Shown: positions 1-64,000 of the stretch, one piece after another
Position numbering within the stretch: position 1 is the first letter of the stretch
Layout: each line of letters starts with the position of its first letter
From: an uncultured SAR116 cluster alpha proteobacterium
GTDB taxonomy: Bacteria; Pseudomonadota; Alphaproteobacteria; Puniceispirillales; Puniceispirillaceae
DNA length: 64,000 nt
Reading direction: 5' to 3'
Assembly (NCBI GenBank): GCA_902622515.1
Contig: CACNQE010000005.1
Location: 1 to 64,000, forward strand
Translations under genes and position numbers: made by a program
Notes under the pieces: model-generated
The model's database searches: none
What the model saw: the letters and a program-made list of their open reading frames with translations, nothing else
What the model was told of the DNA's origin: nothing

Positions 1-1074
1 GTCATTGCCCTCTAAGTTTTTATCTAACGTGAAATGTTTTTCAATAACTTTCGCACCAAGAGCAACCGCTGCAATAGGTACAGTGATACCTCTTTCATGT
101 CCAGAATATCCAACGATTCTTCCACTTATTTTCTTTAAATTTTCTAAATATGCTAAATTGACGTCTTTGAGAGGGGTTGGATATGTAGAATTACAATGCA
201 ACAGTATAAATTCAGCACCTTTCGCTTTTAAAAAATCAACTAAATTGAGAATTTCGCTTTCTCTACTCATTCCAGTTGAACAAATTAACGGTTTTTTTGT
301 TTTAACTAGAGCATCTAACAAATTTAAATTTGTTAAATCTGCGGATGCTACCTTATATGCCTCCATTCCATATGATTCTAAAAATTCAAGGCTCCTTATA
401 TCCCAAGGTGTGCAAAGAGGTGTAATAGCCTTTTCGTAACAATAGTCGAATACTTTTATCATTTCTTGATGTTGGAGTTGATTTTTTGAGAGCAAATCAT
501 AGGTATATTGTGCACCTAAATCAGCACTAAAATCTCTTTGATCTCCATGCTGATATAACGAATTTAAATCTCTTATCTGAAATTTTGCACAATTAGCATT
601 TGCTTCTTTTGCAAAATCTACAAGTTGTTTCGCTAACTCCAGATCTCCATTGTGATTATTTCCGATTTCTGCGATTATAAAACTCTGGTGCCGCTCACTA
701 ATTATGTGGTTTCCAATATAAATTCCTGGCTCATTATTTATAGCTACAGCAACGAATTTTCCATAATCATCGATAAGTGGGATTGTATCTATTGCTTTTG
801 AAAAAAGAGTCACAATTTCCTGTCTTGAGGCGTTTACATTGATAGAACAAAAGTTCCTATTTGTTATTTCATTAACCTCTCTACTAAGATCTATAGAGGA
901 AGTTTTTGCAATCCAACGTCTAAGGTCTCCATCAGATATTGAACCCCTTAATTTACCATCATTGGTAATGACAAAGGCTATTCTTTTTTTATTATCATTT
1001 ATTTTTTCTACTGCTCTTGAAATTGGCTCAGTTTCGTAAACCAGATATTCTTGTATTTGTCTGTGGATTTGCAT
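1..1074 (-). CDS. neuB: CBS domain-NeuB fusion: N-acetylneuraminate (nonulosonic acid) synthase, partial
   Basis: The leftward frame is open from an ATG at 1074-1072 to the window edge, so 358 residues are seen and the C-terminus (where NeuB proteins normally have an antifreeze-like SAF domain) is missing. Residues 1 to about 115 form a CBS-type pair, with SDGDLRRW at 47-54. The NeuB barrel starts near residue 130 with IAEIGNNHNGD (134-144), followed by CAKFQ, STGMS and EKHFTLDK near the edge. NeuB enzymes condense PEP with an N-acyl hexosamine to make sialic-type nine-carbon acids in the cytoplasm. The start codon overlaps the neuA stop (TAATG), which implies translational coupling. CBS modules usually bind adenosyl ligands, so the fusion suggests allosteric control, but that is inference. 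Whether the product is Neu5Ac, legionaminic or pseudaminic acid cannot be told. Confidence 0.88.
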   Translation of the reverse strand, partial: MQIHRQIQEYLVYETEPISRAVEKINDNKKRIAFVITNDGKLRGSISDGDLRRWIAKTSSIDLSREVNEITNRNFCSINVNASRQEIVTLFSKAIDTIPLIDDYGKFVAVAINNEPGIYIGNHIISERHQSFIIAEIGNNHNGDLELAKQLVDFAKEANANCAKFQIRDLNSLYQHGDQRDFSADLGAQYTYDLLSKNQLQHQEMIKVFDYCYEKAITPLCTPWDIRSLEFLESYGMEAYKVASADLTNLNLLDALVKTKKPLICSTGMSRESEILNLVDFLKAKGAEFILLHCNSTYPTPLKDVNLAYLENLKKISGRIVGYSGHERGITVPIAAVALGAKVIEKHFTLDKNLEGND

Positions 1075-1763
1075 TATTTCTTTTCTCTAGATGTCAAGAT
1101 CGCTTCTACAAGAAGCCAATCTAGTTCAGTGTCGATTTCGAAACTTTCTTCTTCAGTCATTTGAAATGCTACTATTCTACCGCACAATCTATTTTTATGT
1201 TCAATAAATTTTTCGCAATTTGTAATATAAATTGAGCCGTTTTCCTTAAATTTTAATTTATCTTTCGTTATGTCTTGTCTTCTTGGTCTGTTCTGATAGT
1301 CATAGTCTGCTTCTAGATGGTTAAGATTTTTCCATAAGAAATGCTTATATTCACATACCGAAAGCAGGCTATCCGCTTTTTTATTGGTAAATTCCTCTAT
1401 TGCTTTATCTATAGAGAAGGGATTTCTCACTGGGGAGGTACATTGAAGCAGAATTATATTGTCTGGTTTATAATTTTGTTCATTTTTTACAAAATTTATA
1501 GCATGCATGATAGCAATCTCTGTTGGCGCTTCATCAGTAGCTAGTTCTTCTGGGCGTATAAAGGGTACTTCGGCACCATATTTTTCCGACACCTCCGCTA
1601 TGTTCTTATCATCGGTAGAAACAACAATTTTATTTATATTTTTTGAGACCAATGCAGAATTGATTGTCCAAGCAATAAGTGGCAATCCTGCTATATTTTT
1701 TAAATTTTTTTTAGGTATGGTTTTCGAACCACCTCTTGCAGGAATTATAGCTAAATTATTCAT
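1074..1763 (-). CDS. neuA: CMP-N-acylneuraminate cytidylyltransferase (NeuA family)
   Basis: This 229-residue cytoplasmic enzyme activates a nonulosonic acid with CTP to give the CMP-sugar used for surface polysaccharide or flagellin glycosylation. It opens with IIPARGGSKTIPKKN (residues 6-20), the CTP-binding signature of the NeuA/KdsB fold, followed by AGLPLIAWTI and VSTDD. The length matches bacterial NeuA without the extra C-terminal esterase domain. Its stop codon overlaps the start of the NeuB gene by one base, and the two enzymes catalyse consecutive steps. Related CMP-legionaminate and CMP-pseudaminate synthetases share these motifs, so the exact sugar is open. It probably belongs to a larger glycan cluster lying left of the window. 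Confidence 0.9.
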   Translation of the reverse strand: MNNLAIIPARGGSKTIPKKNLKNIAGLPLIAWTINSALVSKNINKIVVSTDDKNIAEVSEKYGAEVPFIRPEELATDEAPTEIAIMHAINFVKNEQNYKPDNIILLQCTSPVRNPFSIDKAIEEFTNKKADSLLSVCEYKHFLWKNLNHLEADYDYQNRPRRQDITKDKLKFKENGSIYITNCEKFIEHKNRLCGRIVAFQMTEEESFEIDTELDWLLVEAILTSREKK

Positions 1764-1790
1764 TTTCTGAAAATTTTCTTCTATTTTTGA

Positions 1791-2177
1791 TTATTTTATC
1801 AATTCAAGCATCCAATTTAAACCAGAGCTGGTAAAAACATGTGTTTCAGGCTTTAGTTCATTTCTTTGCTCTAAGAACCCTGTTCTTAAATTAAACAGTT
1901 TTCTTTCCATATCTGTCGCAAAAAGTTGGGTCCCACAATCTGGACAAAATGCTTGTATTCTTTTATTTCCAGAATCCGCTTTTTTAATATATTCCCTAGG
2001 CTTTCCTGTAATTTTAATTTCTTCAGCGGGAGCAATAGCGACTGCTCTTACTGGAGCTCCACTCATTTTTTGACAGTCTGTGCAGTGACATGCTCGTACT
2101 TCGCTTTTTCTTACTTTTGCTTGAATATAAATATTACCACAATGGCAATTCCCATTTACGTCTATTTTATCAGACAC
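1791..2177 (-). CDS. GFA family zinc protein (glutathione-dependent formaldehyde-activating enzyme-like)
   Basis: About 128 residues with the cysteine pattern of the GFA/CENP-V fold: CHCG near the N-terminus, CHCTDCQK in the middle and CPDCGTQLF later, all expected to bind zinc. The founding member speeds S-hydroxymethylglutathione formation, but most relatives have no known substrate, so only the fold is assigned. The frame is open from a TTG at 2192, but a GTG at 2177 has GGGAG six bases upstream and gives MSDKIDVNG; I prefer that start. It sits 27 bases before neuA and 55 bases after the MFS gene on the same strand, so it may be co-transcribed with them without sharing a pathway. Confidence 0.75.
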   Translation of the reverse strand: MSDKIDVNGNCHCGNIYIQAKVRKSEVRACHCTDCQKMSGAPVRAVAIAPAEEIKITGKPREYIKKADSGNKRIQAFCPDCGTQLFATDMERKLFNLRTGFLEQRNELKPETHVFTSSGLNWMLELIK

Positions 2178-2232
2178 ATAAAACTCCCTCAAATATGCAT
2201 TAGAATATTTTTTCTTCTGTTTTCAAGCCAAA

Positions 2233-3471
2233 TTAGTTGGTGGACTTTCTGAGAATAATTTTTGTGCTAAAGATACCACATAAACAGCCACAAATAGAAA
2301 TAAATATTGTAGTTGAACCAATTGCGCTCCATGAGCCACTCACATCAACAAGCCATCCAAATAAAAATGGACCAACAAAAATACCAATTGCCTGTATTTG
2401 TGCCATATATCCATAATTTATCGGCGTTAACCTCGATGGAGGAGCTATAAATGAGATTAAATAAAAAATTGATGGTGGTGTTAAACCCATAAAAAATGCA
2501 ACTGCAATAATTGCAGCTAATTTTACCCAAGGCAATTCCGTAGATGTAATAAAATTATCGAAAACACCAAAAAAGAATGAGACGAAAGACCCGGCTATCA
2601 GAAACGCACATCCAATTAGTTGTTCAGGTTTGTAGCCCTTTTGCAACAAATACCCACAAAATAAATGCCCGACGAAACTTGAAAGACAAAACAGGACTGT
2701 GATTAAAAAAGAAATCGTTTCTGTGTACCCTGCTATAATCTCAAAATAATAAGGCAAAAACTGCATCGTACCTAGAAAGATAAGAGAATGACAAGCGAAT
2801 GTTGTTCCCGTTATAATTATACTCCACCGTCCGATAGTCTGTTTAATTAAAAATGAAGTTTTGCCTATAATTTGGTTTTTAAAATGTTCCGGATCATTAG
2901 GAATTATTTTACCGCTAAAAAATAATATTATTGCTGTGTAGATAGCTGAGAAAGTCCATAACAACTGCCAATCAGAAACCAGATATATAATGGGTGCGAT
3001 AAGGATTATAACGGCGTTTCCTGCAGGCATAAAACTGCCCCAGATTCCCATAACTCTGCCACGAATATTACCCTGTGTATGAAGGTTTAGCAGTACAGGA
3101 GCAGCCAAATTTATCAATAGAAAACCATATCCTTCTAAAATGCGTCCAATCATTAAGATAGATAAGTTAGGTTTAATTACAGGAATAATATTACCGACTA
3201 GGCTAATTAAAAGCCCAAAAAGCAATGCTTTTCTTGGCCCATATTTGGCAATTAAAATCCCCCCGATTATCCCTGTTGACAAAGTTAGAGTAGAAAAAAT
3301 CGCCCCAATAAAACCAGAGGTAGACAATGAAATATTCATGTAATCAATTAGCCTACCCATGGAGGGAGCAATCTTCGCAAGATTGATTGCCCCCACAACA
3401 CCGCAACAGACGATGAACCATGAAAACAAAACGTCGTTCTCTTTTGACGAAAAACTCGGAACACTAGTCAT
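2233..3471 (-). CDS. Major facilitator superfamily transporter
   Basis: A 12-helix inner-membrane carrier of about 412 residues. Hydrophobic segments run through the whole length, with an MFS motif-A-like loop (AKYGPRKALL) after the second helix and a mid-protein cytoplasmic loop around KIIPNDPEHFKNQ. The general look is that of the CynX/NimT-type permeases, but the substrate cannot be read from sequence. An upstream TTG at 3507 would add 12 residues. The ATG at 3471 has GGAAAG at a suitable distance and is preferred. No neighbouring enzyme gives a convincing substrate clue. GFA and neuA genes follow on the same strand. Confidence 0.8.
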   Translation of the reverse strand: MTSVPSFSSKENDVLFSWFIVCCGVVGAINLAKIAPSMGRLIDYMNISLSTSGFIGAIFSTLTLSTGIIGGILIAKYGPRKALLFGLLISLVGNIIPVIKPNLSILMIGRILEGYGFLLINLAAPVLLNLHTQGNIRGRVMGIWGSFMPAGNAVIILIAPIIYLVSDWQLLWTFSAIYTAIILFFSGKIIPNDPEHFKNQIIGKTSFLIKQTIGRWSIIITGTTFACHSLIFLGTMQFLPYYFEIIAGYTETISFLITVLFCLSSFVGHLFCGYLLQKGYKPEQLIGCAFLIAGSFVSFFFGVFDNFITSTELPWVKLAAIIAVAFFMGLTPPSIFYLISFIAPPSRLTPINYGYMAQIQAIGIFVGPFLFGWLVDVSGSWSAIGSTTIFISICGCLCGIFSTKIILRKSTN

Positions 3472-3548
3472 AAAATCAATCTTTCCAAAAGCATTTTGGG
3501 AGAGCAAACAACAAAAAAATTAAATTTATTCTTGAATTTTACAACTTT

Positions 3549-4229
3549 TTATTGAAATAAAAACAATACATTTTTAATATATTTTTCTAGGGAAATGTCT
3601 TCGTCTTTAGTCGCCTTAAAGTCACGGCCGAGAATAAGCTTTTGTTTGCAAAGAGAAAAGACACGCCCCCATTTTTTATAGTGATTTAATATTAAATCAA
3701 TTTCTTTACCAGCTTTTGTAGCTTCTTTACCATCTATAAATTCATTGGTAAGCCCAGCTCTGATTTGAGTTCCTGTTTGAGCTTTAACACCAGTAATATT
3801 TTTCTGAAAAGTACCGTATTTACCGTCTATACTGTCAGAGAGCTCCATTTTATTTTCGAAGGTAAGTTTAGGCAATTTGACTGTAAGCTTCCCAGACCTT
3901 GGGTCTTCGATGACTTTCTTGAAACCTTTTTCAGAGACCATATATTCCTTTACGCCGGCTAATGCCTGTCCGTTAGTTGAAAAAAAGTTAATTTGTTCTG
4001 GTTCTACTGTAATTGAAACTAAGTCTAAAGCTCGTCTGGGTTTGTTATCGATCATGATTTTTGCAGATTGAAGAATATTTAAATTTTCTTCACTCGTGCC
4101 CGTAGTTCTCAGATCAAAAAAAAGGTTATGAAATCTATCCCTTAATCGGGACTCACAAGCGTCGCTAAAACTAGATAGTTCAATTTTTGCTTTAAAATTG
4201 TATTTCTCCAGCTCAAATTCATAATCCAT
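3549..4229 (-). CDS. Unrecognised protein with a possible divergent ribosome recycling factor fold
   Basis: A 226-residue soluble protein with no signal peptide or membrane segment. By eye, residues 28 to about 195 run co-linear with E. coli RRF (frr, 185 residues): RTTGTSEENL at 41-50 falls on the RTGRASPSLL region, DLVSITV (69-75) on QLASVTV, VKLPKLTFENKMEL (117-130) on VPLPPLTEERRKDL, and GVKAQTGTQIRAG (147-159) on VRRDANDKVKAL. The arginines of RRF domain I that contact 23S rRNA are not kept. It has about 25 extra residues at the N-terminus and about 30 at the C-terminus. If real, it is a paralogue of unknown role, since canonical frr sits with pyrH and tsf, which are not here. The alternative is an unrelated lineage-specific protein. 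Confidence 0.5.
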   Translation of the reverse strand: MDYEFELEKYNFKAKIELSSFSDACESRLRDRFHNLFFDLRTTGTSEENLNILQSAKIMIDNKPRRALDLVSITVEPEQINFFSTNGQALAGVKEYMVSEKGFKKVIEDPRSGKLTVKLPKLTFENKMELSDSIDGKYGTFQKNITGVKAQTGTQIRAGLTNEFIDGKEATKAGKEIDLILNHYKKWGRVFSLCKQKLILGRDFKATKDEDISLEKYIKNVLFLFQ

Positions 4230-4392
4230 TGCAAACTCTTCATTTTATATATGTCGATGAAACGATAATTAAAATGGTAACTAAACATGTTAAAAACATC
4301 AACTTTTTAGTATGCTCCACTTAAAAGAATAAAATACTATTAGAATTTTTGAGTAATAACAAATTTTTAAAAAATTATTTTAACGTTATATT

Positions 4393-4737
4393 TTACAAGG
4401 GAGTTTTATAATTTGAAAGACTATAAATATTGACCAAAATTACCCCAGTGATTATTAGTAGCAATCCTATTGCAACTTGCCAATTAACTGTTTGACGGTA
4501 AATAAAGTATCCCAATATTGTTATTAAGAAAATGCCCATTCCACTCCAAGAAGCATAGACAATCGAAATGGGGATGACTTTTAATGAGAAAGTTAGACAA
4601 TAAAAAGAACCTATGTAAAAAATGGTTAATCCAAAAGTTGGTATGAGTTTTGTAAAATTATTTGACAATGGTAAAAGCATTGTTCCAGCTACTTCAAGAA
4701 TTATAGCCAAGGTCAACAAGAGATAACTTTGTAACAT
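4393..4737 (-). CDS. Small multidrug resistance (SMR/EmrE-type) transporter
   Basis: A 114-residue inner-membrane protein with four predicted helices. Helix 1 carries the essential proton/substrate glutamate (LAIILEVAGT, Glu15), and helix 3 has YASWSGMGIF, the SMR signature (usually YAxWxGxG). Such proteins work as dimers and exchange protons for cationic drugs, polyamines or guanidinium. Length and motifs are ordinary. It stands alone in the leftward strand, 160 bases from the RRF-like gene, with a 220-base spacer before the next rightward operon. The substrate is unknown; SMR members outside resistance loci often have housekeeping roles. Confidence 0.88.
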   Translation of the reverse strand: MLQSYLLLTLAIILEVAGTMLLPLSNNFTKLIPTFGLTIFYIGSFYCLTFSLKVIPISIVYASWSGMGIFLITILGYFIYRQTVNWQVAIGLLLIITGVILVNIYSLSNYKTPL

Positions 4738-4956
4738 TTTTTTAACCGCTAGACCGAGTATTCAATTTAGGTCCCTTTGTTGAAAGTAAGATTGTTTTGT
4801 CCACGTTGTTTGTTTTGATTAATCATAAATTAGCTATCATTGAAATTTGTTCTTTATTTTTTTGGTTAATTGGTCAAAAGAGTTTAGAATTTATTTGAAG
4901 ACCTACTTTTTTTATTAAATATTTCTGATACAGTTGTAAACACTCGGGAGATAAAC

Positions 4957-5358
4957 GTGTCAAAAATAGATTATCAACATATTATGCAATTTCAAAGGCA
5001 AGTTGAGGAGGGGGAGGTCATTTATAAACCAGACCCTGATGATGATAATGGTTATTTTTTAGAACATGGTTTAGTTTATTTGATTGATAATGAAGCGTTA
5101 ATTTCCAAAGCATCAAAGAAAAATGCAGCTTGTGTATTAACAGGTCCGGTTATTATCAATGCGCCTAATTTAATTCTTAACGTTCCGTTGGGATGTTGGG
5201 CAGTAGCAGCTCAAAAGTGTAAAGTTTATATTTTTGAATCAAATATATTTACAAGTCGATTTAAGACAGAGGATAGATTTTTGACTGCAGTAACAGATTA
5301 CACTCTTCAGAGAATTGAAAAAGCAAAAGTAAACTTAGGATTTAGAGGCGCAGAATGA
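4957..5358 (+). CDS. Degenerate cyclic nucleotide-binding-fold protein
   Basis: A 133-residue soluble protein that looks like one cNMP-binding beta-roll: VEEGEVIYKPDPDDDNGYF matches the start of the roll, HGLVYLID the second turn and IFESNIFTSRF the exit helix. The phosphate-binding cassette (FGExAL..R) of true cAMP/cGMP binders is not present, so ligand binding is doubtful. It overlaps the next gene by four bases (ATGA at 5355-5358), so the two small proteins are almost certainly made together and may form a hetero-oligomer. No DNA-binding domain follows, unlike CRP/FNR regulators. I recognise the fold only; the function is unknown. Confidence 0.65.
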   Translation: MSKIDYQHIMQFQRQVEEGEVIYKPDPDDDNGYFLEHGLVYLIDNEALISKASKKNAACVLTGPVIINAPNLILNVPLGCWAVAAQKCKVYIFESNIFTSRFKTEDRFLTAVTDYTLQRIEKAKVNLGFRGAE

Positions 5359-5687
5359 GTGAAAAACCGTCAACGTTAGTTCTAGAGCGTGCAGAATGGG
5401 TTTTTAAAGAAGGTGACCCCGGGGATAGCTTATATTTGATAAAGTCGGGAATGATACAAATAGTAAAAGAAATTAATGGAAGCGATGTTACGCTGGCAAC
5501 GTTATCGGACAATGAAGTATTTGGTGAGATGGCTTTGTTTTCTGACCTCCCGCGTTCTGCCAGCGCACAAGCATTGGTTGCGGTTACGTTAACATATATC
5601 CCAAAAAGTTTTATCCGTGGTAAATTTGATTCCTCTGACCAGCTTTTTCAACTTGGTGTTACATCTCTTTTTCAATTCTTAAGATAA
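5355..5687 (+). CDS. Stand-alone cyclic nucleotide-binding domain protein
   Basis: A 110-residue protein that is just one cNMP-binding domain. FKEGDPGDSLYLIKSGMIQI (residues 17-36) is a textbook CAP_ED start, and VFGEMALFSDLPRSASA (55-71) is a complete phosphate-binding cassette with Glu58 and Arg67, the residues that hold the cyclic nucleotide ribose and phosphate. It has no helix-turn-helix or enzyme domain, so it may act as a sensor or regulatory subunit for a partner. Its start overlaps the preceding degenerate CNB gene. Its last nine bases overlap the stop of the convergent MBL hydrolase gene. Confidence 0.82.
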   Translation: MSEKPSTLVLERAEWVFKEGDPGDSLYLIKSGMIQIVKEINGSDVTLATLSDNEVFGEMALFSDLPRSASAQALVAVTLTYIPKSFIRGKFDSSDQLFQLGVTSLFQFLR

Positions 5688-6512
5688 CTCTACCACATCA
5701 AGTTGTTTTGCCAGTTTGACGTTATTATATTCCTTTAATAATCTTTGTGAGTCTATTTCTATTTGGAAGTCATTTTTGAATATATCGTGATGGTATAAAT
5801 ATATTTGCACACTGGGCAAACGGGAAGCAATTATTTCGATATCATCAAGACTAAGATGTCCCCATCCTTTTCTGGATTTGGCCTCCTCTTTTGTATAAGA
5901 GCTATCTATTATGAGATGGTTGCAGTTTTTTACAAACTTAATTACATCATCTAAAGTGGACTTTGCATTGTTTTCAATATCAGATATGTAACATAGCGTA
6001 TTTTTGTTTCGTCTGTTCAACCGATATCCACAATTTTGTCCAGGATGGGGGAATAGCGAAGTTTCTATTGTATCATGTAAACCTAATGAAAGTGTTTCAC
6101 CTGGTACAAAGCTATGAAAGCTAACATTATCAGAAAACATATTTTTTGTTATGGGAAAAAGAGGTGGCGATATTAATTTATCAATAGCTTCAATTCCATG
6201 TTTTCCGTCAAGTTCTGGAAGAAATATTCGAACAGTATGATTTCCATTGAATAAAGGTAGACAAAATGGCAAACCAATCAAATGATCATAATGATAATGT
6301 CCAATTAAAATATCTATGGGTTTCTTATCATATAGGTCAATTTGTTTTCCAAACAGAGAAATGCCACTGCCTGCGTCTAGAATAATGTGGCGGTCTGAAA
6401 ATGACAATTCGACGCACGAGGTTGCAAGTCCGTATTTAGCAGATGTGATTTCCCCAGACGGCAACCCTCCGCGGGTTCCCCAAAAAATGAGCCTATCTTC
6501 CGCAAGTTTCAC
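5679..6512 (-). CDS. MBL-fold metallo-hydrolase
   Basis: A 277-residue cytoplasmic hydrolase of the metallo-beta-lactamase fold. GHYHYDH at 71-77 gives the HxHxDH di-metal site (His72, His74, Asp76, His77). LDAGSG (46-51), SDIEN and the C-terminal GWGHLSLDD and LYHHD elements complete the fold; the last two are seen in a proteobacterial subfamily often next to signalling genes. The substrate is unknown. HxHxDH hydrolases include class II cyclic nucleotide phosphodiesterases, and the gene converges tail to tail on a cNMP-binding gene, so a cyclic nucleotide link is conceivable but unproven. Other possible substrates are phosphodiesters, lactones and thioesters. Confidence 0.8.
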   Translation of the reverse strand: MKLAEDRLIFWGTRGGLPSGEITSAKYGLATSCVELSFSDRHIILDAGSGISLFGKQIDLYDKKPIDILIGHYHYDHLIGLPFCLPLFNGNHTVRIFLPELDGKHGIEAIDKLISPPLFPITKNMFSDNVSFHSFVPGETLSLGLHDTIETSLFPHPGQNCGYRLNRRNKNTLCYISDIENNAKSTLDDVIKFVKNCNHLIIDSSYTKEEAKSRKGWGHLSLDDIEIIASRLPSVQIYLYHHDIFKNDFQIEIDSQRLLKEYNNVKLAKQLDVVELS

Positions 6513-6694
6513 TCTAAAGTACCCTAATTTTTAAAAAACAATTCTTCTAACTTATCTATATTTAATACTTTTACACAGAATTAAACACAATCAAATAGTG
6601 GACAATGAGGAGGAAAATTACTTTAAATTTGTATCGGAGTAATGCATAAGATTTAGAATAACAATATTTCGGATAGAAGGATTCTATAATTATT

Positions 6695-8197
6695 ATGTCA
6701 GAAATTGCTCATTTCATTAACGGTCAAGCAGTAAGTGGTGTTTCTAGCAGGCGTCAGGACGTTTTTAACCCCGCAACGGGAAATGCTGAAAAAACAGTTA
6801 TACTAGGTAGCGAGAAAGATGTAGATGATGCTGTGAGAGCAGCAAAAGAAGCCTGGCCAGAGTGGTCAAAAACCCCAGTATTGAGACGCGCACGTATTTT
6901 AGATAAATTCAAAAATATTCTTTGGGAAAGACTAAATCAACTTGCAGAAGTTATTTCATCAGAGCACGGAAAAACTCTAGATGATGCAATTGGAGAGGTT
7001 ACTAGAGGCTTAGAAGTTGTCGAATTTGCAACTGCAGCACCAACTTTAATGAAAGGTGAGTTTTCTGAAAATGTTGGTAGTGATGTTGATAGTCATATGA
7101 TACGACAATCTTTAGGTGTTTGCGTTGGCATCACACCATTCAATTTTCCAGCCATGGTCCCAATGTGGATGTTCCCTGTTGCTATTGTCACCGGAAATTG
7201 TTTTGTTCTCAAACCATCAGAGCGCGACCCATCAGCCTCGATACTTATTGCAGAATGGCTCAAAGAGGCAGGACTGCCAGCGGGTGTCTTTAATGTAATA
7301 CAAGGAGATAAAATTGCCGTTGATACACTAATTAGTCACCGAGATGTTAAGGCAATAAGTTTTGTAGGGTCTACACCCATAGCAAATTATATCTACACGT
7401 CTGGCACAGCAAAGGGAAAACGAGTTCAAGCGTTAGGAGGAGCTAAAAACCATATGGTCATTATGCCTGACGCAGATTTAGAAATGGCAACAAATGCTCT
7501 AATGGGTGCTGCGTACGGCTCCGCCGGTGAGCGATGTATGGCAGTCTCTGTTGCTGTGCCTGTAACCGAAGCGGTGGCCGACGCTCTTGTGCAAAGATTA
7601 GTGCCAAAAATCAAAGAGCTTAAAATCGGGCCAGCAACGGATACATCTTCCGAGATGGGTCCATTAGTTACAGCTCAACATTTAGAGAAAGTTGCAGGAT
7701 ATATAGATGCAGGAGAGAGTGAGGGTGCAGATGTAGTTGTAGATGGAAGAGATTTTAAACAAGATAAACAAGGATATGAAAACGGTTTTTTCATTGGTGG
7801 CACTTTACTAGATAATGTAAAGGAAAACATGAGCTGTTATCAGGAAGAGATTTTTGGTCCAGTTTTATCTGTCGTTCGAAAGAACTCATATCAAGAAGCT
7901 TTGGACCTAATTCATAGTCATGAATACGCAAATGGTACGGCAATTTTCACTCGTGATGGGGATATAGCGAGGAATTTCATGAAAGATGTGGAGGTTGGCA
8001 TGGTAGGAGTGAATGTTCCAATCCCAGTTCCAATGGCTTTTCATAGTTTTGGTGGATGGAAGTCATCAATTTTCGGCGATCACGCTATGCATGGAATGGA
8101 AGGAGTGCGTTTTTATACGAGAATAAAAACAACAACCACACGATGGCCAACAGGGCTTCGCCAAAACCCAGAATTTAAAATGCCAACCCTTGGTTAA
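6695..8197 (+). CDS. mmsA: Methylmalonate-semialdehyde dehydrogenase (CoA-acylating)
   Basis: A 500-residue NAD-dependent enzyme that converts (methyl)malonate semialdehyde plus CoA to propionyl- or acetyl-CoA, in valine, thymine and inositol breakdown. The ALDH fold shows GITPFNFPAM (Asn150 oxyanion hole), FVGSTPIANYIY, and GSAGERCMA with catalytic Cys281. The usual general-base glutamate of ordinary ALDHs is replaced (ALGGAKNH), as is normal for the CoA-acylating MmsA/IolA group. Length and motifs are typical. It is monocistronic here, with a 180-base upstream spacer and about 200 bases downstream, and has no valine-pathway partners nearby. Confidence 0.95.
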   Translation: MSEIAHFINGQAVSGVSSRRQDVFNPATGNAEKTVILGSEKDVDDAVRAAKEAWPEWSKTPVLRRARILDKFKNILWERLNQLAEVISSEHGKTLDDAIGEVTRGLEVVEFATAAPTLMKGEFSENVGSDVDSHMIRQSLGVCVGITPFNFPAMVPMWMFPVAIVTGNCFVLKPSERDPSASILIAEWLKEAGLPAGVFNVIQGDKIAVDTLISHRDVKAISFVGSTPIANYIYTSGTAKGKRVQALGGAKNHMVIMPDADLEMATNALMGAAYGSAGERCMAVSVAVPVTEAVADALVQRLVPKIKELKIGPATDTSSEMGPLVTAQHLEKVAGYIDAGESEGADVVVDGRDFKQDKQGYENGFFIGGTLLDNVKENMSCYQEEIFGPVLSVVRKNSYQEALDLIHSHEYANGTAIFTRDGDIARNFMKDVEVGMVGVNVPIPVPMAFHSFGGWKSSIFGDHAMHGMEGVRFYTRIKTTTTRWPTGLRQNPEFKMPTLG

Positions 8198-8394
8198 GCA
8201 GATAAAATTGCTGTCAGTAAGCGAGTTTTATTAACGTAAACCTTGCTATAAGACATTGTCTTTTATCTGTAAATATGGATTGTATATTTTTCCGAATTGT
8301 CTGGCGCTCTTTGCATTTACTTTTTAAAATATATAAAATTAATTTAGACCTTATATCTGAGTTTCGTATTATTTAGAAATCCGAATAAATATTG

Positions 8395-9363
8395 TCAGCT
8401 TGTTGTAAATTCAAAGCAGATGATTTGCTGGTACAGCTTATTAGCTGGTAAAAAAACTGAAGGAAAATTTTCTTTGTTTGGAGCATCTGGCCAACCTTGA
8501 GGTTCTAGACACAAGCCGCTGAAAGGTGTGTATGGAAGATAGCTATATCCCGGAGGAGTATCTAACAAATGATGCCCAGTATAAAACTGCAAACCTGCTT
8601 CGGAGGATAAAACTTTCAATTTTATTTTTGATAACTTGCTAGTGAGGACCGCTACTTCACGAAGAGTTGATCGTTTGTCATTTAAGCAAAAATTGTGGTC
8701 TATTGATTGATTTGTGCCATTTACAATTCCTGCTAGACTTCTTGAGGTAAGAAAATCAAATTGACTATTTGATACTGGATTAATCTCACCTGTGGGAATA
8801 TTTAATTTATTCACGGGTAGATAATGCGAGGCATTAATTTTTAATTCGTGGGCAGATATGTCACCACTATTATCAAGGCAAAAATAAGGATGCGAGGTGA
8901 GATTGCAAATCCCGTCTTTATCAGCAACAGCTTGTATTGTTATTTGTAAGCGTGAGCAATCATTAATTTCGTAACAGACTTCAAAATGTATATTACCTGG
9001 AAAACCCATATGACCATCAGGCTCATCGAGAATAAAGGTAACAGATGTATTACTTATATTTTTTATCTTCCAGTTTTGGAAAGCACAGCCTTTTGATCCG
9101 CCATGAAGGGTTTGTTTTGAGCATTCATTTTCATCAAAGGTATATATAACACCTCCAATTTTTGCTTGAGCACCATTAATTCGGTTAGCAACCCTACCAA
9201 TGATGGCTCCTAAATAGGCGATATCTTTGTGATAATCTGTTATATTTGGATACCCTAATATTAGTGGAAAATTGAATGATGCTAGACGTATATCAATTAG
9301 CCTTGCACCATATGGGATTAATTTAACTGTTAGATTTTCATTCCCGATTTTTACAAGTTGCAT
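8395..9363 (-). CDS. galM: Aldose 1-epimerase (galactose mutarotase)
   Basis: A 322-residue enzyme interconverting alpha and beta anomers of aldoses. Family landmarks are GRVANRI (56-62), LHGG with His87, SHPYF with catalytic base-region His158, and a C-terminal CLEPQGWPDA carrying the catalytic glutamate. No signal peptide is visible, so it should be cytoplasmic. AAGGGA lies upstream of the ATG and supports the start. It lies on the same strand as the LpxH-like gene, 47 bases downstream of it, without an obvious shared pathway. The sugar specificity is not readable. Confidence 0.92.
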   Translation of the reverse strand: MQLVKIGNENLTVKLIPYGARLIDIRLASFNFPLILGYPNITDYHKDIAYLGAIIGRVANRINGAQAKIGGVIYTFDENECSKQTLHGGSKGCAFQNWKIKNISNTSVTFILDEPDGHMGFPGNIHFEVCYEINDCSRLQITIQAVADKDGICNLTSHPYFCLDNSGDISAHELKINASHYLPVNKLNIPTGEINPVSNSQFDFLTSRSLAGIVNGTNQSIDHNFCLNDKRSTLREVAVLTSKLSKIKLKVLSSEAGLQFYTGHHLLDTPPGYSYLPYTPFSGLCLEPQGWPDAPNKENFPSVFLPANKLYQQIICFEFTTS

Positions 9364-9410
9364 ACTGATTTATCCCTTCATCATCAGATAAATATCTAAG
9401 CTTAGTCTGC

Positions 9411-10202
9411 TTACCTACTGGGTAAATTGCCAATCGTAAAATCGTCATATGAGATTAAAGAAATGTATCCATCTTTATCTTCTATAAGTGCCGTTTTTGA
9501 TTCAACCCAATCTCCATCATTAGCATAAATCAGTCCATCTATTATTTTTATCTCTGCTTTGTGTATGTGACCACAAACCACACCATCACATTCTCTTTTT
9601 CGTGTTTCGTTCATTAGGCCTGTTTCAAATGCAGATAAAAAAGAAACAGCCTGTTTTACTTTTTGTTTTAAAAACTTCGATAGTGACCAATATTCGAGTC
9701 GAAATAGTCGTCTCACGGCATTTAATATTCCGTTAAAACCAAGCAGGATAGTATATAACCCATCTCCGATAAAGGCTAACCATCTAAAATGCTGGATTAT
9801 ACTATCAAATAAATCACCGTGCATCACCCATATCTTTTTTCCATTTTTAGTAATATGGACATCATCCATCTTTATGTGTATTTCACCAAATTTGTGTTCA
9901 ACGAATTGACGAATTAGATCGTCGTGATTGCCAGGGATATAAATCACTTCAGTTCCTGCCCGCGATTTTTCCAAAATTTTGGCCATAACATCATTATGTT
10001 CCTGTGGCCAATACCATCTTTTTCTCAGTCTCCAGCAATCAATAATATCCCCTACCAGATATAACTTATTGGAATTGGTAATGGACAGAAAATTTAATAA
10101 TTCTAATGCCTTTGCACCTTTGCTCCCAAGGTGAATATCTGATATCCAAATTGTTTCAAACTGATGAATTTTCTGTGTTTTAGATGACACTATTTTTCTC
10201 AT
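9411..10202 (-). CDS. LpxH-like metallophosphoesterase (UDP-2,3-diacylglucosamine diphosphatase family)
   Basis: A 263-residue calcineurin-like phosphoesterase. The metal-binding signature is complete: ISDIHLGS near the N-terminus, GDIIDCW, GNHDD, MHGDLFD and GHIHKAE. The arrangement and length fit the LpxH/LpxH2 group, which hydrolyses UDP-diacylglucosamine in lipid A synthesis or acts on related pyrophosphates. Alphaproteobacteria often use LpxI for that lipid A step, so this member may have another substrate; I leave the symbol blank. It lies upstream of galM on the same strand and is preceded by a 289-base AT-rich spacer shared with the divergent ABC operon. Confidence 0.8.
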   Translation of the reverse strand: MRKIVSSKTQKIHQFETIWISDIHLGSKGAKALELLNFLSITNSNKLYLVGDIIDCWRLRKRWYWPQEHNDVMAKILEKSRAGTEVIYIPGNHDDLIRQFVEHKFGEIHIKMDDVHITKNGKKIWVMHGDLFDSIIQHFRWLAFIGDGLYTILLGFNGILNAVRRLFRLEYWSLSKFLKQKVKQAVSFLSAFETGLMNETRKRECDGVVCGHIHKAEIKIIDGLIYANDGDWVESKTALIEDKDGYISLISYDDFTIGNLPSR

Positions 10203-10491
10203 GCTGTATTAAATTTTTTATTTAGACTTTTTGGGATATATGTATTGATGATTTATTAACAAGTGTTATAAACCTATTCTCTCAAGCTAGCCTAACTAAT
10301 CTTTACAAACGAGTAATTAAAAAACATACGAGTAATAGACAAAAGCTCTTTTAAAAAAAATAAGAAGATTAATTTTAAAAAAAAAATCAGATATTAATAA
10401 TGACATTTTAATGCAACAGACAGGAAAATAACACTTTAAAAAGGTATTTGTAAAATCTTTGATTTTACTAGTTCAATAAGAAAGCCGAACC
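10203..10491 (+). other. AT-rich divergent intergenic region
   Basis: This 289-base spacer separates the leftward LpxH-like gene from the rightward ABC-2 operon and so should contain promoters for both. It contains long A runs around 10370-10386. I see no convincing hairpin, operator or small gene in it. Confidence 0.5.
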
Positions 10492-11412
10492 ATGACTTCA
10501 GTCATATCTATAAAAAATCTAACAAAAACATATGGTAATGGTTTCCACGCACTCCTTAATTTGTCACTTGAGATAGAGGAGGGTGAAATTTTGGCTTTAC
10601 TTGGACCAAATGGAGCAGGAAAAACTACATTAATTTCGTCCGTTTGTGGTTTGTTATCAGTGCCCAAAAATACAATAACTATCGCAGGTTTTGATGTTTC
10701 TGAGGATTATCGAAAAAGCCGGTCACTAATAGGGCTAGTGCCTCAAGAGATTACGATTGAACCATTTGAAACGGTAATGAATGCAGTTAGTTTCTCAAGA
10801 GGATTATTTGGAAAGCCTAAAAATTCAGCTTACATAAAACAACTTTTAACAGATTTATCTCTTTATGATAAACGCAATCAAAAAAATATGACGTTATCTG
10901 GTGGTATGAAACGTCGTGTGATGATAGCAAAAGCGCTGAGTCATGAACCTAAAATTCTATTTTTAGATGAGCCCACAGCAGGGGTTGATGTGGAATTGCG
11001 AAAAGACATGTGGGATGTCATTGCCAGATTGAGAGAGTCTGGGGTGACAGTTATTTTAACAACTCATTACATAGAGGAGGCAGAGGAAATTGCTGATAGA
11101 ATAGGTATTATGAATAAAGGAGAATTGCTGCTTGTTGAGGGAAAAAATGAACTAATTCAGCGAATGGGGTCTAAAAATCTTTCGATAGAATTACAAGAAC
11201 CAGCTAAAAAAATTCCTGCCTCACTATCTCGCTTTAATTTAACATTAAGTAATGATGGTATGCAGCTTAACTATATTTATGATGTTCGGGCACAGAAAAC
11301 GGGAATTGTTGACTTGCTCTCCGAACTGAAAAAAGCTTCTTTCAAACTGCGTGATCTTCAAACATCGCAGAGTTCACTTGAAGAAATTTTTGTAAATCTA
11401 GTTAAGGAATAA
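10492..11412 (+). CDS. ABC-2 type exporter, ATP-binding protein
   Basis: A 306-residue ATPase of the DrrA/NodI/YadG group that powers drug, lipid or polysaccharide export. Walker A is GPNGAGKTT, the signature is LSGGMKRRVMIAKAL and Walker B is ILFLDEPTAGVD, followed by the switch histidine TTHYIEEAEE. The C-terminal 80 residues are the variable domain common to this group. The permease gene follows after three bases, so the pair forms one transporter. A paralogue with the same architecture is encoded at 40137-41102. The substrate is unknown. Confidence 0.93.
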   Translation: MTSVISIKNLTKTYGNGFHALLNLSLEIEEGEILALLGPNGAGKTTLISSVCGLLSVPKNTITIAGFDVSEDYRKSRSLIGLVPQEITIEPFETVMNAVSFSRGLFGKPKNSAYIKQLLTDLSLYDKRNQKNMTLSGGMKRRVMIAKALSHEPKILFLDEPTAGVDVELRKDMWDVIARLRESGVTVILTTHYIEEAEEIADRIGIMNKGELLLVEGKNELIQRMGSKNLSIELQEPAKKIPASLSRFNLTLSNDGMQLNYIYDVRAQKTGIVDLLSELKKASFKLRDLQTSQSSLEEIFVNLVKE

Positions 11413-11415
11413 CCC

Positions 11416-12177
11416 ATGAATTTTTTCGCGATAATTGCAATTTATAAGTTTGAGATGGCCCGAACATTTCGCACTCTTCTCCAATCAATAATATCTCCAG
11501 TAATTTCGACAGCCTTATATTTTGTTGTTTTTGGATCTGCTATTGGTTCACGAATGGAACAGATTGAAAATATAGAATATGGATCTTTTATTGTTCCGGG
11601 TTTAATTATGTTAACAGTATTAATGCAAAGTGTATCAAATGCATCTTTCGCTATTTATTTCCCGAAGTTTTTAGGCACAATTTACGAAGTGCTTTCTGCT
11701 CCCATTTCTTATGTGGAAATTATAATTGGGTATGTTGGTGCTGCTGCAACCAAATCGTTTATAATCGGTATAATAATACTTATGACTGCGACGCTTTTTG
11801 TAGATGTCCAAGTTAAACATCCTGCAATAATGCTTTTCCTGCTTGCTCTTACTTGTGTTTCATTCAGTCTATTTGGATTTATTCTTGGCATATGGGCAAA
11901 GAATTTTGAGCAACTGAACCTCGTTCCTATGCTTATTTTAACGCCTTTAGTTTTTTTAGGTGGTAGCTTTTATTCTATCAATATGTTGCCCCCAATTTGG
12001 CAACAAATTACTTTATTTAATCCAGTCGTATATTTAATTTCTGGACTTCGCTGGTCGTTTTTCGGTACGGCAGACGTTAGTATTCATTATAGTCTTTTTG
12101 CAATAGGTATATTTACTATTATTTGTATCACAATTATTGGTTGGATTTTTAAAACTGGCTATAGACTGCGTAACTAA
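11416..12177 (+). CDS. ABC-2 type exporter, permease
   Basis: A 253-residue inner-membrane protein with about six helices and the ABC-2 family pattern: a cytoplasmic amphipathic N-terminus (YKFEMARTFRTLLQSI), SPVISTALYFVVFGSAIGSR in the first helix and loop, and TPLVFLGGSFYSINMLPP before the last helices. The proline/glycine-rich LGGSFY motif is typical of YadH/DrrB permeases. It starts three bases after the ATPase stop and should dimerise with it in the membrane. The substrate is unknown. Confidence 0.93.
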   Translation: MNFFAIIAIYKFEMARTFRTLLQSIISPVISTALYFVVFGSAIGSRMEQIENIEYGSFIVPGLIMLTVLMQSVSNASFAIYFPKFLGTIYEVLSAPISYVEIIIGYVGAAATKSFIIGIIILMTATLFVDVQVKHPAIMLFLLALTCVSFSLFGFILGIWAKNFEQLNLVPMLILTPLVFLGGSFYSINMLPPIWQQITLFNPVVYLISGLRWSFFGTADVSIHYSLFAIGIFTIICITIIGWIFKTGYRLRN

Positions 12178-12409
12178 CGAGCTAAAAAAAGTTCTTTATA
12201 CTTTAACATAAGGGAAAAACGATAATTTGTTTAAGGGTATATTAGTAGCCTAAAGAAAATTAAACATGGTAATTATTTAGTCGTTCCCAATAAATTGTTG
12301 ATTAATGTTTAACTTTATATCACGCTAGAATTGTGCGTCACCGTCAAATAATTATGTTATATGCGCACTATTAAAAGAAGTGGTTGCTCACTGTGCAAAG
12401 TAAAATGAT

Positions 12410-13150
12410 ATGGCTCAAGCTAATATAAAAGAACGAATAAAGGAAATGCGATTACGTGTTCTGGCTGAACCTCTGGAGGATGTTACGGTTCAAGATGGCG
12501 AACCACACCTAGATGCGGAAATCGAAAAAGCCATGCCTGATGCAAGTTATATTAAGAAACCAAAGAATAATATTGAAGAAAGAAATACAGGAAAAAAAAA
12601 TAAGTTAGCAAAGAAAAAAAATAGTAAAAGTAAAAAGAAGGTTCCCAATAAAAATATAAGCCAATTATCAAAAAATAATTCCCAGCAAGTTCAGGTGAAT
12701 GAGCCAGAAATGGCGAATGATGAAACTCAAATAAAAGAATTTTCAGTAGGGCAAGAAAATCAAATCGAAGAAAAATCCACAGATCAAATTCCTTTAGCAA
12801 AAAATTCTCAGGCTGAAAATGACCAACAAACTGATGATGTTATTAATTTGACTGATAAGTGGGTAGAGTTTGAGGTGCGTTCTCGTCTCTCGGGACTTGA
12901 ACAGCAAGAAAAACAGACCAGAGCAATGGTAAAAGAGATTGTAGATGTTTTAGATAGGATTGAAGCTTTAGAACATGTAAAACCTCAAGAACAAATTCCA
13001 ACACTCTCAGCAAACAAACCTAATTATCAAAAATTTGAATCAAAAAAAATAAGTTGGTTAAAAATTATAAAACGTTTATTTGTAATAACAGGAACATTTT
13101 TGGTTTTGACAGGAATAATATGGGGAGTTTTGATATATTTGCTTTTTTAG
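12410..13150 (+). CDS. Hypothetical Lys-rich protein with a C-terminal membrane anchor
   Basis: A 246-residue protein I do not recognise. The N-terminal 45 residues are mixed. Residues 50-90 are a lysine-rich low-complexity stretch with short KKKNSK-type runs, and 90-145 is an acidic Gln/Glu-rich linker. Residues 150-185 look like a short helical or coiled-coil segment (EFEVRSRLSGLEQQEKQTRA). A single hydrophobic helix near 222-245 ends the protein, so it looks tail-anchored with the charged part in the cytoplasm. It sits between two transporter operons, 232 bases after the ABC-2 permease and 92 before tupB. The base composition of the Lys-rich part is strongly A-biased. Confidence 0.6.
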   Translation: MAQANIKERIKEMRLRVLAEPLEDVTVQDGEPHLDAEIEKAMPDASYIKKPKNNIEERNTGKKNKLAKKKNSKSKKKVPNKNISQLSKNNSQQVQVNEPEMANDETQIKEFSVGQENQIEEKSTDQIPLAKNSQAENDQQTDDVINLTDKWVEFEVRSRLSGLEQQEKQTRAMVKEIVDVLDRIEALEHVKPQEQIPTLSANKPNYQKFESKKISWLKIIKRLFVITGTFLVLTGIIWGVLIYLLF

Positions 13151-13241
13151 ATAATAAATCTTTGATAAAAATTCCGCTACATTCCACAAAAAAAATTAGA
13201 TTACTGCTTTCCATTATATTTTTATTGATGCTTCACTTTTC

Positions 13242-13940
13242 ATGCAGCTATTTTCAGAATCCCTTCAAACTGCTTTTTATCTGATTGTTTCAGGCGATTC
13301 TGATTTGTTTGAAATTATTATGCTTTCAATAAAAGTTAGTCTAACCTCATTGTTAGGAAGCATTGTAATAGGTTTGCCTCTGGGAGCATTCTTAGCCATA
13401 CATCGGTTTAGGTTACGCTCAATAATCCTGTCTATACTTAATGCTTTAATGGGAATGCCCCCAGTTGTTGTTGGATTAATAGTTTATTTATACCTCTCGC
13501 GTTCTGGGCCACTTGGCTTTTTGAGCTTACTTTATACTCCAACTGCAATGATTATAGCTCAAATGTTACTGGTTATTCCTATAATTTCTGCTCTATCTGC
13601 GCAAATAATTGAGGACTTGCACATTGAATATCGCGACTTATTTCGCTCTCTGAACGTGTCAACATTCAAGGCTATAATGGCATATATTATAGACGCAAGG
13701 ATGTCACTTTTGACTGTAATTTTGGCAGGTTTTGGGAGGGCAATTTCAGAAGTTGGTGCTGTTTCTATTGTTGGTGGTAACATTGATCATCTCACTCGTG
13801 TTATGACCACCGCAATTGCCCTAGAGACATCAAGGGGTAATCTTTCATTAGCACTCGCGTTAGGCTTTATTTTATTAGCAATTGCACTTGGTGTGAATAT
13901 ATTTGCGGTCAAAGTAAAAAATTGGGCAATGGACAAGTAA
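13242..13940 (+). CDS. tupB: Tungstate/molybdate-type ABC transporter permease
   Basis: A 232-residue inner-membrane permease with about five helices. The segment GMPPVVVGLIVYLYLSRSG (about 68-86) and TPTAMIIAQMLL match TupB, the tungstate permease family, and the binding-protein-dependent loop (GRAISEVGAVSIVGGN) follows. The TupC-type ATPase gene starts two bases after its stop. The substrate-binding protein (tupA), normally first in the operon, is absent; only a short hydrophobic, signal-peptide-like frame lies just upstream. Tungstate and molybdate cannot be separated by sequence alone. A molybdenum hydroxylase (XdhAB) is encoded 12 kb away and could use the imported metal. Confidence 0.85.
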   Translation: MQLFSESLQTAFYLIVSGDSDLFEIIMLSIKVSLTSLLGSIVIGLPLGAFLAIHRFRLRSIILSILNALMGMPPVVVGLIVYLYLSRSGPLGFLSLLYTPTAMIIAQMLLVIPIISALSAQIIEDLHIEYRDLFRSLNVSTFKAIMAYIIDARMSLLTVILAGFGRAISEVGAVSIVGGNIDHLTRVMTTAIALETSRGNLSLALALGFILLAIALGVNIFAVKVKNWAMDK

Positions 13941-13941
13941 G

Positions 13942-14685
13942 ATGTTTGAAACAAATTACTCAGAACCACCATTCAAATTTGAATTGATACCAATAAAGTT
14001 ACGCTCAGTATCATTTCAAAAATTGGGCAACAATCTAATAGACAATATTTCACTTTCTATTAATTCAAAAGGTATAACAATTATTTTGGGCCCGAATGGT
14101 GCAGGAAAAAGTATTTTGATGAGACTACTGCATGGGCTTGAGAAACCAAGCTCAGGTGAAGTGTTATTTAATGGTATCAATTTAAATAACACTATAAGAC
14201 TCAAACAGGCGATGGTATTTCAAAATGCAGTTTTGCTTAGAAGAACAGTAATAGAAAATCTTTCTTTTGTAGCAAATCTCCAAAGTTCAAAACAGACATC
14301 CAATCTAAGCAAATTACTTCAAGAGGTTGGCCTTTATGAGAAAAAAAATCTTCTTGCAAGACGTTTATCGGGTGGAGAAAAACAAAGATTATCGCTGGCT
14401 CGTGCATTGGTATCAAGCCCACAATTATTATTGTTAGATGAGCCTACGGCTAGCCTGGACCCTTATTCGGTGCAGATGATAGAAACACTTCTAATAAAAT
14501 TGCGTAATCAGAATACAAAAATAATATTTATTACACATGATCTAAATCAGGCTCGACGATTAGCTGAAGATATAATTTTCATTCATAGGGGCAAGCTAGA
14601 AGCATATCAATCTGCGAGGGTATTTTTTAATAATCCAGAAAGTAAATTCGCGCAGGATTTTGTTCAGGGTAAACTTATATTTTAA
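13942..14685 (+). CDS. tupC: Tungstate/molybdate-type ABC transporter ATP-binding protein
   Basis: A 247-residue ATPase with Walker A (GPNGAGKSI), Q-loop (AMVFQNAVLLRRTV), signature (LSGGEKQRLSLARAL), Walker B (LLLLDEPTASLD) and the switch His (ITHDLNQARR). The FQNAVLLRRTV and YQSARVFFNNP segments are those of TupC and related oxyanion importers. It is coupled to the tupB gene with one base between stop and start. It has no C-terminal TOBE/mop domain as in ModC, which favours the Tup type. The operon appears to end here. Confidence 0.87.
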   Translation: MFETNYSEPPFKFELIPIKLRSVSFQKLGNNLIDNISLSINSKGITIILGPNGAGKSILMRLLHGLEKPSSGEVLFNGINLNNTIRLKQAMVFQNAVLLRRTVIENLSFVANLQSSKQTSNLSKLLQEVGLYEKKNLLARRLSGGEKQRLSLARALVSSPQLLLLDEPTASLDPYSVQMIETLLIKLRNQNTKIIFITHDLNQARRLAEDIIFIHRGKLEAYQSARVFFNNPESKFAQDFVQGKLIF

Positions 14686-14736
14686 CATGAGGACATACAG
14701 GATTTTCAAAATTTTTTTAGCTAAAAGGCTTAATTG

Positions 14737-17700
14737 CTATCCATTATTGGGTTCTCCGTAACCACCTCCAGAGGGTGTTTGAACAATTATTGTTTCACAT
14801 GGATAAACTTTAAATTGCACTCTACTTGCCAACTCTTCAAAACTTCCATTTTTGCGTAAGACAATATTCCTTCCAGTAATGCCATTTTTGCCTCCCATTA
14901 AACCCATCGGTGCTATGATGCGCCTACCAGACAAAATAGATACATCCATTTCTTCAAAACAAGTAATATGGCGTTCTATCCCATCGCCTCCTCGCCATTT
15001 TCCATCTCCTCCACTTCCTCGAATTATCTTGGAGAGTTTTAGTAAAACAGGATACCTCATTTCTAAAATTTCAGGGTCAGTAAGACGTGTATTAGTCATA
15101 TGAGTTTGCACAGCACTCGCGCCATGAAATCCATCACCAGCTCCAGAACCTCCGCAAATTGTTTCATAATATTGTAACGTTTTATTGCCAAAATTTAGAT
15201 TATTCATTGTGCCTTGAGCATTTGCCATGACATTTAATGCTAAAAAAATACAATCAGAAATTGCTTGACTAACTTCTACATTTCCAGCAACCACTGCAGC
15301 TGGATAGCTTGGGGTTAACATTGAATTCTGCGGAAGAATGATAGAAATCGGTCGTAAACATCCTGCATTAATTGGAATATTTTCATCAATCATGCACCTA
15401 ATACAATATAGGACTACTGCCCTCGTGATGGGTTCTGGTGCATTAAAGTTATCAGGCTGTTGGGAACTCGTGCCTGTGAAGTCAAAAATTGCTGTTTTTT
15501 TAGTTTTATCAACAGTGATAGAAACTGAAATTTTACAGCCTTGGTCAAAATAAATTTCTGCTTTACCATCATTTATTCCACTGATCATGCGCCTAATGCA
15601 ATTCTCTGCATAATCCTGAATATGCCCTTTATAGGCTTCAACCGCTTTAAAACTGAATTGTGAGACCATTAAACTTAGTTCGAGAACACCTTTCTCGTTT
15701 GCAGCAATTTGGGCTTTTAAATCTGCTATATTTTGTTCTGGATTGCGACATGGATATTTGTTTTCAGTGAGTATTTGGAAAATATCCTCATAAAGAAATT
15801 TATATTCACTCACTAATTTAATATTATTTAAAATCACCCCCTCGTCTTCAATATGAGTTGCGCGAGGGGTCATCGAGCCTGGTGCTGTACCACCAATATC
15901 GGCATGATGTCCACGTGATGCGACGAAAAAGATTGGCTTTGTTTGTTTTTCATCAAAGACAGGAGTAATTACTGTTATATCTGGTAAGTGAGTGCCTCCA
16001 TTATACGGCGCATTTGTTGCAAAAACGTCTCCTTTATGCATTATTGGATGTGCTTGAATAATAGATGCAACGGACCTATCCATCGAACCAAGATGAACAG
16101 GCGTATGCGGAGCATTTGCAATCAGGTCTCCATTGCTATCAAATATGGCACAAGAAAAATCTAACCTTTCTTTAATATTTACAGAGTGGGCTGTTTGTTG
16201 CAATCTAACGCCCATCTGTTCTGCAATGGACATGAATAAATTATTAAAAATTTCCAATAAAACTGGATCTGCATGTTTTTGTTTCATAAATTTTTTGTTT
16301 TTTCTTTGGACGCAGGACAAAATAACACAGCCATTTTTATCTATTATTGCCTCCCATGAGGGTTGCACAAAAATCGTTCCTATTTTTTCAATTATGAGGG
16401 CTGGCCCAGATATCTTAAGTTCTTCGTTTATTTGGGAGCGATAATACATAGCAGTTTTGTGCCATCCACCTTCAAAGTATAAGTCACAACTATCTATAGG
16501 GTCAGGGAATTTTTTTTTTGGGCTTGGATTAAATCTTTGTGTTTGAGTTGAGCCGCCGCTAGCCTCAACTTCTAGAAATTCTAAAATTATATTTGTTTTT
16601 TGCATTACAAAACCAAATTGTTCTTTGTGAGCTTTTTCAAAATTCGCTCTCATACCTTTAAAATCGGAAATTGGAGTCTCTATTGTATTGTCGCTATTTT
16701 CATATTTTAAGTGACCTTTGCAGCTAATTTTTATATCTTTTTCTAAAATATTTTGTTTTATCAATTTTGTTTTTGCATCAGCACTCAACGAGGAAATTAC
16801 ATTCTGAAGAAGTGGAGTTATCCCTTCATCAATGGGTTGCTCAATTTGATGTTGATGATTAGATGTGACTTCTGCAAGCCCCATTCCATAAGCAGACAAG
16901 ACTCCAGCAAATGGATGGATTATGACTTTTTTAATTCCAAGTAAGTCAGCAACAGCACATGCATGTTGGCCACCTGCGCCTCCAAAGCAAGATAAGGAAT
17001 AGTCAGAAATATCATAACCTTTTTGAACCGATATTTTTTTTATTGCATTCGCCATATTTTCATTTGCAATCTTGATAAAACCTTCAGCAACATTCAGTGC
17101 AGATTTCCCGGTATCTTTCGCTATTTTATTCATTTTTGAAAAAGCTATGGAAGTATTAAGTGCATTTTGTCCATTTGGTCCAAAAAGTTTAGGAAAATAT
17201 TTAGGCTGCAGTCTTCCAAGAATTAAGTTGGCATCGGTTACTGTAAGTGGACCACCCTTATCATAACAGGCGGGCCCTGGATTTGCCCCAGCAGAAAGAG
17301 GCCCTACTTGAAAGCGCTCGCCGTCAAAATGAAGAATGGAGCCACCGCCAGCGGCTACAGTATTTATCTTCAACATAGGAACGCGCATTCTGATGCCGGC
17401 AATTTCTGTCTCAAATTCCTTTTCAATTATTCCTGAATAGTGAGCAACGTCAGTTGAAGTACCCCCCATATCAAACGTTATTATTTTTTTGGTCCCTAAG
17501 TATTCACTGGTTTTAATTGCGCCAATAATACCCCCGGCGGGTCCAGATAGAATGGCATCTTTTCCTCTGAACAAATTAGCAGACGTAAGGCCTCCGGATG
17601 AGGTCATAAATAATAGATTTAGCTGGTTTAGATTGTCATCAAAAACGCTTCTAATTTGCTCTACATATCTATTTAGCAATGGGGACAAATACGCATCTGT

Positions 17701-18327
17701 TACTGTAGTATCACCTCTGCTTATAAATTTAATTAGCGGTGTTACTTCATGACTAAGTGATATTTGTTTAAAACCGATTTTTTTTGCTATTCTGCCGACT
17801 TGTTTTTCATGCTTAGGAAATTTATAACTATGCATAAAAACAACAGCAATAGAACGAATGCCAGCATCAAACAAATGCTGTAATTTAGCTCTTGCTTCTT
17901 TTTCATTCAAATAGCTTAGTTCGTTCCCTTTTGAGTCAAACCTAACATCAAGTTCAACCACTCTGTTATACAAAAGGTCGGGTTTTTTTATTTCACGAGC
18001 AAATAATGAAGGCCTCGCTTGAAATCCAATTTCGAGCGAATCCGCATAGCCATTATTTGTTATAAGTCCAACAGGTTCCCCTTTCCTTTCTAATAATGCA
18101 TTTGTTGCTACTGTCGTCCCCATTTTTATCGATCCAATAAGACTAACAGGTATTTTTGAGCTCTTCTCCAACTGCATTAAATTCCGAATGGAATGGATGG
18201 CCGCATCTTTATACTTGTCTGGATTTTCCGATAATAATTTATCTGTTATCAATTTTCCTTTAGGCGATTGCGCAACAATATCAGTAAAAGTTCCGCCCCT
18301 ATCTATCCAGAAATGCCATTTACTCAT
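14737..18327 (-). CDS. 5-oxoprolinase/hydantoinase, fused HyuA-HyuB type
   Basis: A single chain of about 1196 residues joining both subunits of the ATP-dependent hydantoinase/5-oxoprolinase family. The HyuA half (about 1-670) starts with [13 protein letters not shown] and has [12 protein letters not shown] and AAGGGSI, the actin-like ATP site. The HyuB half starts near 680 ([14 protein letters not shown]) and contains [23 protein letters not shown] and a C-terminal [10 protein letters not shown]. Fused proteins of this size are typical of 5-oxoprolinase, which opens 5-oxoproline to glutamate with ATP. N-methylhydantoinase or acetone-carboxylase-like activities remain possible. ATG at 18327 is chosen; a GTG directly before it would add one residue. 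It is probably monocistronic. Confidence 0.88.
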
Positions 18328-18470
18328 CACAGATTCTTACTTTGTAATTAGGTTTGAACATATGAGGTTCAGATTTCCTCAATTTACGATAAATCTATAT
18401 AATTTTGAATACTTTTAAAACAAAAGGTAAATCGATATGATTAAATTATTTTATTTGGAAATTGCACATT

Positions 18471-19223
18471 ATGATAACTTTGTACATTACTGGAGCAGGA
18501 GTTAGCAAACAAAGTGGTATCCCAACTTTTAGGGGTGAGGATGGCTTCTGGACAATTGGGAGTAAGAACTACACTCCTCAGGAAATGGCCACACGTCAGA
18601 TGTACCGTTTTCAGCCGGAGGAATTTTTATTATGGTATTATAAACGTTTTGTGACCTATAAGGATGTTTATCCAAACAGCGCACATCAATGGCTCTCAGA
18701 TAAAAGACTTATTACTCAGAATATAGACGGACTTGATGACAAGGCGGGAAACAAAACATATATTCCCATTCATGGTAGGTTAGATAGGGTAACTGTTTAT
18801 AGTAGTCAGGAACAACCTCAAAAATTACTACAAGCCCCTTGGGAAGATATAGAGCAGTTAAAAATTGAAGTTGAAGACCATATTCGGTTGAAATATGCAT
18901 TACTCGAAAGTTTTAAAATATCACTCTCAACAAAAAAGCCTGAAAAGGGGGTCTCGTTGAAACCCTTTATTCTGTTGTTTGATGAATATTATACGGATTT
19001 ATATAGAATGACTGAGGCAGAGAGATGGATGCAAGACGCAGATAGAGTGGTTTTTATAGGCACTTCTTTCAGTGTAAATATAACCTCAATTGCACTTAGA
19101 ATTGCTTTACAAAACAACGCTGATATTGAAATTGTTGACCCTGAACCTGTTGACTTAGGCATTCCTTCAATTACTTATCATAGTCTTACAGCAGAGGATT
19201 ATATTTCACGACTAGATGGGTAA
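18471..19223 (+). CDS. Sir2-like protein lacking the zinc-finger cysteines
   Basis: A 250-residue protein with the Rossmann NAD-binding signatures of sirtuins: ITGAGVSKQSGIPTFRG (6-22), TQNIDGLDDKAG (82-93), the active-site His101 in IPIHG, and FIGTSFSV (195-202). Between His101 and KPFILLFDEYY, where sirtuins carry four zinc cysteines, there are none; the whole protein has no cysteine. It may be a zinc-independent deacylase, an ADP-ribosyl transferase or an NADase. An upstream TTG at 18462 gives three more residues; the ATG at 18471 is used. The broken HD-domain gene follows after 28 bases and may once have been its partner. Confidence 0.72.
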   Translation: MITLYITGAGVSKQSGIPTFRGEDGFWTIGSKNYTPQEMATRQMYRFQPEEFLLWYYKRFVTYKDVYPNSAHQWLSDKRLITQNIDGLDDKAGNKTYIPIHGRLDRVTVYSSQEQPQKLLQAPWEDIEQLKIEVEDHIRLKYALLESFKISLSTKKPEKGVSLKPFILLFDEYYTDLYRMTEAERWMQDADRVVFIGTSFSVNITSIALRIALQNNADIEIVDPEPVDLGIPSITYHSLTAEDYISRLDG

Positions 19224-19251
19224 ATAAGTAGTCATACTATAGGAAATAAAA

Positions 19252-19842
19252 ATGAGTAAAGAAAATAAGGTTTCTTTCAAAAGAATGGGTCATGAAAGCA
19301 TTGAAGATTACAAGCTTTCGCATTCACTTGAAACTAAATATATCAAAAGACTCCCAGATGGAATTTTAAAAGCTCTTTTGCGATTAGATGATACGTTAGC
19401 AGGCTATCAAGTTACACGTCTTGAACACTCTCTTCAGTCTGCGACAAGAGCGGAGGCAGTTGGGGCAGATATATAGTTGGTTGTAGCCGCTCTCATTCAT
19501 AATATAGGGGACGAATTAGCTCCAGAGAATCATTCTCAAATGGCAGCGTGTATAATAGGGCAGTGCGTAAGAGCTGAAGTGGCTTGGATTTTAGAAATGC
19601 ATGGGATTTTTCAATATAAATATTATGCAGATAAGACTGGACTTAATCTAGATGAAAGAGAGCGATGGAGGGGGCATCCATGGTTTGATAAATGTGAGCA
19701 ATTTTGCCGTGATTGGGATCAAATGTCGTTTGATCCAGATTACGATACAAAATCTCTAAGTTATTTCGAGTCAATGCTCAGAGAAATTTTTAGCAGACCT
19801 GCTTTTGATAAAGTCTTTTTAAAGAAACCGTCCCAATTTTAA
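19252..19842 (+). pseudogene. HD-domain protein gene interrupted by an in-frame TAG
   Basis: One continuous frame of 197 codons is broken by TAG at 19474-19476 (codon 75). The upstream part carries the first metal-ligand histidine of an HD domain (RLEHS, His59). The downstream part has the rest: LVVAALIHNIGD, HGIFQYKYYAD, HPWFDKCEQFC and FDPDYD, a pattern known from HD/PhnZ- and MIOX-like diiron proteins. The canonical HD pair is itself changed to His83-Asn84. Both lesions are explained by one-base changes (GAG to TAG, GAT to AAT). Restart at the TTG after the stop would lack the first ligand. I therefore call it a recent pseudogene. A sequencing error could explain the stop but would not explain the Asn as well. 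Confidence 0.75.
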
Positions 19843-19870
19843 TTTCGCTAAACCTCTAATTTAATTTGGT

Positions 19871-20332
19871 TTAATTCAAATTTAGTGGAAAGCTAGTTTG
19901 ATATTTTATTTCGTGTAGAGAAACGCTTGATGACATCGAAGTGAAATCAATTTTTGTAATAAGTATTTGCTGGAACTTGTCATAGGCCTCAATAGTTGGG
20001 CTTACAATCTTCAAAAGGTAGTCAGCTCCAGACCCAGTTAGGCGATGAACTTCAACAATTTCTTTATACAAATGCACAAGTTCATTAAATTTTTCTGACC
20101 ATTCAGTGCTATGTCTTCCAACTGAAATAGACAAAAAAACCACGATAGGTAATCCTATTGCATTTCTGTTTAATAAGGCAACCTGCTTGGATATAATACC
20201 CTCTTCCTCCAAACGTCTTATTCTATTCCAGCATGGTGTTTTGGAAATTCCTATTCGCTTTGATAGATTACTTAAAGATATGTTTGAGTTGTCCTGTAAA
20301 ATTTTGAGTATATTATTATCTATTTCATCCAT
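19871..20332 (-). CDS. Lrp/AsnC family transcriptional regulator
   Basis: A 153-residue regulator. The N-terminal winged helix (EIDNNILKILQDNSNISLSN, then RIGISKTPCWNRIRRLEEEG) is followed by an RAM ligand domain (GLPIVVFLSISV, HRLTGSGADYLLKI). Such proteins form octamers and respond to amino acids. It is divergent from the metY gene, with about 140 bases between the two starts, so control of metY by methionine or another amino acid is a reasonable guess. The spacer is too AT-rich for me to pick out an operator. Confidence 0.93.
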   Translation of the reverse strand: MDEIDNNILKILQDNSNISLSNLSKRIGISKTPCWNRIRRLEEEGIISKQVALLNRNAIGLPIVVFLSISVGRHSTEWSEKFNELVHLYKEIVEVHRLTGSGADYLLKIVSPTIEAYDKFQQILITKIDFTSMSSSVSLHEIKYQTSFPLNLN

Positions 20333-20473
20333 ACTATTAAAACCTCAAATTACAGAAAAATTTCCTTTTTTTATATATGATATAGAGAAAAAAAAGAAAA
20401 AAGTAAATATTTTTCATTTAATTAAGGGATAAAATACTTTAAATGAATATTTAGTATTTTGACGGAGGTTAGG

Positions 20474-21793
20474 ATGTCTAATATTTCAAAAAATCCAGAG
20501 ACACTGGTTTTACATGCTGGAAGTTACCGCTCTGATACATCAACAAATTCTGTAGCGGTACCTATTTATCAGACTACAAGTTATCAATTCGATAATACTG
20601 AACATGCAGGCAATTTATTTGCACTTAAGGAGTTAGGTAATATTTATACACGGATTATGAACCCAACAACAGCTGTGCTCGAGGAGAGGTTGGCTGCATT
20701 AGAGGGAGGGCTTGCTGCTCTTTGTGTTTCTTCCGGCTCAGCAGCTATTGCGTTATCTATTCAAAACCTAGCATCCGCGGGAGATAATATTGTTTCATCT
20801 CCACATTTGTATGGAGGTACGTGGAACTTATTTAATAATACCCTAAAACAATTCGGAATAGAGGTTCGTATTGCAGATCCAGAAAGACCAGAAAGTTTTG
20901 CTGAATTAAGTGATAAAAAAACACGTGCTTATTTTGGCGAAACTCTCCCAAATCCAAAATTAAAGCTGTTTCCAACAAGCGAAGTTGCCAAAATCGGTAA
21001 AAAACTTGGTATTCCTCTTATTGTCGATAATACAGCCTCGCCAATTACTTGTAAGCCGATAGAGGATGGAGCTTCTATTGTTGTTCATTCCTTAACAAAA
21101 TTTATTGGAGGTCATGGGACATCTATTGGTGGAGTGATAATTGATAGTGGCAATTTTAATTGGATAGAAAAACCAGAACAACAGCCATTGATGAATACTC
21201 CTGACAACAGCTATCATGGCGCTGTTTGGGGTGAACTTGTCCCTGAAGCTCTTGGCGCACCTATTGCTTTTGCTATAAGAGCCCGTGTAGTTTTACTCCG
21301 AGATTTAGGACCAGCTATCTCTCCAACTAACGCCTTTCAAATCATCCAAGGACTCGAAACATTGCCGTTGCGCTATAGAGAACAGCAGGCTAATGCTCAA
21401 AAACTGGCTGACTATTTTAGTAATCATAAACAGGTATTCAATGTAATTTATCCAAGTTATTTTTCTGGTGCCGATAAAGAAAGAGCTGATAAATGTATGC
21501 GAACAGGATATGGTCCGCTACTTGGCATTGAACTTAAAGGAGGTGAAAAAGCGGGAAGACAGTTAATTGATAATCTCAAGATGATTTATCATGTTGCCAA
21601 TATAGGAGATGCGCGTACGCTTGCAATACATCCGGCATCTACTACCCATTCTCAACTAAGTGAAAAGGAACAACTAGCAACGGGAGTGACGCCAGGATAT
21701 GTGAGGTTTTCAGTTGGAATAGAGCATATTGATGATATCATTGCCGACATTGAACAGGCTTTAGATCCTATCGATAAAGCATTAGCTTCTTAG
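20474..21793 (+). CDS. metY: O-acetylhomoserine sulfhydrylase-type PLP enzyme
   Basis: A PLP enzyme of the Cys/Met metabolism family, about 439 residues. It has YTRIMNPTTAVLEERLAALE (phosphate and cofactor site), SAAIALS, IVDNTASP, and the Schiff-base lysine in SLTKFIGGHGTSIGG. The long C-terminal half with TTHSQLSEKEQ and PGYVRFSVGIEHIDDI is typical of MetY, which makes homocysteine from O-acetylhomoserine and sulfide. Methionine gamma-lyase is the main alternative. The start is decided by GGAGG at 20464-20468 before the ATG at 20474; the upstream TTG would place that site inside the gene. Divergent Lrp regulator. Confidence 0.9.
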   Translation: MSNISKNPETLVLHAGSYRSDTSTNSVAVPIYQTTSYQFDNTEHAGNLFALKELGNIYTRIMNPTTAVLEERLAALEGGLAALCVSSGSAAIALSIQNLASAGDNIVSSPHLYGGTWNLFNNTLKQFGIEVRIADPERPESFAELSDKKTRAYFGETLPNPKLKLFPTSEVAKIGKKLGIPLIVDNTASPITCKPIEDGASIVVHSLTKFIGGHGTSIGGVIIDSGNFNWIEKPEQQPLMNTPDNSYHGAVWGELVPEALGAPIAFAIRARVVLLRDLGPAISPTNAFQIIQGLETLPLRYREQQANAQKLADYFSNHKQVFNVIYPSYFSGADKERADKCMRTGYGPLLGIELKGGEKAGRQLIDNLKMIYHVANIGDARTLAIHPASTTHSQLSEKEQLATGVTPGYVRFSVGIEHIDDIIADIEQALDPIDKALAS

Positions 21794-21867
21794 AGACACC
21801 ACTAAAGTTTTAAATATACAAAAACATCGAGGAGAATTGATTTACAATATATGGTCCAAATAAAATT

Positions 21868-22035
21868 TCAGACATCTTGTCCGGCAACAAAACCAGACGA
21901 CCATGCCCATTGAAAATTATATTCTCCCAAACGTCCATTTACATCTATAACCTCTCCGATAAAATACAGTCCCTTTTGTGACTTGGCTCACATGGTTTGT
22001 ACTTTATCTTCTGATAGCTTGACGAATTTTTTTAT
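21868..22035 (-). pseudogene. C-terminal remnant of an HI0933-type FAD flavoprotein
   Basis: On the leftward strand, about 38 codons ending at TGA 21870-21868 read GLYFIGEVIDVNG, then LGEYNFQWAWSSGFVAG, which is the conserved C-terminal FAD-binding end of the HI0933/YhiN (aminoacetone oxidase-like) flavoprotein family of roughly 400 residues. Upstream in the same frame is KLSEDKVQTM, a TGA and AKSQK, corresponding to the segment just before it in the family. No further homology is visible and the YczE-like gene begins there on the other strand. The stop codon and loss of more than 300 residues make this a decayed fragment. Confidence 0.75.
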
Positions 22036-22104
22036 TTTAAAATAATGACTGATCATCTGATTCAAGCTAAGTTTCTTTGTAAATTTACTATTTTGAGTTT
22101 TTGG

Positions 22105-22788
22105 ATGAATTTTATCAAAGTATTTCAGTTTTTAACCATAAAACATGTTCCTCACTTGTTTTGGAGGTCCCCAAAAGCATTAACCATTCGACCCCCAATA
22201 TTAAGTATATTAGTATTAATATTGGGATTGGTTTTATTTGGTTTAGGGGAAGCACTGCTAATCGCCGCGGGCGTCGGTGTAAGTCCTTGGACAACTCTTG
22301 CTGAAGGTATAAGTTTAATTACTGATTGGACTGTTGGTTTTGCAACATTTATAATTAGTTTTGTTGTACTGCTCGCATGGATACCCCTTCGCCAGATACC
22401 AGGGATAGGAACAATTGCAAACGCATTTATAGTTGCCTCCATGTTAGACCTTTCTTTACCCTACCTTCCCAAACCAGATTTGTATTTGTTTCAGATATTA
22501 CAATCATTTATTGGCGTTCTGATTGTAGGTTTTGGCGCTGCCCTATATCTCAGCGCCAACCTTGGGCCTGGAGCCAGAGATGGGCTTATGACAGGGCTGA
22601 CAAGAGTGAGCAATTTACCTTTTTCAATTGTGCGAAGCACGATAGAAATATCAGTTGTCATTTCCGGCTGGTTTCTGGGAGGCACAGTTGGGATAGGTAC
22701 ATTATTATTTGCATTTTTAGTTGGTCCGTCTATTTCTGTTGGTTGTTTTTTTCTAAACCATTTTGTACCTTCTGATAAACACCCTTAA
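22105..22788 (+). CDS. YczE/YitT-like integral membrane protein
   Basis: A membrane protein with about five helices. The segment GLVLFGLGEALLIAAGVGVS, then PWTTLAEGIS, and the later YLSANLGPGARDGLMTGL, are landmarks of the YczE/YyaS family of unknown function. The frame is open from 22045, but the first 20 residues have no family character and overlap the flavoprotein remnant region; the ATG at 22105 gives 227 residues and is my choice, with modest certainty. Some family members affect secondary metabolite production, but no function should be assumed. The gene appears monocistronic and ends 25 bases from the convergent uraD. Confidence 0.75.
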   Translation: MNFIKVFQFLTIKHVPHLFWRSPKALTIRPPILSILVLILGLVLFGLGEALLIAAGVGVSPWTTLAEGISLITDWTVGFATFIISFVVLLAWIPLRQIPGIGTIANAFIVASMLDLSLPYLPKPDLYLFQILQSFIGVLIVGFGAALYLSANLGPGARDGLMTGLTRVSNLPFSIVRSTIEISVVISGWFLGGTVGIGTLLFAFLVGPSISVGCFFLNHFVPSDKHP

Positions 22789-22812
22789 TTTAAAGTAATT
22801 TATTCGTATAGA

Positions 22813-23331
22813 CTAATCTATTATGTCTCTAATGCGAATGTACGCGATCTTTTCAACCTGCAGGCATGCCTCATTAAATTCCGTAGTTTTTGAATTATCC
22901 ACTCTTTTTTTAAATTGAGACAAAATTTTTATTTTTGTTAGTCCCTTCACCGCAATGATAAACGGAAACCCATATTTTTTCATATAAGTTGTATTTAAAT
23001 ACTTAAATTCTGCAAATTCGTTCGGAGTAAGTTGATCTAGACCAGCGGATTTTTGCTCATTTGCTGATTCTATAGTAAGTTCACCACGCTGTGCTAATTT
23101 TCCTGCAAGATCAGGATGTGCCAAAAGAACATTGAGCTTTTTATCATGACTTGATGACCTGAATATTCTGACCATTGCATTATGAAGGCCATCTGCATTA
23201 TTATATTCATTTTTAATTCCTGATAAATATAAATCCTCTGCAATCCAATTTGATTTTTCAAAAACACCGCCAAATAGTTTGAGAAATTCAGTTTGAGATA
23301 GTTCTGAAGGTATTGGTTTAATGGTCATCAT
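22813..23331 (-). CDS. uraD: OHCU decarboxylase
   Basis: A 172-residue enzyme that decarboxylates 2-oxo-4-hydroxy-4-carboxy-5-ureidoimidazoline to (S)-allantoin, the third step of urate breakdown. AHPDLAGKLA (71-80, with catalytic His72), SANEQKSAGLDQL (89-101), LNTTYMKKYGFPFIIAVKG and a C-terminal EVEKIA-like helix are all standard. The length equals known UraD. It is read leftward like puuD-uraH but is separated from them by the oppositely oriented pseudoazurin gene, so it likely has its own promoter in the 294-base spacer upstream. Confidence 0.94.
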   Translation of the reverse strand: MMTIKPIPSELSQTEFLKLFGGVFEKSNWIAEDLYLSGIKNEYNNADGLHNAMVRIFRSSSHDKKLNVLLAHPDLAGKLAQRGELTIESANEQKSAGLDQLTPNEFAEFKYLNTTYMKKYGFPFIIAVKGLTKIKILSQFKKRVDNSKTTEFNEACLQVEKIAYIRIRDIID

Positions 23332-23625
23332 CTTGTTTCCAAAAAAATCGTATATTTTTTAAAAATATCTAAGTTTTACTCAATATTATATTGTATTTTA
23401 ATATTTCAGCAATCAGTAAAACTATTGGCTCTGCGAATTTAAAAAGATGCAGCTTTATGCTAGTTATTTATGCTAGGGGTATTATACAAAAATTTTTTAA
23501 TGATGGTATAAAGTTTTCTGAGAATAAGAAAGTATACTATTCTAGTCGAGAAATTTAAACTTTATGAATTTACACTTTCAATAGTATAATGATACTGTTT
23601 ATTTTTTGCGGTAAACAGAAAATCT
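23332..23625 (+). other. Divergent spacer between uraD and the pseudoazurin gene
   Basis: This 294-base AT-rich region should hold promoters for both genes. A short inverted repeat, AGTATAATGATACT (near 23586-23599), lies about 27 bases before the first candidate pseudoazurin start, and a TATACTAT stretch lies upstream at about 23532. Either could be a -10 element or an operator. Nothing else stands out. Confidence 0.35.
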
Positions 23626-24069
23626 ATGGGTAATAAAATGAATAACATTAAACTAAAATTGATGTTTCTAATTCCGATATTTGCTTCAACGATATTATTA
23701 TCAAAGATAGGAATTTCTGAGGAATTACAAGTTGAAATGCTTGAAATGTCGTATTCACCTGAAATACTCTATACAGAGGTAGGTGACAAAGTTATATGGC
23801 CTAAATCAAAAGGGCATAACGTAGAGTTTATTGCCGGACCAATAGGATTTTCACTTCCTAAAAGAAGTAAAATGAACAAACAATTTGATGTCGTGTTAAA
23901 TATTCCTGGTGTTTATTACTATTGGTGCACACCCCACAAAGGTACCGGTATGATAGGACTGATCGTCGTTGGAAAAGATATTTCAAATAAAAATGAAATT
24001 TCCAATGCCAAAGCCGTTGGTAAAAGTAAGAAAAAGCTTGCTAGTTTAATACAAAAACTAAATGATTAG
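23626..24069 (+). CDS. Pseudoazurin-like type 1 copper protein
   Basis: A 147-residue (or 143 from the second ATG at 23638) periplasmic cupredoxin. A hydrophobic signal sequence occupies about residues 8-31. All four type 1 copper ligands are present: His64 (KGHNVEF), Cys101 and His104 (YYWCTPHKGTGM), and Met109. The C-terminal extension with Lys clusters is typical of pseudoazurins, small electron carriers that serve nitrite reductase, N2O reductase or cytochrome c partners. No denitrification gene is nearby. It converges on puuD, with the stops overlapping by a few bases, and PuuD ends in a cytochrome c domain, so electron transfer from urate oxidation is an attractive inference. Confidence 0.9.
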   Translation: MGNKMNNIKLKLMFLIPIFASTILLSKIGISEELQVEMLEMSYSPEILYTEVGDKVIWPKSKGHNVEFIAGPIGFSLPKRSKMNKQFDVVLNIPGVYYYWCTPHKGTGMIGLIVVGKDISNKNEISNAKAVGKSKKKLASLIQKLND

Positions 24070-25322
24070 CGAACATTCTTCTGATACCATTGGGCAATCA
24101 AAAGACGTTCATTCGTTTCCATAGATGCTAAATTTGCAGGTGGCATTGCATGGGAAATAGCAGAATTGATGTAAATCTGCCTTGCATGCTTTAGTATATC
24201 TAATTCTGTCTCAAGTATAACATTTTTTGGAGCAACAATTATTCCATCGTAATAAGGCTCCGCTGCGTGACACATGTTACATCTTGTATAGACAATTTCA
24301 ACGACCTGTTCAAAATCCTTTGAATTCAGGAGTTCTATTTGTCGGGAAGTTAAATTTACTTTTGACAAAGATACCGCTTCTCGCTCATTTATTGTTTCCC
24401 TAAGTGCAGGATAAATAGAAAGAATAACAATAACCATAAACAGACCTAGCGTTACAAACCATGTCCATATTGGGTTTCCTTTTCTAGCATGTATAGTATT
24501 AAAATAATGTCGTATGGAAACGCCCATCAAAAAAACCACTGAAGCAATAATCCAGTTATATTCCGTCGAAAATGACAATGGATAATGATTTGACAACATC
24601 AAAAAAAGAACAGGAAGTGTTAGATAGTTATTGTGCGTTGAGCGCTGTTTGGCAACAAATCCATAGTATGCTTCTGGTGTTTTACCGGCCTTTAAGTCTG
24701 CAATCACAATTTTCTGTTTTGGGATAATAACCATAAATACGTTAAATGCCATTATTGTTGCAGTAACGGCTCCTAAATGAATAAATGCTGCTCTTCCTGT
24801 GAAAATTTGGTCGAAACCCCAAGCAATCAGGACGAGATACCCAAATAGAAGTATCATCAGTAAATTGCTGTTTTTGCCAATGATGGTTTTGCAAAGATAA
24901 TCATAAATAAGCCAAGTGATGCCAAGTGAAGCTATGGAGATGATAATACCGAGATAAGTTGGCATTGGCATTTTACTATCATCTATTAAGAATAAATCTG
25001 CCCCCAAATAATAAACAATTGCCATAAGGGCAAAACCCGAAAGCCACGTAGCATAAGCCTCCCATTTAAACCAGGTTAAATATTCAGGAAGATGGGAGGG
25101 TGCAATTATATATTTCTTGATATTATAAAACCCACCACCATGTACTTGCCATTCTTCTCCAGCAATGCCTTCCTTAGCATTTTTGTTTCTTCGCAATCCC
25201 AGGTCGAGAGCAATAAAATAGAAAGATGTACCGATCCATGAGATAGCAGTAATTACGTGTAACCATCTGACAGCAAATTCAAGCCATTCCCACAAAATAG
25301 GCACTAAAATATCTATATCCAA
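24066..25322 (-). CDS. puuD: Urate hydroxylase PuuD, membrane-bound with cytochrome c domain
   Basis: The protein has an N-terminal multi-helix urate oxidase domain (WLHVITAISWIGTSFYFI, then HGGGFY, TWFKWEAYATWLSG) and a C-terminal cytochrome c domain with heme motif CNMCH and axial methionine in SHAMPP. This matches PuuD of Agrobacterium and Pseudomonas, which oxidises urate to 5-hydroxyisourate and passes electrons to the respiratory chain. The frame is open to 25397, inside uraH; that start would overlap uraH by 65 bases. A TTG at 25322, with GAGGA upstream and ten bases after the uraH stop, gives 418 residues beginning just before the first helix, and I prefer it. The operon is uraH-puuD. 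Confidence 0.92.
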   Translation of the reverse strand: MDIDILVPILWEWLEFAVRWLHVITAISWIGTSFYFIALDLGLRRNKNAKEGIAGEEWQVHGGGFYNIKKYIIAPSHLPEYLTWFKWEAYATWLSGFALMAIVYYLGADLFLIDDSKMPMPTYLGIIISIASLGITWLIYDYLCKTIIGKNSNLLMILLFGYLVLIAWGFDQIFTGRAAFIHLGAVTATIMAFNVFMVIIPKQKIVIADLKAGKTPEAYYGFVAKQRSTHNNYLTLPVLFLMLSNHYPLSFSTEYNWIIASVVFLMGVSIRHYFNTIHARKGNPIWTWFVTLGLFMVIVILSIYPALRETINEREAVSLSKVNLTSRQIELLNSKDFEQVVEIVYTRCNMCHAAEPYYDGIIVAPKNVILETELDILKHARQIYINSAISHAMPPANLASMETNERLLIAQWYQKNVR

Positions 25323-25332
25323 AATACTGTCC

Positions 25333-25680
25333 TCAACTTCCTCTATAAGTACTATACCCGTAGGGTGATAGTAACAATGGAACATGGTAATGGTCACTAT
25401 TATTGCTAATTATAAATTCAATCTTGATTTGGTCATAAAATGGTTTATCAACAATTTCATGCTTGTATTTGAGATATTTTTTTACGTCGAAAACAAGTGA
25501 ATATTTTCCAACTTCAAAGGCTATTCCAGACAATAAGGGCGAATCTGTCCTCCCATCTGCATTCGTTATGGTTTCTTGAATGATTTGACCGTCCTTATTT
25601 AAAAGTTTAATGGGGATAGCAGCAGCTGGCTTGCCAACTCCAATATCTAAAACATGTGTAGTAAGAAATCCATCACTCAT
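25333..25680 (-). CDS. uraH: 5-hydroxyisourate hydrolase
   Basis: A 115-residue transthyretin-like enzyme hydrolysing 5-hydroxyisourate, the PuuD product, to OHCU. The N-terminal FLTTHVLDIGVGKPAAAIPI carries the active-site His, GRTDSPLL the Arg, and the C-terminus ends in the diagnostic YRGS. There is no signal peptide, so it should be cytoplasmic. It is the first gene of a leftward pair with puuD, and its start faces xdhA across a 193-base divergent promoter region. This suggests joint control of xanthine and urate oxidation. Confidence 0.96.
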   Translation of the reverse strand: MSDGFLTTHVLDIGVGKPAAAIPIKLLNKDGQIIQETITNADGRTDSPLLSGIAFEVGKYSLVFDVKKYLKYKHEIVDKPFYDQIKIEFIISNNSDHYHVPLLLSPYGYSTYRGS

Positions 25681-25873
25681 AACTACAAATTATCCCAAAA
25701 ATTTGCTCAATTTCACAGTAAAACGTTAATTTGGAAAATTCAAATAAATATGGGTATTACAACCGTAATATGAGAAAGTCTTTATTTTAATTTTAAAAAG
25801 TTAAATTTTAATGTAATTTTATAAGTCTTTATAATTAGTCTTTCCCAGCCTGAGATAAACAAGGTGTCTTATA

Positions 25874-27388
25874 ATGCGTGAAAATATTTCTTTAATGTTA
25901 AATGGCAATATAGAACAGATTCCTCCTATTAATTCAGCTGTCACGCTCATGAATTGGTTAAGGAATAATAAAAATCTCACTGGCACAAAAGAAGGATGTG
26001 CAGAGGGAGATTGTGGCGCCTGTACGGTAGTCATTGGAAAATATAATCATAGTTTAGGTAGAGTGACATGGAGCGCGGTAAATAGCTGTATATTGTTTTT
26101 ACCAATGCTAGATGGGTGCTCAATCCGAACAGTGGAGGGTCTAGCCTACAGCGAAGACGAGTTACACCCAGTACAAACTGCCTTCATAGAAAAACATGCC
26201 TCACAATGTGGATTTTGTACACCAGGTTTTGTTATGTCTTTATATGGAGCGTGGTGTAAAAAACAAAAGCCAGAAGGTTCGGATATTGACAATTTATTTG
26301 CTGGTAATTTGTGCCGATGCACTGGTTATCTTCCAATTAAAAAGGCTGCTTTGCAGATTGGAGCGATACCCGAAGAAGAGAGAGATACTAGTTATCTCAA
26401 CATAGAGGAAGAATTTGTAATCCAGAATTTAAAAAATGAACCATTGTCTATTGATGTGAAAAATGAAAAACGCCAGTTTAGATTTGATGCACCTAAAAAT
26501 ATTAAAATGGTTGGTCCAATTCTTCAAGAAAAGGATCCTTTAATTTTATCAGGTGCTACTGATATAGGACTTTGGGTTACAAAAAAGCATATGGAAATAG
26601 GTCATTTCTTATACCTTGGAGATGTAAAAGAACTAAATTTCCTGAACGAAAATCAGAAAGCATTTGAAATAGGTGCTTCTGTATCTCATGAAGTTGCTAT
26701 GCAAAAGCTTGGGTCACATTTTGAAGCACTATTGGAATTATGGAGGCGGTTTGGCTCTGAGCAGGTGAGGGCAAGTGGAACTGTGGTCGGAAATATCGCC
26801 AATGGTTCTCCTATAGCCGACATTTCACCCGCATTCATTGCTCTTGGAGCGTCATTAACAATTAGTCATTTAGAAAATAAAAGGGTTATACCTATTCAGT
26901 CTTTTTTTATTTCCTACGGCAAACAGGATTTAAAGAAAGGTGAATTTATTAAATCTGTTTATGTACCAAAATTAGAGAAAAATCAGAGATTTGAATGCTT
27001 TAAAATTTCCAGGAGATTTGACCAAGATATATCTGCCGTAATGGGTGCGTTTCTGTTTTCAATAAGTGAGGATGGGTTCATTGAAAAAGCTCAAATAGCT
27101 TATGGTGGTATGGCAGCTATTCCAAAAGAAGCCTCCAATTTAAGTGAACTCTTAATTGGTAAGGAGTTAGGAAATCTGCCTCTAGATGATTGCAAAAAAG
27201 CCCTCAAAGAGGATTTTCAACCAATTACAGATGTAAGAGCTAGTAGGGAGTATAGGAATGATGTTGCCTTTAATTTGTTTGTAAAAGCATGCGATAAGAT
27301 TTCTGGAAAACCATCCAGTTATTTGCCAGGTGCTGTGTTTGAAAACGTATCTGGAAACTCTGTAACTAAAAGTCAGCAAAATGTCTAA
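25874..27388 (+). CDS. xdhA: Xanthine dehydrogenase small subunit (2Fe-2S/FAD)
   Basis: A 504-residue subunit. The first [2Fe-2S] cluster is bound by Cys42, 47, 50 and 72 and the second by Cys112, 115, 147 and 149 (QCGFCTPGFV, LCRCTGYLP). An FAD domain follows from about residue 205 (LSGATDIGLWVTK; GSEQVRASGTVVGNIANGSP), then the CO-dehydrogenase flavoprotein C-terminal domain. It carries electrons from the molybdenum centre of XdhB to NAD. It overlaps xdhB by eight bases and lies divergent from uraH. AAGGTG precedes the ATG. Length and order are those of bacterial XdhA. Confidence 0.97.
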   Translation: MRENISLMLNGNIEQIPPINSAVTLMNWLRNNKNLTGTKEGCAEGDCGACTVVIGKYNHSLGRVTWSAVNSCILFLPMLDGCSIRTVEGLAYSEDELHPVQTAFIEKHASQCGFCTPGFVMSLYGAWCKKQKPEGSDIDNLFAGNLCRCTGYLPIKKAALQIGAIPEEERDTSYLNIEEEFVIQNLKNEPLSIDVKNEKRQFRFDAPKNIKMVGPILQEKDPLILSGATDIGLWVTKKHMEIGHFLYLGDVKELNFLNENQKAFEIGASVSHEVAMQKLGSHFEALLELWRRFGSEQVRASGTVVGNIANGSPIADISPAFIALGASLTISHLENKRVIPIQSFFISYGKQDLKKGEFIKSVYVPKLEKNQRFECFKISRRFDQDISAVMGAFLFSISEDGFIEKAQIAYGGMAAIPKEASNLSELLIGKELGNLPLDDCKKALKEDFQPITDVRASREYRNDVAFNLFVKACDKISGKPSSYLPGAVFENVSGNSVTKSQQNV

Positions 27389-29669
27389 AAGCATTGTCAA
27401 CGAAGATTTCCACGATAGCGCTAAGTTGCACGTAACAGGGCGTGCTATTTATGTAGATGACATTCCTGTTCCTTCTAGCTGTTTACATATATTGCTTGGA
27501 TTGAGCAAGATTGCTAATGGTAAAATTATGGAGATGGAATTAAATGACGTAAAAAAAATGCCAGGTATAATTGATGTAATAACAGCAAAAGATATTCCAG
27601 GTAAAAATGATGCTAGCCCAATATTTGGAGATGATCCTATTTTTGCTGAAAACGAAGTTATTTATAACGGGCAGGTAATTTTTGCTATAATAGCTGAAAC
27701 CCTGGAGCATGCAAAAATAGCAATTAAGGAAGCTAAAATTGTATATTCAGAGACACCACCTATCATAACATTAGCCCAAGCAAGACATAAAGAAACACTT
27801 TTGTGTCCTCCTAAAATCGTTTCGAGAGGTGATTTTTCATCCTCCATTCATCATTCTGACCATATAATTGAAGGTGAAATCGTTATTGGTGGACAAGAAC
27901 ATTTTTATCTAGAGGGTCAGGCAGCTTTAGCAGTTCCAAAGGAAAATAAAGATATTCAAATATTTGTTTCATCACAACATCCATCTGAAATTCAGCATAA
28001 AGTCGCAGCGGTCTTGAGTCTGGCGCTTAATAATGTTTCTGTCGAGGTAAGGCGGATGGGTGGCGCATTTGGGGGTAAGGAAAGTCAGGCTAATTTGCCT
28101 GCATGCATTGTGGCAATTGCAGCTCAAAAAACAGGTAAACCTTGTAAACTAGTTTATGATCGTGATGATGATATGCGAATAACAGGGAAAAGGCATGATT
28201 TTATTTCAGCATACAAGGTTGGTTTTGATGCAAATGGTGTTATAAACGCATTGCGCATCCAACATGACATGCGATGCGGTATGTCGATGGACTTATCTGC
28301 TGCAATAGCAGAACGTGCGCTTATGCACTCTGAAAACAGTTATTACATCCCGAATGTTGAATTCATAGCGAATTTGTATAAAACAAATACCCCTTCAAAT
28401 ACAGCATTCAGAGGTTTCGGTGGCCCACAAGGTATGTTAGCTATGGAGCGAGTGATTGACGAAATTGCTCATTTCTTAAAATTAGATCCGCTTACTATTC
28501 GGAAACGAAATTTTTACTTGGACAATAAAAACCCAATGCAGAAAGAACAACAAACTCCTTATGGACAGGTTGTTAAAGATTGTATTATTAATGACCTTGT
28601 AAATAAGCTTGAATACTCCTCCAATTATCTTAGCCGACGAAAAGAAATAGAACGGTTTAACAAAACATCGAAGTTAATTAAAAGGGGGATTGCATTAACT
28701 CCCGTAAAATTTGGTATTTCATTTAATAAACTGATGTTAAATCAAGCAGGTGCCTTGGTTAATGTATATTCTGATGGTTCCGTATATTTGAATCATGGTG
28801 GCACGGAAATGGGGCAAGGTTTATTTACAAAGGTAAGAAAAATTGTAGCTAGTACGTTTGGTATATTGTCAAATAATGTAAAAATTAGCGCCACAGATAC
28901 TAATAAAGTTCCCAATACCTCTGCTACAGCCGCTTCATCTGGAACAGACCTAAATGGAATGGCAGCCTACTTGGCTGCTTTTCAAATTAAAGAAAGAATG
29001 GCAGCATATCTCGGTCATTTGTATCAATGTGAAAGTTCAGAAGTCATTTTTTCTAGAGGAAAGATAATAATATTTGATGAAGAAAAAATGACATTTTCTC
29101 AGGCAGCTGAAAAATGTTGGATGGGGCGTATCTCGCTATCCTCTACGGGATTTTATAAGACGCCAGATATATATTGGGATGCAGAAAAAGGAGAAGGTAG
29201 GCCATTTTATTATTTTGTATATGGTGCCGCGGTTAGCGAAATTGTTATTGATAAATTAACAGGTGAAAGCAGGGTGGTTAGTGTAGATATATTGCATGAC
29301 GTTGGACGTTCTATTAACCCATCAATAGACAGAGGACAGATAGAAGGCGGGTTTGTTCAAGGCCTTGGTTGGCTGAGTATGGAAGAATTAGTTTATGCGA
29401 ATGACGGTACATTGATGACACACTCCCCTGCAACCTACAAAATTCCTGCTTTTTCAGACTCACCAATTAATTGGAATGTTGAGTTTTATAAGGGTGATGG
29501 AAATATTGAAGAAACTATCAATCGTTCAAAGGCAGTAGGCGAACCACCATTTATGCTTGCAATGAGCGTATTTTTTGCTTATTCGCATGCATTAGCGTCT
29601 CTTAAAGAGAGCTATCCTAGCCTCAATAGTCCGGCTACTGCTGAGCAATTATATTTTACTCAGTTTTAA
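27381..29669 (+). CDS. xdhB: Xanthine dehydrogenase molybdenum-binding subunit
   Basis: A 762-residue subunit carrying the molybdopterin site where hypoxanthine and xanthine are hydroxylated to urate. Landmarks are GQEHFYLEGQAA, RRMGGAFGGKES, the Moco-contact FRGFGGPQGM, GGTEMGQGL, and near the C-terminus VGEPPFML with the catalytic Glu721. The arginine/glutamate pocket residues sit in the expected places. The gene starts within the end of xdhA and is followed after 25 bases by xdhC. It requires imported molybdate, and the tupBC pair upstream in the window is a candidate route. Confidence 0.97.
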   Translation: MSKSIVNEDFHDSAKLHVTGRAIYVDDIPVPSSCLHILLGLSKIANGKIMEMELNDVKKMPGIIDVITAKDIPGKNDASPIFGDDPIFAENEVIYNGQVIFAIIAETLEHAKIAIKEAKIVYSETPPIITLAQARHKETLLCPPKIVSRGDFSSSIHHSDHIIEGEIVIGGQEHFYLEGQAALAVPKENKDIQIFVSSQHPSEIQHKVAAVLSLALNNVSVEVRRMGGAFGGKESQANLPACIVAIAAQKTGKPCKLVYDRDDDMRITGKRHDFISAYKVGFDANGVINALRIQHDMRCGMSMDLSAAIAERALMHSENSYYIPNVEFIANLYKTNTPSNTAFRGFGGPQGMLAMERVIDEIAHFLKLDPLTIRKRNFYLDNKNPMQKEQQTPYGQVVKDCIINDLVNKLEYSSNYLSRRKEIERFNKTSKLIKRGIALTPVKFGISFNKLMLNQAGALVNVYSDGSVYLNHGGTEMGQGLFTKVRKIVASTFGILSNNVKISATDTNKVPNTSATAASSGTDLNGMAAYLAAFQIKERMAAYLGHLYQCESSEVIFSRGKIIIFDEEKMTFSQAAEKCWMGRISLSSTGFYKTPDIYWDAEKGEGRPFYYFVYGAAVSEIVIDKLTGESRVVSVDILHDVGRSINPSIDRGQIEGGFVQGLGWLSMEELVYANDGTLMTHSPATYKIPAFSDSPINWNVEFYKGDGNIEETINRSKAVGEPPFMLAMSVFFAYSHALASLKESYPSLNSPATAEQLYFTQF

Positions 29670-29694
29670 TTTGTCGCAGGAATATCAATGAAAT

Positions 29695-30606
29695 ATGAAT
29701 GAACCACCCTCAAAAATTGAACAGATTATTGAGAAAGTTTCGACTTATAATACTGTGGCAAGAGTAATAATTATGTCTACAAAAGGCTCTGCGCCCAGAA
29801 AAGCGTATTCACAAATGTTTATTACAGAAAATCAAATATTTGGGAGTATAGGTGGAGGTCAGCTCGAATATCAAGTTACTTCAATTTGTCGTGCTCGTCT
29901 CTCTTCATTGAAGAAATTTGGACGTGAAGTTAGGCGATTTGCACTTGGTCCTTCTCTTGGTCAATGTTGTGGTGGAAGTGTGAATATACTGATCGAATAT
30001 TTTCATCATTCTGATTTGAAGGAAATTCAGAAATTAAACAAGGCTAATAACTTGATACATGAGCTTGATACTGAAAATTATCCTTATGAAAATAATAAGT
30101 CTTCATCTTTAGACAAAAAAAAGTTTTTTAAGGAACTAATGATAGATGAAAGAAAAGACTTTTTTGTTTGGGGCGCTGGTCATACTGGGCGAGAAATAAT
30201 TTCCACTACAAAATCTTTACCTTTAAATCGTTACTGGATTGATATTTCGAGGGAAAGGTTTCCTGCTTCAATTGATGATGATGTACACGCCATTTGGGCA
30301 AATGAACCTGCAAATTTGGCCAAGAATCTTCCAAATGGTGGCATACACCTCATTCTCACGCATTCACACGCACTTGATTTAGCAATAATACAATCTCTAC
30401 TTAAAGAAAATAAGTTTTATAAATTGGGTTTAATTGGATCAAAAACTAAAAAGACAAGATTCAAAAATCAGCTTTCAAAGGCAGGGTTTTCTTCAATTGA
30501 TATTGAAAAAATAATCTGTCCAATTGGCTTGCCAGAAATTCAAGGAGATGAACCATTTAGGATAGCTCTTTCCGTTGCAGGTCAGATATCAAATTGGACA
30601 CTTTGA
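29695..30606 (+). CDS. xdhC: Xanthine dehydrogenase accessory protein (Moco sulfuration/insertion)
   Basis: A 303-residue cytoplasmic maturation factor. The N-terminal XdhC/CoxI part reads STKGSAPRKAYSQM, FGSIGGGQLEYQV and LGQCCGGSV, where the cysteine pair contributes to holding the sulfurated molybdenum cofactor. The C-terminal Rossmann part starts at FVWGAGHTGREI and ends with GLIGSKTKKTRFKNQL and CPIGLPEIQGDEPFRIALSV. It hands mature cofactor to XdhB and is the last gene of xdhABC. It converges on the 8-oxoguanine deaminase gene with nine bases between. Confidence 0.95.
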   Translation: MNEPPSKIEQIIEKVSTYNTVARVIIMSTKGSAPRKAYSQMFITENQIFGSIGGGQLEYQVTSICRARLSSLKKFGREVRRFALGPSLGQCCGGSVNILIEYFHHSDLKEIQKLNKANNLIHELDTENYPYENNKSSSLDKKKFFKELMIDERKDFFVWGAGHTGREIISTTKSLPLNRYWIDISRERFPASIDDDVHAIWANEPANLAKNLPNGGIHLILTHSHALDLAIIQSLLKENKFYKLGLIGSKTKKTRFKNQLSKAGFSSIDIEKIICPIGLPEIQGDEPFRIALSVAGQISNWTL

Positions 30607-30615
30607 CGAGAGTCT

Positions 30616-31971
30616 TTAAGCAGAGTTTAAAAGTTCGATTGATAATTTGCGGTGTTCTTCTAATAGTGAACTTAAATTCATTGTTGTGAGATGACCATCT
30701 TCAACTACAAACTTACCATTGATAATTGTATGTTTCGTTTTAACGGGACCACAGAAAACAAGACCAGCAAGAGGGTCAGCGTGAGTGCCTGCCAAATCAA
30801 CTGATTGCATATCATAAATAGCCAAATCAGCAGAGAGACCTGGAGCTATTTGCCCTATATTGTCCTGTCTTAATACTTTTGCGCCTCCTCTAGTTGCAGT
30901 TCTCAGAACATCCCTTGCAGTTATAGCTGATGCACCATGTTTTACCCTTTGGAGTAACATTGCCTGACGCGCTTCATTTAGCATATGTCCACTATCGTTA
31001 GAGGAAGAACCATCGACACCAAGTCCTACCCTAACCTTATGCTCAAACATCTCTAACAAGGGTGCAATCCCACTGCCAAGCCGCATGTTGGAAGATGGAC
31101 AATGGGATATACCAGTATTTGTTTTTCCCAACAATTTAACTTCACCAGTATTTAATTGAACACAATGTGCGTGCCAAACGTCTTCTCCGAGCCAGCCAAG
31201 GCTCTCGGCATATTCGCCAGGTCTCATATTAAATTTAGCAAGTGAATATTCTATATCTTCGTAATTTTCAGCCAGATGTGTGTGCAAATTAAGATTATTT
31301 TCTCTCGCTAGAGCTGCTGTTTGAATCATCAGATCATTACTGACTGAAAATGGGGAACATGGCGCTAGGCTAATCTTGATCATAGCATTAGGGCTTTTAT
31401 CATGAAACTGAGATATTACACGTTCGCAGTCCTTTAAAATATGGTTCTCATTCTCAGTTAGCTTGTCGGGTGGCAATCCGCCTTGTGACTCACCAATACT
31501 CATGGACCCACGCGTTGGATGGAATCTAACTCCTATATCGATTGCTGCCTCTATTGAATCATCTAATCTTGAACCTCCCGGAAATAAATATTGATGGTCT
31601 GTTGATGTTGTGCAACCTGATAGCACTAGCTCTGCTAATCCAACCGCTGAGGAAATGTAGATATGCCTAGGGCCTAATCCACACCAGACGGGGTAAAGTG
31701 TGGTAAGCCAGCCAAAAAGACTCTCATTCTGGGCGTTGGGAATTACTCTAGTTAAATTCTGGAAAAGGTGATGATGAGTATTAACCATTCCAGGGATAAC
31801 AATAGACTTTGACAAATCAATCATTTTGTCAGCTGTATTTGGAAGGGTATCTAGAGGTCCGATTTGCCTAATTACGCCATTTTCACAGAAAATGGATTGG
31901 TCATGTAATTCTTCATCAGCATCGTTCATCGTTGCAATTAATGCAGCATTTTTTAAAAGTAGCGTTGCCAT
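30616..31971 (-). CDS. 8-oxoguanine deaminase-type amidohydrolase
   Basis: A 451-residue cytoplasmic zinc amidohydrolase of the ATZ/TRZ group. Metal ligands are seen in NTHHHLFQN, HTHLAE, HAHCVQL and VDGSSSNDSG. The segment TDHQYLFPGG, and WLTTLYPVWCGL earlier, resemble characterised 8-oxoguanine deaminases, which turn 8-oxoguanine into urate; guanine or cytosine deamination is the alternative. Its product would feed PuuD directly. The frame is open from 32007, but MATLLLKNAAL at 31971 is the normal family start. It is the last gene of the purine importer operon, 63 bases after the binding protein gene. Confidence 0.88.
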   Translation of the reverse strand: MATLLLKNAALIATMNDADEELHDQSIFCENGVIRQIGPLDTLPNTADKMIDLSKSIVIPGMVNTHHHLFQNLTRVIPNAQNESLFGWLTTLYPVWCGLGPRHIYISSAVGLAELVLSGCTTSTDHQYLFPGGSRLDDSIEAAIDIGVRFHPTRGSMSIGESQGGLPPDKLTENENHILKDCERVISQFHDKSPNAMIKISLAPCSPFSVSNDLMIQTAALARENNLNLHTHLAENYEDIEYSLAKFNMRPGEYAESLGWLGEDVWHAHCVQLNTGEVKLLGKTNTGISHCPSSNMRLGSGIAPLLEMFEHKVRVGLGVDGSSSNDSGHMLNEARQAMLLQRVKHGASAITARDVLRTATRGGAKVLRQDNIGQIAPGLSADLAIYDMQSVDLAGTHADPLAGLVFCGPVKTKHTIINGKFVVEDGHLTTMNLSSLLEEHRKLSIELLNSA

Positions 31972-32034
31972 GAAATAAATTATTCCAATATCTATCGAAG
32001 GAAGCAAATTATCCCCCGATAGATATTTGTTTAG

Positions 32035-33156
32035 TTAATTTGGTATTTTGCCTATTACGCCATCGACATAATAATTCATTGCCCAAAGTCCACCGTCATC
32101 TAAAACTTCTCCACTTGCAAGAATCTGATTGCCTTCATTATCCATCATAGGACCAGAAAATATATTAATACTTCCATTTGCAATTCCATCTCTAGCTTCT
32201 TGAGCGGCTTTGGCTACATTAGAAGGCATGTTTTTAAAGTCAGTTAAAACTAAAAAGTCCTCACTAAGTCCTTTCCAAGTATTTCCTGCCCAGTGGTCTG
32301 GTCCTTCGCCAGTAGTCCAAGAACCATCCAAAGCTTTTTGAATTTGAGAAATATAGTAAGGGCCCCAATTATTTACAGATGCAAAAAGCTGTGCGCTAGG
32401 AGCAAACTCATGCATATCGGATGATTGACCAAATCCAAAAACACCAGATTTTTCAGCCGTTTGTAACATAGCTGGGCTATCTGTATGTTGTGCTAGTACA
32501 TCGGCCCCCTCCGCAATGAGTACCTTTGCTGCGTCTCCCTCTTTTACAGGGTCATACCATGTATTTGCCCAAACTACTGAAATAGTTGCATCTTTATTTA
32601 CACTTTTTAAACCTTGTGCAAATGAGTTTATACCTTGAATAACTTCTGGAATTGGGAAAGCTGCAACATAACCAATTTTGTTTGATTTTGTTGTCAAGCC
32701 TGCTACAACTCCTTGAACATAGCGTCCTTCATAAAAGCGAATATTACCAGTAGCCATATTTTCAGCACGCATATAGCCAGTGATATGATCGAATTTGATA
32801 TTTGGAAATTCTTTAGCAACTTTTAGAGTCGGTTCCATGTAGCCAAATGAGGTAGTAAAGATCATATCATTACCATTTTGTGCAAGCTCACGGATAACAC
32901 GAGTTGCGTCTGGTCCCTCTGGAACATTCTCAACATAAGATGTTTCAACTTTATCGCCGAAGTGTTCTTGTACTTGTTGGCGGCCAACCTCATGAGCATA
33001 TGTCCAGCCATGGTCTCCTGGATTAGTAAGATATACAAAAGCAACTTTCATTTTCGTTTCTTTATCCTCTACCTGGTCTACGTTGGTAGCAAAATAGAAA
33101 ACGACAGCAATAATTGCCAATAATCCCGCAAATATTATAAATCTATTATTTTTCAT
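32035..33156 (-). CDS. BMP-family ABC transporter substrate-binding protein (purine/nucleoside)
   Basis: A 373-residue periplasmic protein of the PnrA/Med (Bmp) family. A hydrophobic signal or anchor covers about residues 5-24, with no clear lipobox. Family landmarks are KVAFVYLTNPGDHGWTYAHE, ITGYMRAENMAT, YEGRYVQGVVAGLTTKSNKI, GYVAAFPIPEVIQGINSFAQ and QHTDSPAMLQ. Related proteins bind purine nucleosides or nucleobases. The two permeases and the ATPase lie just upstream, with 133 bases between it and the last permease, where an RNA-processing or extra promoter element might sit, as binding proteins are usually over-expressed. The deaminase gene downstream supports a purine substrate. Confidence 0.92.
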   Translation of the reverse strand: MKNNRFIIFAGLLAIIAVVFYFATNVDQVEDKETKMKVAFVYLTNPGDHGWTYAHEVGRQQVQEHFGDKVETSYVENVPEGPDATRVIRELAQNGNDMIFTTSFGYMEPTLKVAKEFPNIKFDHITGYMRAENMATGNIRFYEGRYVQGVVAGLTTKSNKIGYVAAFPIPEVIQGINSFAQGLKSVNKDATISVVWANTWYDPVKEGDAAKVLIAEGADVLAQHTDSPAMLQTAEKSGVFGFGQSSDMHEFAPSAQLFASVNNWGPYYISQIQKALDGSWTTGEGPDHWAGNTWKGLSEDFLVLTDFKNMPSNVAKAAQEARDGIANGSINIFSGPMMDNEGNQILASGEVLDDGGLWAMNYYVDGVIGKIPN

Positions 33157-33289
33157 TTTTCAAACCTCAAGTTACTAAAAATTTTTTATAAATATACTCT
33201 ATAGTATTAAAAAAAAACTAGTGGGTAAATCAATTTAGGTAAGGCACCACAACTCTGTTCAAAAATTAGGCTAATGCAGTCCCTTTTCA

Positions 33290-34198
33290 TTATTTTGATG
33301 AAATAAACGGTCTGGTTAAATCAGACGGTGCTAAGTACTTTGCAGTTCCTTTACTAGATATCAAAACAAGCACGAAAATAGTGGCAATATAAGGTAGAGA
33401 TGATAAAAATTGGGGTGGAATTGTCCAGCCACGTGCTTGTCCTGCAAGCTGCATTATAGTAATGGCTCCAAACAATATAGCGCCATAAATAATTCTTGAG
33501 GGCATCCAGGATGCAAAAACGACTAAAGCCAAAGCGATCCATCCGCGTCCACTTGTCATTCCTTCAGACCAATGGGGTGTTAACATTAATGGAAGATAAG
33601 CCCCTCCTAAACCAGCCATCATACCCCCAAATAGAATAGAACACCATCTTACAGTTAAAACCTTGTAACCAAGTGAGTGAGCACTGTTATGGCTGATGCC
33701 GCAAGCTCGAAGAACTAATCCATATTTAGATTTAAACAAAAATATCCAAACAAGAAGTGCAATAAAAACGGATAAATATGCAATTGCGTCTAACGCAAAA
33801 AACACTCCTATGAAGGACATATTGCTTAAAGTTTCTGGAAAAACTGTTGGAAGACCCTCAATGGCTTTACCTACAAAATCAGAGCCAATTAATCCAGAAA
33901 GACCTGTTCCAAAAATTGTTAAGGCAAGACCGGTAGCAACCTGGTTTGTAGCAAGTCCTAAAACGAAGAATCCAAAAATAGCTGCTGTGAGACAACCAGA
34001 AATGACACCAGCAAGCAATCCAACCAGCAAACTTCCAGATACATAAGTTAATGCAAAAGCAGATACAGCTCCCATAAGCATCATACCTTCTAGACCGAGA
34101 TTTAAAACGCCACTCCGTTCAACAACAAGTTCTCCCGTTGCTGCTAGAATCAGGGGCACAGATGTCATTAAGATTGTAAGAACAAGTGCATCAATCAT
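33290..34198 (-). CDS. Purine/nucleoside ABC transporter permease (second)
   Basis: A 302-residue inner-membrane permease with about nine helices. GELVVERSGVLNLGLEGMML (22-41) is the signature of the second permease of Bmp-type nucleoside importers (NupQ/YufQ-like), and RACGISHNSAHSLGYKVLTV is the coupling loop to the ATPase. Its start overlaps the first permease gene by eight bases. It forms a heterodimer with that protein. The remaining sequence is ordinary. Confidence 0.93.
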   Translation of the reverse strand: MIDALVLTILMTSVPLILAATGELVVERSGVLNLGLEGMMLMGAVSAFALTYVSGSLLVGLLAGVISGCLTAAIFGFFVLGLATNQVATGLALTIFGTGLSGLIGSDFVGKAIEGLPTVFPETLSNMSFIGVFFALDAIAYLSVFIALLVWIFLFKSKYGLVLRACGISHNSAHSLGYKVLTVRWCSILFGGMMAGLGGAYLPLMLTPHWSEGMTSGRGWIALALVVFASWMPSRIIYGAILFGAITIMQLAGQARGWTIPPQFLSSLPYIATIFVLVLISSKGTAKYLAPSDLTRPFISSK

Positions 34199-35285
34199 TT
34201 AAACTACTCTTTTGGTTGTAATTAAAACCAATTTCATATTTTGTTAATGTTTCACCGGCAAGTAGAAAAAATAAAAGTATTCCCTTGAACACACCAGTAA
34301 CTACTTTTGGAATAGCTAAAGCAATTTGAGCAGAATCTCCTCCCACCTCAATAAGTGCAATTAATAGACCTGAAATTATTACAGCTGCAGGATTTAAGCG
34401 CGCAAGAAAGGCAACAATTATAGCAGTGAATCCATAACCAAAAGAAATGTTTGGCTGCAATTGGCCAATATTTGCAGACACTTCAATCATTCCTGCCAAA
34501 CCTGCTAGTCCTCCAGAAATAATAAATAATGTTATAGTTGTTTTAGATTCGTTAAAGCCGGAAAATCGAAGAGCCTGAGGGCTATCACCTATTAGTTTAA
34601 TTTGAAAACCAAAAACTGTCTTTTCCATCGCAAACCAGCATAGAAGACAAATTAAAATAGCTATGAAAACACCCCAGTGTAGTTGGCTAATATTACCAAT
34701 ACCTGGAAAATAAATTTTAGAAATTAGCGCCACGTCAGGATAGTATTTTGTTAGAGGAAAACCGAATGATGTTGGACTTCGCCATGGTCCTCTAACAAGC
34801 CAATCCAAGAATAAACTTGCAACATAAGTAAGCATCAATGTTACTAGAATTTCATTTGTACGAAGTTTTATCTTAAGGAGTGCTGGGAATAATGCCCATA
34901 AAGCACCACCGATAAATGAAAAAATGGCCATGGCCGGTAATAACCAGACAGATTGAGTTTCTGAAAATGATAACGCAAGTCCACCAGAAAAGACTGCACC
35001 CATAATCAACTGCCCTTCTGCCCCAATATTCCAGATATTTGCTCTAAAACAAAGTACTAGTCCTGTACCTATAATCAAAAGGGGACAGGCCTTTACAAAT
35101 AAATCAGCTATTTTGTCTAAGCGGGATAGAGGGGATATAAAAAAGTGATAAAGTGCCTTACCAGGGTCGTAGCCTAAAATACTAAATATAAAGAACCCAA
35201 AGATAATTGTTAGTAAGATAGAAATAATAGGAATAGATATTGTAAAAAAAAGGGATATTTCTTTTCTCGGCGTTAAATAAAACAT
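34191..35285 (-). CDS. Purine/nucleoside ABC transporter permease (first)
   Basis: A 364-residue inner-membrane permease. After two N-terminal helices comes CFRANIWNIGAEGQLIMGAV (about 79-98), the marker of the first permease of Bmp-type importers, then KLRTNEILVTLMLTYVA and the coupling loop LIGDSPQALRFSGFNESKTT. NIGQLQPNISFGYGFTAIIV is also standard. It starts three bases after the ATPase stop. It pairs with the second permease encoded immediately downstream. Confidence 0.93.
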   Translation of the reverse strand: MFYLTPRKEISLFFTISIPIISILLTIIFGFFIFSILGYDPGKALYHFFISPLSRLDKIADLFVKACPLLIIGTGLVLCFRANIWNIGAEGQLIMGAVFSGGLALSFSETQSVWLLPAMAIFSFIGGALWALFPALLKIKLRTNEILVTLMLTYVASLFLDWLVRGPWRSPTSFGFPLTKYYPDVALISKIYFPGIGNISQLHWGVFIAILICLLCWFAMEKTVFGFQIKLIGDSPQALRFSGFNESKTTITLFIISGGLAGLAGMIEVSANIGQLQPNISFGYGFTAIIVAFLARLNPAAVIISGLLIALIEVGGDSAQIALAIPKVVTGVFKGILLFFLLAGETLTKYEIGFNYNQKSSLND

Positions 35286-35288
35286 ATC

Positions 35289-36824
35289 TCAATGACCTTG
35301 ACTTTCAGAATGCAATTCTTCCCCACCCATGAGCATGCCAATTTTTTCTGAGGTTAGCTCTTGGAGCGGCTTACTTTCGGAAAGTTTGCCTCTAAATAGG
35401 ACACAGATGTTATCTGCAAGTTCGAATAACTCCTCTAAATCTTGTGAGATTACTATTATACCGCAACCATCATTAGCAAGGTCAATAAGTGAATTTCGAA
35501 TAAATTTTGTGGCGCCAATATCTACGCCCCAGGTTGGCTGAGCAACAAAAAATACTCTAGGTTTTTTAATTATTTCTCTTCCAATAACAAATTTTTGCAA
35601 ATTTCCTCCCGATAGAGAGCTTGCCTGAGGGTTTCGAAAAGGGGTTCTAATATCATACTTATCAATGATATCATTAGTCAGCTTTTCGAGGTTTTCATTT
35701 TTTACTACGTTATTTTTTTGGATTAAGGGACTATTATGGTTTGTCAACAAAGTATTTTCAGTCAGTTTCATGTTTGTAACAGCAGAGTGACCATGTCGCT
35801 CTTCCGGCAAGAAACCAATACCTAATTGACGTCTTTTATGTGGGCTATAATTTCTAATATCGGTCCCAAAAACATCAAAAACATCAAAAGTCTCAGTCGA
35901 ACGCCATTCCCCTGAAAGAACTTCCATGAGCTCGCTTTGGCCATTTCCTGCGATCCCCGCTATCCCAATGATTTCACCAGCTTTCACATTAAGACTAATG
36001 TTATAAAGAGCAGTTGCAAATGGATTATCTGCAGGTTTATTTAATCCAGATATTTTGACTAAAATATCACCACTTTTTCTTGCAGTTTTTGGTTTTACAT
36101 TTTGGGGGTTGCTGCCAACCATCATTTTAGCAAGTTGTTCAGTTGATACGTCTGCTGTCTCCACGGTACTTACAACACAACCCCCTCTAAGAATAGTAGC
36201 ACGCTGAGTTATTTTTTTTATTTCTTTTAACTTATGAGATATGAATAAAATGGAACATCCAGTTTTCGATAGCTTTTTTAGTACTGAAAAAAGTTGTTCG
36301 CTCTCCTGAGGGGTCAAGACTGAAGTTGGTTCGTCCATAATCAATAATTTTGGGTTTTGTAGAAGACACCTTAAGATTTCCACACGCTGTTGCTCTCCTA
36401 CTGATAGATCTCGAATGTAAATATCAGGGTCAACTGTTATTCCGAACTCAGCTGATTTTTTGATTATTGTGTCTCTTAATTCATGAGTAGTGAATTTGTC
36501 ATTCAATGCAAGTTCAATATTTTCGATTACCGTTAGTGTTGGGAATAATGTAAAATGTTGGAACACCATTCCAATGCCAAAATTTCTTGCTTCTTGTGGA
36601 CTGCCGATTATTATTTTTTTGCCATTCCAGTAGAACGTTCCATTACTTGGCTCTAGTAAACCATAGACCATTTTAACGAAGGTTGATTTCCCAGCCCCGT
36701 TTTCGCCAAGCAATCCGTGGATTTCACCTTCAAGAATGTCGAAGTTGATACTGTCGTTGGCTAAGAAAGAACCAAATGATTTACTTATTCCACGACTTTC
36801 TATTAGTACCGGCTTTGTGGTCAT
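35289..36824 (-). CDS. Purine/nucleoside ABC transporter ATP-binding protein (tandem ATPase)
   Basis: A 511-residue protein with two ATPase cassettes, as in sugar and nucleoside importers. The first has LGENGAGKSTFVKMVYGLL, LSVGEQQRVEILRCL and LLIMDEPTSVLTPQE. The second has a loosened Walker A (GIAGNGQSEL), LSGGNLQKFVIGREI and VFFVAQPTWGVD in place of a canonical Walker B, which is the usual pattern in this family. It is the first gene of a leftward operon running ATPase, permease, permease, binding protein, deaminase. The 198-base spacer to the next rightward gene should contain its promoter. Confidence 0.94.
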   Translation of the reverse strand: MTTKPVLIESRGISKSFGSFLANDSINFDILEGEIHGLLGENGAGKSTFVKMVYGLLEPSNGTFYWNGKKIIIGSPQEARNFGIGMVFQHFTLFPTLTVIENIELALNDKFTTHELRDTIIKKSAEFGITVDPDIYIRDLSVGEQQRVEILRCLLQNPKLLIMDEPTSVLTPQESEQLFSVLKKLSKTGCSILFISHKLKEIKKITQRATILRGGCVVSTVETADVSTEQLAKMMVGSNPQNVKPKTARKSGDILVKISGLNKPADNPFATALYNISLNVKAGEIIGIAGIAGNGQSELMEVLSGEWRSTETFDVFDVFGTDIRNYSPHKRRQLGIGFLPEERHGHSAVTNMKLTENTLLTNHNSPLIQKNNVVKNENLEKLTNDIIDKYDIRTPFRNPQASSLSGGNLQKFVIGREIIKKPRVFFVAQPTWGVDIGATKFIRNSLIDLANDGCGIIVISQDLEELFELADNICVLFRGKLSESKPLQELTSEKIGMLMGGEELHSESQGH

Positions 36825-37022
36825 GAATATCTAGATTTCCAATTTTAGATCATAATGGATAAAACTTTATTTTTATGTATTTTGCAAGCTTGGTGTGAAG
36901 GATTCAGTATTAAGGCTACAGAGAATTTATCTAATACATCGAAAAGAGACAAAAATTTATATTTTTTAAACTTAAATATGTTTATCCTTCAGTTATAATT
37001 ACATTGGTCAAAAAAAATAGTT

Positions 37023-37217
37023 ATGGAAAAGCAATTACAAATAATAATGGGCACGGCCACTATTTATGAAGGCAGAACATACCATCAATATAATAAATAT
37101 GGTTGTGATGGCTGTGACAATGAACTGCAGGCTGAATACAATCCTCCATTTTATACAAAAATATTGGATACTGGAGAGTTGCTTTGCACTAATTGTGCCG
37201 CAAAACTAGACAAATGA
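37023..37217 (+). CDS. Small double-CxxC protein of unknown function
   Basis: A 64-residue frame with two CxxC knuckles, CDGC (28-31) and CTNC (55-58), separated by 23 residues, suggesting a zinc ribbon. I recognise no family. It is more gene-like than random frames in this AT-rich spacer because the cysteines are paired and the composition is polar. No good ribosome-binding site is visible before the ATG, and Met9 is an alternative start. It stands alone between the purine ABC operon and the hairpin-rich region. Confidence 0.5.
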   Translation: MEKQLQIIMGTATIYEGRTYHQYNKYGCDGCDNELQAEYNPPFYTKILDTGELLCTNCAAKLDK

Positions 37218-37326
37218 ACTTTTTATGTGATTGATATTAATTTTTCTTTTAATGATAAAGTATGTATATAAGAAAAGTTTAATGAGGTTTGTAACCCCAA
37301 CAATTATTCCCCTATTATGACTAATC

Positions 37327-37390
37327 CTGATAAAGTATTATCAGTGGGAGGGGATAGCCTTTGACTATCCCCTTATGGACTACTTTTTTG
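37327..37390 (+). terminator. Two tandem hairpins followed by a T run (terminator or ncRNA 3' end)
   Basis: The first stem is CTGATAA/TTATCAG (7 bp, loop AGTA). The second is AGGGGATAG/CTATCCCCT (9 bp, 7-base loop, 37349-37373). A T6 run follows eleven bases later at about 37385-37390. The spacing of the T run is too long for an ideal intrinsic terminator, so a structured RNA is an alternative. It lies 110 bases after the small CxxC gene. Confidence 0.4.
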
Positions 37391-37495
37391 GGTCGCCATT
37401 TAGGGAGGAAACGAATGACAATGTTGTGTTACAAATTTAAATGATATTAGCATAGTGCTAAGAATTGCTACATGTGATGCAAAATTTAGTGCACC

Positions 37496-37523
37496 AAAAA
37501 AAAGGGCAGTTCGAAAACTACCC
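37496..37523 (-). terminator. Leftward intrinsic terminator
   Basis: Read leftward, GGGTAGTT, loop TTCG and AACTGCCC (one mismatch in 8 bp, a stable UUCG-type loop) are followed by eight T residues. It is about 230 bases past the stop of the leftward methyltransferase gene and probably ends that transcript. Confidence 0.6.
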
Positions 37524-37753
37524 CTTTCCTACTTTTCCCCCTTGAATTTAAATCCGAAAACTCAAACTCTTTTTAATTTTAGACATCTTTTTTTTAAAGA
37601 TACAAATTGATTCCAGGGCAAAGTATATTATTTTCATCAGGTGAAAAGAAGGTGTAAGATTTATCCATATGTTATCCTTAAACACCGTAAAATAGAACCG
37701 ATTAAAATTTTTTCTAAAGGTGTTAAAAAAATAATATTTCTTTCGCACGATTC

Positions 37754-38383
37754 TTATTTTTTAAAGATTACAATGTTGGCATCCATGAATTGTATCCTCC
37801 AGCCTCGTTGTTTTGCTATAATATCGAATGTAGCGGGTGAATAGAAAACAACATGTGTAGGGTCTTTATTGTAAAACCAATTTTCAAAAACTACGTCTTT
37901 AGTGAGGAAATTTGTCATGATGCCAAGGACACCTGATGGTTTGAGCATCTTATCAAGTGTAATAAATTCATAATTTGGATTATGAAAATGCTCAGCTGTT
38001 TCGCTACAGGTAATGAAGTCAAATTGTTTTAAGAATATCTTTTTGTCTGGGAAAAAAAATGGATCATATTTGCACATTTTATAACCATCTTCCTCAAGCA
38101 TTACCGATAGTGCAGGTCCTTGGCCGCAGCCATAATCAAGGCCTTCACTATGCGCCTTTAAATAGCGTTTAAGGGGTGTAGAAAGTTTTGATAAAAATCG
38201 ACGGTAATCTGAGTCATAAATTTTGTTTTGATGGGTACAATAATGAGCATATTCCTCATCTTCCGAAAGGAAATGCGAACTATCCAAAAACTTGGCAAAA
38301 CAGCTAAGGCATCCCCAATATGTTTTTAATTCGAGTTCCGTAAATATTTCGGTATTATTTGAATGACAGACACTACATCTCAC
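37754..38383 (-). CDS. SAM-dependent methyltransferase with N-terminal zinc knuckle
   Basis: A 209-residue protein. It begins MRCSVCHSN and has CLSC about 20 residues later, a likely zinc ribbon. The class I methyltransferase core follows: LDYGCGQGPALSVML is the SAM-binding loop (motif I), KYDPFF motif II, and FITCSETAEHFHNP the acidic-loop and active-site segment, then LKPSGVLGIMT. The substrate is unknown; similar proteins modify small molecules or sugars. It is monocistronic, with an AT-rich upstream region and a terminator downstream. Confidence 0.82.
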   Translation of the reverse strand: MRCSVCHSNNTEIFTELELKTYWGCLSCFAKFLDSSHFLSEDEEYAHYCTHQNKIYDSDYRRFLSKLSTPLKRYLKAHSEGLDYGCGQGPALSVMLEEDGYKMCKYDPFFFPDKKIFLKQFDFITCSETAEHFHNPNYEFITLDKMLKPSGVLGIMTNFLTKDVVFENWFYNKDPTHVVFYSPATFDIIAKQRGWRIQFMDANIVIFKK

Positions 38384-38837
38384 TATAATGAATTTCCGTC
38401 TTACAGCATCATAAAAACTTTAAATAATACACTAATACACTCAAAATAAAACAAGTAAAAAACCTAAATTTAATGGAAAATTTAAATAAATTACTAATTA
38501 GTATATAAAATATTGAATTTATTATTTAATATTAGAAAAGTATTGAAAATTTTAATACTATTTATATTTTTAATAGATTTTAACCACTTTTTTAATATAA
38601 TTTTTTTTGTCAATAATATAGGTATGTTTTAACAAACTTACCCTGTTACTACACATTGTTTGGTGTGAGTTTTATTAATTCGTCGTGTATTGCTAATATA
38701 ATCAGTTATTACTTACGGAATCTGTGTTTAAAATTTTCGTATGATATTAACCAATGCAAATCTGCTTCTTTTTGCGAGGCCTGCGTTCTTGCACCCGATT
38801 TTTATGAAGCATTGGAGCGTTTAAAAGTCATATCTTA
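38384..38837 (+). other. Very AT-rich spacer
   Basis: This 454-base region lies between the divergently placed methyltransferase start and the 3' end of the desaturase gene. The stretch 38440-38640 is almost wholly A and T, with no hairpin I can trust. A 73-codon frame (38656-38877) with a TTG start exists but has no family features. I see no supported gene here. Confidence 0.45.
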
Positions 38838-39797
38838 TCAAGACGGAATTTTTTCATTAAGAAAGCGCTTCGCATAGAAGCGATGAAAAGTAGAATATCC
38901 ATTTGCTGTAACTGCTGTGTATTTTGCGATATGCTGATGAAACGTTGGTAGTTGATGAAATGGTACAGCTGGAAAGCTATGATGCGCGGTGTGATAAGGC
39001 ATGTTCCATGAAAGGAATAATACGAGGGGATTGGTGCGGATGGTTCGGCTGTTCTTCAGCATGTCTGGTTCATGGGGACATCCAGCATGTTCTGCCAGTA
39101 AAAATAACCTCAGGAAAGGCTGACCTAATAACAGAGGTAGAAGCCAAAACTGCAAAATATACTGAGGTGCTAAAATTACTGCTCCAGTAAATATAAAACT
39201 ATAGGTCAGGAGCATTAGTCGTGCTTCTGTTCTGATGCGATATTGGGATGATGAAGGAATAAAAGAATGTTTTGGGGTTCTTATCGCATTAAATAACAAT
39301 GATCTGAGGTTTGACGTCCAGATCATGATACCAGTAAGGTGAAAAAGATATTGCCCCCAAGTTTTCGGTTTTGAAATAGCAAGTTCAGGATCAAGCGCTG
39401 GATCTTGGGTATGGCGGTGATGTGCAGCATGAAAATACTGAAACCAACGTGGCCCTATGAACAAAAGCAATCCCACAAATGATGAAATTAGCTTATTGAG
39501 CGTTGTATTTCTGAAGGCAGTTCCATGACTACACTCATGCATGGCACAAAAAAGAAAATTCAATCCTATGCCCTGACCTATTAATGCTAGCCAACTAAAA
39601 AAGCCTGTGTAATAAAAACTTGCCCATGCCATCCCTGCTATCAATGAAAAATGTGCAAAGAGCCAGAGGAATCCATGATAATTAGTCAGCCTAACTAGCC
39701 GGCGCTTTTCATCCCTTGATAGTGATCGCAAAACATCTCGATAAGTAGCGGATAACATATCTCTGTTTGTTACATTGTTATTTGTCATTTTATTCAT
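38838..39797 (-). CDS. Membrane fatty acid desaturase family protein
   Basis: A 319-residue integral membrane di-iron enzyme. The three histidine boxes are complete: HECSH (in CAMHECSHGTAF), HAAHH (in FHAAHHRHTQD) and HTAHH (in MPYHTAHHSFP), with four hydrophobic segments in the usual places. Such enzymes introduce a double bond in acyl chains, or hydroxylate or ketolate other lipids. The substrate cannot be told, and carotenoid-modifying members share these boxes. ATG at 39797 or 39788 (Met4) may be the start. No partner gene is adjacent. Confidence 0.87.
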   Translation of the reverse strand: MNKMTNNNVTNRDMLSATYRDVLRSLSRDEKRRLVRLTNYHGFLWLFAHFSLIAGMAWASFYYTGFFSWLALIGQGIGLNFLFCAMHECSHGTAFRNTTLNKLISSFVGLLLFIGPRWFQYFHAAHHRHTQDPALDPELAISKPKTWGQYLFHLTGIMIWTSNLRSLLFNAIRTPKHSFIPSSSQYRIRTEARLMLLTYSFIFTGAVILAPQYILQFWLLPLLLGQPFLRLFLLAEHAGCPHEPDMLKNSRTIRTNPLVLFLSWNMPYHTAHHSFPAVPFHQLPTFHQHIAKYTAVTANGYSTFHRFYAKRFLNEKIPS

Positions 39798-39949
39798 GCT
39801 TTATAAAATTCGTTGCAAAGTCAAATCTAAGAGCACTTTTATCTTTTGAGGTTTGCTTTCATTACGGTGCAATACAAATCACTATTCCTTTTTGATATGA
39901 AGAAGATTATATTTAGGAGCACAAATCAATTTCTACTTTAGAAAAAAAC

Positions 39950-40026
<77 letters not shown>

Positions 40027-40136
40027 CTAGTTTGAAAAATATTATGATTATTTTATCAATTATAATAATTAACTTATTTGGGCTTTTTTATAACAAAAGT
40101 TTATTATCAAAATCCAGAGACCTTAAAACTTTTTGT

Positions 40137-41102
40137 TCAGCTGGTGAGGTCAATAAAAATATCTTCCAGATCAGGTTGGTAGGTACTTACGTCTATTATT
40201 TGAATTCCAGCGTTACCAATTTTTTTTAAGATTTCTCCAGAACTACTCTTCTCCGGATTAAATCTAATAGTAAATCCATTAGATGTGATAATGGGATTTA
40301 GAACTTCTATACCATTCGGCAGAGGTTGGTTTCGCTGATTTTCTGGAATTGTTACGTTAAGATCTTTCCTCCCTGCAGATCTAAGGAGGTCAGCTTTAGT
40401 TTTGCTAACCATTACCTCGCCTTTATTTAAAATTGCAACATGATCACAAAGCTGTTCAGCCTCCTCTAAATAATGAGTGGTCAAGACGATCGTAACTCCT
40501 GAGTCATTTAGACTGCGGACACTATCCCAGAGTTTTTGTCGTAAAGCTACGTCCACTCCAGCAGTTGGTTCATCTAATATCAATATTGGTGGAGAATGGA
40601 CCATCGCTTTAGCTACAAGCATTCTTCGTCGCATGCCACCAGAAAGTGTGCGAGCATAGGCATGGCTTTGTTCGGTAAGTCCAACCATTTCGAGAATTTC
40701 TTCTGTTTGTCGTTCATGATGCGGAATATTATACATTCCCGCAGTAAATTCGAGGGACTCATGAGGAGTAAGAAATACATCAATATTTAGTTCTTGTGGT
40801 ACAATTCCAATATTAGCTCTGCATTGACGGGGGTTTTTATCCAAATCTTCGCCCCATACTGTTACACGTCCAGTTGATTTTATAACTGTTCCTGCAAGAA
40901 TATTTATTAATGTGGACTTGCCCGCGCCATTTGGCCCTAAAAGGCCAAAAATACACCCAACTGGGATTTCAAGATTTACATTATTTAAGGCATTTTTTGG
41001 ATTGGATTGTCCCTGAGCTTTATAAGTTTTTGATAACTTATCTAGCAGAATCGCTGTATTGTCATTGGGACTATTTAGAAATATTTTTGGTTGGGATTTC
41101 AT
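40137..41102 (-). CDS. ABC-2 type transporter ATP-binding protein without adjacent permease
   Basis: A 321-residue ATPase of the YadG/DrrA group. Walker A is GPNGAGKST, signature LSGGMRRRMLVAKAM, Walker B ILILDEPTAGVD and switch TTHYLEEAEQ, followed by the variable C-terminal domain. It resembles the ATPase at 10492-11412 but is not a recent copy. A permease gene would be expected next to it; downstream is tRNA-Arg, so the permease is elsewhere or it shares the one at 11416-12177. The upstream neighbours (the small zinc-finger protein and polA) are divergent. Confidence 0.9.
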   Translation of the reverse strand: MKSQPKIFLNSPNDNTAILLDKLSKTYKAQGQSNPKNALNNVNLEIPVGCIFGLLGPNGAGKSTLINILAGTVIKSTGRVTVWGEDLDKNPRQCRANIGIVPQELNIDVFLTPHESLEFTAGMYNIPHHERQTEEILEMVGLTEQSHAYARTLSGGMRRRMLVAKAMVHSPPILILDEPTAGVDVALRQKLWDSVRSLNDSGVTIVLTTHYLEEAEQLCDHVAILNKGEVMVSKTKADLLRSAGRKDLNVTIPENQRNQPLPNGIEVLNPIITSNGFTIRFNPEKSSSGEILKKIGNAGIQIIDVSTYQPDLEDIFIDLTS

Positions 41103-41360
41103 ACTAAGCGTATCATACCATAACAGTAATTTTTGACTAGTTTTAAATGTTTATCTGCCTAATGTTTAATTAGAACAATAGTACATCCGTTAATCATCAA
41201 ACAAAGTTGTTTGGTAATTTTTAGAAAATCAATCTAAATAACTCATGTTTCTTTGATATTTTTGATAAAATGATTATTGTTAGTTTAATATGAACTAGGA
41301 AATATTAAAAAGAGTTTTTCCAAAAATATCACTTTCAAAATAAAAAGTAGGAAAAGTCTG

Positions 41361-41528
41361 ATGTTTAAACCAGAAAAAAAAATTGGAAACCAAGGCCATA
41401 ATCAGAGAACTAAGCGCGTTTCCTGTAATGGGGGTGGAGGTCCGCTAGGACATCCACAAATCTGGTTAACCCTCGGAAAAGACGGCACAGTTGTTTGCCC
41501 TTATTGCTCAAAAAAATTTGAAGCATAA
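41361..41528 (+). CDS. NDUFS6-type zinc-finger (zf-CHCC) small protein
   Basis: A 55-residue gene. RVSCNGGGGPLGHPQIWLTL (19-38) and VVCPYCSKKF (45-54) give the zf-CHCC pattern with Cys22, His31, Cys46 and Cys49, the bacterial relative of the mitochondrial complex I subunit NDUFS6. Alphaproteobacteria carry this protein as a complex I accessory. It ends eight bases before polA. The ATG is preceded by a weak AGGAAAAG motif. Length and motif are complete, so it is not a fragment. Confidence 0.9.
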   Translation: MFKPEKKIGNQGHNQRTKRVSCNGGGGPLGHPQIWLTLGKDGTVVCPYCSKKFEA

Positions 41529-41536
41529 ACAAAAGA

Positions 41537-44413
41537 ATGATGAATTTGCAACAATCTAACAGGCTTATTCTAGTTGATGGTTCCGGATATATTTTCAGAG
41601 CCTATTATGCCTTGCCACCAATGTATCGTGACGATGGCACTCCGGTAAATGCAGTGTTCGGATTTACCAAAATGCTCTTAAAACTCGTAAATGATTTAAA
41701 GCCAGAATATATAGCGGTCATATTTGACGCTGGTAGAAAAACATTCAGAAATGACATTTATGCTGATTACAAGGCAAATCGTAGCGAGCCTCCAGAGGAG
41801 TTAATTCCGCAGTTTGATTTAGTAAGGCAAGCAACCAAAGCACTAAATTTACCGCTATGCGAGATATCGGGATATGAAGCAGATGACGTTATAGCTACAT
41901 TTGCTCAGGCAGCGTGCAATCAAGGCCAAGATTGTTTAATTGTCTCCTCTGATAAAGATTTGATGCAACTTGTAAATGAGCATGTCAAATTACTTGATCC
42001 AATTAAAAACATTATAATTGGAGATGAGGAAGTTCAGCAGAAATTTGGGGTTTTACCTAACAGGGTTGTGGACGTTCAAGCTTTGGCAGGTGATAGCTCT
42101 GATAACGTGCCTGGTGTCCCTGGTATTGGGATAAAAACAGCAGCCGAACTTATTAATCAGTATGGAAATCTTGAGCAGCTCTTGGCAAATGCCAACAATA
42201 TAAAACAACCAAAGAGACGAGAAACCCTGGTTCAATTTGCTGATCAAGCACGCATCTCACAACAATTAGTTCAACTTCGAACAGATGTACCAGTGGACAT
42301 GCACACTAATGAACTAGTTCACCAATCAATAGATGACATCAAATTACATTCATTTCTTTTGCAGCAGCAATTCAAGAGTCTGTCTACATCACTTGGCTTA
42401 TCAGAACAATCACCAGATAAGCCTTTAGATGAGTTAAAACAAGAAAAAAGAATGAGCTCAGATACATTTCGAACAGAGAAAAGAGCTGAGTTAGTTTCGT
42501 TTGAGCCTGAGGTCACAAAAGTTGAACAAGTATCATATCAACTAATTACAGAATATAAGGAGCTTGAGCGTTGGTGTGCCATTGCAGAGAATCAAGGTCT
42601 AGTTGCTATTGATACTGAAACAACTTCAATTAACGCAGCATCTGCAGAATTGGTTGGAGTTTCTTTGGCTATTTCTCCTGGAAGAGCATGCTATATTCCG
42701 CTTCGACATTCCGCAGAGCACCAAAGCGCTAATCAGGTTGGTCTTGATTTTACGGAAACTTCAGAAAACGAAACGAAAGTTTATCAACAAATTGATTTTA
42801 ATAAGGCCATGAACCGATTAAAGCAGTTACTAGAGGATAAAAGTGTTTTAAAAGTGGGTCATAATTTGAAATATGACTCACACATATTAAAGCAAAAGAG
42901 AAACGGAAATATTACTATTTTTCCTCTAGATGATACCATGTGCTTATCCTACGTATTAGATGCAGGTAGAGTAGAGCGTCATGGCTTGGATTACCTTGCT
43001 TCAAAATGGCTATCACATCAAACAATTAAATATGAAGATGTTTGCGGTAAGGGCTCAAAGCAAGTTTCATTTGACCAAGTTTCCCCTTCTGATGCCTGTA
43101 ATTATGCAGCCGAGGATGCAGATATTACGTTTCGACTTTGGATGATATTAAAACCAAGACTTGTAAATGAGAACATGACAGTAGTTTATAATCGGCTCGA
43201 GCGTCCATTAATACAAGTTTTATCTGAAATGGAGCAGAATGGAATTGTTGTAGATGCAAGCATTCTCCGACGATTGTCAAATGACTTTGCAAGCAAAATT
43301 GTATTATTAGAAAAAGAAATTTATAATCTCGCTGGACAGGAATTCAACATTGCTTCACCCAAGCAGCTTGGAGAGATATTATTTGAGAAACTTAAATTAG
43401 AAGGGGGTAAAAAATCCAAAACTGGTGCATGGTCTACAAACGCGGATATTTTAGAGGAATTGGCCTCGAGGGATATAATCATTGCACAAAAAGTTTTGGA
43501 TTTCAGACAACTGGCAAAGCTAAAGTCGACTTATACTGATGCGTTACAGGAGAGTGTAAACTCTCGTACTGGCAGAGTTCATACTTCTTATTCAATGGTA
43601 GGTGCATTAACTGGTCGCTTGTCATCTTCCGATCCCAACTTACAAAACATCCCAATAAGAACAACAGAAGGAAGGTCTATTAGAACAGCTTTTATAGCAG
43701 AAGCTGGTTCAAAAATTATTTCTGCAGATTATTCTCAAATAGAGTTAAGATTGGTAGCACACGTGGCAAAAGAGAAGAGTATGCTGGAGGCTTTTAGGAA
43801 TGGTATTGATATACATGCCCAGACAGCAGCAGAGGTATTTGAAGTGCCAATAAATAAATTAAACGGGGAAACAAGAAGGCGTGCAAAGGCCATAAATTTT
43901 GGCATAATATATGGAATATCTGGATTTGGCCTTGCTAGACAACTCGGTATATCCCAAAGCGAGGCAAGAGATTATATAAAAGCTTATTTTACGCGTTTTC
44001 CTGGTATACGTGATTACATGGAACAAATGAAACAGCTTGCGCGAGAAAAAGGTTTCGTAGAAACCTTGTTTGGAAGGCGTATTTACATTTCCAATATAAA
44101 ATCTTCAAATGCCGCTATTAGGGGTTTTGCAGAACGCCAGGCGATAAACGCGCCTATTCAAGGAAGTGCTGCTGATATCATTAAAAGAGCCATGATTAAA
44201 ATGCCCAATATGATAAATGAGTTAAATTTGAAAACAAAAATGCTTTTGCAAGTCCATGATGAATTGATATTTGAAACACCCGAGGGTGAAGTTCCAATTG
44301 CATTTGAAGCCATAAAAACTACAATGGAAAAAGCTCATGAACCTATAGTATCTTTAGATGTTCCAATTGTTGTTGAGGGTGGTGCTGCTGATAGCTGGGC
44401 AAGAGCACATTGA
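41537..44413 (+). CDS. polA: DNA polymerase I
   Basis: A 958-residue replication and repair polymerase. The 5'-nuclease domain (1 to about 290) has LVDGSGYIFRAYYALPP, IAVIFDAG and GDSSDNVPGVPGIGIKTA. The 3'-5' exonuclease region (about 340-530) keeps the acidic residues (AIDTETTS, VGHNLKYDSHIL, YAAEDADITFRLW), so proofreading is probably intact. The polymerase domain has motif A SADYSQIELRLVAH, motif B RRAKAINFGIIYGIS and motif C LLQVHDELIFE. It removes RNA primers and fills gaps. It is preceded closely by the zf-CHCC gene. Confidence 0.98.
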   Translation: MMNLQQSNRLILVDGSGYIFRAYYALPPMYRDDGTPVNAVFGFTKMLLKLVNDLKPEYIAVIFDAGRKTFRNDIYADYKANRSEPPEELIPQFDLVRQATKALNLPLCEISGYEADDVIATFAQAACNQGQDCLIVSSDKDLMQLVNEHVKLLDPIKNIIIGDEEVQQKFGVLPNRVVDVQALAGDSSDNVPGVPGIGIKTAAELINQYGNLEQLLANANNIKQPKRRETLVQFADQARISQQLVQLRTDVPVDMHTNELVHQSIDDIKLHSFLLQQQFKSLSTSLGLSEQSPDKPLDELKQEKRMSSDTFRTEKRAELVSFEPEVTKVEQVSYQLITEYKELERWCAIAENQGLVAIDTETTSINAASAELVGVSLAISPGRACYIPLRHSAEHQSANQVGLDFTETSENETKVYQQIDFNKAMNRLKQLLEDKSVLKVGHNLKYDSHILKQKRNGNITIFPLDDTMCLSYVLDAGRVERHGLDYLASKWLSHQTIKYEDVCGKGSKQVSFDQVSPSDACNYAAEDADITFRLWMILKPRLVNENMTVVYNRLERPLIQVLSEMEQNGIVVDASILRRLSNDFASKIVLLEKEIYNLAGQEFNIASPKQLGEILFEKLKLEGGKKSKTGAWSTNADILEELASRDIIIAQKVLDFRQLAKLKSTYTDALQESVNSRTGRVHTSYSMVGALTGRLSSSDPNLQNIPIRTTEGRSIRTAFIAEAGSKIISADYSQIELRLVAHVAKEKSMLEAFRNGIDIHAQTAAEVFEVPINKLNGETRRRAKAINFGIIYGISGFGLARQLGISQSEARDYIKAYFTRFPGIRDYMEQMKQLAREKGFVETLFGRRIYISNIKSSNAAIRGFAERQAINAPIQGSAADIIKRAMIKMPNMINELNLKTKMLLQVHDELIFETPEGEVPIAFEAIKTTMEKAHEPIVSLDVPIVVEGGAADSWARAH

Positions 44414-44576
44414 TAAAAAGTCAGGAAAAGAAAAACAGAAATCTATCTCATATTTTTGTTTGGCGCCTTAATGTTGCCGTTTAGCTGCCTCGTTTTGGTT
44501 ATCTTTAAATTTTCTATTATGTTAATGTAAAAAATTTTAGTGTTTTCATATTTACTTAATGAGAAAGGGGGTTTCA

Positions 44577-45272
44577 ATGGCCAATAGGATCGCTCTTGTG
44601 GATGATGACCAAAATATCATTGCATCTGTTTCTGTTATGCTTGAGCAAGAGGGTTATGAGGTAGATTGCTATTTTGATGGAGAACAGGCGCTTTTTGGAA
44701 TTTTGAAACGACCAGTTGATATGGGTATTTTGGATATAAAGATGCCGCGTATGGATGGGGTAGAATTGTTACAAAAGCTAAGGCAAAAAACTGATATGCC
44801 TGTTATTTTTCTTACAAGTAAAGATGACGAGTTAGATGAGGCTTTAGGATTGAGTGTAGGTGCTGATGATTATATTACTAAACCATTTTCACAAAGATTA
44901 TTGATTGCTAGAATAAAAGCTGTACTAAGACGCGGTAGGTTGCAAGAGGATAATCAAACCAGAACAGAAGAGATTATTACACATGGAGATTTGATTTTAG
45001 ATCCGGATAGGCATTTATGTAAATGGAAAGAACAAGTTGTCAAATTAACAGTAACAGAGTTTTTGATGATAAAAGCGCTTATTCTTCGTCCTGGGCATGT
45101 TAAAAGTAGAGACCAGCTGATGGATGCAGCGTATGGAGAGTCAGTTTTTTTAGATGATAGGACAATTGATAGTCATATAAAAAGACTTCGCAGAAAGTTT
45201 CGCGTCATTGATCCGGATTTTGACCAGATTGAGACTTTATATGGAATTGGATATCGTTACGGAAATGATTAG
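44577..45272 (+). CDS. chvI: Response regulator ChvI (OmpR family)
   Basis: A 231-residue two-component regulator. The receiver domain has ALVDDDQNI, the phospho-acceptor Asp in [13 protein letters not shown], a TSK switch and DDYITKPFS; the C-terminal winged helix ends in [16 protein letters not shown] and [11 protein letters not shown]. Partner kinase chvG follows after 80 bases. ChvI controls envelope and acid or host-response genes in alphaproteobacteria. An ATG at 44559 would add six residues, but AAGGGGG lies between the two ATGs, so the second start at 44577 is chosen. Confidence 0.93.
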
Positions 45273-45352
45273 CCACTCTTTTTTAAAATTTTTTCTATCA
45301 TCAAGTAACCGATTTAGAATATGGTGGTTAAATTTTATGGTACTAAGGTGAG

Positions 45353-46975
45353 ATGACTAATCGTCGAATCAGTCCTCTATCTATTCGAATATTGCTAATA
45401 ATGCTTTTGCCATTACTCCTTTTTTTTATTGGTATATTGGCACTTGACAGATACCGGATTGTTTTAATAGATGCTGAGTTGAATGCGTTAAAACGGCAAG
45501 GAGAAACTCTTGCTCGCTCTCTCGCTCTTGCAAATGCAGATAGCACAAATAAAATCAACCGTCTTGATTTTTTAGAGAGAGGTCTTGCCAAAGCTGCTCT
45601 ACGCCATATCCTTCCATTGGTTGGCTATGGAACTTCTTTGAGAGCACGAATATATCAATCATCTGGCAGGATTATGGCAGATACAGCTAATAATGAGATA
45701 CCAGATTCATTGGTGCAGATGTCTGTAAAATCACGAGCATCACCATTGCTCAGAATAAAACAGCAAATAATAACCTCAATTTCGAAGTTTAGTAACTTCG
45801 TAAATGGTGTTGAAGAACTTCCCATGATTCCTACTCGAAAGCTTATTTCAATTAACCAGTTACCAGCTTTGAAAACTGCAATGATGGGTCAAAAAGTTAG
45901 TATGAGCTGGCGTACACCTTCTGGGCAACTTGTACTTGGTGTTGCTTTACCCATTCAAGAGGTTCGTGTTGTAAGAGGGGCGCTATTACTAACTAAAAAT
46001 GGTGAGGCTATAGAAGCGGAAATCGCAAAAGTACAATGGGCATTTTTCTTATTATTATGTGCCATCTTTTTATTTACAGTCATGTTAGGAATTTACTTAT
46101 CAAGGTCTATTACGCGTCCAATAGTTAAATTAGCACTATCTGCCAGAAAAATTACCCGAGCTCATGATAAGTCAATAAAGCTAGAAAAACTTCCGAATAG
46201 AAATGATGAGATAGGAGAACTGTCTAAGGCACTTCAAGAAATGACGAATGATTTACAGGAGCGAATAAGAGCCACTGCAGGGTTTGCAGCGGATGTCGCG
46301 CATGAATTAAAAAATCCATTGACGTCTCTTCGATCAGCAGCGGAGACTATTTCAAGAATCGATAATCAAACCCAGCAACAAGCGTTAATGGGTGTGATCC
46401 TTGAGGATGTAAAAAGACTGGATAGGTTGATAAATGATATATCTCAGGCAAGTAGAGTAGAGGCAGAGTTAGCTGGAACAAAGAGAGAATCTGTAAATTT
46501 TTGTGAGCTCGTGGATAATTGGGTTTCAATGATGAAAGATAGGCACTCTGATGTCGAGTTAACCTGGAAACCTCCAGCAAACTCAAAATTTAACAAATAT
46601 TTTGAAGTTAGTATTCATTCAGGTAGGATAATTCAAATACTAGATAATATGCTTTTAAACGCCATTAGTTTTAATCCTCCAGACAAGAATATCGAAATAA
46701 AGCTTACACCTGCGAGTAGAAGCAAAAATATGCTTTGTTTTTCTATTCGTGATTATGGGATAGGTATTCCTGAAGCTAACCTCGATACTATTTTCAATAG
46801 GTTTTATACTCAGAGACCAGATAATGAGGCATTCGGACACCATTCTGGCTTAGGGCTGTCAATTGCGAGACAGATAGCCGAAGCTCATAATGGCAGATTA
46901 TACGCTATGAATGGTAAAGAGAATGGTGCTATTTTCACTCTTGAACTACCGCTCACAAGCACAGGGCAATCTTGA
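45353..46975 (+). CDS. chvG: Sensor histidine kinase ChvG
   Basis: A 540-residue inner-membrane kinase. The first helix is near 12-32 (ILLIMLLPLLLFFIGILAL). A periplasmic sensor of about 190 residues follows, then a second helix near 228-250, HAMP (SRSITRPIVKLALSARKI), the dimerisation helix with the phosphorylated His in AADVAHELKNPLTSLRSA, and an ATPase with LDNMLLNAISFNP, RDYGIGIP and HSGLGLSIA. The N and G boxes are intact. It phosphorylates ChvI. In many relatives hprK follows; here rapZ follows directly after 86 bases. Confidence 0.94.
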   Translation: MTNRRISPLSIRILLIMLLPLLLFFIGILALDRYRIVLIDAELNALKRQGETLARSLALANADSTNKINRLDFLERGLAKAALRHILPLVGYGTSLRARIYQSSGRIMADTANNEIPDSLVQMSVKSRASPLLRIKQQIITSISKFSNFVNGVEELPMIPTRKLISINQLPALKTAMMGQKVSMSWRTPSGQLVLGVALPIQEVRVVRGALLLTKNGEAIEAEIAKVQWAFFLLLCAIFLFTVMLGIYLSRSITRPIVKLALSARKITRAHDKSIKLEKLPNRNDEIGELSKALQEMTNDLQERIRATAGFAADVAHELKNPLTSLRSAAETISRIDNQTQQQALMGVILEDVKRLDRLINDISQASRVEAELAGTKRESVNFCELVDNWVSMMKDRHSDVELTWKPPANSKFNKYFEVSIHSGRIIQILDNMLLNAISFNPPDKNIEIKLTPASRSKNMLCFSIRDYGIGIPEANLDTIFNRFYTQRPDNEAFGHHSGLGLSIARQIAEAHNGRLYAMNGKENGAIFTLELPLTSTGQS

Positions 46976-47061
46976 CAGGGTTTTATTTGTGTCTAACTTC
47001 ATTAGATGAGACAATCTCAGATTGATGGTGATTCCTGAGCATGTTTTGGAGACCTTAATAA

Positions 47062-47946
47062 ATGTCAGCTAATGTGAATTATAAACGCGATGTCACAAAC
47101 GTGCGAATAATTTTGGTAGTAGGACCATCCGGAGCAGGCAAATCTACTGCACTAAATGCGCTTGAGGATGCTGGGTTTTCAGCAGTGGATAATTTGCCAT
47201 TGTCAATGATAGACCAATATATTGCGCTAGAGGTAGAAACAGCAAAAAGACAAATTGTTCTTGCAGTTGATAAGCGAACAACTGGCTTTGAGAAAAAAGT
47301 AGTTGAAGGACTTATCAAGAATTTAAAATTAAAATTTAGAGAGGAATGTCAGATTGTATATATTCATGCAAACCCTTCTGAGATAATAAAAAGATATCAA
47401 TCAACAAGACGACATCATCCGTTAGTAGAATCAGGTAATTTAAATGTAGCAATTGAGAGTGATTTTTCAGCAATGAAAGGTCTAGAAGAATTAGCTGATA
47501 TTATATTGGACTCAACGGGTTCGGACCCCTCGGCTTTTAGAACTATGTTGCTCTCTAGACTAGGGCTTCCTGCACTTAACCCAGTGCCCTTATCTATCAT
47601 GAGTTTTTCGTTCAGAAAAGGAATCCCAGAAACAGCTGAATATGTTTTTGATACAAGGTTTCTTGCTAATCCCCACTGGAAAGAAGGATTACGAAATCTT
47701 ACAGGAGTAGAACTCGAAGTGCAGCGGTTTGTTAAAAATGATGAGGGGTTTGAGCCTTTCATGCAGAATGTTACACAAATTATAGAATTAGTTTTGCCAA
47801 CCATGCAAAAAGCAGGAAGACCTCAATTAGGTATAGCTTTTGGATGTACCGGAGGGCGTCATAGGTCTGTCACTTCTGCTGAATATATAGCTTCTTGGGC
47901 TGTAAAGAAAAAAATCAAGCATGTCCTTGAACATCTTGGATTATAA
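47062..47946 (+). CDS. rapZ: RNase adapter/nucleotide-binding protein RapZ
   Basis: A 294-residue P-loop protein. Walker A is GPSGAGKST (20-28), followed by NALEDAGFSAVDNLP, and the C-terminal half has FSFRKGIPETAEYVFDTRFL and GIAFGCTGGRHRSV, the conserved end domain. In E. coli RapZ directs RNase E to the GlmZ RNA and senses glucosamine-6-phosphate; in alphaproteobacteria its role is less clear. It normally lies between hprK and PTS genes, which are missing here. It is followed by ahcY after about 150 bases. Confidence 0.94.
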   Translation: MSANVNYKRDVTNVRIILVVGPSGAGKSTALNALEDAGFSAVDNLPLSMIDQYIALEVETAKRQIVLAVDKRTTGFEKKVVEGLIKNLKLKFREECQIVYIHANPSEIIKRYQSTRRHHPLVESGNLNVAIESDFSAMKGLEELADIILDSTGSDPSAFRTMLLSRLGLPALNPVPLSIMSFSFRKGIPETAEYVFDTRFLANPHWKEGLRNLTGVELEVQRFVKNDEGFEPFMQNVTQIIELVLPTMQKAGRPQLGIAFGCTGGRHRSVTSAEYIASWAVKKKIKHVLEHLGL

Positions 47947-48098
47947 CGTTTCAAAAATATTTTCTTGTACTCTGAAGAATAAATCTTATCTATAGAATTG
48001 CAAGAAAATCTAATTTTAATTCAAGATGCATAAAAAAGTATCGTTATGTGAAGAAGTTTGATATTACACCGGAAAACAAATCAGATGGAATTTTAATC

Positions 48099-49490
48099 AT
48101 GAATGACTGTATCGTCGCTGACATCAATTTAGCAGATTGGGGCCGAAAGGAACTATCAATAGGTGAGAGTGAAATGCCAGGCTTGATGGCATTGAGAGAA
48201 GAGTTTGGACGCTCGCGGCCTCTGGAAGGTGCTCATATTGCAGGTTGTCTCCATATGACTGTACAAACAGCCGTATTAATAGAGACCTTGACAGCGCTTG
48301 GTGCGGATGTGCGCTGGTCATCTTGTAATATATTTTCAACTCAAGACCATGCTGCTGCGGCGATAGCAAAAACGGGTGTTCCCGTATTTGCAAAAAAAGG
48401 GGAGACATTAGAAGAATATTGGGCCTACGTGGATAAAATTTTTGATTGGCCTGGTAATAAAGTTGCCAATATGATTTTGGATGATGGCGGTGATGCAACT
48501 ATGTATGTATTGCTTGGTGCTAATTTAGAGGCAGGAGAAAATATTCTTGAAAATCCTGATTCTGAAGAAGAAATTTATTTGAAAAAACAGATCTTAAAAA
48601 GGCAGAGTGCTAGTCCTGGTTGGTTCACTCGTCAGCGGGATGCTATAAAAGGTGTTTCCGAAGAAACAACTACTGGAGTACTTCGTCTTTATCAACTAGC
48701 AGAACAGGGAAAATTACCGTTCCCTGCTATAAATGTGAATGACTCCGTAACAAAATCAAAATTTGATAATCTGTATGGGGTGAGAGAATCCCTTGTAGAT
48801 GGAATAAGGCGCGCAACAGATGTAATGCTTGCTGGAAAAGTTGCGGTGGTATGCGGTTTTGGTGATGTTGGTAAGGGCTCAGCGGCCTCCCTTCGTCAAG
48901 GTGGCGCAAGAGTAGTGGTAACTGAAATTGATCCTATCTGCGCATTGCAAGCAGCCATGGAGGGATACGAAGTCGTAACACTTGAAGATGTTGCTTCTAC
49001 GGCAGATATTTTTGTAACTGCAACTGGTAATAAGGACGTTATTACCCTCGATCATATGAGAGATATGAAAGATAGGGCAATTATTTGTAATATAGGGCAC
49101 TTTGATAATGAAATTCAGGTTTCTTCTCTTTCAAATTATGTATGGAATGAAATAAAGCCACAGGTAGATGAAATAGAATTTCCAGACGGCAAGAGAATGA
49201 TTCTTCTTGCTAAAGGCCGACTTGTTAATCTTGGCTGTGCAACTGGACACCCTTCATTTGTTATGTCTGCATCATTCACAAATCAGGTGTTAGCTCAAAT
49301 TGAGTTATGGCAGGATAGTGAAAAATATGAAAATAAAGTTTACACTTTACCAAGACACTTAGATGAAAAAGTGGCAGCGCTTCACCTTAATAAAATTGGT
49401 GCAAAACTCACTCAGCTCAGAGAGGAACAAGCGAATTATATCGGTGTAAACAAGCAAGGGCCATTTAAATCGGAAGAATATAGGTACTAA
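48099..49490 (+). CDS. ahcY: Adenosylhomocysteinase
   Basis: A 463-residue NAD-containing enzyme that splits S-adenosylhomocysteine into adenosine and homocysteine, keeping methylation going. It shows [53 protein letters not shown], the NAD loop [20 protein letters not shown] and the C-terminal [14 protein letters not shown] at 48048 would add 17 residues without family likeness; the ATG at 48099 gives the usual start (MNDCIVAD). No SAH riboswitch is visible upstream. Confidence 0.96.
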
Positions 49491-49504
49491 ATCAAGGCGT
49501 CAGT

Positions 49505-49984
49505 ATGAAATGGACTTTTGCTTCATTAGATGAAGAAGCCCTTGCTAAGTTAGGACGTAAACTATCTAAATATGTAAAAGCAGGAGTTGTATTTAGTCTC
49601 TCAGGAAAGTTAGGCTCTGGAAAAACCACCCTCGCACGCGCCATTATTAGGAACGCTTGTAATAGTGTTGGTGATATTCCGAGTCCAACTTTTAACCTTG
49701 TTCAAAGCTATGAGGTGTTTACTGGTTTTGAAATATGGCACCTTGATCTTTACCGATTAAATAGTATCGAAGAGGCAATGACGCTTGGCCTTGAAGAAGC
49801 GCTCATAGAACATTGTTGCATTATTGAATGGCCGGGCTTAATAAAGCGCATAATTCCTCCTCATAGCATCCATATTCAGCTGGATTTTGAAGATATAAAT
49901 AGCAGCAGCCTGTCTAACCAGCGTATAATTACCATTAAAACCTCTGATCCAATTATGGCTTCTTTTGATGGGTTGTACGAATAA
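49505..49984 (+). CDS. tsaE: tRNA threonylcarbamoyladenosine biosynthesis ATPase TsaE
   Basis: A 159-residue ATPase helping TsaB and TsaD to make t6A37 in ANN-decoding tRNAs. Walker A LSGKLGSGKTTLARAI (about 33-48), SPTFNLVQSYE, the HLDLYRL strand and EWPGLI are the family marks. It lies 14 bases after ahcY and 55 before addB. In many alphaproteobacteria amgK and murU follow tsaE; here they do not. Confidence 0.95.
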   Translation: MKWTFASLDEEALAKLGRKLSKYVKAGVVFSLSGKLGSGKTTLARAIIRNACNSVGDIPSPTFNLVQSYEVFTGFEIWHLDLYRLNSIEEAMTLGLEEALIEHCCIIEWPGLIKRIIPPHSIHIQLDFEDINSSSLSNQRIITIKTSDPIMASFDGLYE

Positions 49985-50039
49985 TTAAACACGCTAATAA
50001 AAAATACTGCCATTAAATCTTATCTGAGCTATTATCGAA

Positions 50040-53000
50040 TTGATGATAAAATCTAGATTTTACACTATCCCAGCTTCACAGGCTTTTGCTGATAATCTTG
50101 TTACTGGAATCATGGATAAATTTCCAGAGAAAGAGCAACTTGCCAGGATAGAGCTATATCTGCCGAGCAGAAGAGCTATTTCTTCTATCAAAGAAGCTTT
50201 TTTCAAGCATCAGAAAAAGGGCCCTTTATTACTACCAAAATTATTTGCATTAGGTGAGCCAGATGAAGAGGTTGCTTTAAACCTTGCTATTGAGGAGCTG
50301 GAGTTAGACGAAGCAATTAATGTGTTTGAAAGACAATGCCTTATTGCTTCCCAAATACAGCATTTTCCAATTGGTGGGCGGCGAATGGCACCTGCATCTG
50401 CGATGAAATTAGCATCAAGCTTGTGCATGCTCATCGACCAGATGCAGCGTGCGGGTACCCCATTGTCAGCTATAAAAGATGTTCTGCCAGATGAATTATC
50501 AACTTATTGGCAGGAAATTTTAAAATTTTTAACCATATTATTTGATTATTGGCCCTCTATACTTGCTGAACGTGGGCGAATAGATCCGGTGGCGCGTCAA
50601 CAGCAATTACTTCAAGCTCAGCTAGATTTCTGGACTAGTCATCCCCCAAGCGCGCCGATAATCTTAGCAGGCTCAACAGGCACTCTTCCTATGACAAGAT
50701 CCTTTATGAGGGTAATTTCACAATTACCCATGGGAGCTGTAATTTTTCCTGGTGTTGATCTGGATATCGAAGATACAGAATGGCGTGCCATTGAACGTGA
50801 CCCAGTTCATCCATTAAGTCAAATTGCTCGGGCAATGGTTGAGTTTGAATTACCATTATCTGAGTTGCGGTATTGGCATGTAACTGAACAGATGCGGAAT
50901 AAATCAGTCCGCTCCCGGCAGATATTGCTGCGCGAGGTAATGAGGCCAGCAAGTAGAACATGGCAATGGAGAAGACTTGCTATTGATGAAAGCGAACTAT
51001 CACCATCTAGTCTTCAAGGATTGAGAGTAATCTCGGTGACAGAATCTTTTCAAGAGGCTGAATTAATTGCTGGATTGATGCGGAAGACACTCGAAACCCC
51101 CAATAAAACAGCTATGCTTGTCACCCCAGATAGAATGCTGGCACGAAAAGTACAAGCGGCATTGATGAGGTGGAATATTATAGTAGATGATTCTGCCGGT
51201 AGTTCGCTATTATTATCCAGTTCAGCTAGATTTCTGGTGTTAATAATACGCCTGGTGCAAGAGGATGCATCCCCTAATGCGTTGAGAGCATTATTTAAAC
51301 ATCCATTTGCAACTGCAGGGATACCAAGAGCTGAATTTACTCATTTGGCAAATTTATTTGAGGAGCAAATCTTAAGAGGCCCGCTACCAAAAAAAAACTG
51401 GGAAAGATGGACTTTATTGGTGGCAAAAAATCCAAAATTAAAGGATTTCTGGCGGACCCGTTTATTGCCGGCATTCAATCCTTTGCGGAATGCTTTCAAC
51501 GCTATCAATCCATCACTCGATACCCTAACTGTAGCCCTTATGCAGACAGCACAAAATCTTGGTGCACTACCAGAAAATAGTGCAGATTCTGGTTCTAAAA
51601 CAAATAATACACAAAGTGATGCTCCCCTTCATATTTACTCAGGTCATGCAGGAAAAGTGTTACTTGAACTTTTATCTGATATGGTACGTTTCGGAAGCAG
51701 TTACCCAATTGCTGCGTCAGAATTTCACAATACTTTTAGTGTGTTATGTCAAGAAGTGGTGGTAAGAACCCCTTATAACCAGCACCCAAGACTTAAAATA
51801 CTGGGTACAATCGAAGCAAGGATGCAACAAGCAGATACTGTAATACTTGGAGGGTTGAATGAGGGGGTATGGCCACCATTTTCTCAAAGAGATATGTGGA
51901 TCAATAATGCATCACGGACCCAATTAGGTTTGCCAGACAGGCATTGGCGTATAGCACTGTCAGCACATGATTTTATGATAGCGGCTGCATCGCCAGAAGT
52001 AATGATAACGCGTTCTGTAGTAACAGACGGAGCTCCAACCCAAATATCACGGTGGCTTGCACGATTGGATGCTGTATTGGCCGCAGCTGGAATATCATCC
52101 TATCTTGATAAACAGATACCTGTTTGGATGAAGGCTGTAAATGCTCGTAAAATACCAGGTATCATAAGACCGATCTCGCGGCCAGAACCAAAACCAGCCA
52201 TTGCACATAGGCCATCCCAAATCTCAGCAACTGATTTTGATCAATGGATTACAGACCCTTACGGGTTTTATGTTAAGAAAATACTAAAAATTAAACAGAA
52301 GGATCCTATTGATGAGCCGCCATCAATTGCACTGAGGGGGTCTCTTATTCATAATGTTATCGCAGAATTTTTAAAACATTATCCGAGCGGAAAATTGCCA
52401 AAAAATGCAGGTGAACAGCTACACAAAATTTTAGATGCGCATTTATCGAAATGGTCCGATATTGCCTATATTGATCTTTTCTGGAGGCAAAAATTTTCTG
52501 TAATTCTAAATTGGTTTCTGGAAGAAGAATACAGAAGACGTGATGAGCGCTTTCAGGTAGTTGTAGAAAAAGAAGGCAGGATTGGGCTGTCAATTGGTCA
52601 GCGTTTAATTCATGTTACGGCTATAGCAGACAGAATAGAGCTACATCAGGATAGTAATTATCAGATAATTGATTACAAATCTGGGAATCCACCGTCAAAG
52701 CTAGCAGTAAGTTCAGGAAAGGCAGTACAGCTTCTTGTTGAGGCAGCAATTCTGTCAAAAGGGGGATTTAATTTAATTTACAAGACAGCACAGGATATTG
52801 AGCTTTTTTATTGGCAGTTGAAAGGCAGGGTAACAGCACCTGCCAAAATTGACGATGTTACTCCAGATGATTTTGACGTCTCTATTATTTTTGACCAATT
52901 GTTTGAGCTGGTTCTGAGTTTTGAGAATGAAGAGCAACCATATCTATCGGAGCCAAATTTAGCACAACGGCCAAAATTCTCACAAGTAAGGCACCTTGCT

Positions 53001-53045
53001 AGAATAAAGGAATGGAGAGCATTTGAGGTAAATGATGATAGATAA
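50040..53045 (+). CDS. addB: AddAB recombination complex, AddB subunit
   Basis: A 1001-residue helicase-like nuclease subunit of the alphaproteobacterial type. Visible are LPSRRAISSIKEAFF near the start, ILAGSTGTLPMTRSFM, VILGGLNEGVWPPFSQRDMW, and a C-terminal RecB-like nuclease with TAIADRIEL and IIDYKSGNPPSKLA (the catalytic Asp and Lys of the PD-DxK site). With AddA it resects double-strand breaks until a Chi-like site. Its end overlaps the addA start by 14 bases, so expression is coupled. Confidence 0.95.
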   Translation: MMIKSRFYTIPASQAFADNLVTGIMDKFPEKEQLARIELYLPSRRAISSIKEAFFKHQKKGPLLLPKLFALGEPDEEVALNLAIEELELDEAINVFERQCLIASQIQHFPIGGRRMAPASAMKLASSLCMLIDQMQRAGTPLSAIKDVLPDELSTYWQEILKFLTILFDYWPSILAERGRIDPVARQQQLLQAQLDFWTSHPPSAPIILAGSTGTLPMTRSFMRVISQLPMGAVIFPGVDLDIEDTEWRAIERDPVHPLSQIARAMVEFELPLSELRYWHVTEQMRNKSVRSRQILLREVMRPASRTWQWRRLAIDESELSPSSLQGLRVISVTESFQEAELIAGLMRKTLETPNKTAMLVTPDRMLARKVQAALMRWNIIVDDSAGSSLLLSSSARFLVLIIRLVQEDASPNALRALFKHPFATAGIPRAEFTHLANLFEEQILRGPLPKKNWERWTLLVAKNPKLKDFWRTRLLPAFNPLRNAFNAINPSLDTLTVALMQTAQNLGALPENSADSGSKTNNTQSDAPLHIYSGHAGKVLLELLSDMVRFGSSYPIAASEFHNTFSVLCQEVVVRTPYNQHPRLKILGTIEARMQQADTVILGGLNEGVWPPFSQRDMWINNASRTQLGLPDRHWRIALSAHDFMIAAASPEVMITRSVVTDGAPTQISRWLARLDAVLAAAGISSYLDKQIPVWMKAVNARKIPGIIRPISRPEPKPAIAHRPSQISATDFDQWITDPYGFYVKKILKIKQKDPIDEPPSIALRGSLIHNVIAEFLKHYPSGKLPKNAGEQLHKILDAHLSKWSDIAYIDLFWRQKFSVILNWFLEEEYRRRDERFQVVVEKEGRIGLSIGQRLIHVTAIADRIELHQDSNYQIIDYKSGNPPSKLAVSSGKAVQLLVEAAILSKGGFNLIYKTAQDIELFYWQLKGRVTAPAKIDDVTPDDFDVSIIFDQLFELVLSFENEEQPYLSEPNLAQRPKFSQVRHLARIKEWRAFEVNDDR

Positions 53046-56000
53046 TTCCAGCCTTGCATCTGACCCGAAATTTTCTGTTTTTGTTTCTGCTAATGCAGGT
53101 ACTGGAAAAACAAGAGCGCTTACCCACCGCGTTTTTCGCCTTTTGCTAAATGGCGTAAAGCCGGACAGCATATTATGTGTAACCTACACTAAAGCTGCTG
53201 CTGCAGAGATGCAACAGCGACTGCAAAACACACTTTCAAGATGGGCTGTATGTAGTGAGAGTGAGCTTATATCTGACTTGACTGAAATGAGCGAACCTAA
53301 TCCAAGCCAGGAGAAAATTCAAATATCAAGACAGCTATTTGCTAGGATATTAGATAACGAAGATGGCCCTAGAATTGAAACGATACATTCATTTTGTCAG
53401 ACAATATTAACTCGATTCCCAATAGAGGCGGGTGTACCTCCCGGATTTGATTTAATCACAGAATTTGAATCAAATGAAATATTACAGCGGCTTCTGCTTG
53501 AATTATTTTCAAGTCCTGTAAGTCATATCAAACAGAAGTTATATTTTCTGGCTAAATTTACAGATGAAAGGACATTGTGTCAGTATCTCATTCAGATATT
53601 ACATAAACGGGATATAATTGAAAAATTTGCAACCGATCCATCTTCTGCCGGGCGTTTTAAAGAACATTTAAAAACGCAAATTGGATGTAAATCAATGGCT
53701 GAATTTTCCTCTGAAAAATTATCTATAATTGCTCAGATAAAACAACTCCCATTTCAGAAAATGGCTGATGCGCTTAATGGAGGCGGAAAAAATGATAAAG
53801 AAGCAGCGTTGAAAATAAAACGCTGGGCAGGTCTATTACCACAGCAAGCAGAGGCAGAATTTTTCTTATTAGTGGATGTCTTCTTTAGCGGTAGCAATCC
53901 AAAAACACGGATCGGCACTAAAGTTTTAAGGGAGCTTTATCCTGAATTAGATGGTTATATATCTGAGGCTCAACGCTTAATATTAGGGTATATGCAAACT
54001 CAGAATGGTGCTTATACAGCAGAATTAAGTTTAAATTTATTATCTCTTGCAGCAGAATTATATTTATCCTTTCAACACCAAAAATTTAGCCGCGGTGTTT
54101 TAGATTTTGACGATTTGATATTCTTTACAAACCGACTGCTTCAAAAACAGCAAATCCATGCTTGGGTCAGATGGAAACTAGAAACAGCTATTCAACATGT
54201 TTTGGTTGACGAAGCACAGGACACCAGTCCCATGCAATGGTCAGTGATTTCCAACCTTTTGTCGGAGTTTTTCGAATCAGAAGATGAAGAGCCACTGCCA
54301 AGGACCTTTTTTGCTGTTGGAGATTATAAACAGTCGATATATAGTTTTCAGAATGCAGACCCAAATGTATTTATTGCAAAGCAAGCGGAGATCAAAGAGC
54401 AGGCAGACCAATATAGAAAACCATTTAAGCAAGTAAGTTTGTCGAAATCTTATCGCTCATCTGCATCTATACTCTCATTTATAGATAAGGTGATGCAAAA
54501 TGAACGTATTATTGGAGTAGGGAATACGTATGTACCGCACGGTCTGCATTGGACCAGCCTTTCTGGGTCTGTGGAACTATGGCCAGTTGTGGAATCAGAA
54601 AAAAAGCAACTCAAAATTCCATTTATGCCAATTGAAATGGAACGTATTGAGACTGCGGAGGTTATTCTAGCGGAGAAAATTGCTCTGCATATTAAGGCAC
54701 TTTTAGGGTCTGGCTCAGACAATATTTTGGGTAGAGATGTGCGCCCAAACGATATTATGATTTTAGTACGACAGAGAGACTCGTTCTTGGCAAATTTAAG
54801 AGCAGCACTGATTTCAGCAAGAATATCAGTCTCACCCCCAGACCGTATTATACTACAAAATCAGATAGAAATTCAGGATCTGCTTGCGTTAGTAGATGTT
54901 TGCCTGTCGCCTGAGGATGATTTGCAACTTGCTAGTATCTTAAAGTCGCCTTTGCTGGAATTACAAGAAGATGATTTACAAGAACTGGCAATAGCACGAG
55001 GAAAAGCCTCTTTGTTCAGTAGATTAAAAGAATATGAAAAGTCCGAATGCAGTAAGGGATTAGCATGCCGCAAATTGATTGAATGGCGATCCCGCGCCGG
55101 AATACAGGATGTGTTTAGCTTTTTTAATCAGATTTTAATCGGGGACAGATTAGTTGATGCGTTTATCCAGCGTCTAGGGATAGGTGTTATTGAGAGCTTT
55201 AATGGTTTCTTGCAAGAAATTTTAGCTTTTGAAAAAGCAGGAAATTTAGAGTTAAGTCAGTTTGTAAGATCTTTCAGAGATAGCCAAGGCACATTATTGC
55301 GTGATAATAGCGTTGCCGCGCACCCTCAGGTAAGGTTGCTAACAATACATGGCTCAAAGGGACTTGAAGCGCCTATAATATATTTACCCGATATGTTAAC
55401 CGCTAAAGCACCGTCAGATGCGCTTACATTCTCCCAAGAATGGATTTACTGGACAGAGAATAGCAATTTTGCACCTTCTTATATTACAGAGACCAGAAAT
55501 GCACAGAAAGAAAAAATCAAAAGAGAAGATGATCGTTTACTATATGTAGCTCTAACTCGGGCAGAACAGTCTCTTATTATTGCTGGATGGGAAGCACCGA
55601 ACCGGCGGGTTATTAAAAATAGCTGGTATGAATTACTAAAGGACACGATTTCTAATGATCCAGCATGTGTGGATATCGATGGAATATTAAAACTTCAATT
55701 TACACCACCAACAAAAACAAAAAAAAAGGAAGAGCCATCTATAAAGCAGGACCAAATAATAGCATCTGTTCCAGATTGGTATGATCAGCTTCCTGATACA
55801 TATGCTGAGAGAAAAGGCGCAATTATTCGTCCGTCCGAATGGCAATCAGATAAGCAACAGTCAGCACCGCACAAAAAGGGCCAGCTAGAAGCGCTTGAGC
55901 GGGGGAATCTCATTCATAAATTACTTGAGAGACTCCCTTTATTTCCTGAACACGTCCAGGAAACCACAGCTATTCGATATATAAAAAAACAAATGCCAAA

Positions 56001-56412
56001 ACTATCTGAAGAAGAGGTAATAATGCTGTTTGGTGAGGTAAATTCTATCCTTCATCATAAGGAATGCAGCGATTTGTTTTCAAAAGATTCACTGGCTGAG
56101 GCAGCTATAATTGGTAAAATTGGAGAGCTGGAAATATCTGGGCAGATAGATAGATTGATTGTTACTGATACCCATATCAAAATAGCAGATTTCAAAACCG
56201 GACGACCCTCTGATAATCCGCCTCAGACTTATCTTCGTCAAATGGCGCTTTATATGGGGTTGCTAAAACAACTCTATCCAGACAGGTCATTTCATAGTTT
56301 TCTTATTTGGACACAAACAGGAGAAATCATGCCTCTTTTAAATGAGCAATTGAATGCTTGTCTAGATACCATAAAAGGTTCAAAAACATTTCAAGATTTA
56401 AATAAATTTTAA
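53032..56412 (+). CDS. addA: AddAB recombination complex, AddA helicase-nuclease
   Basis: A 1126-residue UvrD-type helicase plus nuclease. Motif I is SANAGTGKTRALTHRV (about 17-32), motif II VDEAQDTSPMQW, motif III GDYKQSIYSFQNADP, motif V TIHGSKGLEAPIIYLP and motif VI RLLYVALTRAEQ. The C-terminal RecB-family nuclease has GNLIHKLLE, GQIDRLIV and IADFKTGRPSD, with catalytic Asp and Lys kept. It begins inside the end of addB and repairs double-strand breaks with it. trxA follows. Confidence 0.96.
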   Translation: MMIDNSSLASDPKFSVFVSANAGTGKTRALTHRVFRLLLNGVKPDSILCVTYTKAAAAEMQQRLQNTLSRWAVCSESELISDLTEMSEPNPSQEKIQISRQLFARILDNEDGPRIETIHSFCQTILTRFPIEAGVPPGFDLITEFESNEILQRLLLELFSSPVSHIKQKLYFLAKFTDERTLCQYLIQILHKRDIIEKFATDPSSAGRFKEHLKTQIGCKSMAEFSSEKLSIIAQIKQLPFQKMADALNGGGKNDKEAALKIKRWAGLLPQQAEAEFFLLVDVFFSGSNPKTRIGTKVLRELYPELDGYISEAQRLILGYMQTQNGAYTAELSLNLLSLAAELYLSFQHQKFSRGVLDFDDLIFFTNRLLQKQQIHAWVRWKLETAIQHVLVDEAQDTSPMQWSVISNLLSEFFESEDEEPLPRTFFAVGDYKQSIYSFQNADPNVFIAKQAEIKEQADQYRKPFKQVSLSKSYRSSASILSFIDKVMQNERIIGVGNTYVPHGLHWTSLSGSVELWPVVESEKKQLKIPFMPIEMERIETAEVILAEKIALHIKALLGSGSDNILGRDVRPNDIMILVRQRDSFLANLRAALISARISVSPPDRIILQNQIEIQDLLALVDVCLSPEDDLQLASILKSPLLELQEDDLQELAIARGKASLFSRLKEYEKSECSKGLACRKLIEWRSRAGIQDVFSFFNQILIGDRLVDAFIQRLGIGVIESFNGFLQEILAFEKAGNLELSQFVRSFRDSQGTLLRDNSVAAHPQVRLLTIHGSKGLEAPIIYLPDMLTAKAPSDALTFSQEWIYWTENSNFAPSYITETRNAQKEKIKREDDRLLYVALTRAEQSLIIAGWEAPNRRVIKNSWYELLKDTISNDPACVDIDGILKLQFTPPTKTKKKEEPSIKQDQIIASVPDWYDQLPDTYAERKGAIIRPSEWQSDKQQSAPHKKGQLEALERGNLIHKLLERLPLFPEHVQETTAIRYIKKQMPKLSEEEVIMLFGEVNSILHHKECSDLFSKDSLAEAAIIGKIGELEISGQIDRLIVTDTHIKIADFKTGRPSDNPPQTYLRQMALYMGLLKQLYPDRSFHSFLIWTQTGEIMPLLNEQLNACLDTIKGSKTFQDLNKF

Positions 56413-56482
56413 AAAACTATTTGCCAATGGATATATTTATTACTAACTATTGAGAATTATTTTTAAACGCAAAGGAATTAGC

Positions 56483-56803
56483 ATGGCTACTAAACACTCA
56501 ACCGATTCTAATTTTGATACTGATGTGATAAAAGCAGCTGGACCAGTAGTTGTAGATTTTTGGGCTGAATGGTGTGGGCCTTGTCGCGCTATTAGTCCTG
56601 CGTTAGAAGAGATTTCAAATTCACTTGAAGGTCAAGTTGATATAGTTAAGGTAAATATAGATGATAATCCAGTAACTCCGCAAAGCTATGGGGTACGAGG
56701 AATTCCAACCTTATTAATGTTTAAGAATGGGGAAGTTGTCGCTGAGAAAATTGGCGCATTACCAAAATCCCAGTTAGAGCAATGGGTGAAGGAAAACCTA
56801 TAA
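56483..56803 (+). CDS. trxA: Thioredoxin
   Basis: A 106-residue thiol-disulfide reductant. The active site WCGPC is at 30-34, followed by PALEEIS, the buried Asp25 (VVVDFWAEW), KVNIDDNP, the cis-Pro loop GIPTLLMFKNGE and a normal C-terminus. An upstream TTG at 56450 keeps the frame open, but AAAGGA lies just before the ATG at 56483, and that gives a normal thioredoxin. It follows addA by 70 bases and converges on folC. Confidence 0.96.
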   Translation: MATKHSTDSNFDTDVIKAAGPVVVDFWAEWCGPCRAISPALEEISNSLEGQVDIVKVNIDDNPVTPQSYGVRGIPTLLMFKNGEVVAEKIGALPKSQLEQWVKENL

Positions 56804-56854
56804 TCCTTTATGGTAGCCTATCATAAGTTAGTTTAGGTTGTGTTTAACCAAATA

Positions 56855-58132
56855 TTATTCTGGCAGGGTATCATTTAATAGCAAAGCGTGCCCTGCTAAA
56901 TATAACGAACCACAAATCACCACAAATTCACTTTCACATGTGGCGGAGAGGGCCTCGCTTAAGCTTGATTTTGCGTTTGCTTTAATCCCTAAATCCTGAC
57001 AACCTTCTGATAACTCTTGGGCTGACAGACTAGTAACCTGCCCTGGTATAGTTATGGTAAATATCTCGCTAATAAGATTTTTTAAGGGCATAAAAATGTC
57101 ATCCGGTTTTCGAGTTTCTAACATCCCTGCAATGAGTGTCCATTTCTCATCGGTTATGTTTGCGAGAGAGGCCGCAAGAGCCGTTGCACTATGTGAATTA
57201 TGTGCACCGTCAATCCATATTGGTCTTTCACCACGGTAATTGAGTAATTTACCCTTATCGATGAATTGTACCCGTCCTGGCCATTTTGCGAACTCAATAC
57301 CAGAAAATAATCTATCATCCACAGGAGTGAAGTTATTACTATAGATAATGGATGCAGCTGCGAGGGCTGCATTTTGTATTTGATGAGGTCCAATTAGCGA
57401 GGGGGTTGGTAGCGTAAAAACCCTATCTTCACACTCTAGTTTTACCTCTCCTGTGCTTATCTGCTCCCAAATGAAATCAGCTCCCCCAAAAAAAATGGGC
57501 GCATTCATCTCTCTCGCTTTATTTTTGAGAGTTTCTTCAACCTCTTTAGTCTGGGAGGCACTAATTACGGGCACATTTTTTTTGATTATACCTGCTTTTT
57601 CACCGGCTATCTGTGTTAACTCAGAGCCCAGAAAATGCTCATGATCTCGTTCGATAGGAGTAATAATAGACGCTAATGGATTCTCGATCACATTTGTTGA
57701 GTCTAGTCTGCCACCAAGACCAGTCTCTAAGATAAGAAGGTCTGCAGGTATTCTTGCAAATGCCATAAAGGCAGCAACCGTTGTGATTTCGTAAAATGTA
57801 ATAGGTGTATTCTGGTTAAGCTTTTCTACCTCATCTAAAACTTTTAAAAGCGCCTCATCATCGATAAGGGTATTCGCAATTCGAATTCGTTCATTAAATC
57901 TGCATAAATGCGGCGAGGTATAACAATGCGTTTTGAGGCCAAGTTGCTTAGCGATAGCAAATAGATATGCACTAACTGACCCTTTTCCGTTAGTGCCTGC
58001 TATGTGAAATATAGGGGGCAAGTTCTGGTGTGGACTTCCAGCCTTTTTAAGGAGTTGATAGGTTCGTCCTAGCCCAAGGTCAATAAGTTTTGGGTGAAGA
58101 AGAGAGAGCCTTTCAAGGCTTTCTGACAGCAT
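56855..58132 (-). CDS. folC: Folylpolyglutamate/dihydrofolate synthase
   Basis: A 425-residue Mur-ligase fold enzyme joining glutamate to dihydropteroate and folates. The ATP loop HIAGTNGKGSVSAYLF, TSPHLCRFNERIRI, ETGLGGRLDSTNVI, ITPIERDHEHFLG (magnesium His) and IDGAHNSHSA are all present. The start is decided by AAGGAGG just before the ATG at 58132; an upstream TTG at 58147 would place that site in the coding region. In relatives accD lies between folC and trpA, but here 82 bases of spacer take its place. Confidence 0.95.
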   Translation of the reverse strand: MLSESLERLSLLHPKLIDLGLGRTYQLLKKAGSPHQNLPPIFHIAGTNGKGSVSAYLFAIAKQLGLKTHCYTSPHLCRFNERIRIANTLIDDEALLKVLDEVEKLNQNTPITFYEITTVAAFMAFARIPADLLILETGLGGRLDSTNVIENPLASIITPIERDHEHFLGSELTQIAGEKAGIIKKNVPVISASQTKEVEETLKNKAREMNAPIFFGGADFIWEQISTGEVKLECEDRVFTLPTPSLIGPHQIQNAALAAASIIYSNNFTPVDDRLFSGIEFAKWPGRVQFIDKGKLLNYRGERPIWIDGAHNSHSATALAASLANITDEKWTLIAGMLETRKPDDIFMPLKNLISEIFTITIPGQVTSLSAQELSEGCQDLGIKANAKSSLSEALSATCESEFVVICGSLYLAGHALLLNDTLPE

Positions 58133-58214
58133 AAGCACCTCCTTCAAATGTTTTACCGATATTCTTCTGCTATTTTCCTATTATCCACAAGTTATAATCG
58201 TATGATTGTTTTTA

Positions 58215-59039
58215 TTATGGTTTATGAGTAGATATCGCATCTGCAAGAGATCCAGTAAAATCACTCACTTTTTCGGAGGTTCTCTCAGCAGTTAAATTCT
58301 GCGCATTAGATTCTGCTATAATTTCTACTACTGCAGAGCCTACAATAGCGCCATCCCCTAGCGAGGCAATAAGTGCTGCCTGTTCTGCGGTTCTGATACC
58401 AAAACCAGTTACAACGGGTAAATTGCTAACCTGCTTTATCCTATTTATAGCGCTAGATATAGATTCCATCTGAGCAGATTTCGTGCCAGTAATACCAGCT
58501 ATTGAGACGTAATAAATAAAACCAGATGCCTTTTCCAAAACGAATGGCAATCTATCACCAAGGGTCGTAGGTGTGATTAGTCTGATAAAATCTAATTCTG
58601 AATTTTGGTTTAGATCACACAGCTCTGCATCTTCTTCGGGGGGAAGGTCTACTATGATAAGACCATCTACACCAGCTGCCTGTGAGTCTTTAAGAAATAG
58701 CTCAACACCATATCTATAAATAGGGTTGTAATACCCCATCAATATCAAAGGAGTATGGGGATGTTTTTTACGGAATTGAGAGGCGATTTCAAGACTACCT
58801 TCTAGGTTCATACCAGATTTTAAAGCACGCAGGCTTGCAGCCTGAATAGCTGGGCCATCCGCCATTGGATCAGAAAATGGCATGCCAAGTTCTATCATAT
58901 CAACGCCAGATCTAACCAGACCATCTAATATCTTTATGCTAGTATTGGTATCTGGGTCTCCCGCAGATACAAAAATACCCAAAACGCCTCGGTTTTCTTT
59001 TTTTGCTTTTGCAAAGCTTGCGGCTAATCTTTTGCTCAT
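58215..59039 (-). CDS. trpA: Tryptophan synthase alpha subunit
   Basis: A 274-residue TIM barrel that splits indole-3-glycerol phosphate. It has GIFVSAGDPD, the catalytic Glu in MIELGMPFSDPMADGPAIQ and Asp in GLIIVDLPPEE, and the phosphate-binding VVTGFGIRTAEQ and GAIVGSAVV. The frame is open to 59135, inside trpB, but the ATG at 59039 gives the ordinary start (MSKRLAASFAKAKKE) 31 bases after the trpB stop, with AAGGTCGAAG upstream. It is the last gene of trpF-trpB-trpA. Confidence 0.96.
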   Translation of the reverse strand: MSKRLAASFAKAKKENRGVLGIFVSAGDPDTNTSIKILDGLVRSGVDMIELGMPFSDPMADGPAIQAASLRALKSGMNLEGSLEIASQFRKKHPHTPLILMGYYNPIYRYGVELFLKDSQAAGVDGLIIVDLPPEEDAELCDLNQNSELDFIRLITPTTLGDRLPFVLEKASGFIYYVSIAGITGTKSAQMESISSAINRIKQVSNLPVVTGFGIRTAEQAALIASLGDGAIVGSAVVEIIAESNAQNLTAERTSEKVSDFTGSLADAISTHKP

Positions 59040-59070
59040 TTTATTTGCTTCGACCTTTATTTTGAGTTTC

Positions 59071-60294
59071 TTATAATAACCCGCGCTCATCCAGCTTAGG
59101 TAGCACTGTTTCAAGGTCTTTATCTCCGCGACCACACATATTAAGGATTACAATTTGTTCTTTATCCATCAATGGTAATTGTTTTGCCGCAAATGCGAGT
59201 GCATGTGATGGCTCAAGAGCAGGAATTATCCCTTCAAGCCTAGAGCATAACTGAAACTGAACCAACGCCTCTTCATCTGTCGCACTAACGTAATTAACAC
59301 GTCCTACATCATGAAGCCAGGAATGCTCTGGCCCAATGCCGGGGTAATCAAGACCAGCAGATATAGAATGAGCATCCACTATCTGTCCATCATCATTTTG
59401 TAATAAATAGGTTCGATTGCCATGTAAAACGCCTGGTTTTCCGCCAGTAAGGCTTGCAGCATGCATTCCGCTATCGAGTCCCTGACCCGCAGCTTCAACG
59501 CCAAAAATAGTAACATCAGTATTATCTAGAAATGGGTAAAACAGGCCAAGCGCGTTTGAACCACCGCCAATACAAGCAATAAGTGCGTCTGGCAATCGCC
59601 CTTCCGCTTCGAATAATTGCTCTTTTGCTTCTTTTCCAATGACGGACTGGAAGTTTCGAACCATTTCAGGATAGGGATGCGGGCCTGCAACTGTTCCAAT
59701 AATATAAAAATGGGTATCAGGGTGAGCTACCCAATAACGAAGTGCCTCGTTCATCGCGTCTTTCAATGTGGATGTGCCTGAGGTAACGGGATGCACAGTA
59801 GCCCCTAACAAACGCATCCTATCTACGTTTGGCTTTTGACGTTTAACATCCTCAGCTCCCATGAAGACCTCGCATTCGAGATTAAATAATGCGCATGCCG
59901 TTGCAGTAGCTACCCCATGTTGTCCAGCCCCTGTTTCAGCAATGATTTTTGTTTTTCCCATCTTTTTTGCGAGTAGTGCCTGGCCAAGCACATTATTAAT
60001 TTTGTGAGCGCCTGTATGATTTAGCTCGTCCCTTTTTAAGTATAATTTTGCTCCGCCATACTGCTTAGTAAGGTGTTCAGCAAAATATAAAGGAGATGGT
60101 CTGCCCACATAATGTTTTTGGTAATAAAGCAGTTCTGCATTAAAATCAGGATCTGTTATTACTTCTTTATAAGCAGTCTCAACCTGTAATATCAAAGGCA
60201 TTAATGTTTCTGCAACAAAACGGCCACCGTGAATGCCAAAACGTCCATTCTCATCTGGCATAGTCTTAAAGGAATTTTGTTTTATTTCATTCAT
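59071..60294 (-). CDS. trpB: Tryptophan synthase beta subunit
   Basis: A 407-residue PLP enzyme joining indole and serine. The Schiff-base lysine lies in [44 protein letters not shown] (cofactor phosphate loop), [15 protein letters not shown] and [10 protein letters not shown] are all standard. It forms an alpha2-beta2 channelled complex with TrpA. It follows trpF by about 74 bases; the gap holds a weak 6-bp hairpin at 60330-60348. Confidence 0.97.
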
Positions 60295-60368
60295 TACTAA
60301 ATTTACCTATTCACGACACATCATTAAAGGGCAAATTTTTATTTTGCCATTCTATTACCGTTTAGAGA

Positions 60369-61016
60369 TTAGCTCATTTTTGCAGACTGTACAAAGGCTG
60401 AAATCATAGAAGAGTCTTTTTTTCCTGCTATAATCTCAACTCCCGAAGATACGTCAACACCACTTGGCTTGCATACTGCAATAGCATGAGCGACATTATT
60501 TGGATTAAGCCCACCTGCAAGCATCCAAGGCAAATCACATTCAAAATCCTTCAGAAGAGACCAATCAAAGCGCTCTCCATTACCTCCTGGAGGTAAATTT
60601 GAAGAAGCTGTTGCATCAAAGAGTAACCAGTCCGTGCAATTGAAATATTGCTTACTTGCAATTATATCTATTTTATTTTTTACTCGGATTGCTTTAATTA
60701 CAGGAACCGCGTATTTTTGTCTAATTTCCTCAACTCTGAAAGGTGTTTCCGTTCCGTGAAGTTGCAAGATGTCGGCATTTGATGACGCAATTATGTTTGA
60801 TAATTCACCATTTGTTGGGTTAACACACAAAGCAACCTTTTTAAGGTTAGAATTAGAGTAATAGTTGTCATAATGTCCTGATAATTCTGATGCTTTTTCA
60901 AAAGTTAAATGTCTTGACGAATTTTTAAAAAAAACGAAGCCAATAAAATCTACTTTTGCTTTAATGCAAATATCGATTTCGACTGGTGTTTTTAGACCAC
61001 AAATTTTTACTTTCAT
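60369..61016 (-). CDS. trpF: Phosphoribosylanthranilate isomerase
   Basis: A 215-residue TIM-barrel isomerase of tryptophan synthesis. KICGLKTPVEID carries the catalytic Cys, IGFVFFKNSSRHL the early phosphate-side loop, LQLHGTET, LLFDATA with catalytic Asp, and LAGGLNPNNVAHA and GVDVSSGVE the phosphate site. It begins two bases after lapA ends. The genes for the other tryptophan steps (trpE, D, C) are not in the window. Confidence 0.95.
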   Translation of the reverse strand: MKVKICGLKTPVEIDICIKAKVDFIGFVFFKNSSRHLTFEKASELSGHYDNYYSNSNLKKVALCVNPTNGELSNIIASSNADILQLHGTETPFRVEEIRQKYAVPVIKAIRVKNKIDIIASKQYFNCTDWLLFDATASSNLPPGGNGERFDWSLLKDFECDLPWMLAGGLNPNNVAHAIAVCKPSGVDVSSGVEIIAGKKDSSMISAFVQSAKMS

Positions 61017-61018
61017 TT

Positions 61019-61411
61019 TTAGAAGCCTTGGGTAAACCCATTGAAAGGGCTATTAATTTGTTTATTATCATCAGAAGGTTGTTTTGTTGATTTTCTGAAT
61101 TCTAGATATTGGTCATTTTCAATTGTAGTATTAGTCCTTGTGCTAATTTGAACTTGTTTTTTCAATTTCATTGAAGTTCGATAGGACGAAAATGAATTAA
61201 GCCAAACTATTAAGGCTCCAGCGATTAATCCCGTCCCAAAGGAGAGCAATATTGCAAGCCATGTCACAATGATGAGCTTCCCAGATATGGGCCAAAAATA
61301 TAACGTAACTGACTGTGAATTAGAACCTACAAGAATAGCTAGTAAAATAACAAACAAGAGCAGAAATGTGAACCAAAAGAGTTTTGAAAAAAAATAAATA
61401 ATCTTAGACAT
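61019..61411 (-). CDS. lapA: LapA-domain (DUF1049) membrane protein
   Basis: A 130-residue inner-membrane protein. It has two hydrophobic helices (about 10-30 and 43-68) separated by SNSQSVTLYFWPISGKL, the LapA pattern, then a cytoplasmic basic tail. In E. coli LapA works with LapB in control of lipopolysaccharide synthesis; the alphaproteobacterial role is not known. It lies between ihfB and trpF, which is its usual place in these genomes. Its stop is two bases before trpF. Confidence 0.87.
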   Translation of the reverse strand: MSKIIYFFSKLFWFTFLLLFVILLAILVGSNSQSVTLYFWPISGKLIIVTWLAILLSFGTGLIAGALIVWLNSFSSYRTSMKLKKQVQISTRTNTTIENDQYLEFRKSTKQPSDDNKQINSPFNGFTQGF

Positions 61412-61449
61412 TTGTTGATTATGCCATTCTGATAAGATTTATGAATGTT

Positions 61450-61728
61450 CTATTTATTTAATCTATCCCTCATTCCCTTACCCATTTTGAAATAGGGAAC
61501 GTTTTTTCTTGCAACATCTACTGGTTCACCAGTGCGAGGGTTTCTTCCTTTCCGAGCTCCATGTTCTCTAACAGAAAATGCTCCAAAACCGCGTAGCTCT
61601 ATTCTGTCACCTTTTTCAAGCGAGGTGCAGATAGTTTCAAAAATTGTATTTACTATTCTTTCAATATCTCTATGGTATAGTTCTGGATTCTCAGTTGCTA
61701 ACATATTTATTAATTCAGATTTGGTCAT
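61450..61728 (-). CDS. ihfB: Integration host factor beta subunit
   Basis: A 92-residue DNA-bending protein of the HU/IHF family. It has [11 protein letters not shown], the core [20 protein letters not shown] and the DNA-intercalating arm [20 protein letters not shown]. The RGFGAFSVR and ARKNVPYFK sequences point to IhfB rather than HU. It binds with IhfA and acts in replication, recombination and promoter architecture. It lies downstream of rpsA after a terminator, so it probably has its own promoter. Confidence 0.94.
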
Positions 61729-61825
61729 TGTAAACTAACCTTATGCTTATTTAATACATCTACACGAATATTATTTTAAATTTTTATTTTTTCTTAAAAT
61801 CGTACTTGAGCTTTTTAAAAATGGC

Positions 61826-61858
61826 AAAAAAAACCTCACCAGATGTGAGATTTTTTTT
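61826..61858 (-). terminator. Intrinsic terminator after rpsA
   Basis: The leftward reading gives CTCAC, loop ATCTG and GTGAG, then G and a run of eight T. The stem is short, but A and T runs on both sides make it usable in either direction. It sits 30-60 bases after the rpsA stop and separates rpsA from ihfB. Confidence 0.75.
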
Positions 61859-61888
61859 ATTTTTTTTAAAAAAATAAGTGATTGTTTT

Positions 61889-63604
61889 CTATTCAGGAGA
61901 AGTATCTTCTTTCTTCGCTAGTGCTGCTCCAAGAATATCACCAAGGCTAGCACCGCTATCCGACGAGCCGAATTCAGCCATAGCTTGCTTTTCTTCAGCC
62001 ATCTCACGAACTTTGATTGATAACGTTAATTTATTGTTTTTACTATCAATTTGAGAAATTATAGCGTCAACTTTTTCATCAACAGCGAAACGTTCCACCC
62101 TTTGTTCTGACCTATCTCGCGCAAGATCACTGCGTTTAATAAAACCGGAAAGTGAGTCTCCCACACGGACTTCAAGACCTTGTTCCGTTACAGCTGTGAT
62201 AACACACGTAACAGCATCACCTTTTTTAACTTTTTCAGCAGCGTCAGCGGCTGGGTTGCTTGTTAATTGCTTGATTCCCAGTGAAATACGTTCTTTTTCT
62301 AGATCGATATCTAAGATTTTTGCTTCAATATTGTCGCCTTTTTTAAACCCCTCCAAGACTTCTTCACCAGATGAAGACCATGAGATATCTGATAAATGCA
62401 CAAGGCCATCAATGTCGTCAGTGAGACCAACAAACAGTCCAAATTCAGTGATGTTATTTATTTCGCCCTTAATCACATCCCCTATGTTGTTATTAGTGTC
62501 AAATTCTTCCCAAGGGTTATCAGTGGCTTGTTTTAGACCAAGAGATATACGTCGTTTCGTTAAATCAACCTCTAACACAACGACTTCAACTTCTTGACTA
62601 GTGGAAACAATTTTTCCCGGATGTATATTTTTTTTCGTCCAACTCATTTCAGACACATGCACGAGTCCTTCGACGCCATCATCTAATTCAACAAATGCTC
62701 CGTAATCGGTGATGTTCGTAACCCTGCCATTTAAACGAGTCCCAGTTTTAAACTTCTCGATTGCATTTTCCCACGGATCGCTTTGAAGCTGTTTCATTCC
62801 AAGAGAAATTCGTTGCGTTTCCTCATTGAACCTAATTACTTGAACATCAACTGTTTGGCCAACTTTAAGTGCTTCAGATGGATGATTTATTCTTCGCCAA
62901 GCGATGTCAGTAACGTGCAACAAACCGTCAACACCACCTAAATCAACGAAAGCACCGTAGTCAGTTATGTTCTTGACTACGCCTTTTAACTTTTGGCCTT
63001 CAACCAAGTTAGATACTAACTCACTTCGCGCCTCTGCGCGGGATTCTTCCAATACAGCTCTTCTAGAAACAACGATATTACCCCGGCGCCTATCAATTTT
63101 TAGTATTTGAAAAGGTTGTGGAGCACCCATCAGTGCGTTAACATCATTAATAGGCCGGATATCAACCTGGCTTCCAGGCAAAAATGCGGTGGCACCTGAT
63201 AAATCGACAGTGAAGCCTCCCTTAACTCTTCCGAATATCACCCCTGTAACACGCTCTTGGGCTTCAAATGCACGTTCTAGGATAACCCATGCTTCTTCTC
63301 TTCTGGCCTTCTCTCGGCTCAAAAGTGCCTGCCCGTCCTTATCTTCCATTCTTTCAACATAGACCTCTACGTTATCACCAACTTGTAATTCTGGATCTTG
63401 GCCTGGTGCTGTAAATTCTTTTAGGGGAATTCGCCCCTCGGATTTGAGGCCAACGTCAATTATTGCATGTTCCGCTTCAATCGCAATGATTTTACCTTTA
63501 ACTACACTACCTTCAATTGAAGTGCTTTCTGAAAAACTCTCAGCTAGCAAATCAGCAAAACTCTCTTCGACGAGTAAATTTTCGTCATCTTTTTGGTTTG
63601 ACAA
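61889..63604 (-). CDS. rpsA: 30S ribosomal protein S1
   Basis: A 571-residue protein with six S1 RNA-binding repeats. Their starts show as VVKGKIIAIEAEHAIIDVG, VTGVIFGRVKGGFTVDLSG, LKGVVKNITDYGAFVDLGG, LNGRVTNITDYGAFVELDD, IKGEINNITEFGLFVGLTD and VTCVITAVTEQGLEVRVGD. S1 holds mRNA leaders on the 30S subunit. The length and Asp/Glu-rich ends are normal for alphaproteobacteria. It lies directly downstream of cmk, as is common, and ends at a strong terminator. Confidence 0.98.
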   Translation of the reverse strand: MSNQKDDENLLVEESFADLLAESFSESTSIEGSVVKGKIIAIEAEHAIIDVGLKSEGRIPLKEFTAPGQDPELQVGDNVEVYVERMEDKDGQALLSREKARREEAWVILERAFEAQERVTGVIFGRVKGGFTVDLSGATAFLPGSQVDIRPINDVNALMGAPQPFQILKIDRRRGNIVVSRRAVLEESRAEARSELVSNLVEGQKLKGVVKNITDYGAFVDLGGVDGLLHVTDIAWRRINHPSEALKVGQTVDVQVIRFNEETQRISLGMKQLQSDPWENAIEKFKTGTRLNGRVTNITDYGAFVELDDGVEGLVHVSEMSWTKKNIHPGKIVSTSQEVEVVVLEVDLTKRRISLGLKQATDNPWEEFDTNNNIGDVIKGEINNITEFGLFVGLTDDIDGLVHLSDISWSSSGEEVLEGFKKGDNIEAKILDIDLEKERISLGIKQLTSNPAADAAEKVKKGDAVTCVITAVTEQGLEVRVGDSLSGFIKRSDLARDRSEQRVERFAVDEKVDAIISQIDSKNNKLTLSIKVREMAEEKQAMAEFGSSDSGASLGDILGAALAKKEDTSPE

Positions 63605-63795
63605 TAAAAATCTCCGTGGGATGCTATTTTATAGGTATGTAACCTTTTATATTCTTGGCTGGTTTCAAGATTTTACCCGTCTAAACGTCCTCGATTTATA
63701 TTCAGAGGCGGATATTATTCAAATAGCAATTAAAGTTCCAGCAATTATTGAGTAAATTGTTAGGCACGGTTTAGAAAAATGCCAAACGACGTAAA

Positions 63796-64000
63796 TTAGC
63801 CTTTAATGTAATTTAACGCAATTTGCAAGACTTCATCCGCATTTAGTGCAGAACTATCGATAAAAAATGCATCTGGGACCCGTTTTAACGGTGCTATACG
63901 CCTTGTCTGATCTGCTTTATCACGCTTGATTAAATCGTTAAGAATAGTCTCCTCTTGAATTTCAGCGCTTAAACTTTTCAATTCAGCATACCTTCTTTTA
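63796..64000 (-). CDS. cmk: Cytidylate kinase, C-terminal part (truncated by the window end)
   Basis: The last 67 codons or so of a leftward gene entering from the right edge. RYAELKSLSAEIQEETIL, then RDKADQTRRIAPLKRVPDAF and IDSSALNADEVL, are the end of bacterial CMP kinase, including the Arg-rich lid (RDKADQTR). The N-terminal Walker A lies outside. It phosphorylates CMP and dCMP. The order cmk-rpsA-ihfB is a common proteobacterial arrangement, and 191 bases separate it from rpsA. Confidence 0.92.
   Translation of the reverse strand, partial: KRRYAELKSLSAEIQEETILNDLIKRDKADQTRRIAPLKRVPDAFFIDSSALNADEVLQIALNYIKG

Follow-up and report, generated by a model that had tools for sequence, protein, structure and literature searches.

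A predicted zinc-free family of class III-like sirtuins with a rewritten acceptor side in SAR116 and other, mostly marine, bacteria

The window analyzed here is a 64,000-nucleotide stretch of DNA from an uncultured SAR116 cluster alphaproteobacterium (contig CACNQE010000005.1). On its forward strand, on which all window features described below lie unless stated otherwise, a gene at 18471..19223 encodes a protein of 250 amino acids that matches the Pfam SIR2 family (PF02146; 86.7 bits, E 2.4e-24, residues 8-202), exceeding the curated cut-off of 24 bits. The longest mechanical open reading frame starts at a TTG at 18462; relatives align instead from the ATG at 18471, and the stop codon ends at 19223. 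Apart from SIR2, a Pfam scan of the protein at E up to 0.01 returned a sub-threshold Ago_N match and nothing else. The single minus frame translated across the same interval contains many stops, promoter and terminator scans gave results no better than shuffles, and the gene has no DNA match in E. coli. Judged on sequence, 18471-19223 is a real gene for a SIR2 protein without the four-Cys zinc module.

To describe conservation, 21 family rows were set against 37 canonical rows (23 of the zinc type and 14 of a zinc-free type from Bacteroidota); we chose the lists of NAD/catalytic and acceptor positions ourselves, on the basis of sirtuin structure. The 19 NAD/catalytic positions compared are all invariant in the 21 family rows and equal to the canonical consensus. 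The NAD-binding motif TGAGVSKQSGIPTFR (residues 7-21, 18489..18533) is intact, with G8, A9, G10, S12, S15, G16, T19, F20 and R21 the same in every family row, as are T82, Q83, N84 and D86 of TQNID (residues 82-86, 18714..18728). The catalytic histidine position, H101 (18771..18773), is His in 21/21 family rows, in all 37 canonical rows and in 7/7 zinc-bearing relatives of a type that we call FDE, described below. The initial annotation had located ITGAG at residues 6-10, TQNID at 82-86, the active-site His at 101 and GTS at 197-199, and each is found there. Its reading of the protein as a non-canonical NAD-using enzyme likewise agrees with the sequences, since the NAD/catalytic positions are kept while the zinc site is absent family-wide. 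WYYKR (residues 55-59, 18633..18647) holds the Y56-x-x-R59 pair of the class III acyl pocket; both residues are invariant in 21/21 family rows and equal to the canonical consensus, and in a profile search the pair aligns with WYxxR of Sir2Af1. The accessible text of PMC3484402 ascribes the preference of human SIRT5 for malonyl and succinyl groups to the counterparts of this pair, Tyr102 and Arg105. Because the nearest zinc-bearing relatives keep R59 in 7/7 rows but Y56 in 3/7, the pair may be an inherited remnant.

In place of the four-Cys zinc module lies a stretch of 65 residues without Cys (residues 103-167, 18777..18971), so that the spacing from H101-G102 to the next conserved strand is 65 residues versus about 39, counted by eye on the alignment, in a zinc-type alphaproteobacterial sirtuin (L054). 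The whole protein has 0 Cys in 250 residues; a cysteine-free protein with an insert of about 60 residues replacing the module is what had first been noted. Among 43 distinct family members of at least 220 residues, a count that takes in the window protein and one member cut by a contig end (L025), none has four Cys in the replaced stretch (the maximum is two), and a C-x(2-4)-C occurs anywhere in the protein only in L028, as one copy. Only 14 of the 43 are entirely Cys-free, the remainder having one to four scattered Cys, and the family trait is therefore the missing four-Cys zinc site, not a Cys-free composition. The stretch is 54-113 residues long across the 43 members, and a longer form of 86-113 residues is seen in L026, L028, L029, L030 and L046.

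Two strands on the acceptor side are also altered. The family differs from the canonical rows at 13 of the 47 positions that are at least 90% conserved in the latter. Ten of the 13 carry a single fixed residue throughout the family: V52F, H89D, S94N, R164K, V168L, W169L, G171D, Y203N, P204I and A205T. Six of these ten lie on or beside the acceptor-side strands, and the other four, 52, 89, 94 and 164, have no acceptor-side assignment. The peptide-binding strand, whose canonical consensus is V, W, F, G, E, reads LLFDE (residues 168-172, 18972..18986) in 21/21 family rows. GTSFSVNIT (residues 197-205, 19059..19085) stands for canonical GTSxxVYPA; here GTS, F200, V202, N203, I204 and T205 are invariant in 21/21, with canonical Y, P and A at 203-205. 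The acceptor-side contact positions F170, E172 and V202 are kept. In LiSir2rp1, as the accessible part of PMC5854310 describes it, the substrate peptide is held in a beta-staple by residues 191, 192 and 222, the acyl-lysine tunnel is formed by Val188 and Val221, and Phe189 and Phe190 lie beside the acetyl group. With equivalence assigned by motif, positions 168, 169, 171 and 203 map onto this peptide and tunnel surface (the VFFGE and V-x strands), and 204-205 come next after it. Part of the rewriting is already present in the zinc-bearing FDE relatives (L168, D171 and Y174 in 7/7 rows, N203 in 5/7), whereas D89, L169, I204 and T205 occur in none of the seven and therefore arose on the family's own stem. 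The alignments thus portray a protein whose NAD-handling half is kept, and in which the zinc module and most positions of the two acceptor-side strands appear to have been rewritten and then frozen.

The FDE-type sirtuins (L051 and L102-L105 from Bacteroidota, L132 and L133 from Gammaproteobacteria) form a subfamily with WFDExY for WFGE; L051, for instance, carries TIGSKNYTPQEM. They share with the zinc-free family L168, F170-D171-E172 and Y174 (7/7) and N203 (5/7), and unlike it they keep CxxxC and CxxC in the module, as well as H89 and W169 in 7/7 rows. We found no characterized member among them. To place the family, two trees of hand-picked representatives were built, one of 74 rows with all columns and one of 72 rows that omitted the columns of the zinc region and the loci L097 and L168, whose rows are very long. 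In both, the 21 family rows are one clade (100/100), nested with the seven FDE sirtuins in a 28-row clade (100/100), although the long stem of the family invites long-branch effects; in the first tree L132 and L133 are its sister (98/80). The first tree, midpoint-rooted and containing no class I, II or IV reference, puts the family plus FDE clade beside all the other rows sampled. The family stem measures 3.99 changes per column in the second tree, with a mean crown depth of 0.97.

Zinc loss is not confined to this family. The initial annotation had taken the four-Cys module to be near universal in deacylase sirtuins, which was an overstatement: 30 of 40 sampled Bacteroidota SIR2 regions also lack cysteine pairs (nine have at least four Cys there and one was unparsed), these regions (among L164-L203) having been chosen from the lower-scoring matches listed, so that 30/40 is not a phylum-wide rate. 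These CobB-like sirtuins (the RSS type; L082 and the 30 regions) resemble the family in lacking zinc cysteine pairs while keeping the catalytic residues, and differ from it in keeping FGE, GLH and VYPA and in their short stem (0.26 in the second tree). The 14 Bacteroidota rows without zinc cysteine pairs form a separate group, at 99/93 in the first tree and more weakly, at 92/70, in the second. Zinc loss maps as two changes on the second tree, and a joint zinc-free clade was rejected (p-AU 0.0126) in a test made after the first tree had shown the groups apart. The two lineages thus look like separate losses. With a second zinc-free lineage of apparently independent origin in Bacteroidota, loss of zinc alone is not exceptional among sirtuins; the unusual part is its combination with a rewritten, frozen acceptor side.

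The family is conserved but, from the genomes searched, patchy, in mostly marine bacteria of the window's order, other Alphaproteobacteria and Gammaproteobacteria (Pseudoalteromonas). In the window's own genome, which is 95% complete, the sirtuin is the sole match to itself (E up to 1) and the sole PF02146 match (E up to 0.001). Of 101 genomes (the own one and 100 relatives), 32, spread over 9 of 20 genera, are matched at E up to 1e-5; besides the own genome, 25 of these give full or nearly full alignments at 60-94% identity and four give partial or split ones (contig end or longer insert). The remaining two, G024 (C9:30905-31317) and G034 (C20:11074-11362), both from the same family of organisms, have only fragments with internal stops, apparently decayed copies. 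PF02146 was matched in 30 of the 101 genomes, once in 29 and twice in G090, where the second match is partial and of 34% identity. Five carriers outside this set (two Pseudoalteromonas and three others) have one PF02146 match each, the zinc-free sirtuin, and the Saprospiraceae genome of L051 has two; such counts are statements on assembled sequence, many of the genomes being incomplete.

Scanning genome contigs turned up 21 loci, of which 20 belong to the family (L050 partial) and one is the distant relative L051. By record title, the 20 come from SAR116, Rhodospirillaceae, Rhodobacteraceae, Pelagibacterales, other Alphaproteobacteria, Pseudoalteromonas and other Gammaproteobacteria. Identity to the window protein is 57-62% for 14 of the 16 other aligned members, from Alpha- and Gammaproteobacteria, and 92-94% for the other two; in the contig scan the two loci titled SAR116 are at 92-93%. 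Among 288 evenly drawn Alphaproteobacteria, 126 have a SIR2-type match at E up to 1e-8, and only the window's genome and G015 score above 400 bits, the next score being 67.5; across 274 gammaproteobacterial genomes a family member was found in the centre genome of that set only. Pairwise dN/dS (NG86) is 0.05-0.27 in eight of nine pairs, dS being saturated in the ninth, and these low values, with 57-62% identity across Alpha- and Gammaproteobacteria, show constraint on the sequence. Public annotation of the Pseudoalteromonas copies reads 'Sir2 family NAD-dependent protein deacetylase' in seven of eight rows and 'sirtuin' in the eighth. Eight family members at 55-58% identity, all on large Pseudoalteromonas replicons, were among the best 15 of 111 plasmid-record matches. 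Phage records gave distant sirtuins only (24.7-29.6% identity, best 15 of 70), and of two IMG/VR searches one gave no relative and the other 12 loci at up to 36% identity; we set aside a phage or plasmid origin. A literature search, with subscription papers mostly outside its reach, found no description of this family among the papers listed. A 2025 paper on acetic acid bacteria mentions, in its accessible portion, SIR2 proteins predicted without a zinc site (PMC11820453), and the word 'zinc' is absent from the main text, as accessible, of a 2023 activity survey of 101 sirtuins (PMC10652111) and of a 2021 review of bacterial sirtuins (PMC8603916).

Comparison of neighbourhoods revealed no neighbour common to all lineages, and neighbouring genes gave no hint of a substrate; as neighbours differ between lineages, we rejected an operon as a guide to function. 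In the window the next gene, which is not part of the sirtuin family, encodes an HD-domain protein (19252..19842), begins 28 nt downstream of the sirtuin, has an in-frame TAG at 19474 and reads HN for HD in the metal motif. Either decay of the gene or a sequencing artefact would seem to explain this; uninterrupted copies of 196 amino acids are present in L031-L033, of the window's genus, where the HD gene follows the sirtuin in L032 and L033 and stands behind another gene in L031. The HD copy of L032 is distantly like phosphonate-degradation HD oxygenases (TIGR03276 41.5 bits, TmpB model 38.7, both below cut-off). The intervening gene of L031 (5607-6743) resembles 2-trimethylaminoethylphosphonate dioxygenase (TmpA model 340.2 bits, cut-off 400); neither the window nor L032 or L033 has it in that place. 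What is left in the window may be the relic of a phosphonate pair of the TmpA-TmpB kind. One other family of the order has a gene facing the sirtuin that, read by eye, looks like a thioesterase. In some Pseudoalteromonas the upstream gene overlaps the sirtuin by 4 nt, and that gene in L044 and L045 differs from the one in another Pseudoalteromonas record. The sole match of an Rfam scan of the window at gathering threshold was one tRNA (39953-40026, reverse strand).

An AlphaFold2 model of the window protein (17 rows) has a mean pLDDT of 87.3 and a pTM of 0.85, and falls below pLDDT 50 only at residues 21-26 and 28-38, in the cofactor loop. The replaced stretch, 103-167, is modelled with ten-residue pLDDT means of 86-97 as a strand (102-109) and helices (124-129 and 137-147). 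The Pseudoalteromonas member L042 gave a similar model (pLDDT 87.0, pTM 0.85), in which the replaced stretch consists of a strand, a helical turn of three residues and a helix at 130-140 in that protein's numbering. The best among the matches listed by VIA-align are CobB (1s5p; Z 21.2, rmsd 2.4, 202 aligned), 1m2g, which we take to be Sir2Af1 (Z 21.2, rmsd 2.9, 215 aligned), and SIRT5 (6acp; Z 20.9, rmsd 3.1, 226 aligned); among those listed by Foldseek, Sir2Tm, SIRT5 and Sir2Af1 come first. A profile of 16 family rows and L051 searched against PDB sequences found Sir2Af1 first (E 4.3e-36), then SIRT5, Sir2Af2 and CobB. The family is thus like the class III enzymes CobB, Sir2Af1 and SIRT5 in fold, in NAD and catalytic motifs and in the Y-x-x-R pair, and differs from them in lacking the four-Cys zinc site and in having LLFDE for VWFGE, VNIT for VYPA, GLD for GLH and AGN for AGS. 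The initial annotation had named a profile match to a well-characterized zinc-free deacylase subfamily as what would overturn its view, and no such match emerged: the NCBIfam deacylase models match below their cut-offs, the CobB model NF040867, for example, at 112.8 bits against a curated cut-off of 320.

Sirtuins in general release nicotinamide from NAD and transfer the ADP-ribosyl group to the acyl oxygen, forming O-acyl-ADP-ribose. On balance, and with somewhat better than even confidence, we regard the family as zinc-independent relatives of class III (CobB/SIRT5/Sir2Af1-like) sirtuins, most likely NAD-dependent lysine deacylases acting on one or a few specific targets; deacylation, acyl preference and substrate specificity are all parts that we infer. 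NAD would bind as usual in the Rossmann pocket, with N84, D86 and H101 serving nicotinamide release and ADP-ribosyl transfer to the acyl oxygen, and the products would be free lysine and O-acyl-ADP-ribose. An acidic acyl group such as succinyl, malonyl or glutaryl would be preferred owing to Y56 and R59. In canonical enzymes a zinc-stapled small domain and the FGE and VYP strands clamp many acyl-lysine peptides; the family would instead use a metal-free strand-plus-helix element and the LLFDE and VNIT strands, which points to a narrow, conserved acceptor. Several points speak against this proposal: the Y-x-x-R pair may be an inherited remnant, four of the ten fixed differences have no acceptor-side assignment while F170, E172 and V202 are unchanged, the neighbouring genes offer no substrate hint, the changes of FGE to FDE and of VYPA to VNIT could destroy peptide binding, and the zinc module is said, in the accessible text of PMC12700824, to be required for deacetylation by canonical sirtuins (zinc is likewise called essential in PfSIR2A in the excerpt of PMC3484402 available).

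A bolder form of the proposal, which we hold only tentatively, is that the family is a new sirtuin class. After branching from the FDE type it would have discarded zinc and the general peptide clamp and rebuilt its acceptor site in one burst, since frozen. The NAD catalyst, itself unchanged, would now act on a single specific acceptor common to SAR116 and Pseudoalteromonas, either one particular folded protein or a small acylated metabolite. A rival to the specific lysine deacylase is an ordinary housekeeping deacylase of the CobB type with its usual broad substrate range, from which zinc was simply lost (neutrally, for example under marine zinc scarcity). That the protein is the sole PF02146 protein in the carriers tested would fit, as would the apparent separateness of the two zinc losses (two changes; joint clade p-AU 0.0126); moreover the Bacteroidota lineage keeps FGE, GLH and VYPA, and zinc can therefore go without an acceptor-side rewrite. 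We nevertheless think it unlikely: here the loss accompanies a stem of 3.99 (crown depth 0.97), against 0.26 for the Bacteroidota lineage, and ten positions that canonical enzymes conserve have fixed changes (six on or beside the acceptor-side strands), which is more than neutral loss would give.

Still more doubtful is a reading in which the sirtuin pocket serves a NADase or ADP-ribosyltransferase and no deacylation takes place. SIR2_2 proteins, ThsA and FAM118 have, like the family, a sirtuin Rossmann domain without a zinc module, and in the accessible text of PMC12700824 ThsA and FAM118 are linked with NAD processing or NADase activity; a loss of peptide binding would also suit the rewritten acceptor side. 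The family protein, however, has no SIR2_2 Pfam match (E up to 0.01), and the 50 fold entries listed by VIA-align are deacylase-type sirtuins, with no ThsA or SIR2_2 structure among the matches listed there or by Foldseek, an absence that by itself excludes nothing. A defence role was considered from context and rejected: PADLOC matched 0 families (E up to 1), Pfam showed no defence gene among the nine window neighbours scanned, and none was noticed by eye in the other neighbourhoods. The protein is a stand-alone one of 250 residues, with no sensor or effector domain. SirTM (class M) ADP-ribosyltransferases share the sirtuin fold and, in the available excerpt of PMC4518038, have Gln for the catalytic His and keep zinc; the family has His in 21/21 rows and no zinc site. 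Thus, of the initial reading, the non-canonical NAD-using enzyme stands, and the kinship proposed with Sir2-like defence NADases and ADP-ribosyl transferases finds no support, the fold matches listed being CobB, Sir2Af1, SIRT5 and Sir2Tm. Least probable of all is a sirtuin-derived enzyme on a small-molecule or non-lysine acceptor, which would accord with a lost general peptide clamp beside retained NAD chemistry and with strong constraint in varying gene contexts, but for which the intact sirtuin domain fold and Y-x-x-R are more simply explained by acyl-lysine.

The family bears on a general question. Zinc is described, in the accessible texts of PMC12700824 and PMC3484402, as structurally necessary for deacylating sirtuins, and here a conserved natural family has kept the catalytic positions and lost the zinc site. 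Together with its zinc-bearing sisters and an apparently independent zinc-free lineage, it would make the question of whether the zinc module is needed for deacylation testable on proteins of about 250 residues, and the same comparison would make the determinants of sirtuin substrate range testable as well.
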